IMG/VR virus record: IMGVR_UViG_3300045999_008214
Coordinates: 1 to 24,484 of that record
DNA: 24,484 nucleotides
Reading direction: 5' to 3' (one strand)
Origin: a virus
Shown here: positions 1-24,484 of the stretch, piece after piece
Layout: every line of letters starts with the position of its first letter
Numbering within the stretch: the stretch's first letter is position 1
Notes under the pieces: generated by a model
Seen by the model: the letters and a program-made list of their open reading frames with translations, nothing else
What the model was told of the DNA's origin: nothing
The model's database searches: none
Translations under genes and position numbers: made by a program

Positions 1-321
1 GCGAGATCCTTCACTGAGGATCTTGAGGCACACCTCCTCGGGGGGGTCGTTCACTCGACCCCATCCGCCTTCGTTATGGCTCGACCCGTGCCTCGACACG
101 CAGACCTTCACGACATCGTTGACCCGTGGGTGACATGGTCTCCAGAGGACTGCGATGCGTGGTGGATTTACCTCGCTGCTGGCGAGGTCGGAACTCTCCT
201 TCACCTGTTCCCGTTTCCCACCCGGTGGATTGGTTGGGAGCGTCGGAATCGACCCCGGTTTTTTAGGTTCCAGTCAGCACTTGACCACCTTCGCAGGATC
301 GCACAGTCTCCGCACCAATGA
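1..321 (+). CDS. phage protein of unknown function, 5' end outside window
   Basis: This frame is open from the first base and stops at 319-321, so at least 107 codons are present. A methionine occurs at 76, but the coding pattern continues upstream of it (ARSFTEDLEAHLLGG), so the true start probably lies before the window. The product is rich in Trp and Pro, with a hydrophobic stretch around WWIYLAAGEVGTLLHLF; I see no catalytic motif. Its stop overlaps the start of the next gene (ATGA), which places it in the virion operon just ahead of the portal. Proteins in this place in T7-like phages are often minor virion or assembly factors; that role is inference only. Confidence 0.6.
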   Translation, partial: ARSFTEDLEAHLLGGVVHSTPSAFVMARPVPRHADLHDIVDPWVTWSPEDCDAWWIYLAAGEVGTLLHLFPFPTRWIGWERRNRPRFFRFQSALDHLRRIAQSPHQ

Positions 322-710
322 GCAACGACGACTACTTCTTCGGAGGTCCACACTACTCTCCCGGCATGTTTGGACCGAGTGGGCAACTCGTCCGCTTACA
401 CAAAGGAGGAGGCGCACCCGCTCCAACGAAGCAGGACAAACTGCTCAAGGCAACGCAGATCACATTGCTCAACCAGCAGATCGCTGATGCCAAGAAGGGG
501 ATCGAGTTCCCGACCTTCGATTTGCCTGTCGCTCAAAAGCCAGCACCTCTCCCCAGCACCACCAATCAGGACACCGAGTTCGCTGCCACCGAAGCAAAGA
601 GGCGAGCGTCACAACGCACCAACTCGGGTCGAGGCACACTGCTCGCTGGTGAGACAGGTGGATACAAACCGAGGACATCACTCCTTGGTGGAGCGGGAGG
701 GTTGAACTGA
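318..710 (+). CDS. small virion-associated protein upstream of portal
   Basis: The product is 130 residues. It has a Gly-rich N-terminus (YFFGGPHYSPGMFG), a helical middle (about 40-60) and a C-terminus with GRGTLLAG followed by RTSLLGG. The pattern of a GR-x-TLL-G block followed by a second TLLG-like block is one I associate with small proteins encoded beside portal genes in many podoviruses, where the function is unknown. It starts in an ATGA overlap with the preceding gene, and its stop (TGATG) overlaps the portal start, so the three are probably translated together. The middle is low complexity and may be disordered. Recognition is by position and the C-terminal motif only. Confidence 0.65.
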   Translation: MSNDDYFFGGPHYSPGMFGPSGQLVRLHKGGGAPAPTKQDKLLKATQITLLNQQIADAKKGIEFPTFDLPVAQKPAPLPSTTNQDTEFAATEAKRRASQRTNSGRGTLLAGETGGYKPRTSLLGGAGGLN

Positions 711-2395
711 TGGACCCCAATGCTGCCGTGAATTTGAAGGCAAGGTTTGAAGCGCTCAAGACGCTTCGAGCAAACTTCGTCACCTTGTGGGGAGAGATCG
801 CACGCTACGTCCTGCCCCGTCGATTGTCAGGGATCATGGGCACCGTCGCTGCCCCCGGCAATGAGGAGGAGTCCCGACTGTTCGACACCACCGCAGTCAG
901 GGCAAACGTCACGATGGCAAACGGGCAACTTGCCTGGATGTCCCCGAGCGACTCACCGTGGTTCGAGTTCCAACCACCCTTGAACCTGAAGGAAGACGAT
1001 GAGGCAAAACGGTGGACCGCTGAATGCACCAACCGAGCGAGAGAGGAATTGGCTCAGTCCAACTTCTACACCTCAGTCCATGAGTTCTATCTGGACCGCT
1101 CAGCATTCGGCACTGCTGCCCTCTACCTTGAGGACCGGGATGGTGACCTGAACTTCATCTCCGTTCCCATCGGCACCTTCGTCTTCACCACCAACCACAA
1201 GGGCACCGTGGACACGTTCATGCGTGAGATCTCCTTCACTCCCAGTCAGGCGCAGCAGATGTTTGGTTCGAACATCAGCGCTGCGCTGCTTGAGAAGGCG
1301 AGCAAACCAGCGACCCAAGATGTCCCGGTGAAGTTCCTGCATGCCGTCTTCAAGCGGGATCCTGCAAAGCTAACGCCTGACGATCCGTCACCGAAAAACA
1401 TGCCGTTCGCATCGACCTACATGGAACTCGATGCCACACACATCTGTGAAGACGGTGGTGTTCAGGAGATGCCGTTCTTGGTGTCCCGCTTCATGCTCTG
1501 GTCGTCCTCGACGGGTTCCGTCTATGGATCCTCCCCGGCATCGGCAGCGCTCGCTGATGCGCGACAAGTGAACTTCCTCCAGAAGATGATGGATGCCCTG
1601 GCTGAGAAGATGGCATTCCCTCCCGTCCTCGCTCCAGAGGAACTCGAAGGTGAGATCGATCCCAATGCCTACGGTGTCACCTACTTCTCCAAGGAGATGG
1701 GCGCAATGATGCCGAAGGAGTGGATGACCGAGGGTCGCTACGACATCGGACTGCAACGGGTCCAAGAGCGGCAGAAGGCAATCGAGAATGCATTCCAAGT
1801 GGACCTCTTCCAGATGTTCGCGAACATCGACAAGCAGATGACTGCCCGGGAGGTGATGGAGCGCAGCAGCGAGAAGGTGGTGCAGTTCAACCCTACCTTC
1901 GCGAGACTCACCTCTGAGCTTTTTAACCCGCTGCTTCAGCGGACGTTCAACATCATGCTCCGTCGAGACAAATTCGGGAAAGTCCCTGACACCATGATCA
2001 CCCCGGTTGATGGTGGCAATGTCTACATCCCGGCACCCATTATCCGCTACGCCTCCCGGCTGAGTCTTGCGCTCAAGGCAGCACCGTCGATGGGTTATCA
2101 CCGCACCCTCGAACGACTCAGCGCAACGGCAGCGATTGCCCCTCAAGTCATCGACAACTTCGACTGGGACCGGGCTGAGCGTGACATGGCAATGTCTGAC
2201 GGCACCCCTCCCGAGTTCCTGATCCCGATGGAGAAGGTCGCTGAGATCCGCCAAGCCCGAGCCGAGCAGCAAGCTCAGCAGCAGCAGCAAGAGCAAGCCA
2301 TGATGGCAGCGGACGCAGCAGCGAAGGTCGGTGGCATTCCCGGCGATTCACCAATCGGCAAAGAGATCTCCAAACAGATGGGAGGAGCACGATGA
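710..2395 (+). CDS. portal (head-tail connector) protein, T7 gp8-like
   Basis: The product is 561 residues, close to the usual size of T7-type connectors (about 530-560). This family forms the dodecameric ring at the capsid vertex through which DNA is packaged and ejected, and onto which the tail adaptor docks. The N-terminus has the family pattern of a helical segment then WGEIARYVLPRR; later segments include MANGQLAWMSP, FYLDRSAFGTAALYLE and a Met-rich helical region near TAREVMERS. The C-terminus is Gln-rich (QQQQQEQ near 517-525), as is common in these proteins. The start overlaps the previous stop (TGATG) and is preceded by GGGAGGG. Scaffold follows about 650 bases downstream, but the capsid gene is about 20 kb away. 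Confidence 0.93.
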   Translation: MDPNAAVNLKARFEALKTLRANFVTLWGEIARYVLPRRLSGIMGTVAAPGNEEESRLFDTTAVRANVTMANGQLAWMSPSDSPWFEFQPPLNLKEDDEAKRWTAECTNRAREELAQSNFYTSVHEFYLDRSAFGTAALYLEDRDGDLNFISVPIGTFVFTTNHKGTVDTFMREISFTPSQAQQMFGSNISAALLEKASKPATQDVPVKFLHAVFKRDPAKLTPDDPSPKNMPFASTYMELDATHICEDGGVQEMPFLVSRFMLWSSSTGSVYGSSPASAALADARQVNFLQKMMDALAEKMAFPPVLAPEELEGEIDPNAYGVTYFSKEMGAMMPKEWMTEGRYDIGLQRVQERQKAIENAFQVDLFQMFANIDKQMTAREVMERSSEKVVQFNPTFARLTSELFNPLLQRTFNIMLRRDKFGKVPDTMITPVDGGNVYIPAPIIRYASRLSLALKAAPSMGYHRTLERLSATAAIAPQVIDNFDWDRAERDMAMSDGTPPEFLIPMEKVAEIRQARAEQQAQQQQQEQAMMAADAAAKVGGIPGDSPIGKEISKQMGGAR

Positions 2396-2664
2396 TTCAC
2401 GATCCCGAGTTCCGTCCACAGACCGATCACTCCCGCCGGGAGGCAGCGGCAGATGCCCTGGCTCAGCATTACCGGGAGACCTTTGAGGCGAATGAAAGCG
2501 GCAAGGTGGTGTGGGAGGATCTTCAGCGGAAGTTCTCCATGCATCGTTCACGCTTCACCTCCGGTGGCAGCACCGTCACCGCTGCATTGATCGACGGTGA
2601 ATGCAACGTCATCCGCGAAATCACGAACGCTCTGAAGAGAGGTTCCTCACCATTCCCAAAATGA
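2392..2664 (+). CDS. small phage structural-region protein (Bbp19-like)
   Basis: The product is 90 residues. It starts in an ATGA overlap with the portal stop and has a strong GGGAGGAG ribosome-binding site. The segment VWEDLQRKFSMHRSRF followed by ALIDGECNVIREI resembles small proteins found directly after portal genes in podoviruses (often annotated as Bbp19-like structural proteins). There is no enzyme motif. The tight overlap with portal suggests matched expression and a role in head assembly or in the virion, but this is inferred from context. The last codons overlap the start of the next gene. Confidence 0.65.
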   Translation: MIHDPEFRPQTDHSRREAAADALAQHYRETFEANESGKVVWEDLQRKFSMHRSRFTSGGSTVTAALIDGECNVIREITNALKRGSSPFPK

Positions 2665-3050
2665 AAATCGAACATCCAAACCTAGTCATCGAATCCCCGG
2701 CAGCGGGTCACTACATCATCACCGGACTCCAGTCTGGTTCCACCCAAACGGAGGAGGGGCGACTCGTTCACCCTGCTGCGGTGCACATCTCCCCAGAGGT
2801 GCCGTCTGAAGTCCTCCTGGCAATCGTAGAGGACCGGAAGACCAGTGCGGTAGCAGTCCCCCTGGCTGGAGACGCTGAAGACCTCATCGTCGCAGCGCTG
2901 GAAGAGAAACCCTTTCGGGTAGGTGACCTGTCAATCAAGACCGGGGTGCCGACTGAAGACATCAAGTTGCTTGCCGTAGCATCAACCCGCTTCGAGATCG
3001 CTGGTGGATGGGTCAAGGTTCTGACACCTGAGACGAAGGAGGTCGCATGA
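2661..3050 (+). CDS. hypothetical protein between portal and scaffold
   Basis: The product is 129 residues if it starts at the ATGA overlap at 2661; the frame is open further upstream, but that part overlaps the previous gene and lacks a good start. I do not recognise the family. The N-terminal half is beta-rich (HYIITGLQSG), and the C-terminal third, from about 85, reads like a helix-turn-helix or winged-helix fold (FRVGDLSIKTGVPTEDIKLLAVA followed by a strand FEIAGGWVKVL). If real, this would suggest nucleic-acid or protein contact, but it is only a pattern. The gene ends with AAGGAGGT, which serves as the ribosome-binding site for scaffold. Confidence 0.6.
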   Translation: MKIEHPNLVIESPAAGHYIITGLQSGSTQTEEGRLVHPAAVHISPEVPSEVLLAIVEDRKTSAVAVPLAGDAEDLIVAALEEKPFRVGDLSIKTGVPTEDIKLLAVASTRFEIAGGWVKVLTPETKEVA

Positions 3051-3994
3051 ACTGGTCTCTCTGGAATCGTGGTCGGTTGATGGAAGGTGAAGGCGGCGAA
3101 GGTGGCGAAGGTGGTGGTGGCGCAGCGGTAGTCGCACCAGCAGCGCCAGCCGCAGGAAGTTCACTCCTCGGTGGTGGAGTGGTGACCCCGGCAGCGGGTG
3201 TGGCACCTCACTGGAAGGAATCTCTGCCAGAGTCGTGGAATGGTGTGGCATCGCTCGCCCCATTCACCTCGTTCGACGGTGAGATGGTCTCGGTGCCGAA
3301 GGAGATGCTTGCCAAGCTTGGCGACTCCTACTCCAGCACCAAGAAACTGGTGGGGGCAAAGATGGAGCGTCCAGGCACTGATGCCTCCGCAGAACAGCAA
3401 GCTTACTGGCGCAAGGTGAACGGTGCACCGGATGCCCCAGAGGGATACCTCAACGAGGGCAAGTCCTTCCGTCCCGAGTCAATCCCTGTCGAAGCTTGGC
3501 AGGGTGGCATGGAGACAGAGTTCATGTCCATCGCTCACAAGCACGCTCTCCCACCGGAGGCAGTCAAAGATGTCATGGCACTCTACGCCAAGACGATTGA
3601 GGGTGAGATCGGCAAGGTCACGACGACCTCGCAGCAAACCTTCGCAGAGTCCGAGCAGCGCCTGAAGACGGAGTGGGGTGAGTCCTACGCCTCCAACCTC
3701 GCAAAGGTCGTCTCACTGGCGAAGTTCGCTGGTCTCTCCCCCGAGGATCCTCGCTTCGGTGACGCTGATCTGGTGCTCGCATTCGCGAAGATTGCCAACC
3801 TCAACACTGAGACCCCATTCCGAGACGGTGGCACTGGCTCAGCCAACTCCAGCTTCGAGGACCGCATCAAGGAGATCCAAGATCCGAATGGCACCTCGAT
3901 GCTCTCTCGGGAGTATCACGGCAAGTTTGGATCCGAGCGTCAAAACGCAGCACAGGCGCATCTGCACCAACTGAGGAAAGCGATCACGAAATAG
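3047..3994 (+). CDS. capsid assembly scaffolding protein
   Basis: The product is 315 residues, similar to T7-type scaffold (about 300). Scaffolding proteins line the inside of the procapsid and leave before DNA packaging. The N-terminus is a long Gly/Glu then Ala/Pro low-complexity tract (about 12-50). The middle contains YWRKVNGAPDAPEGY, a phrase typical of these proteins, and an acidic helical body; the C-terminus is basic (HQLRKAITK), as expected for the capsid-binding end. It starts in an ATGA overlap with a perfect AAGGAGGT site, which favours this start over the Met at codon 12. Unusually, the next gene is a fibre gene rather than the capsid gene. Confidence 0.85.
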   Translation: MNWSLWNRGRLMEGEGGEGGEGGGGAAVVAPAAPAAGSSLLGGGVVTPAAGVAPHWKESLPESWNGVASLAPFTSFDGEMVSVPKEMLAKLGDSYSSTKKLVGAKMERPGTDASAEQQAYWRKVNGAPDAPEGYLNEGKSFRPESIPVEAWQGGMETEFMSIAHKHALPPEAVKDVMALYAKTIEGEIGKVTTTSQQTFAESEQRLKTEWGESYASNLAKVVSLAKFAGLSPEDPRFGDADLVLAFAKIANLNTETPFRDGGTGSANSSFEDRIKEIQDPNGTSMLSREYHGKFGSERQNAAQAHLHQLRKAITK

Positions 3995-3995
3995 T

Positions 3996-4667
3996 ATGGC
4001 AGTCTCCAGCGGCATCCTCTCGATCCAGTACTACGGGAACAACTCCACGGTTGTTCCATACTCGATCCCCTACCCGTTCATCGACACCCTGCACATTGCC
4101 GCAGCGGTCTCGATGGATGGGGTGGGTCCGTTCGTTGCGTTGTCTCCTAGCGAGTTCGCAGTGACGAAGGCGGAAGTGGGTGCCGGGGGGGAGATGCTGA
4201 CACTCAACCCCATTCCTCTCATCGCGAAGGTGCTGATCTTTCGTGCCGTGCCACTGACTCAGCCGACATCGTTTGAGCCAGCAGGACCATTCCCTGCCGA
4301 GTCAACCGAGACCCTGGCAGACCGACTGCTGATGCAGTTGCAGCAAGTCCAGTCCCGGGTGCGGCACCTTGAAGGGTTCGATGACGACTCCGTCGAAGTG
4401 ATCCCCGACACCGCTCCCAATGGGGGATCGATGACCTGGGCAAATGCTGCTGCGAGAGCGACCACCCAACCTCGTCGCATCGGGCAACTCGGCACCCAGC
4501 GTGACGATGGCAGCATCTGGCACGCAAGTGCTCTCACACCCGGCGCATGGGTCAGCGTCAGCGCAGTCTCCGGTGGTTGGTCTAGTTCGATCAACCCCAC
4601 CACAGGACTCCTGACCTTCACCCACTCAACCCACGGCACTCGCACTCTCCGACTGACCACCCCATGA
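3996..4667 (+). CDS. tail fibre base protein, T7 gp17 N-terminal-like
   Basis: The product is 223 residues. The first about 115 residues follow the pattern of the T7 fibre attachment domain: strand-rich start with YSIPYPFIDTLHI, then VLIFRAVPLTQPTSF, then a helix ending in LLMQLQQVQSRVRHLEGF. In T7 this domain anchors the fibre to the tail. The remainder is short and has Gly/Ser/Thr-rich strands, so this looks like an anchor with a short shaft rather than a full fibre; the following genes may supply the distal part. It starts one base after the scaffold stop, with no clear Shine-Dalgarno sequence. Its stop overlaps the next start (ATGA). Confidence 0.8.
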   Translation: MAVSSGILSIQYYGNNSTVVPYSIPYPFIDTLHIAAAVSMDGVGPFVALSPSEFAVTKAEVGAGGEMLTLNPIPLIAKVLIFRAVPLTQPTSFEPAGPFPAESTETLADRLLMQLQQVQSRVRHLEGFDDDSVEVIPDTAPNGGSMTWANAAARATTQPRRIGQLGTQRDDGSIWHASALTPGAWVSVSAVSGGWSSSINPTTGLLTFTHSTHGTRTLRLTTP

Positions 4668-5527
4668 GATACCTCCTCATCATCTTCACGCTCCTCTGGA
4701 CCGTCCTGGCTCACTCTCAGACTGCTGGTCAGTTGCAGATGGATCAGTGGGACGGCACCAACTGGCGAGCGCTCACAGTCACCCCCGGCACCAGCGGTCA
4801 GATGCTCACCTGGGGTGCCAGCAACACGATCACCAGCACCACCCTCACGAAGACCCTGATCGGTCTCAGTGCCGTCGAGAACACCGCTCTCTCGACTTGG
4901 CCGGGTTCGACCAGCATCACCACCCTCGCTACCGTTGCAAACCCCTCCTGGCTCACCTCATTGCCGTGGAGCAAGATCACCTCGGCACCCTCCTTCATCA
5001 CGGGCAACCAGACGATCACCATCTCCGGTGCCATCAGTGGCAGCGGCACCACCTCGATCTCGACGGTCCTCGGGTCCAATCAGGCTAGGGACAATCTCAC
5101 CGGAGGCACCGGGTCACTCAACCTCAGTGGGTTCACGCTGACCCTGTCGTCGTCCTACCCTACCGCAACCCCAACCAAGGGGCACATCCTAGTGGGCAAC
5201 GGCACTGCATGGTTGCCACTCACGGTGGGCACCAACACCCATGTCCTGACTGCGGACTCCGTTGAGTCGCTCGGTGTGAAGTGGGCAGCAGCGGCTGGAG
5301 GTAGCGGTGGGAGTGGAAGCTACGATGCGACCATCACCTCACTCTCACTGCTCGCCGCGAAAGCAACTGTGGCACTACCCGCTAACACCCTCCTGACGGT
5401 CATCATCAGCGCTGAGATGCAGGATTGGCAACTGATTGCGGGTAGCAATGCAACGTCAACAGGCATTCAGCGACCCAACGACTACAATGCCTCCACGAAC
5501 ATCAAGGTCTGGTTCCGTCGTCGCTAA
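4664..5527 (+). CDS. fibre-like protein with an N-terminal signal peptide
   Basis: The product is 287 residues and begins with a textbook secretion signal: MRYLLIIFTLLWTVLAHSQ, basic then hydrophobic, with a likely cut after AHS. The mature part is almost all Ser/Thr/Gly/Ala with short repeated strands (ISGAISGSGTTSIS, LPWSKITSAPSF) of the kind seen in tail-fibre shafts, a GSGGSGS linker around 210-225 and a compact end (WQLIAGSNATST, then VWFRRR). The gene directly follows the fibre anchor, with overlapping stop and start. A signal peptide is odd for a virion protein, because assembly takes place in the cytoplasm. It may be a fibre homologue exported to the cell surface, or a fibre whose leader has another purpose. 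Confidence 0.72.
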   Translation: MRYLLIIFTLLWTVLAHSQTAGQLQMDQWDGTNWRALTVTPGTSGQMLTWGASNTITSTTLTKTLIGLSAVENTALSTWPGSTSITTLATVANPSWLTSLPWSKITSAPSFITGNQTITISGAISGSGTTSISTVLGSNQARDNLTGGTGSLNLSGFTLTLSSSYPTATPTKGHILVGNGTAWLPLTVGTNTHVLTADSVESLGVKWAAAAGGSGGSGSYDATITSLSLLAAKATVALPANTLLTVIISAEMQDWQLIAGSNATSTGIQRPNDYNASTNIKVWFRRR

Positions 5528-5539
5528 CATTCCAACATC

Positions 5540-6331
5540 ATGAAAACGATCCTCCTCTTCCTCTGCCTTCTTACTGCCTCTGCTTTGTCGCAAACAGCAG
5601 CGGTACTCAAACATCCGTCCACCAACAACTTGTCTGGTCCGATTACCATCAATGGCGGAAACGATGTGATGGGTGCGCTGAGTCCGAGCACTGCTCATAC
5701 TGATGGGCACAGTCTGTCGGTGGCATTTCAAAATGCTGACTTCTCAAATACAAGCCTTACCAATCGTCTGAGGCAAATCTACTTTCGGAGTCGCTGCCTT
5801 CAACTCACGCTGACTCCACCACCCGGGGGTCCGTGGACGGATGTGATCGTCAAGTGCCTCGGTGGAAGCACTGCATACATCGGCGGATACAATGTCTTCG
5901 TGACAACGATGGATCGAACCTTGGCGACCTTCACAAACCAAACGCACACTGATGCCCACTGGAGGGCAGAGATTTGGACGGCAACGAATCCATTGTCTCC
6001 GAGTGACGCTAGGCAGAAATGGATCATGAGTGATGCGGACCCGAATCCCATCGGGTATTATGTCGGTCCAGCCTTGCCTTGGAAAGACCTCACCGGAATC
6101 CGCATCACGTTTTTCCCGAATAATGTGGCGACGCAATACTACAACGGGGCTGATTACTGGGTGGTGCTTTGGACAAACCTGACATCTGTCTATCAGATCG
6201 GTGGAAAGGATGCGTGGTTGCCTGTCACTCCAACACTTGTGCCTGTCCCCCCACCGCACTTCAACTATGCTGCAATACTTGGTATCGACCCACCCGTTGG
6301 TCCCGATTGGACACCACCAGAACCCGAGTAA
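5540..6331 (+). CDS. secreted protein of unknown function in the fibre locus
   Basis: The product is 263 residues with a clear signal peptide (MKTILLFLCLLTASALSQ). The mature part is rich in aromatic residues and Thr/Asn, with many predicted strands and Pro-rich ends (PVPPPH, WTPPEPE). I do not recognise a domain; a beta-sandwich or receptor-binding fold is plausible. Base use looks less GC-rich than the genes before it. There is no Shine-Dalgarno sequence; the leader is CCAACATC. The 20 bases around the start (5535-5554) are identical to those at the next secreted gene (6374-6393). It could be a distal fibre component or a surface protein made by the lysogen. Confidence 0.62.
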   Translation: MKTILLFLCLLTASALSQTAAVLKHPSTNNLSGPITINGGNDVMGALSPSTAHTDGHSLSVAFQNADFSNTSLTNRLRQIYFRSRCLQLTLTPPPGGPWTDVIVKCLGGSTAYIGGYNVFVTTMDRTLATFTNQTHTDAHWRAEIWTATNPLSPSDARQKWIMSDADPNPIGYYVGPALPWKDLTGIRITFFPNNVATQYYNGADYWVVLWTNLTSVYQIGGKDAWLPVTPTLVPVPPPHFNYAAILGIDPPVGPDWTPPEPE

Positions 6332-6378
6332 GAAACCAATCTTGTCAGAAACGACAGAACCCCCAAACCTAACACATC

Positions 6379-6984
6379 ATGAAAACGATCCTCACCTTAG
6401 TTGCCATCCTCTCATTGTCCTCCTGCCTGGGTTACGCCCAAGAGACTCCACCTTCCTTGCCTGACCCGTCGAGCGCAGAGGCTAATGCAGTGCAGATCAC
6501 TCTGCTCGCTAAGACACCACCACTCACGAACGTGGAGCGAGGGTTCGTCCTGTCAGTGCAGAAGAAGATCGAGGGAGTCGAGAGGGAGGGTCTCATCAGC
6601 ACGGCATTCTACACGGCACACAGTGTCCACTTCGCTGATAAGCTTGCCCTGATTGGGACAGACCCATCCGCATGGACCCCTCAACTGATCGATGCCTATC
6701 CGACTGTCGCTCTTGGGTTCATCAATAAGCCCAACAGTTGGAATGACACCATTGCCGCAGCGGTGTACGCAAAACTAAAGGGCACCGGATACGCTACCCT
6801 GACTTGGAGGAAAGCGTTCAAGAAGCATCGTCGCACCTTGCCCGTGGTGACGATGGTCAGTGCCACGGCAGCAGAGGTGGCAGTGCTGACGGACTTGAGT
6901 GAACGAACGTCGGACCAGAGTCTGTGGCTTGCTGAGTTGACGCTCGACCTCGCTGCCATTCGCATCTCCAACCCCAACCCCTAA
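6379..6984 (+). CDS. secreted protein or lipoprotein of unknown function
   Basis: The product is 201 residues. The N-terminus MKTILTLVAILSLSSCLG has a hydrophobic core followed by LSSC, which could be a lipobox giving a lipid-anchored protein; cleavage after YAQ is the alternative. The mature part is mostly helical and Ala/Leu/Thr-rich, with a basic patch (RKAFKKHRR near 150). I see no enzyme motif. A 47-base gap precedes it, ending in a C/A-rich leader without Shine-Dalgarno. Phage-encoded lipoproteins in such places sometimes block superinfection; that is a hypothesis from the signal alone. Confidence 0.6.
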   Translation: MKTILTLVAILSLSSCLGYAQETPPSLPDPSSAEANAVQITLLAKTPPLTNVERGFVLSVQKKIEGVEREGLISTAFYTAHSVHFADKLALIGTDPSAWTPQLIDAYPTVALGFINKPNSWNDTIAAAVYAKLKGTGYATLTWRKAFKKHRRTLPVVTMVSATAAEVAVLTDLSERTSDQSLWLAELTLDLAAIRISNPNP

Positions 6985-6989
6985 CTTCG

Positions 6990-7250
6990 ATGGACGCAAA
7001 CACTCTCCTCGCAATCCTGGCACTCCAGTCTGTGCCGCTGACCCCGCAGACAATGGTGGAGGTTCATGCGGTCATTCAGACTGAGCCAGCACTCGCTGAG
7101 AAGTGGTTGCGGATCCGCGACTGCGAAGCACACCGGGAGTCGGTCATCGGGTTGACTCAAGCCGCAATCGACAGGCACCTCGCTGCCGGGAGAACATCGG
7201 ATGTCATCCGCATTCTGCGAAAGTGTCCGATGCCACCTCAAGGTGGTTGA
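6990..7250 (+). CDS. small hypothetical protein
   Basis: The product is 86 residues. It is mostly helical (ALAEKWLRIRDCEAHRESVIGLTQAAIDRHLAAG), with no transmembrane segment or metal-binding motif that I can see. It begins five bases after the previous stop, with a C-rich leader. It sits between the fibre and lysis modules. I do not recognise it; coding is supported by gene packing and by the lack of a better frame. Confidence 0.5.
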   Translation: MDANTLLAILALQSVPLTPQTMVEVHAVIQTEPALAEKWLRIRDCEAHRESVIGLTQAAIDRHLAAGRTSDVIRILRKCPMPPQGG

Positions 7251-7280
7251 CGACCAACACTGTCCACAATACTCAGCGCC

Positions 7281-7550
7281 ATGCACCCCGGTTCACCCTT
7301 CGACATCCTGACCATCGCACACACTGCTCCCGTCCGTGTCGAGATCTCCGATGCCGTGAATGCAGCGCACGACGAACAGGTCGCTCGCAACAAGGTAGCC
7401 CCAACCAGAGTGGTGCCCGGTGAGTTCCGGTTGTCAACGACTGCGGGTCTCCAGTTCTTCCCTGATGACGATGACGACACTCGACACATCGAGTCGATCT
7501 TCGGTGATCGTGACTGGCACCTCGGCATCAAAGCTTCCATCTCCCTATGA
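7281..7550 (+). CDS. small hypothetical acidic protein
   Basis: The product is 89 residues and contains an acidic run (FFPDDDDDTRHIESIFGDRDW, around 60-80) that could bind metal ions, though no known fold is apparent. The preceding 30-base gap contains TTGACG at 7247-7252 but no good -10 box. The stop overlaps the next start (ATGA), linking it to the lysis cassette. Function unknown. Confidence 0.5.
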   Translation: MHPGSPFDILTIAHTAPVRVEISDAVNAAHDEQVARNKVAPTRVVPGEFRLSTTAGLQFFPDDDDDTRHIESIFGDRDWHLGIKASISL

Positions 7551-7798
7551 CATCCCCGAGATACATCTCACAGATCAGCTTCGGCAATGTGATCACCCTC
7601 TCGCTGCTCCTCATCACGGCAGCGATTGCGTGGGGTAACAAGGAGTCGGACATGCACTCACTGAAGCAGACTGACGACAAGACGAGCGTCAAAGTCTCCG
7701 AGATCGAGGTGCGGGTCCGAGTTCTCGAGTCGAGCCACAGTGCGATCCTCGCTCAGTTAAATTACATCAAGGATGCCATCGACAAGAAACTGAAATGA
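7547..7798 (+). CDS. membrane-anchored coiled-coil protein of the lysis cassette (inner-spanin-like topology)
   Basis: The product is 83 residues. A single hydrophobic segment near 12-29 (FGNVITLSLLLITAAIAWG) is followed by a charged, heptad-like helix to the end (VKVSEIEVRVRVLESSHSAILAQLNYIKDAIDKKLK). One N-terminal membrane anchor plus a coiled coil is the topology of inner-membrane spanins, which help break the outer membrane during lysis; small holin partners can look similar. Overlapping starts on both sides and the lysozyme gene downstream support a lysis role. The family is not identified. Confidence 0.6.
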   Translation: MTSPRYISQISFGNVITLSLLLITAAIAWGNKESDMHSLKQTDDKTSVKVSEIEVRVRVLESSHSAILAQLNYIKDAIDKKLK

Positions 7799-8082
7799 GT
7801 TTTCCAGATCCCATTTTCCGAAAGAAAAAACGACAAGAGAAACCAAACCTCCACGCAGACACCATCATGAAAAGCACCATCCTCACCGTCCTCACCACCT
7901 CCAAAGGCTGGATCATCCGTCAAGCGCTCAAGGCAATTGCCGGGGTCACTGCTCCGCTGACCGTCTTCCTTGCTGATCATGGTGCGAGCGACTACACCGC
8001 TGCCATCGTCACTGGCATCACTGCGGTCACTGCTGCTGCCATCGAGATCACCCTGTCCTACCTCGCACGCAAGAACCCATGA
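7795..8082 (+). CDS. holin-like membrane protein
   Basis: The product is 95 residues from the ATGA overlap at 7795, or 71 residues from ATG 7867, which has a C/A-rich leader. Two hydrophobic segments are visible: roughly AIAGVTAPLTVFLADHGA and AAIVTGITAVTAAAIEITLSYLA, followed by a short basic tail (ARKNP). Holins open the inner membrane at a set time to release or activate the endolysin. Position, just before the lysozyme gene, and the size fit. The basic N-terminal extension (RKKKRQEK) exists only in the longer form; two starts giving two protein forms would recall the lambda holin, but this is speculative. Confidence 0.6.
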   Translation: MSFPDPIFRKKKRQEKPNLHADTIMKSTILTVLTTSKGWIIRQALKAIAGVTAPLTVFLADHGASDYTAAIVTGITAVTAAAIEITLSYLARKNP

Positions 8083-8225
8083 CCCGCAACTTCCGTTGCC
8101 ACCTTCTCAAGGAGATCAAGCATGCCGCTTATGTCCTGTCACTCCTCGCTGCCTCTGCTGCATCGTGCCTAGTGGTCTGTGTGGTTTGGAAGATGTGCTG
8201 GACCGTCATCCTTTGCCCCCCATGA
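8079..8225 (+). CDS. 48-residue membrane protein or lipoprotein in the lysis cassette
   Basis: This is a 48-codon frame with overlaps at both ends: its ATG overlaps the stop of the holin-like gene and its TGA overlaps the lysozyme start. The product has a basic start (MTRNFRCHLLKEIKHA), a hydrophobic run (YVLSLLAASAASCLVVCVVW) and ends in CPP. AASC could act as a lipobox, which would make it a candidate outer-membrane spanin partner; alternatively it is a simple single-span membrane protein. Perfect fit between neighbours is the main reason to believe it. Confidence 0.55.
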   Translation: MTRNFRCHLLKEIKHAAYVLSLLAASAASCLVVCVVWKMCWTVILCPP

Positions 8226-8680
8226 AAGTCTCCCACCAAGGTCTCGACCTCATCAAGCACTTCGAGAGTCTGTTCCTCCATGCCTACCTCTGCCCCGCAC
8301 GGGTGTGGACGATTGGCTATGGTCACACCGGGTTGTCTCACAAGGACGGCACAGTGAAGCAGGGTCGTGAGGTCACTGAGCAAGAGGCGCTGAAGTTGCT
8401 GGCGCACGACATGGGCAAGTTCGAGAAGCGGGTGAATGATCTGGTCACAGTGTCACTCACTCAGAACGAGTTCGATGCCCTGGTCTCATTCGACTTCAAC
8501 ACGGGAGCACTCCACAAATCCACCCTCCTCAAGAAGATCAACCAGGGTGACAAACCTGGGGCGGAACGTGAGTTCGCGAAGTGGAACCGGGGTGGTGGTC
8601 GAGTCCTGGCCGGGTTAGTCCGCAGACGGAAAGCAGAGCGCTTCTTGTTTGGGACTGGGCAACTCTCGTTTTTTGCGTAG
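8222..8680 (+). CDS. endolysin, phage lysozyme of the GH24 (T4/P21-type) family
   Basis: The product is 152 residues from ATG 8222, the normal length for this family. It cleaves the glycan backbone of peptidoglycan (N-acetylmuramoyl to N-acetylglucosamine). The catalytic signature is complete: Glu15 in KHFES, eight residues, Cys24 in LCPARVWT, five residues, Thr30, then IGYGHT. The Cys in the usual Asp position is typical of the P21/P1-like branch. Other family features are QNEFDALVSFDFNTG and a basic C-terminus. There is no signal-anchor segment, so export should depend on the holin-like protein upstream. The frame is open back to 7970, but that part overlaps the holin-like and small membrane genes and is not needed. 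Confidence 0.93.
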   Translation: MKVSHQGLDLIKHFESLFLHAYLCPARVWTIGYGHTGLSHKDGTVKQGREVTEQEALKLLAHDMGKFEKRVNDLVTVSLTQNEFDALVSFDFNTGALHKSTLLKKINQGDKPGAEREFAKWNRGGGRVLAGLVRRRKAERFLFGTGQLSFFA

Positions 8681-8848
8681 TCTCGCTCGCCGGGAGGACT
8701 GAGCATTGCTCTCCTTCCCCTCCTCTGACTCCAGCCAACCCCTCTTCCTCTCAGCCTCTGCCTTTCGGAAGTCAGCGCTGGAGTGGTATCTCCTCCGGTA
8801 GCTGAGTGCCTTGCACGCTCGCTGCTTGTCTGGGTCAGAGTAGGGCAT
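8615..8848 (-). CDS. small basic protein downstream of the integrase
   Basis: The product is 77 residues on the minus strand. Its ATG lies 14 bases inside the 3' end of the integrase gene, so it is probably co-transcribed and coupled to it. It is rich in Arg/Lys, with the start MPYSDPDKQRACKALSYRRRY resembling small basic phage proteins of unknown role, and a helical charged middle. Its last about 66 bases overlap the 3' end of the lysozyme gene on the other strand. A role in DNA binding or recombination is only suggested by charge and position. I see nothing else in 8681-8834. Confidence 0.55.
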   Translation of the reverse strand: MPYSDPDKQRACKALSYRRRYHSSADFRKAEAERKRGWLESEEGKESNAQSSRRARLRKKRELPSPKQEALCFPSAD

Positions 8849-9977
8849 CCGGTGTGAGGTAGTGATTCACCGTCGTTGCCGTGGTCGTGTGACCCAAAGC
8901 AGCGGAGGCAGCACGCACCGCTGCCAGACGAGCAGCAACGGCATCCTGCGTCAGTCGTGCGAGGTGGTCGGCATACAGACCCCGCAGTCGGTGCAGAGGT
9001 TTCTTCGCTGCCGGGGAGAATGGTCTCACCAACTTGGGCAGTGCTCGCTCAAACCACTCGCTTCGGTTTGCCGTCGAGGGTTGGACGACAGGCATGTCAT
9101 TCGACATCGATCGCAGCGCATCGGCAAGGGCAGGGTGCAGGATCAGCGCCGAGTACCTCTTCCCGGTCTTCGTGAAGAACTGCTCCTCGGGTCGATCCCT
9201 CAACTCGATGTAGTCACCACCGTCCCGGGTCACCATCCAGTCTGCACGGCATGCGGAGATCTCAGCAGAGCGCAGTCCTGCAAACCGTGCGAGACCAATT
9301 GCCAGCCACTCCGGTGACCCGGGTGGCAGCGACTCCCACCATGCCAGCAGTGCAGCGTCATCAGCGTCGGAGGGTGGTGCTGAAACCGTGGGCAACCATT
9401 GGATGCTGTTGATGTCCTTGGGCACGATGATGCCCTTGTCGAGGTATGCTGGACGCAGGGAGGGGATCGTGATCGATGCCGCTGCTCTGACCGCTGCGTT
9501 GATCGCTGCGTTCCCTGGCTGGCGACGGGAGAGGTCGAGTGTGCCACCCTGCTTCTTGCTCATGTAGTCCCTCCAGAGCGCGGGAGAGAGGTCCGACAGT
9601 CTCACCACCTTCAACTCCTTGCCCCACGCTTCACGCACGATGCTGCGGAGTCGCTGGACGTTGTCCACTGCGGTGCGCTCACCCGCTCGCTTCGGCATGT
9701 CGAGGTAGCACTTCGCGAGATCCTCCAGCGTTTCCACTGAGCGCTTCATCTGCTTCACACCCTGGTCAAGGTACTCCCGCGCCAGCCGCTTTGCTGATGT
9801 GAGGTCGGCAGTGTCGAGTGAGCGATCCACCCGGCAGTGCTGGGACCGGGAGCGCAACCTCCACACTCCGTTGTTCATCACCAGCGGGATCTTCCTGCCC
9901 TGGTGCAGCACCCAGAGGTTCTTTTTCGGCGCTGCATTTAGGTCACTGTGGGTCAAATTTAGGTCAGTCTTTTTCAT
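8835..9977 (-). CDS. int: tyrosine recombinase, phage integrase
   Basis: The product is 380 residues from ATG 9977 (a TTG at 10001 would add eight). It catalyses recombination between attP and the host attB. The catalytic set is visible: Arg236 in FAGLRSAE, a Lys near 270-273 in FTKTGKRY, His329 and Arg332 in LHRLRG, His363 in LGHTT and nucleophile Tyr373 in NHYL. An N-terminal arm-binding-type region (1-75) and a core-binding region (about 80-180) precede the catalytic domain (about 200-380). Coding starts about 70 bases from a tRNA-Leu fragment, the normal arrangement for an integrase beside its attP. Codons 5-14 (DLNLTHSDLN) coincide with DNA repeats that look like arm sites. Confidence 0.95.
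   Translation of the reverse strand: MKKTDLNLTHSDLNAAPKKNLWVLHQGRKIPLVMNNGVWRLRSRSQHCRVDRSLDTADLTSAKRLAREYLDQGVKQMKRSVETLEDLAKCYLDMPKRAGERTAVDNVQRLRSIVREAWGKELKVVRLSDLSPALWRDYMSKKQGGTLDLSRRQPGNAAINAAVRAAASITIPSLRPAYLDKGIIVPKDINSIQWLPTVSAPPSDADDAALLAWWESLPPGSPEWLAIGLARFAGLRSAEISACRADWMVTRDGGDYIELRDRPEEQFFTKTGKRYSALILHPALADALRSMSNDMPVVQPSTANRSEWFERALPKLVRPFSPAAKKPLHRLRGLYADHLARLTQDAVAARLAAVRAASAALGHTTTATTVNHYLTPDALL
9936..9966. repeat. left attP arm-type repeats (AGGTCA sites) inside int
   Basis: ATTTAGGTCA occurs at 9936-9945 and 9957-9966, with a third GGTCA at 9951-9955 between them. The GGTCA cores start at 9941, 9951 and 9962, about one DNA turn apart, so all face the same side. The same decamer recurs at 10143-10152 on the other side of the tRNA fragment, in the same direction. 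This resembles arm-type integrase sites flanking an attP core. The repeats lie within the integrase N-terminal codons. Confidence 0.6.
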
Positions 9978-9990
9978 CTCGGATGAATAG

Positions 9991-10023
9991 CTCACGATCA
10001 ACTCACGATCAACTCAGGATCCA
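9991..10023. repeat. three tandem 11-bp repeats upstream of int
   Basis: CTCACGATCAA is repeated exactly at 9991-10001 and 10002-10012, with a third diverged copy (CTCAGGATCCA) at 10013-10023. The repeats lie between the integrase ATG and the tRNA fragment. The unit of 11 bp is close to one helical turn, suggesting cooperative protein binding (excisionase, integrase or a repressor of int). Confidence 0.6.
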
Positions 10024-10049
10024 CTGAGGCATGTAGAATAAGGGAAAGC

Positions 10050-10112
10050 GGTGCCGATGACGGGACTCGAACCCGTAACCCGATCACTCGGGGGCAGATT
10101 TTAAGTCCGTCG
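10050..10112 (-). other. attP core: 3' portion of a tRNA-Leu (anticodon TAA)
   Basis: Read on the minus strand, this stretch matches a tRNA from the anticodon arm to the acceptor end: ACTTAAAATC anticodon loop (TAA, leucine), a long variable arm with CCCGA-GTGA-TCGGG pairing as in leucine tRNAs, a T arm ACGGG-TTCGAGT-CCCGT, and an acceptor 3' strand CATCGGC followed by ACC. No D arm or 5' acceptor strand lies upstream, so it is not a functional tRNA. Phages carry such 3' parts so that the host tRNA is rebuilt on integration. The core is flanked by the repeats described here, and an inverted repeat CCTTAT-GGA-ATAAGG lies beside it at 10118-10132. Confidence 0.85.
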
Positions 10113-10142
10113 AGAACCCTTATGGAATAAGGATCCCAGAGG

Positions 10143-10163
10143 ATTTAGGTCACATCTAGGTCA
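10143..10163. repeat. right attP arm-type repeats (AGGTCA sites)
   Basis: ATTTAGGTCA at 10143-10152 and CTAGGTCA at 10156-10163 place GGTCA cores 11 bp apart, in the same orientation as the left set at 9936-9966. They overlap the final codons of the minus-strand gene that ends at 10145. Together the two sets bracket the tRNA-Leu core. Confidence 0.55.
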
Positions 10164-10354
10164 GAAGGAATGGACTCATCGTTGTCCACGATGGACTCGG
10201 CAATGACGTTGATTCCATCCTTGGCAAGGGAGTGCAGGAAGTCAGACAGACTGGCAAATCCAAGGCGACCCAACTCAGCCAGGATCTCGACCCTCTCGGC
10301 ATCAGTCACCCACGCAGAGATCTTGCGCTTATCGGGGTGACGGGCAGAGGGCAT
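10145..10354 (-). CDS. small ribbon-helix-helix-like DNA-binding protein
   Basis: The product is 69 residues. KRKISAWVTDAERVEILAEL reads as a beta strand plus first helix, and GFASLSDFLHSLAKDGI as the second helix of a ribbon-helix-helix or MobC-like fold; the C-terminus is acidic. Such proteins bind short palindromes as dimers or tetramers. The gene points toward int and is divergent from the early operon, which is the usual place for a lysogeny regulator or an integration cofactor. The leader is CCTAACCCCCCTCCCCC, without Shine-Dalgarno. The fold call rests on pattern only. Confidence 0.6.
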   Translation of the reverse strand: MPSARHPDKRKISAWVTDAERVEILAELGRLGFASLSDFLHSLAKDGINVIAESIVDNDESIPSDLDVT

Positions 10355-10498
10355 GGGGGAGGGGGGTTAGGTTGACACAAACAAAGGGTCCACCCCCCCC
10401 CTTAGAGTTCAAGTGAAATTTTCTGTTTTAATTTGAACATTCCTGTTGCGGTGGGGGACCACCTCTCCAAGGTGGGGGACCACCAAGGAAATCCTAAA
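10355..10498. promoter_or_regulatory. divergent control region between int-side and early genes
   Basis: This 144-bp gap separates genes reading in opposite directions. From left to right it has G/C homopolymer tracts (nine C at 10393-10401), an AT-rich stretch at 10407-10440 unlike the rest of the window, an inverted repeat GTTCAA (10407-10412) and TTGAAC (10433-10438), a possible -10 box TTTAAT at 10427-10432, and two identical palindromes at 10450-10484. No convincing -35 box was seen. This is the most likely site for the early promoter and its repression. Confidence 0.6.
10450..10484. promoter_or_regulatory. paired palindromic operator-like sites
   Basis: GGTGGGGGACCACC occurs twice, at 10450-10463 and 10471-10484. 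Each has perfect 5-bp arms (GGTGG and CCACC) around GGGA. The copies are 21 bp apart, two helical turns, so a protein bound to both would lie on one face. They end 14 bases before the start of a ribbon-helix-helix-like gene, placing them in its leader: a likely autoregulation site. Confidence 0.6.
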
Positions 10499-10654
10499 AT
10501 GAAGCAAATAATTATTACAACCGATACTCCTACCCACGACTGGCTCAAACGACTCGCACAGGCTGAGCGCAGGACCATCGGGCAGCAAGCCTTGCACCTA
10601 CTCCTGGGGCGGAAGCAAGCTGAAGTCGCACCCAAAAAGAAGGAGGCGAAGTGA
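10499..10654 (+). CDS. ribbon-helix-helix-like (Arc-type) small regulator
   Basis: The product is 51 residues from ATG 10499. KQIIITTDTPTHDWLKRLAQAERRTIGQQALHLLLGR has the strand, helix, turn, helix pattern of the Arc/MetJ group, followed by a Lys-rich tail. The frame is open back to a TTG at 10433, but that would translate the paired palindromes, so 10499 is preferred. It is the first gene of the early operon and faces another ribbon-helix-helix-like gene across the control region; together they may form the lysogeny switch or an early off-switch. It ends with AAGGAGG, serving the next gene. Confidence 0.65.
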   Translation: MKQIIITTDTPTHDWLKRLAQAERRTIGQQALHLLLGRKQAEVAPKKKEAK

Positions 10655-10878
10655 GCGACGAGATCTTCTACATCCCGGTCTCGGCGTTAGCGCTGCACGT
10701 TGGTCTCTCTGTGGGTCAGGTCTACAAGGATGCCCGGGCTGGACTGCTCACCCTCACTCGCAAGGCAGGGATCCGAGGTTCCATCGTCAGCGGAGACCGG
10801 GCGAATCGCTACATCCGCACGAAGTTTGCGGGTCGAGTCAGCACCCTGACCTTCACCACACTGGAGGCAGCACAGTGA
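10651..10878 (+). CDS. helix-turn-helix protein, excisionase-like
   Basis: The product is 75 residues from GTG 10651, in a GTGA overlap with the previous gene and after AAGGAGGCG. YIPVSALALHVGLSVGQVYKDARAGLL resembles the winged helix-turn-helix of MerR/excisionase-type small proteins, in which a name-like site-recognition helix is followed by a basic wing (TRKAGIRGSIVSGDRANRYI). Such proteins direct excision of the prophage or act as early regulators. Location near attP supports this, but a plain transcription regulator is equally possible. Confidence 0.6.
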   Translation: MSDEIFYIPVSALALHVGLSVGQVYKDARAGLLTLTRKAGIRGSIVSGDRANRYIRTKFAGRVSTLTFTTLEAAQ

Positions 10879-11027
10879 GTTTCCTTGCCACACTCCGCAC
10901 CGGGGAGACATGCCGGGTCAGCGCCAAGACCCTCCGCACCGCAGAGAAGCGTGCCGTCGCAGTCTTCGCCCTCCAACTGAGAGGCGACCCGTCCCAGATC
11001 ACCATCTGGAAGATCCGTCAGGTCTAA
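10875..11027 (+). CDS. 50-residue basic protein in the early operon
   Basis: The frame starts at GTG 10875 in a GTGA overlap with the previous stop and ends at TAA 11025-11027. The product has the sequence pattern GETCRVSAKTLRTAEKRAVAVFALQLRG followed by a strand QITIWKIRQV. Net charge is positive. No family recognised. The overlap and the lack of any other frame here are the support. Confidence 0.5.
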   Translation: MSFLATLRTGETCRVSAKTLRTAEKRAVAVFALQLRGDPSQITIWKIRQV

Positions 11028-11079
11028 ACCAATTCCCCTCACTTGGGTCAAGGTGATCAGAGACAACCAAAACAAAAAC

Positions 11080-12159
11080 ATGAACACAGAACTGTTAGCA
11101 CCCACCCCCCAGTCATCAGCGCTTACGACCATCGAGTCGTCTCGCGCAGTTCAGGAGGTGCAAGCCTCACTGATCATTGCCAAACGATTCCCCCGGGATG
11201 AGAAGGCAGCGATTGACCGGATCCTCAACGCATGCACCCGGCCAAGCTTGGCTGAGTCAGCGCTCTATCAATACAGTCGTGGAGGCACCGACATCACCGG
11301 ACCCTCGATAAGGTTAGCAGAGGCATTGGCGCAGACCTGGGGCAACCTCCAGTTTGGCATCCGTGAGTTGGAGCAGAGCAACGGTGAGTCCACCGTGGAA
11401 GCATTCTGCTGGGACGTTGAGACCAACACCCGGCAGACCAAAGTGTTTCAAGTGAAGCACGAACGGCACACCCGCAACGGTGTGAAGGAACTCACCGACC
11501 CTCGGGATGTCTATGAGTTGGTCGCGAACCAAGGTGCTCGTCGCCTTCGGTCCTGCATCCTCGGCATCATCCCTGGTGATGTCGTTGAGATGGCAGCGGC
11601 TCAGTGTGAGGAGACTCTCACTGCCAAGGCAGACACCTCGCCAGAGGCACAGGCACGCATCGTCGCGACCTTCGCTGGTTACGGTGTGAGCAAGTTGCAA
11701 CTGGAGGCGCTGATTCAGCGTCGGTTGGATGCAATCACCCCGGCAGCGGTGGTGCGGTTGCGGAAGATCGCGCAGTCCCTCAAGGACGGCATCGGCAAGG
11801 TCGAGGACTGGTTCCAGCTTGAGGTCAAGACGGCAACGGTGCCCGTGGAAAAACCGAAGCGTGCCCCGGCAGCGCCGAAGGTGGTTCCAGTCAGCACGGC
11901 ACCTGTTGCTGCTGCGGACGACCAGATCCCCGGCATCGCTCCAACTCAAGGCACTGAGCAGTCCCTGACCGAGCACATCAATGCGATGCTTGCCCGGGAT
12001 GGTGTGACCTGGGAACAGGTTGCCCAGGAAGCATCGGACGGTGGGTTGAATCTCGATCCGACCCTGCCAGTCGAAGGCACCCCTACCGCTGACCTCCAAG
12101 AGGTGCTCGCAGTTTGGGACGCAATCGTCGGCACGATCAAAGAAGGGGGTGCAGCATGA
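11080..12159 (+). CDS. conserved phage protein linked to recombination (possible ssDNA-annealing factor)
   Basis: The product is 359 residues from ATG 11080, preceded by an A-rich leader; GTG 11053 would add nine. I recall this conserved block in phage genomes next to exonucleases and SSB-like genes: RAVQEVQASLIIAKRFPRDE, YQYSRGGTDITGPSIRLAEALAQTWGNLQFGIREL, VELVANQGARRLRSCILGIIPGDVVE-type segments. It is followed by an Ala/Pro/Val linker (about 240-290) and a small helical C-terminal domain. It has no Walker or nuclease motif. Genomic company (nuclease, SSB-like, RusA) suggests it is the pairing partner of the exonuclease, as RecT, Redbeta or Erf are elsewhere, but I cannot show homology. 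Confidence 0.75.
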   Translation: MNTELLAPTPQSSALTTIESSRAVQEVQASLIIAKRFPRDEKAAIDRILNACTRPSLAESALYQYSRGGTDITGPSIRLAEALAQTWGNLQFGIRELEQSNGESTVEAFCWDVETNTRQTKVFQVKHERHTRNGVKELTDPRDVYELVANQGARRLRSCILGIIPGDVVEMAAAQCEETLTAKADTSPEAQARIVATFAGYGVSKLQLEALIQRRLDAITPAAVVRLRKIAQSLKDGIGKVEDWFQLEVKTATVPVEKPKRAPAAPKVVPVSTAPVAAADDQIPGIAPTQGTEQSLTEHINAMLARDGVTWEQVAQEASDGGLNLDPTLPVEGTPTADLQEVLAVWDAIVGTIKEGGAA

Positions 12160-12449
12160 ATCGCGCTCAATTCGATGAAGTGACTGAGGCATCCCGGGAG
12201 GACATCCCTGAGATCCTCGATGAACTCTACCCATCTCTCGAACGGGCAGCAATCGAGGCAATGACGGAGGACGGCACCGGGAAGGTGAGCATCTCGCTCA
12301 GCCTCAAGATCGACTACTCGAAGTCCCCACCCTCCTTCGCCTTCGACGGTGCGGTGGCGATGAAGACGAAGATCTCTGGACCCACTCGGACGGCAGATGA
12401 CACCCCGCCCCTCCCCGGGCTGGAGAAGGCGAAGGCGCTGAAGAAGTAA
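12156..12449 (+). CDS. hypothetical protein between recombination genes
   Basis: The product is 97 residues from the ATGA overlap at 12156, with AAGGGGGT upstream. The N-terminal half is acidic and helical (EVTEASREDIPEILDELYPSLERAAIEA), and the second half has strands (GKVSISLSLKIDYS, FAFDGAVAMKTKISG). The end is Pro/Lys-rich. I do not recognise it. A strong hairpin follows, so it may be the last gene of a transcript segment. Confidence 0.6.
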   Translation: MNRAQFDEVTEASREDIPEILDELYPSLERAAIEAMTEDGTGKVSISLSLKIDYSKSPPSFAFDGAVAMKTKISGPTRTADDTPPLPGLEKAKALKK

Positions 12450-12455
12450 CAACCC

Positions 12456-12480
12456 GGCGCAGGGGCAACTCCCCTGCGCC
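12456..12480. terminator. perfect 10-bp hairpin, possible terminator or attenuator
   Basis: GGCGCAGGGG (12456-12465) and CCCCTGCGCC (12471-12480) pair perfectly around a five-base loop, CAACT. It lies between the stop at 12449 and the start at 12497. Only a weak T-rich stretch (CCCTTTCTTA) follows, so it is not a classic intrinsic terminator. It could stabilise the upstream mRNA end or lower transcription into the nuclease gene. Confidence 0.5.
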
Positions 12481-12496
12481 AACCCCTTTCTTACCC

Positions 12497-13729
12497 ATGA
12501 TCAATACCGAAACCACAGAGACAGATCCCCGGCACGGTGTGCCATCAGCAAGCGGTGCAACCCGCTCAAGCAACTGCGTTCCCTCGTTCAGAGTGGGGCA
12601 GCGTTATGCCAACCTCTCCACCTCAGACTCCGAGTCAGGCACCCGGGTCCACACTGCGTTGGAGACCCACACCATCGACGGTCTTAGTCCCTCCGAAGCG
12701 GACACCTATGACCGCATTTTCGAAGCACACAATGAGGTGCTCAACAACTGGGGTCATGACGAGGAGATGGTCGCATTCCGTGAGAAGCGTCTCGGTCTGA
12801 CAAACCTCGGACGGGTGCTTGAAGTGGTCCCTGGCAGCAAGGCGAAGTTCGTCTTTACAGGCATGGCAGACTACATCGCAGTCGCTGGTGAGCATGCCAT
12901 CGTCATCGATTACAAGACGTTAAATGGTGACCATCCCCCGGCAGATCGCAACGATCAACTGAGGGGTCTCGCAGTGCTCGTCTCGATGCGCTGGGAGGAT
13001 GTCAAGACGGTGAGGGTGGTGGTGATCCAACCCACGAAGGGCAAGCCCACCGTTGCCGACTACGACATCGATGCGCTGAAGGCGGCGAAGGTCTGGCTCA
13101 ACACTTGGGTGAAGGCATCCCTCGAAGGCGAGGACAAGCCAGCCACCCCCGGCGACTGGTGCCACTTTTGCCCTGCAAAGTTGGACTGCTCTGCCTACAA
13201 GGCACAACTGACGACCCTGGTGGACAACACCGTGATCGGTCTTCCTGTTGAAGTTGAGGCGCAGAAGTCAGCGGTCAAGGCACGGGTCGCTCAACTCAGC
13301 AACTCCGAGTTGATGCACCTCAAGGAGGTCTACGTCGAGAAGATGAAGTGGTTGATCAAGGATGTTGAGGCATGCATCCATGCCCGGGCCGGGAGCGACT
13401 TCGAGTTCCAGCGTGACTACTATTCGCTGGTCGAGGGCAAGGCACGGGAGTCGATCACTGATCCTGCCCTGGTCTGGGAGCGGGTGTCCAGCAGGGGTGT
13501 CACCTCCGATGTTTTCCTGGCCGGGATGAAGGTCACGAAGAAGCACCTCAGTGGGTGTCTGCGTGCGGCAACCGGGACCAAAGGCAAGGGTCTCGACATC
13601 GAGATTGCAGCAGCGCTCAAGGGTGCCACCACCCTCGGCAAGGTGCCGATGAAGCTGAAGGCAGCACCGGGCTACACACCAGCGCTGACGGACTCCAGCG
13701 ACTCCGAAGATGAAGGAGGTGAAGCATGA
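12497..13729 (+). CDS. Fe-S PD-(D/E)XK exonuclease, Cas4/RecB-like
   Basis: The product is 410 residues. Nuclease residues are in order: His52 (SGTRVH), Glu96, Asp125 (GMADY), Asp138-Tyr139-Lys140 (VIDYKT) and Gln154. Three clustered cysteines at 222, 225 and 231 (WCHFCPAKLDC), with Cys27 (SSNC) near the N-terminus, match the four ligands of the 4Fe-4S nucleases related to Cas4 and AddB. Family members degrade DNA ends to single strands. In this operon the likely job is end resection for recombination; it replaces a lambda-type exonuclease. The last 150 residues are less conserved. It begins after a hairpin and a C-rich leader (CTTACCC) without Shine-Dalgarno. Confidence 0.85.
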   Translation: MINTETTETDPRHGVPSASGATRSSNCVPSFRVGQRYANLSTSDSESGTRVHTALETHTIDGLSPSEADTYDRIFEAHNEVLNNWGHDEEMVAFREKRLGLTNLGRVLEVVPGSKAKFVFTGMADYIAVAGEHAIVIDYKTLNGDHPPADRNDQLRGLAVLVSMRWEDVKTVRVVVIQPTKGKPTVADYDIDALKAAKVWLNTWVKASLEGEDKPATPGDWCHFCPAKLDCSAYKAQLTTLVDNTVIGLPVEVEAQKSAVKARVAQLSNSELMHLKEVYVEKMKWLIKDVEACIHARAGSDFEFQRDYYSLVEGKARESITDPALVWERVSSRGVTSDVFLAGMKVTKKHLSGCLRAATGTKGKGLDIEIAAALKGATTLGKVPMKLKAAPGYTPALTDSSDSEDEGGEA

Positions 13730-14043
13730 GCATCGAGGGAAGCTTCGGAGAACTGTTCGACATCTGTCGGAACAAGCACGGTGGCAATGAGATGTCTGAG
13801 CTTGCCAATGCGGAGTTCTACAAGGGGAGGGGTGCCCTGAGACAGAGGGTGCTCACACACTTGAAGCAAGTGACAGACGCTACCAGCGACGAGGTCGTCA
13901 TCGCGACAGGCATTGTCCTCCAGTCGGTCAGCGGTCTCATGACGGAATTGAAGCGGGACCAACTCGTCGTCCCTGGTGGAAAGCGTCCGACGAGGACCGG
14001 GAGCATGGCACAGGCATGGAAGCTGAAGGGGGTGCGACTATGA
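13726..14043 (+). CDS. small winged-helix DNA-binding protein
   Basis: The product is 105 residues, starting in an ATGA overlap with a perfect AAGGAGGTG site. RQRVLTHLKQVTDATSDEVVIATGIVLQSVSGLMTELKRDQLVVPGGKRPTRTG has helix, recognition helix and basic wing, as in winged-helix proteins. The first 40 residues (FGELFDICRNKHGG) are a separate helical piece. It lies among recombination genes, so it may load or regulate them. Family not identified. Confidence 0.6.
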   Translation: MSIEGSFGELFDICRNKHGGNEMSELANAEFYKGRGALRQRVLTHLKQVTDATSDEVVIATGIVLQSVSGLMTELKRDQLVVPGGKRPTRTGSMAQAWKLKGVRL

Positions 14044-14249
14044 GCAGGGAAGGCAAGAGGGATGGCATCCACCAAAAGCTCAGCGATGCCGAGAAGCGCA
14101 AGATCGTGATGCGTGCGAAGGGCATGGCAGAGGCTGGTTACGGCACCCGCATCATACAAAAGCGACTGCACTGTGGCACCCGATCCATCGATGTCTGGGC
14201 AAAGGATCTCGGCATCGAGATGCCACCAAAGAGGAGGAGGGGATTGTGA
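14040..14249 (+). CDS. small homeodomain-like helix-turn-helix protein
   Basis: The product is 69 residues from ATG 14040 in an overlap with the previous stop. KLSDAEKRKIVMRAKGMAEAGYGTRIIQKRLHCGTRSIDVWAKDLGI is the helical pattern of transposase-type or Trp-repressor-like helix-turn-helix domains, with a basic tail PPKRRRG. No catalytic domain follows, so it is a stand-alone DNA-binding protein of unknown target. It ends with GAGGAGGGG, the site for the next GTG start. Confidence 0.6.
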   Translation: MSREGKRDGIHQKLSDAEKRKIVMRAKGMAEAGYGTRIIQKRLHCGTRSIDVWAKDLGIEMPPKRRRGL

Positions 14250-14533
14250 GCGATCACCACCTCGATCCCCCTGAAGAGGAAGAGGCACCCGAGTGCTGCG
14301 GCTACCCGATGATCCTCAACCTCAATGGATCCCTGCACTGCATAGAGTGTCACCGCATCATCAACCCGGCACCGGACATCGAACCCCTCTGGGAGGCCAA
14401 CGAGATCTTCGAGATCCCCGAGGAAGAAGGTCCGACACTGTGCCCTCATGACCGGGCATGGGTGGACTGCGATGCATGCTACCATGCGAGCGACCTCGCC
14501 TATGATGCAGCACGGGAAGGGAGGGGTCGATGA
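14246..14533 (+). CDS. small acidic zinc-ribbon-like protein
   Basis: The product is 95 residues from GTG 14246 (GTGA overlap). Two cysteine groups could bind zinc: CC near 16-17 with C-x2-C in LHCIECH, and CPHD with WVDCDACYHASDLAYDAARE at the end. The pattern of a PHDR-type motif followed by DCDAC recurs in phage hypothetical proteins, I believe, with no known function. It is very acidic at the N-terminus (PPEEEEAPE). It probably mediates protein or nucleic-acid contacts in the replication module. Confidence 0.6.
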   Translation: MSDHHLDPPEEEEAPECCGYPMILNLNGSLHCIECHRIINPAPDIEPLWEANEIFEIPEEEGPTLCPHDRAWVDCDACYHASDLAYDAAREGRGR

Positions 14534-14898
14534 CCAGCATCACCTTCACCATCCCGCTGCCTCCCCATGAGGTCCGCAACAATGCCCGGTGCCACTACCG
14601 GGTGAAGGCGGCGAAGATCAAGTTCTACCGTCGCCTTGCAATGTACGCAGCGAGAGAAGCGGCTGGCTGGAAGAAACCGATGTGGCTCAAGGCATCCGCC
14701 AAGGTCGTCGCATTCTTCCCCACTGCCCAGCGCATGGACCCCACCAACCTTCTCGATGCCCTGAAGGGACCATTCGATGGTCTCGAAGACGCAGGGATCA
14801 TCGTCAACGACAAGAACCTTTGGCCGGAACGTCCGGTCCTACACACCAAGCAAACCAACCCACGAATCGAAATCACCATCACTGAAGAGACATTATGA
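14530..14898 (+). CDS. rusA: RusA-family Holliday junction resolvase
   Basis: The product is 122 residues, the standard length. RusA enzymes cut four-way DNA junctions as dimers, resolving recombination and replication intermediates before packaging. The active-site pattern is intact: Asp70 and Asn73 in RMDPTNL, Asp76, Lys79, Asp83, Asp87 and the closing Asn93-Asp94 in IIVND; the N-terminus has the usual strand (ITFTIPLPP). It sits between the exonuclease and the replication initiator, as in lambdoid phages. The start overlaps the previous stop and follows GGGAGGGG. Confidence 0.92.
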   Translation: MTSITFTIPLPPHEVRNNARCHYRVKAAKIKFYRRLAMYAAREAAGWKKPMWLKASAKVVAFFPTAQRMDPTNLLDALKGPFDGLEDAGIIVNDKNLWPERPVLHTKQTNPRIEITITEETL

Positions 14899-15275
14899 GC
14901 AAAGCACCATACGAGCACAAAGAAGGCAGGGGCAGCATGTTCCAGAACACCCGAAAGGAGAAGGACACCCACCCCGACTGGAGAGGGGACATCATGATCA
15001 ACGGCACCGTCATGGAGATCTGCTCTTGGTGGAACGAGGAGAAGGGGTTCCACTCTCTCTCGATCACCGAGAAGAAACCATTCACCCCGGGTGAGACCCA
15101 GCAGAGGTCAGACCGTCAGGAGCAGCGCCAGTCAGCGCCTCCGATGCGCCAGGAGCGTCAGGACGGTTCCAGAAGGTCAGAGTATCGGGAGAACAGTCAG
15201 ACCCGCTCAGCGCCTCCTAAACGCGAAACGATGGACACGGTGTTCACCTCTGACTCGGAGGACATCCCATTTTGA
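14895..15275 (+). CDS. SSB-like single-strand DNA-binding protein with a DIPF tail
   Basis: The product is 126 residues. The first about 60 residues (GRGSMFQNTRKEKDTHPDWRGDIMINGTVMEICSWW, then GFHSLSITEK) resemble the small DUF736-type beta domain, which I take as OB-like. A long polar linker rich in Gln, Arg, Ser and Pro follows (65-112, containing two SAPP units). The end is acidic with a hydrophobic tip (DSEDIPF), the hallmark of bacterial SSB proteins, where it recruits repair and replication enzymes. This combination points to an SSB substitute for phage recombination and replication. The final codons overlap the TTG start of the next gene. Confidence 0.72.
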   Translation: MSKAPYEHKEGRGSMFQNTRKEKDTHPDWRGDIMINGTVMEICSWWNEEKGFHSLSITEKKPFTPGETQQRSDRQEQRQSAPPMRQERQDGSRRSEYRENSQTRSAPPKRETMDTVFTSDSEDIPF

Positions 15276-15988
15276 GCGAAAAAACCAAAGATGCACCAGC
15301 GTTCGACTTCTTCCCCGAGCGCTGGTTGGCGGGAGTCGCCACCCTTTCTGACGCAGAACAGATCAGTTTTCTGCGACTTTTGTGTCACCAATGGCTCAAG
15401 AGTGACGACGGACTTCCTGATGATGGAGCGATCCTCAAACGTCTCGCTGGGAAGGGTGTCACCACCCCGGTCCTCGACAAGTTCCCAGTCGGTCCAGATG
15501 GAGCGAGACGCAACGCAAGGCTGGAAGACATTAGGATCCAGCAGCGTCAGCGTATCGCTAAGCGACGGGAAGGTGCGGCGAAAACTAACGAAAAGCGATG
15601 GGCTAAGCCTGTCGCTGAGCGACTCGCTAGCGACATCGATAGCGACATCAAAGCGACATCGACAGCGAGTCGCCACCACCCACCACCCACCCCAAGTACC
15701 TCTACCGAGGTACAGTCGCTCACGCTCCCGTTCGACTCGGAAGAGTTCGCGACGGCATGGGAACAGTGGACCCGGCACCGCAGGGAGAAGCGGAAACCTC
15801 TCACCCCAACCTCAGTCACCCTCCAGTTCAAAACCCTGAAGGACATCGGTGAGGTCAGATCAATCGCAGCAATCAACTCATCGATCGCAAATGGCTACAC
15901 CGGAATCTTCGAAACCAAATCACACAATGCACATCTCAACGGCACTCCACGAAATGACTCTCTCAACGCCAAAGGTCGCTACTCCTGA
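15272..15988 (+). CDS. replication initiator, lambda O-like with N-terminal DUF1376 domain
   Basis: The product is 238 residues from TTG 15272 (TTGA overlap). The N-terminus has the DUF1376 pattern: FDFFPERWLAGVATLSDAEQISFLRLLCHQW, then GLPDDGAILKRLAG, a winged-helix type DNA-binding domain. The C-terminal part (about 155-215, AWEQWTRHRREKRKPLT then INSSIANGYTGIF) is the conserved end found in such phage proteins, thought to contact the helicase or loader. The linker between them (about 110-150) is low complexity and is encoded by a striking set of DNA repeats that may be the origin. A DnaC-like loader follows, giving the O-P arrangement of lambda. Confidence 0.85.
   Translation: MSEKTKDAPAFDFFPERWLAGVATLSDAEQISFLRLLCHQWLKSDDGLPDDGAILKRLAGKGVTTPVLDKFPVGPDGARRNARLEDIRIQQRQRIAKRREGAAKTNEKRWAKPVAERLASDIDSDIKATSTASRHHPPPTPSTSTEVQSLTLPFDSEEFATAWEQWTRHRREKRKPLTPTSVTLQFKTLKDIGEVRSIAAINSSIANGYTGIFETKSHNAHLNGTPRNDSLNAKGRYS
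15555..15720. repeat. candidate replication origin: iterons and inverted repeats in the initiator gene
   Basis: AGCGACATC occurs at 15629-15637, 15641-15649 and 15652-15660, spaced by 12 and 11 bp. These are enclosed by a perfect 10-bp inverted repeat, GCGACTCGCT (15619-15628) and AGCGAGTCGC (15664-15673). More copies of the AGCGAC core, in both orientations, lie around it: 15561-15566, 15611-15616 (inverted), 15618-15623 and 15715-15720 (inverted). There are also small hairpins TCGCT-A-AGCGA (15555-15565) and GTACCTC-TACC-GAGGTAC (15696-15713). Lambda carries its origin as iterons inside the O gene in the same relative place; this is the basis for the call. Confidence 0.62.
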
Positions 15989-16541
15989 CCAGATCATGGA
16001 CGCATCCCGCAAGTGGGGATGGACGGCATACCACCGGGGACTCAAGGGTGTCCTCCCTGCCGCAATCGAGTTCCGTGAAGCAGTCCTCAGTCGGTCACCC
16101 AACAAACGGTGGCTCACCCTGCTGGGTCCATCGGGAGTTGGGAAGACTCACCTCCTCAAGCAACTGTTCGCTGACCTCAGTCGGACGATGAGGATCAAGA
16201 CCTCAACCGGGTGGAGGGGCGCTGAGTGTGCTCACATCATCCCGGCAGTGGACCTTCAGGACTACCGGGCACCCAGAGACTTCGCTCACTACGACCTGAT
16301 CTACGTCGAGGACATTGGTGCTGGGGCAGATGACCGGGCGGGATCCGGTGCAGTGCTCCGCAGCAGGGTCGCAGAACTGCTCCAGCTTCGCTCGGGTCGG
16401 TGGACGATGCTCGATGCCAACCTCACCGTCCAACAGGTCTCTGAGCGGCTCGATGGACGCATCGCATCCCGGCTCAAGCGGGACGGATCATGGTTGGTGG
16501 AGATCCCTTTGGAGGTGCCTGACTTCTGGTGGCAAAAATAA
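15927..16541 (+). CDS. DnaC-like AAA+ ATPase, helicase loader
   Basis: The product is 204 residues from ATG 15927 (ATG 15954 is possible; the frame is open further upstream within the initiator gene). Walker A is GPSGVGKTH at 67-75, a Walker B-like segment is YDLIYVEDIG at 122-131, and the DnaC-type ending MLDANLTVQQVSERLDGRIASRLKRDG at 161-187 contains the likely Arg finger. Such proteins load the host replicative helicase at the origin. It directly follows, and overlaps, the initiator gene, as P follows O in lambda. No N-terminal helicase-binding domain like that of E. coli DnaC is obvious. Confidence 0.85.
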   Translation: MHISTALHEMTLSTPKVATPDQIMDASRKWGWTAYHRGLKGVLPAAIEFREAVLSRSPNKRWLTLLGPSGVGKTHLLKQLFADLSRTMRIKTSTGWRGAECAHIIPAVDLQDYRAPRDFAHYDLIYVEDIGAGADDRAGSGAVLRSRVAELLQLRSGRWTMLDANLTVQQVSERLDGRIASRLKRDGSWLVEIPLEVPDFWWQK

Positions 16542-16554
16542 ATGCGATTGGTGG

Positions 16555-16584
16555 TTGACGTAACCCAGCGCTGGGTTATTGATG
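16555..16584 (+). promoter_or_regulatory. promoter-like site with an 18-bp perfect palindrome
   Basis: TTGACG (16555-16560) fits a -35 box at five of six bases. It is followed directly by TAACCCAGCGCTGGGTTA (16561-16578), a perfect 18-bp palindrome, and then by TTGATG, at most a poor -10 box. A palindrome filling the spacer between promoter boxes is a usual repressor site. It lies just after the helicase loader gene and upstream of the small-gene block starting at 16614. No second copy was noticed in the window. Confidence 0.5.
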
Positions 16585-16613
16585 GGGGTGCTCAGACGGC
16601 ACACCCCACTACC

Positions 16614-16850
16614 ATGAAGATCCTCAAGCCTACCGAATCCGCTCTCGTCCCCGACCTCAACCTCAAGGCTATGGTCAAAGCAATGGAGTCCGACTCCAAC
16701 ATGTCAGTCACCAAGGATTGGACCGCAGGGACCGTCGAGGTCGTCGGACATGCCCCCGCTGGAGACGTCATCCTGTTCCGCGCTCTCCAGAAGGGGCACG
16801 GGCAACCCTGGATCGTCACCATGTTCAAAGGTCTCCTCTCCCTCGTTTAG
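16614..16850 (+). CDS. small hypothetical protein, first of the small-gene block
   Basis: The product is 78 residues from ATG 16614; the frame is open upstream to 16542, but that would translate the palindrome. Helix KAMVKAMESDSNMSV is followed by strands (GTVEVVGHAP, DVILFRALQ, WIVTMFKGL), suggesting a compact alpha/beta protein. The leader is CACCCCACTACC, without Shine-Dalgarno. It is the first gene after the palindromic site. Function unknown. Confidence 0.55.
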   Translation: MKILKPTESALVPDLNLKAMVKAMESDSNMSVTKDWTAGTVEVVGHAPAGDVILFRALQKGHGQPWIVTMFKGLLSLV

Positions 16851-16873
16851 TCCACCCCAACCCCCTCACCATC

Positions 16874-17224
16874 ATGACCAAGTCTGAAGAAATCACCCTC
16901 GCTCTCCAATGGAGGGCATCACTCCCCGCCGATCCTCGCATGTCCTACCTCGGGATGTGGCTGGACTCCACGCTGCCACAGGTGCTCGCTGACATTCGGG
17001 ATGACCGGATGCCCGAGGTCACCATGACGGAAGTCTCCACCCGGGTCGCTGAGATCCTCGCCACCGCTGAGCAGCGTGCCAAGGACATCGTCGCCAAGGC
17101 AGTGCGTCTCGCTGATGAGATCGATGCCCAGTCACAACATCGTGCGACCCTGCGCCGGGACCAATCTGCCCGGGCAATCGCAGTCCTTCGTCGCAGCATC
17201 TCCGAGATCGAGTCCATCGGCTAA
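16874..17224 (+). CDS. hypothetical helical protein
   Basis: The product is 116 residues from ATG 16874; the open frame upstream overlaps the previous gene. From about 45 on it is a long heptad-like helix (VSTRVAEILATAEQRAKDIVAKAVRLADEIDAQ, then RSISEIES), probably a coiled coil. The leader is a striking C/A run (CCAACCCCCTCACCATC). No family recognised. Confidence 0.55.
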   Translation: MTKSEEITLALQWRASLPADPRMSYLGMWLDSTLPQVLADIRDDRMPEVTMTEVSTRVAEILATAEQRAKDIVAKAVRLADEIDAQSQHRATLRRDQSARAIAVLRRSISEIESIG

Positions 17225-17244
17225 CCCCCAACCCCCGTCCCACC

Positions 17245-17487
17245 ATGTCTATCACTTCACGCATCATTGCCATCGAGGCACTGTCCACCATGTTCCTCAA
17301 CAACCCCTGCGGAGGGAGTCTCAACCACTTCGAGGTCTACAACTTCATCGCAGACATCGGGGGCACCACTGCCATCAACTACGGTCTCCTCATGGGCACC
17401 CCTTACCACCACCGGAAGATGAGGACCATCCGCGCCACCCGGCTCAGCGATGCCCTCCTCGCTCACTCCAGATCACTCGCTCAGTAA
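17245..17487 (+). CDS. small hypothetical protein
   Basis: The product is 80 residues. Its pattern (SLNHFEVYNFIADIGGTTAINYGLLMGTPYHHRKMR) suggests a small helical bundle with a His/Arg-rich segment; no family is recognised. It starts 20 bases after the previous stop with the leader CCCCCGTCCCACC and no Shine-Dalgarno. It is part of a run of five evenly spaced small genes. Confidence 0.5.
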   Translation: MSITSRIIAIEALSTMFLNNPCGGSLNHFEVYNFIADIGGTTAINYGLLMGTPYHHRKMRTIRATRLSDALLAHSRSLAQ

Positions 17488-17509
17488 CCCTCACCACCCC
17501 TCCATCATC

Positions 17510-17719
17510 ATGTCCATCACCCCACCACCACCTCGCCTCCGCAGAATCCCCGGCATCTACGACACCGACTGCATGGGTCACTCTCACTCGATGAGTGACC
17601 CTGAGTGGTTGTGCTCCAACTGGTTCGACGGTTGCAACGCTCTCACCGATGGACCTGTCGATGGTCGCCTCTCACTCTGCGACGAGTGCCTCGAAACCCC
17701 TCAGACCCCCTACCTCTAA
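17510..17719 (+). CDS. small cysteine-rich hypothetical protein
   Basis: The product is 69 residues from ATG 17510. After a Pro-rich start it has Cys in TDCMGHSHS, CSNWFDGC and LCDEC, enough for one or two zinc sites. The leader (CACCCCTCCATCATC) has no Shine-Dalgarno; the frame upstream of 17510 overlaps the preceding gene and is not needed. Function unknown; zinc binding is inferred from spacing of cysteines. Confidence 0.5.
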   Translation: MSITPPPPRLRRIPGIYDTDCMGHSHSMSDPEWLCSNWFDGCNALTDGPVDGRLSLCDECLETPQTPYL

Positions 17720-17725
17720 AATCCC

Positions 17726-18013
17726 ATGACACCCGACCCAACCATCGATCCAGCAGCATACCTGCGGAGCATCAGCGTCCCATTCAATCTCCCCCGGGTG
17801 ACAGACCCGGTCATCCTCAACGCTCTTGAGGCAGCGGGGCACATCAAGGTGCTGGATGACAAAGGGTCCGTTGACGACCTATCCGGCCCGGGTCAGACCC
17901 GAGTCACCCTTGGGCATCAACGGTTCCTCATCTCCTACCAGAGCATGGCAGTCACGAAGCGAGTCTTCCTCCTCAACAAAGCAACCCCAATCCCAGACGG
18001 GATCCTCGCATGA
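17726..18013 (+). CDS. small hypothetical protein
   Basis: The product is 95 residues, starting six bases after the previous stop (leader AAAATCCC). The N-terminal part is acidic and Pro-rich; strands alternate in the second half (RVTLGHQRFLISYQSMAVTKRVFLLN). No motif recognised. The stop overlaps the next start (ATGA). Confidence 0.5.
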   Translation: MTPDPTIDPAAYLRSISVPFNLPRVTDPVILNALEAAGHIKVLDDKGSVDDLSGPGQTRVTLGHQRFLISYQSMAVTKRVFLLNKATPIPDGILA

Positions 18014-18255
18014 ATAAATCCCAACCCCAAAAGACTGCGCTCCCGTCTGTTGAGTGCAGCGACTTGTTAGCAGCGCAAGAAGAGTTGGATTTGTATATAG
18101 GCATTCCGAAATGCATTGATTGCAAGTGGAAGCTAGGAACTGAAATAACTAATAATTGCGGCTGCGTGGGAGCAGGAGCGGATAATGCGAAATGGAAGAC
18201 GGCGTTCGATAGGGCGCGATTCCTTCAAAGATTCATTCGGCTAACAGCACCATGA
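18010..18255 (+). CDS. small cysteine-containing protein of unusual base composition
   Basis: The product is 81 residues. KCIDCKW and NNCGCVG could together bind one zinc ion. The codon use is clearly different from its neighbours: AT-ending codons are frequent (TTGGATTTGTATATAGG, GAAATAACTAATAATTGC), which suggests recent acquisition from another source. It overlaps both neighbours by ATGA-type junctions, so it has been fitted into the operon. Function unknown. Confidence 0.55.
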   Translation: MNKSQPQKTALPSVECSDLLAAQEELDLYIGIPKCIDCKWKLGTEITNNCGCVGAGADNAKWKTAFDRARFLQRFIRLTAP

Positions 18256-18476
18256 AAGTGATCACCATCTGCCAGTGCGAACGATGGGTGCCAGCACTCG
18301 GTGCCAACGAGCACCTCACCCGCTTCATCACCCGACCCTACCCAATCACGCTCCCGGGTGCCTACGACATCATCCGTCGCCAACGGGAGAGCATTTACCC
18401 TGTGAAGGTCGTCAGCGTCTCTCACAGGACCGTAGACCAACACGCACCCTTGACCACATCCCAAACCAATCCATGA
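18252..18476 (+). CDS. small hypothetical protein
   Basis: The product is 74 residues. MKVITICQCERWVPALGANEHLTRF is followed by a basic helical region (AYDIIRRQRESIYPVKVVSVS). It starts in an ATGA overlap with the previous gene. Base use returns to the GC-rich norm of the window. No family recognised. Confidence 0.5.
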   Translation: MKVITICQCERWVPALGANEHLTRFITRPYPITLPGAYDIIRRQRESIYPVKVVSVSHRTVDQHAPLTTSQTNP

Positions 18477-18485
18477 TTAAACCCA

Positions 18486-18641
18486 ATGAAACCCACGAAG
18501 TGTCCGCACTGCGGCAAGCCAATCAACGCAGCGAGCATCCTCGCCTCATCGACATCCGAAGCGAAAGCACAAGCAGCACGGGAGAACGGCAAGAAGGGCG
18601 GGAGACCCAAGAAGGTGGACCCGAAGGGAGGTGCGAAGTGA
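18486..18641 (+). CDS. 51-residue basic protein with a zinc-knuckle start and AT-hook-like GGRPKK
   Basis: The frame runs from ATG 18486 to TGA 18639-18641. The product begins KPTKCPHCGKPIN, half of a zinc ribbon, and ends with ARENGKKGGRPKKVDPKGG, whose GGRPKK resembles a minor-groove-binding AT hook. Another frame is open across the same bases, but this one is favoured by the motifs and by its perfect fit: the next gene starts at GTG 18638, inside its stop. It is probably a small DNA-binding protein. Confidence 0.6.
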   Translation: MKPTKCPHCGKPINAASILASSTSEAKAQAARENGKKGGRPKKVDPKGGAK

Positions 18642-18937
18642 GCATCGCTCAAAAGGTCTGGGAGACCCTCTATCCTGATCGTCGCCCCTGGTCGCAACTG
18701 GCACCCGACACTCAAGCCGAGTGGGAGCAGATGGTTCAGGTCGTCGCCATGCTCAACACCTCCGCAACGAAGACGGTGGCACTGGATCTCCAAGACTGTC
18801 TCGAAGTCGCTCTCGGCAAGATCGCAAATGTGCGTCGGCACTTCGGGGAGACGTATGTGTGGGACTCGCTGGTCAACGAGGACATCATCGAGAAGTGCGA
18901 AGTCAGTCTCGCGAAGTCCAAGGAGGTGCTGCCATGA
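18638..18937 (+). CDS. hypothetical helical protein
   Basis: The product is 99 residues from GTG 18638 (GTGA overlap, preceded by GGGAGGT). It is helical and Trp-containing (VWETLYPDRRPWSQLAPDTQAEWEQM), then ends LAKSKEVLP. The open frame upstream (back to 18275) overlaps two other genes and is rejected. Its end shares a 25-base stretch with the end of the next gene. Function unknown. Confidence 0.6.
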   Translation: MSIAQKVWETLYPDRRPWSQLAPDTQAEWEQMVQVVAMLNTSATKTVALDLQDCLEVALGKIANVRRHFGETYVWDSLVNEDIIEKCEVSLAKSKEVLP

Positions 18938-18942
18938 GTGAC
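18918..18942 (+). repeat. 25-bp direct repeat at a gene junction, copy 1
   Basis: The stretch encodes the end KEVLP, the Shine-Dalgarno sequence AAGGAGGTG and the start ATGAGTGAC of the following gene. An identical 25-base copy lies at 19475-19499 at the next gene junction. Confidence 0.8.
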
Positions 18943-19494
18943 ACACCGAGGACTGATGAATTTATCATTTGTGCCGTGAGGACGGACAACAACTGGAGAG
19001 GGCATTGCCGTCAACTGGAGCGCGAACTCAACGAAGCCAGGGTAGAAATCGCAGAAACAAAAACAATTTTGCAACAAGTCGATTTGCCCGATGAACCTCT
19101 CGTTACTCAGGCGAAACGCTACGTTGACCAGCACGACTGCCAGGCTGGCATTGCTGCTGGTTATGAGAAGCAAATTCAAGCAGCGAATGAGACGCTGCGT
19201 AAGCTGAGCGATGAACTCAACGAGGCACTGGCGACCCTTGCTCGACTACGCCAAGACCTCGCTGACCCTCCCGCTGATGTGCAGGAGGCAGTGCTCGACA
19301 AGTTGAACCTTCGCAGCGTGATCACTGAAAGGAACGATGCACTGGAACTTGCGCGGGAGTTGCGGGATGCTTTGAAGTCCATCATTTTTGAGGCGGATCT
19401 CACCGATTGTGGAGATGAGTACATTGAACTGACAAGGGAAACTTTAGCAAACGTCCGTGCTGCCATCACCAAAGCCAAGGAGGTGCTGCCATGA
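18934..19494 (+). CDS. hypothetical coiled-coil protein (MSDTPRTD type)
   Basis: The product is 186 residues from ATG 18934. The start MSDTPRTD and LERELNEARVEIAETK are typical of a loose group of phage coiled-coil proteins of unknown function. Two long helical stretches (about 30-60 and 75-120) have heptad character; a few Cys/Trp residues lie in the N-terminal part (CAVRTDNNWRGHCRQLE). Base use is a little less GC-rich than the replication genes. It ends with TKAKEVLP, repeating the ending of the previous gene. Confidence 0.6.
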   Translation: MSDTPRTDEFIICAVRTDNNWRGHCRQLERELNEARVEIAETKTILQQVDLPDEPLVTQAKRYVDQHDCQAGIAAGYEKQIQAANETLRKLSDELNEALATLARLRQDLADPPADVQEAVLDKLNLRSVITERNDALELARELRDALKSIIFEADLTDCGDEYIELTRETLANVRAAITKAKEVLP

Positions 19495-19499
19495 GTGAC
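19475..19499 (+). repeat. 25-bp direct repeat at a gene junction, copy 2
   Basis: This is identical to 18918-18942 and occupies the same relative place: the end of one gene, its ribosome-binding site and the first codons of the next. The pair flanks the 186-residue coiled-coil gene, so recombination between them would remove or duplicate that gene cleanly. Confidence 0.8.
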
Positions 19500-19838
19500 C
19501 GACCAACACCGGAGCACGTTTGGGTGTTTGACAGCAATCGACGAATCTACCCACCAACTCCAAGTGGAAGACTGTGGGCAAGTGGAGGACCGATCTACCG
19601 TGAGCATTGGGTGAAGCGGAAAGTCACGGGGGAAACCCGAGTGTCCTTCCTGATTGATAATGGCACAAAAGTCCCGAAGCGAGGTGGTCGAGGATTCGCG
19701 TTCACTCTCGATGAAGTTGAGGATGATGTGTGGAGACATGATCACCGTCACAAGATTGCCAATCTGATTGATCGCATTGAACCTCAACTTCTGCGAAAGA
19801 TAGCTGAGATGATTGGTTACACCCCAACCCCACCATGA
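19491..19838 (+). CDS. hypothetical phage protein
   Basis: The product is 115 residues. The N-terminal half is beta-rich with many aromatic residues (HVWVFDSNRRIYPP, WASGGPIYREHWVKRKVTGETRVSFLI), followed by a basic Gly-rich turn (KRGGRGFAF) and a C-terminal helix. I do not recognise it. It starts after AAGGAGGTG within the junction repeat. Base use is less GC-rich than the terminase genes that follow. Confidence 0.55.
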   Translation: MSDRPTPEHVWVFDSNRRIYPPTPSGRLWASGGPIYREHWVKRKVTGETRVSFLIDNGTKVPKRGGRGFAFTLDEVEDDVWRHDHRHKIANLIDRIEPQLLRKIAEMIGYTPTPP

Positions 19839-20191
19839 ACAACACACTCAACCAGAGGCAGCAGACATTCGTTGAGGGGATCCTGCGAGGGATGTCTCAG
19901 CGTGACGCTTATGTTGCGGCTGGCTACAAGTCGTCCAACCCTGATCGTGAAGCTTCCGATCTCCTCAAATTGCCGAAGGTTTCCGAAGTCCTCGAATCCC
20001 GGCGGATGGAGAGCAGGTCTGAGACCACCCTGAATCGCGCAGAAGCGATGTCTGTGCTCGCCCAAGTCGCTCGGACGGGTGATTCGTCATCTGCCCGGGT
20101 CAGAGCGGTGGAGGCAGCGTGTAAGCTCGAAGGCTGGAACGCACCGGAGAAAGTGGACACCAAGCTGGAGATCATCATCACGAAGCTATGA
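19835..20191 (+). CDS. terS: terminase small subunit
   Basis: The product is 118 residues. LNQRQQTFVEGILRGMSQRDAYVAAGYKSSNPDREASDLLKLPKVSEVLESRR is the signature of the small terminase DNA-binding domain (helix-turn-helix, AGY motif, then a helix ending in a V-x-x-x-LE-type segment). The small subunit recognises the packaging site and guides the large subunit. The C-terminal half (RAEAMSVLAQVARTGDSSSARVRAVEAACKLEGW) is a helical oligomerisation-type region. The leader is C-rich (CACCCCAACCCCACC) without Shine-Dalgarno, although the ATG overlaps the previous stop. Confidence 0.85.
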   Translation: MNNTLNQRQQTFVEGILRGMSQRDAYVAAGYKSSNPDREASDLLKLPKVSEVLESRRMESRSETTLNRAEAMSVLAQVARTGDSSSARVRAVEAACKLEGWNAPEKVDTKLEIIITKL

Positions 20192-20412
20192 GAATAATCA
20201 CTGAGCGCAAAGAAGTCGAAATCCGCTACGTCGGTGAGGTCGAGTGCCCCTCCTGCGGATTCCATGCTCACCTCTCCTCGGAGGAGATGGGCAAGTTCGT
20301 CCTTGTCCCCCGGGCAGAACTCAATGGACTGTGCTTGAGGTGTGGATCCTCTGCGGCATTCAGAGCGTGGAGACCGGACCACCAGTACACTGCGATGGAA
20401 GTGATGCCATGA
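20188..20412 (+). CDS. zinc-ribbon protein between terminase subunits
   Basis: The product is 74 residues. CPSC near 20 and CLRCG near 49-53 form a complete zinc ribbon. It overlaps the small-subunit gene (ATGA) upstream and the large-subunit gene downstream, so the three are probably made together. A role in packaging is implied by this sandwich, but the family is not one I know. It could alternatively be a small transcription factor for late genes. Confidence 0.65.
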   Translation: MRIITERKEVEIRYVGEVECPSCGFHAHLSSEEMGKFVLVPRAELNGLCLRCGSSAAFRAWRPDHQYTAMEVMP

Positions 20413-21743
20413 CCCTGACGCTGCCACACCGATTCAAGCCTCGCCACTACCAGAGCGCAGTGATGAGAGCGCTGGTGAATGGCACCACAAAGCGTGCAGT
20501 GTGTGTGTGGCACCGTCGTGCCGGGAAGGACAAGACCTTCCTGAACATCGTCGCAATCAAGGCAATGCAAGTGATGGGCAACTACGCCTACTACTTCCCC
20601 ACCGCTACCCTTGGCCGGAAGGCAATGTGGGACAACATCGATGCCAACAGTGGCATGCGGGTCATCGATCACCTCCCACCGGAGATCGTTGCCAAGGTCA
20701 ACGAGCAGCAGATGAAGATCACGCTGATCAACGGCAGCACCATCCAGATCCTCGGCACCGAGACCCTCGATGTCGTCGGTGGCAACCCCATCGGTGTCGT
20801 CTTCTCCGAGGCAGCGCAGCACCGTCCTGATGCCTGGGACTACATCCGGCCCATCCTGCGGGAGAACGGTGGTTGGGCGCTATTCAACGGCACACCCCGG
20901 GGCAAGAACTGGTTCTTCAAACTCAGCGAAATGGCGCGGGGCAACCCCGAGTGGTTCCATCAGATCCTCACCGTCGAGGACACGGGTGTGCTCACCGAGG
21001 AGGACATCGATGCTGAGCGTGCAGCAGGGATGCGTGAGGAGATGATTCAACAGGAGTTCTTCTGCGACTGGTCCGCTGCTCTCCCTGGTGCCATCTATGG
21101 TCGAGTCGTGGAGCGTGCCAGGAGAGACGGCAGACTGTGCCCCATGCCTGTCGAGGGCAGTTCACTGGTCAACACCTCATGGGATCTCGGGTCACCTCGC
21201 AACACCTGTGTGTGGTATTGGCAAGTGGTGGGCAGGGAGATCCGCATCATCGACTGCGACATGGGGTTTGAGGGCACGCTGATCGAGCGGGTGGCATTCA
21301 TCCTGGGCAAAGGCTACAACCTCGGCAGACACTACCTTCCGCACGACTGTGAGCAGACTGAGCGCAGTGGCACCACCTTCCTCGCTGAGCTTGCCAAGGC
21401 TGGACTCACCGGGCTTGTCACGGTCCCTCGATGTCACTCCATCTGGGTCGGCATCAACCACCTCTCTGAGATGTTTGGGTCGCTCGCCTTCAGGACACCT
21501 CAGTGCGATGTCGGCATCGATGCGCTCTCAGCCTACCGTGAGCGGCTGGACCCGAAGACCGGGGCAATCGCTGGTGCCAAGGAACCTGTGCACGACTGGG
21601 CATCTCACCCGGCGGATGCGCTGCGGACGATGGCAGAGGCGCACCGGGCTGGCATGTTCAAGTGGGGAGTGGTCGAGAACCGTGCCGACTGGTACACTGA
21701 GACCAAGAAGCGCAAGGGCATGAAGACCCCGAAGGTGGGTTGA
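20409..21743 (+). CDS. terL: terminase large subunit (packaging ATPase and nuclease)
   Basis: The product is 444 residues from ATG 20409 in the overlap with the zinc-ribbon gene. Packaging motor features: Walker A HRRAGKDKT (35-43), Walker B-like GVVFSEAAQ (129-137) with Glu134, a coupling-type NGTPRG (160-165); RNase H-like nuclease residues Asp259 in TSWDLG, Asp313 in LPHDCE and Asp396/Asp403 in HDWASHPADALR. These cut and pump DNA through the portal. The length fits compact podo- and siphoviral terminases. The end is basic (KKRKGMK). Capsid follows after a 178-base leader. Confidence 0.94.
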   Translation: MTLTLPHRFKPRHYQSAVMRALVNGTTKRAVCVWHRRAGKDKTFLNIVAIKAMQVMGNYAYYFPTATLGRKAMWDNIDANSGMRVIDHLPPEIVAKVNEQQMKITLINGSTIQILGTETLDVVGGNPIGVVFSEAAQHRPDAWDYIRPILRENGGWALFNGTPRGKNWFFKLSEMARGNPEWFHQILTVEDTGVLTEEDIDAERAAGMREEMIQQEFFCDWSAALPGAIYGRVVERARRDGRLCPMPVEGSSLVNTSWDLGSPRNTCVWYWQVVGREIRIIDCDMGFEGTLIERVAFILGKGYNLGRHYLPHDCEQTERSGTTFLAELAKAGLTGLVTVPRCHSIWVGINHLSEMFGSLAFRTPQCDVGIDALSAYRERLDPKTGAIAGAKEPVHDWASHPADALRTMAEAHRAGMFKWGVVENRADWYTETKKRKGMKTPKVG

Positions 21744-21921
21744 AAATTGTCTGTTGACGACTGCACTCGTCGTCCTAGCATCGGCACAAGTGAGCGGACC
21801 CCGACTGGGACTATCCTCCTCACACTCCTGCTGAGTCGAGACCCACTGAGTGGACTATCGAGACTGGGGAACTGAGCCGACCTAGCAACGTCGGTGCAAT
21901 GTCAGTCTCAATCTCACCACC
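21744..21921. promoter_or_regulatory. leader region between terminase and capsid with candidate promoter and hairpins
   Basis: This is one of the two largest intergenic gaps. A promoter-like pair TTGACG (21754-21759), 16-base spacer, TAGCAT (21776-21781) would drive the capsid gene and give a leader of over 100 bases. The leader has possible stems: CCACT-G-AGTGG (21843-21853) and CCGAC with GTCGG (21877-21894), and short repeats (GGACTATC and TCGAGAC twice each, CCTAGCA twice). No ORF of substance lies here. It could boost or time capsid translation, or carry a packaging or RNA signal. Confidence 0.5.
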
Positions 21922-22794
21922 ATGCCTACCGTCCCCGAATTGTATCAAACGGAGTACTCCTCCAACCTCCTGACTCGCTACCAGCAGTCTCAATCCCGTC
22001 TTCAACCCTTCGTCAATCTGGAAGACTTTTCCGGTGAGCGGAAGGATTATCCTCGCCTCTCTGCTGCGTCGGCACCGACTGACATCAGCGGTGTTGCCCG
22101 TGGATCCGCCACTCCCTACAACGATGCCGACTTCGACAAGCGCTGGGTCTACCCTGTGCCGTTCGAGAAGGTCACGCACTTCGCTCAGTGGGACGACAAG
22201 TTCCTCGGCAAGATTGCGCTGCCCAACTCGGAAGTCCAAGGCGAGCACGTTAAGTCGTTCATGCGCCTCACTGATGATGTCATCATCGCTGCTGCGCTCG
22301 GCAATGCCAAGAGCGGCAAGGCTGGCACCACTGATGTGGCACTCCCTGCGGGTCAGAAGATCGTCCACGGTTCCGTGGGCATGACGCTGACGAAACTGAT
22401 GAGCACGTTGGACATCCTTGACGATGCCGACAACCTCGATGACCCCGATCTCCAACGGATCTTCATCTGGACCGTCAAGCAGCGCTCACAGTTGCTCAAC
22501 ACCACTGAAGTGAAGTCCTCCGACTACAACACCGTCAAGGCGTTGGCAGAAGGTAAGATCGATTCCTTCATGGGGTTCACCTTCAAGATCGTCAAGCGTT
22601 TGCCGCTGGTCTCCACGACCCGCACTTGCGTTGCCTTCCAAGTTGGTGCTCTTCGTGGAACCCGGTTCATGAAACCCTCCTCACTGAGCGTCCGTGGAGA
22701 CATCCGCAATGCTCTGCAAGTGTATGACACCGGACTCGTCGGTGCCGTGCGTGTGATGGACGAAGGTGTCGTGAGCATCGAGTGCACTGAGTAG
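21922..22794 (+). CDS. major capsid protein
   Basis: The product is 290 residues, in the range for HK97-fold capsid proteins of small podoviruses. The N-terminus VPELYQTEYSSNLLTRYQQSQSRLQPFVN is typical of the phage capsid family that lacks a long cleaved delta domain; the body has the expected alternation of strands and helices (KVTHFAQWDDKFLGKI, LMSTLDILDDADNLDDPDLQRIFIWT). The ending GLVGAVRVMDEGVVSIECTE resembles the closing strands of these capsid proteins. It is the only good candidate shell protein in the window. The leader ends CTCACCACC without Shine-Dalgarno; high expression must rely on other features. Confidence 0.88.
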   Translation: MPTVPELYQTEYSSNLLTRYQQSQSRLQPFVNLEDFSGERKDYPRLSAASAPTDISGVARGSATPYNDADFDKRWVYPVPFEKVTHFAQWDDKFLGKIALPNSEVQGEHVKSFMRLTDDVIIAAALGNAKSGKAGTTDVALPAGQKIVHGSVGMTLTKLMSTLDILDDADNLDDPDLQRIFIWTVKQRSQLLNTTEVKSSDYNTVKALAEGKIDSFMGFTFKIVKRLPLVSTTRTCVAFQVGALRGTRFMKPSSLSVRGDIRNALQVYDTGLVGAVRVMDEGVVSIECTE

Positions 22795-22805
22795 TATTCG
22801 GGTTT

Positions 22806-22829
22806 GCCCCTACCCTTACAAAAGGGGGC
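22806..22829. terminator. hairpin between capsid and tail adaptor genes
   Basis: GCCCC (22806-22810) and GGGGC (22825-22829) can pair, or CCCTT (22813-22817) and AAGGG (22822-22826) around an ACAA loop. No T tract follows. It could be a partial terminator keeping capsid mRNA more abundant than tail mRNA, or an mRNA-stabilising end. Confidence 0.4.
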
Positions 22830-22847
22830 ACCACTTCATCCCTTGCC

Positions 22848-23447
22848 GTGCCTGTATCTTCTCCAGTTGATGTCGCAAACCTTGCCTTGGGTCACCTTGG
22901 CGAAGCAAGCATCACCAGTCTGAGTGAGGACACAGTCACGGCAAGGGCATGTAACCTTCACTTCAATCTCACCCGGGATGCGCTGCTTCGTCAGCACCGA
23001 TGGAACTTTGCCCAGGCAAGGGTCGTCCTCTCCCGGCTTGTTGGGGCACCAGCGTTCCAGTGGTCGTCTCAATACACTCTCCCATCAGACTGTCTCCGAG
23101 TCCTTGAGGTCAACGGCAGCGAGGATGGAGATGTCATCAGCGAACCGTGGGTCATCGAGGGTCGTGTCATCCTCACCAATGCGACCTCGGTCAACCTCGT
23201 CTACATCAAGTCCTCCACCAACGTGGACAACTGGGACGGTCTCTTCATCGAGGCACTCGCTCTCAAGCTTGCAGCAAAGATCTCCGAATCGGTCAGAGGA
23301 TCCACCGGGAAGACCGAGGAACTGATCCGCATGCTCGAACAAGTCACCGCTCCTCTCGCTCGCCGGGTGGATGCCAATGAGGGTCGTCGTCGCAAAGGCA
23401 TGATCCCCATGAACTCTCTCTTCCTCCGCTCCCGAGACCAATCCTAA
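22848..23447 (+). CDS. tail tube adaptor, T7 gp11-like (tail tubular protein A)
   Basis: The product is 199 residues from GTG 22848. The opening SPVDVANLALGHLGEASITSLSEDTVTARACNLHFNLTRDALLRQHRWNFAQARV is the consensus start of tail tubular protein A (about 190-200 residues in T7). Dodecamers of this protein form the gatekeeper ring between portal and nozzle. The last 45 residues are basic and helical. It follows capsid and precedes the nozzle gene, the T7 order for these three. The leader (TCATCCCTTGCC) lacks Shine-Dalgarno. Confidence 0.92.
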   Translation: MPVSSPVDVANLALGHLGEASITSLSEDTVTARACNLHFNLTRDALLRQHRWNFAQARVVLSRLVGAPAFQWSSQYTLPSDCLRVLEVNGSEDGDVISEPWVIEGRVILTNATSVNLVYIKSSTNVDNWDGLFIEALALKLAAKISESVRGSTGKTEELIRMLEQVTAPLARRVDANEGRRRKGMIPMNSLFLRSRDQS

Positions 23448-23453
23448 TCACCC

Positions 23454-24484
23454 ATGTCCACTGCCCAGATCCACGTTGGTAATTTCAACTCTGGGGAGAT
23501 CACGCCTCTCATGGGTTCCCGGTTCGGTGTGGACAAGATGGTCTCCGGTTGCCAGATGCTGCGGAACTTCCTGCTGCACGTTCACGGTCCAGTCTTCCGT
23601 CGTCCCGGCATGGAATACATGGGACCAAATTCCTCGTCGGCATCGAGGTCACACCTGATCGCATTCAACTTCTCGACCACCACCACCTTCCTCCTTGAAC
23701 TGCATGAGGTAGGACTGCGGGTCTGGAGCAACGGTGTCGTCGTGCCACTCATCGAACCCGTCGCCACACCCTGGACGGCAGAGGAACTCAAGGGTCTCCA
23801 GTCCTGTCAGGTCAACGATGTCGTCTACATCGTCCACCCCAACCATGCCGCTCGCAAACTCTCCCGCATTGCCGATGACAACTGGGTGCTGGTGGAGATG
23901 CCGTGGAAGTATCCACCGATGCTCGATGAGTATTTTCGCACCGCACTGACCGTGCCTCCAGCCGCAGTCTCACTGCTGCAAGTGAATGCCGAGATGTGGA
24001 AGGAGTTCCCGGCCTACACTGGCGACCAGTTTCAAGTCTCATGGGGTGGTGGTAGCGGAACCAACACGATCAACCTTCAGCTTTGGAGTGGTTCAGCGTG
24101 GACAACCGTCAAGCAGTTCACGGGCACTGCGAGCACTTACATCCCAGCAGCATGGGTGCTCACAACCAGCGGCACCTATCGCATCCAAGTTGCAGCGCTG
24201 AGATCGGGAGTGAGTGGCAGCGCCAGTGTTCGCGCTCCTCTTCCTCCATTCCCCACTCCTCCCTCTCCTCCATACCACACCGTTGACCTCTCCCAGACTC
24301 AGCCAACGTCTGCGACCAGTGTCGTCGTGCCCATTGGATCCTGGCAAGTGAGAGTGGACGGGACCATCGCTGGCACGGTTCCCGCCGGGGTCAGCGGCAA
24401 GGTGCAGAAGTGGACTGGTTCATGGGTAGACGTTGCTGGTGGAGCGTTGGTCCTCACCCCCGGCAAGGTCACCACCTTCTCGGG
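23454..24484 (+). CDS. tail nozzle, T7 gp12-like (tail tubular protein B), 3' end outside window
   Basis: The frame is open from ATG 23454 to the last base, 343 codons; T7-type nozzles have about 750-800 residues, so half or more is missing. The N-terminus IHVGNFNSGEITPLMGSRFGVDKMVSGCQMLRNFLLHVHGPVFRRPGMEY is the hallmark of the family (NF-x-SGE-ISP..., C-x-x-x-NF, RRPG). Hexamers of it form the tail tip and bind fibres. Residues about 190-340 are Ser/Thr/Pro-rich with a PFPTPPSPPYH stretch, perhaps an inserted beta domain. Leader AATCACCC, without Shine-Dalgarno. Confidence 0.92.
   Translation, partial: MSTAQIHVGNFNSGEITPLMGSRFGVDKMVSGCQMLRNFLLHVHGPVFRRPGMEYMGPNSSSASRSHLIAFNFSTTTTFLLELHEVGLRVWSNGVVVPLIEPVATPWTAEELKGLQSCQVNDVVYIVHPNHAARKLSRIADDNWVLVEMPWKYPPMLDEYFRTALTVPPAAVSLLQVNAEMWKEFPAYTGDQFQVSWGGGSGTNTINLQLWSGSAWTTVKQFTGTASTYIPAAWVLTTSGTYRIQVAALRSGVSGSASVRAPLPPFPTPPSPPYHTVDLSQTQPTSATSVVVPIGSWQVRVDGTIAGTVPAGVSGKVQKWTGSWVDVAGGALVLTPGKVTTFS

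Follow-up and report, generated by a model that had tools for sequence, protein, structure and literature searches.

The DNA that encodes the linker between the two domains of a phage replication initiator is very probably a replication origin of the lambda type, placed within the phage's own initiator gene. The gene lies in a 24,484-nucleotide stretch of viral DNA that we analysed as a whole (the window). This reading draws on the repeats in the linker DNA, their excess over what coding requires, a two-part layout found across the family, an association between the iterons and the initiator's N-domain, and the gene context. The two-part site recurs in dozens of related phage genes, its letters changing from one to the next and its spacing staying fixed.

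The initiator and its gene neighbourhood

The initiator gene (15272..15988, plus strand) begins at a TTG start preceded by GGAGGA and encodes 238 amino acids, arranged as a DUF1376-type N-domain, a linker and an O-like C-domain. Pfam lists DUF1376, which is present in many phages and prophages, as a family of unknown function. The N-domain (about residues 9-95) matches Pfam DUF1376 (PF07120) with E 4e-4 and 21.2 bits; because this is below the gathering score of 30.1, we call the domain divergent or DUF1376-type and do not file it as a member. PHROG 9327 (primosomal protein), which also matches clear DUF1376 proteins, matches it with E 2e-6. The C-domain (about residues 153-219) matches the O-like PHROG 678 with E 5e-11 and our own C-domain HMM with E 8e-23, and it contains the W..W...R..KP.T...SIANGY.GLF region that is conserved in the O-like C-domain. 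The sequence-only reading had described a DUF1376 protein that is not a lambda O homologue; the first part of that description holds for the N-domain, and the second does not extend to the C-domain, which is shared with O-type initiators.

In the predicted structure of the initiator, two domains are modelled with confidence and the linker is poorly ordered (residues ~121-156, pLDDT about 50-60). A Foldseek search with this model matched DUF1376 models and proteins, a result that is partly circular because the alignment behind the prediction contained DUF1376 relatives; a fold search of the PDB gave no useful match. Searches of phage records for relatives of the region at the DNA level, and of IMG/VR for close protein relatives of the initiator, gave none. 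From its sequence, the protein seems to be a distant member among the DUF1376 phage initiators.

The neighbouring genes form a replication module. A single-stranded DNA-binding protein gene (14895..15275, plus strand; PHROG 18154, E 3e-8) lies immediately 5′ of the initiator gene, which overlaps its stop codon, and a DnaC-like helicase loader gene (15849..16541, plus strand; PHROG 3277, E 6e-7; PHROG 50, E 1e-6) overlaps the initiator gene at the other side. A loader adjoining the initiator is what is expected for a lambda-type origin. A loader 62% identical to this one is encoded at L012:3625-4546, where the upstream gene is an unrelated 117-residue open reading frame without a repeat cluster; there, the loader is paired with a different partner. 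Elsewhere in the window, the protein encoded at positions 8835-10001 (minus strand) belongs to the integrase family (PHROG 1, E 2e-12) and marginally matches the telomere resolvase catalytic domain (E 0.05).

Linker repeats and coding expectation

Five AGCGA units form a chain on the plus strand of the linker DNA (15618..15668; starts at 15618, 15629, 15641, 15652 and 15664), with spacings of 11, 12, 11 and 12 bp. The middle three extend to AGCGACATC, with exact copies at 15629, 15641 and 15652 (12 and 11 bp apart), and these copies are enclosed by the arms of a perfect 10-bp inverted repeat, GCGACTCGCT/AGCGAGTCGC (left arm 15619..15628, plus strand; right arm 15664..15673, minus strand). There are four further copies of AGCGAC, at 15561(+), 15611(-), 15618(+) and 15715(-), and this hexamer makes the densest 6-mer cluster in the 24-kb window, with 7 occurrences in 160 bp. 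Outlying iteron-like sites occupy 15555..15616 in both orientations (TCGCT at 15555, AGCGAC at 15561, AGCGAT at 15594-15599 and GTCGCT at 15611), and the inverted AGCGAC copy at 15715..15720 (minus strand) lies 3′ of the A/C tract described below. The sequence-only reading had reported three direct AGCGACATC repeats 11-12 bp apart within a perfect 10-bp inverted repeat, with four more AGCGAC cores in both orientations, and had placed the cluster in the linker between the two domains. The repeats were located exactly, the cores were recovered, and the linker position is borne out by the domain profiles and by the predicted structure, in which the linker is unstructured; with five regularly spaced units in three reading frames, the cluster is in fact stronger than had been claimed.

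Such repeats could simply reflect a low-complexity protein linker, in which Ser-Asp-Ile and His-Pro-Thr repeats have expanded by slippage and are kept since the linker is unconstrained; disorder is indeed predicted for this linker, and linkers of low complexity are common. However, the 11- and 7-bp units are out of codon phase and use all frames. Specifically, the five AGCGA units fall in frames 1, 0, 0, 2 and 2 of the initiator gene, so that Ser-Asp-Ile codon repetition explains just two of them. The enclosing inverted repeat, which the earlier suggestion set apart from codon repetition, is weaker when taken alone: 10-bp inverted pairs reach p=0.07 against synonymous shuffles.

The excess of repeats also persists when the gene is compared with synonymous-codon shuffles that keep both the protein and its codon usage. 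The gene has 9 direct 9-mer pairs where 1.2 are expected (p=0.0005) and 4 inverted 9-mer pairs where 0.4 are expected (p about 0.01). In 3000 shuffles, no more than 3 units ever fell in a row at 11-12 bp spacing, and the window has no other chain of five. The GC skew does not switch clearly at the repeat site.

The A/C-only tract behind the iterons

Directly behind the iterons is a tract free of G and T, CCACCACCCACCACCCACCCCAA (15673..15695, plus strand), which has a 7-bp period, is the longest A/C-only run in the window and is a candidate opening or helicase-entry site; it was absent from the sequence-only reading. Against synonymous shuffles, the tract has a lag-7 signal (p=0.010) and an excess of A and C (p=0.016), and the initiator gene is significant at lag 11 (p 0.005) as well as lag 7 (p 0.010), with the 11-bp block first and the 7-bp block after it. 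The window thus has what we define here as the DUF1376 origin layout, 11-bp iterons followed by 7-bp A/C repeats, and its tract occupies the position that the 7-bp A/C repeats have in DUF1376 relatives. Further 3′ is a hairpin with a perfect 7-bp stem, GTACCTC-TACC-GAGGTAC (15696..15713), for which we have no evidence of a tie to the origin.

The window tract is GC-rich (about 70%), unlike the A-rich A/C tracts of DUF1376 relatives, and so is not an adjacent AT-rich opening tract. The high GC content of the window tract suggests that the A/C tract may be conserved for its strand asymmetry and not for ease of melting. However, A/C richness alone mostly stays within coding expectation: it is significant against synonymous shuffles in just 2 of 76 DUF1376 relatives, and the significant signal is the 7-bp periodicity. 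We tentatively consider that the 7-bp A/C block could be a new origin element, although we lean against it: conservation would then lie not in AT-richness but in a nearly G/T-free strand that does not pair with itself and would either stay unstructured for helicase loading or offer the initiator an ordered array of single-strand binding sites with 7-nt pitch.

A two-part layout across initiator genes

To survey the family, we used 103 non-redundant initiator genes from IMG/VR and phage records, the window's own included, with 76 DUF1376 initiator genes and 26 with other N-domains as groups and a threshold of p<=0.05 against synonymous shuffles. Comparison with homologous genes had been proposed as a check of the origin, and repeats in excess of coding expectation are indeed found in 52 of the 76 DUF1376 genes (compared to 3 of 48 genes downstream of them) and in 25 of the 26 other initiators (1 of 23 downstream genes); about a third of the DUF1376 genes have no significant excess. 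Where the signal is strong, the repeat peak generally falls between the two domains. The lag spectrum of the 76 DUF1376 genes peaks at 7 bp (404 vs 44 expected) and 11 bp (350 vs 43), giving two main series of 7-14-21 and 11-22-33 bp, whereas the genes with other N-domains show lags of 10, 11, 15, 20, 22 and 44 and none of 7. A significant 7-bp block is present in 51/76 DUF1376 genes and 0/26 of the others, which makes this signal specific to genes with a DUF1376 N-domain. This block has a mean composition of 57% A, 29% C, 7% G and 7% T. In all 29 DUF1376 genes significant for both blocks, the 11-bp block precedes the 7-bp block, although the best 11-bp block is sometimes in the N-domain coding region and not in the linker.

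A second set, of prophage genes, was drawn by taxonomy from 299 genomes, with the addition of six Achromobacter genes picked by sequence pattern. It again peaks at 7 (73 vs 22) and 11 (70 vs 22); one member, L206, has masked bases that create a small artefact at all lags, and this locus is to be ignored. In five Achromobacter/Bordetella-like genes (L111, L112, L124, L127 and L190), AACAGSYGTTGAACAGGTGTTGAAC, which resembles the linker iterons, occurs inside the N-domain coding region (gene bases about 175-201).

Conservation at fourfold-degenerate codons bears further on whether the repeats merely follow from the protein. Where the residue is the same, relatives are identical at 95% of such codons in the linker repeats and at 79% in the domains, with the repeats ahead in 68 of 71 comparisons that are not fully independent of each other. 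This better conservation in the repeats than elsewhere, together with the phase and shuffle results, largely refutes the idea that the repeats are a by-product of a low-complexity linker, which we now consider very unlikely.

The repeats might instead have no part in an origin and serve to regulate operon transcription, as binding sites for the initiator or some other regulator. Clustered direct and inverted sites are typical of operators too, and plasmid iterons often serve as autoregulatory sites as well. But this site is in the middle of a gene, between the two initiator domains and beside a second, strand-asymmetric repeat block, and the downstream genes lack such clusters; a purely regulatory role is therefore very unlikely indeed.

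Iteron letters and the initiator's N-domain

The iteron letters vary between phages and the 11-bp spacing is constant: letter classes among relatives include CGTTCAACGGA, GCAATGCGAAC, AACCCACTGGG, AGCGAACGCTC and others, with AGCGACATC in the window. Among 31 genes, iteron similarity correlates with the identity of the N-domain once the C-domain is controlled for (partial r 0.32, p 0.001), whereas controlling for the N-domain leaves no correlation with the identity of the C-domain (partial r 0.01, p 0.37); the permutation test behind these values is uncorrected for phylogeny. This association across relatives suggests that the iterons are binding sites of the N-domain.

A single type of C-domain stands behind several N-domains, including Phage_rep_O (Gifsy-2), HTH_36 (other phages) and others unnamed in Pfam. 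One unnamed N-domain, which starts MAGDWIKM, is joined to this C-domain in L081, L065 and their relatives, and linker repeats are present there too. An O-type N-domain on the same C-domain is encoded at L003:4341-5171 (minus strand), with TTACGGAAAACTGTAAC-type linker repeats; that phage and the window both encode a PHROG 3657 protein. Exchange domain by domain, one option raised from the sequence at the outset, fits these results: the C-domain is homologous to that of Gifsy-2 gpO and PHROG 678 and is combined with several N-domains, and the iterons follow the N-domain. The joining of different N-domains to one C-domain within the linker could also suggest that the repeats are a hot spot promoting N-domain swaps between phages, but the repeat letters vary from phage to phage in step with the N-domain and so offer no common recombination target, and module exchange is equally explained if an N-domain moves together with its binding sites, which leaves the hot spot scarcely credible.

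Relation to known origins

In lambda and the Stx phages, the origin is inside the initiator gene: the middle of O holds 4-6 iterons and an AT-rich tract, and a 19-bp imperfect inverted repeat is required for the lambda iterons (PMC7466680). The window site is similar in its position within the initiator gene, in its iterons followed by a presumed opening tract, and in the loader gene next door. It differs in that its units are about 11.5 bp apart, where lambda has the 19-bp imperfect inverted repeat; its tract is A/C-only with a 7-bp period, where that of lambda is AT-rich; and it has a DUF1376-type N-domain and a DnaC-like loader in place of lambda P. Because the AT-rich tract is missing, we place the site outside the lambda ori family and class it as working like lambda ori. 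Gifsy-2 gpO shares a homologous C-domain, a DnaC-like loader downstream and linker repeats beyond codon expectation, but its N-domain is Phage_rep_O, and its repeats differ from those of the window in their letters and in their spacings, which include 22 bp.

The DUF1376 initiators of Pseudomonas phage UFJF_PfDIW6, Bordetella phage IFTN2 and E. coli Rac (YdaU) have the same two domains as the window protein. In DUF1376 phage initiators, the loader is downstream in most annotated cases, and both the 11-bp iterons and the 7-bp A/C repeats are seen across the family, with iteron letters other than those of the window. YdaU departs from this in having no clear 7-bp block; instead, three TGTTCAAAC-type repeats are found in the linker of E. 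coli K-12 ydaU (L189:4620-5477). An active origin, oriJ, is attributed to the Rac prophage (PMC3945230); the E. coli annotation leaves it unmarked, and the ydaU linker repeats are an obvious candidate for its site.

In the Obolenskvirus phages Brutus and Scipio, the gene for the replication protein has direct repeats of 9-20 bp midway along it, and the authors who described them suggested an origin at that place (PMC10888812, 2024); a DUF1376 protein is encoded by an Obolenskvirus relative (L028). The accessible portion of that proposal concerns one genus and contains neither the 11/7-bp geometry nor a link to DUF1376. Within the literature outside subscription, we found no paper tying DUF1376 to an origin or reporting the 11/7-bp layout, and the papers naming DUF1376, in their accessible portions, include none about phage origins. 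Origins inside initiator genes are thus already known, and the DUF1376 link and the 11/7-bp layout are without found precedent.

A model for the proposed origin and its implications

In the lambda-type origin that we propose, several copies of the initiator would bind the AGCGA iterons through their DUF1376-type N-domains, about one per helix turn and on the same face. In the adjacent A/C-only tract of 7-bp repeats, the duplex would open and present a single strand. The C-domain would recruit the DnaC-like loader encoded by the next gene, and the loader would set the host's replicative helicase at the opened tract. Binding, melting, helicase loading and the start of replication would in this way all take place at the linker site, and the disordered protein linker would let the underlying DNA keep the origin.

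The evidence makes DUF1376, in all likelihood, an initiator N-domain. With this assignment, the origins of dozens of phages and prophages are predicted from sequence alone, and the reading gives a testable place, inside ydaU, for oriJ of the E. coli Rac prophage. The pairing of N-domains with iterons across phages is in addition a natural data set for learning which residues read which letters.
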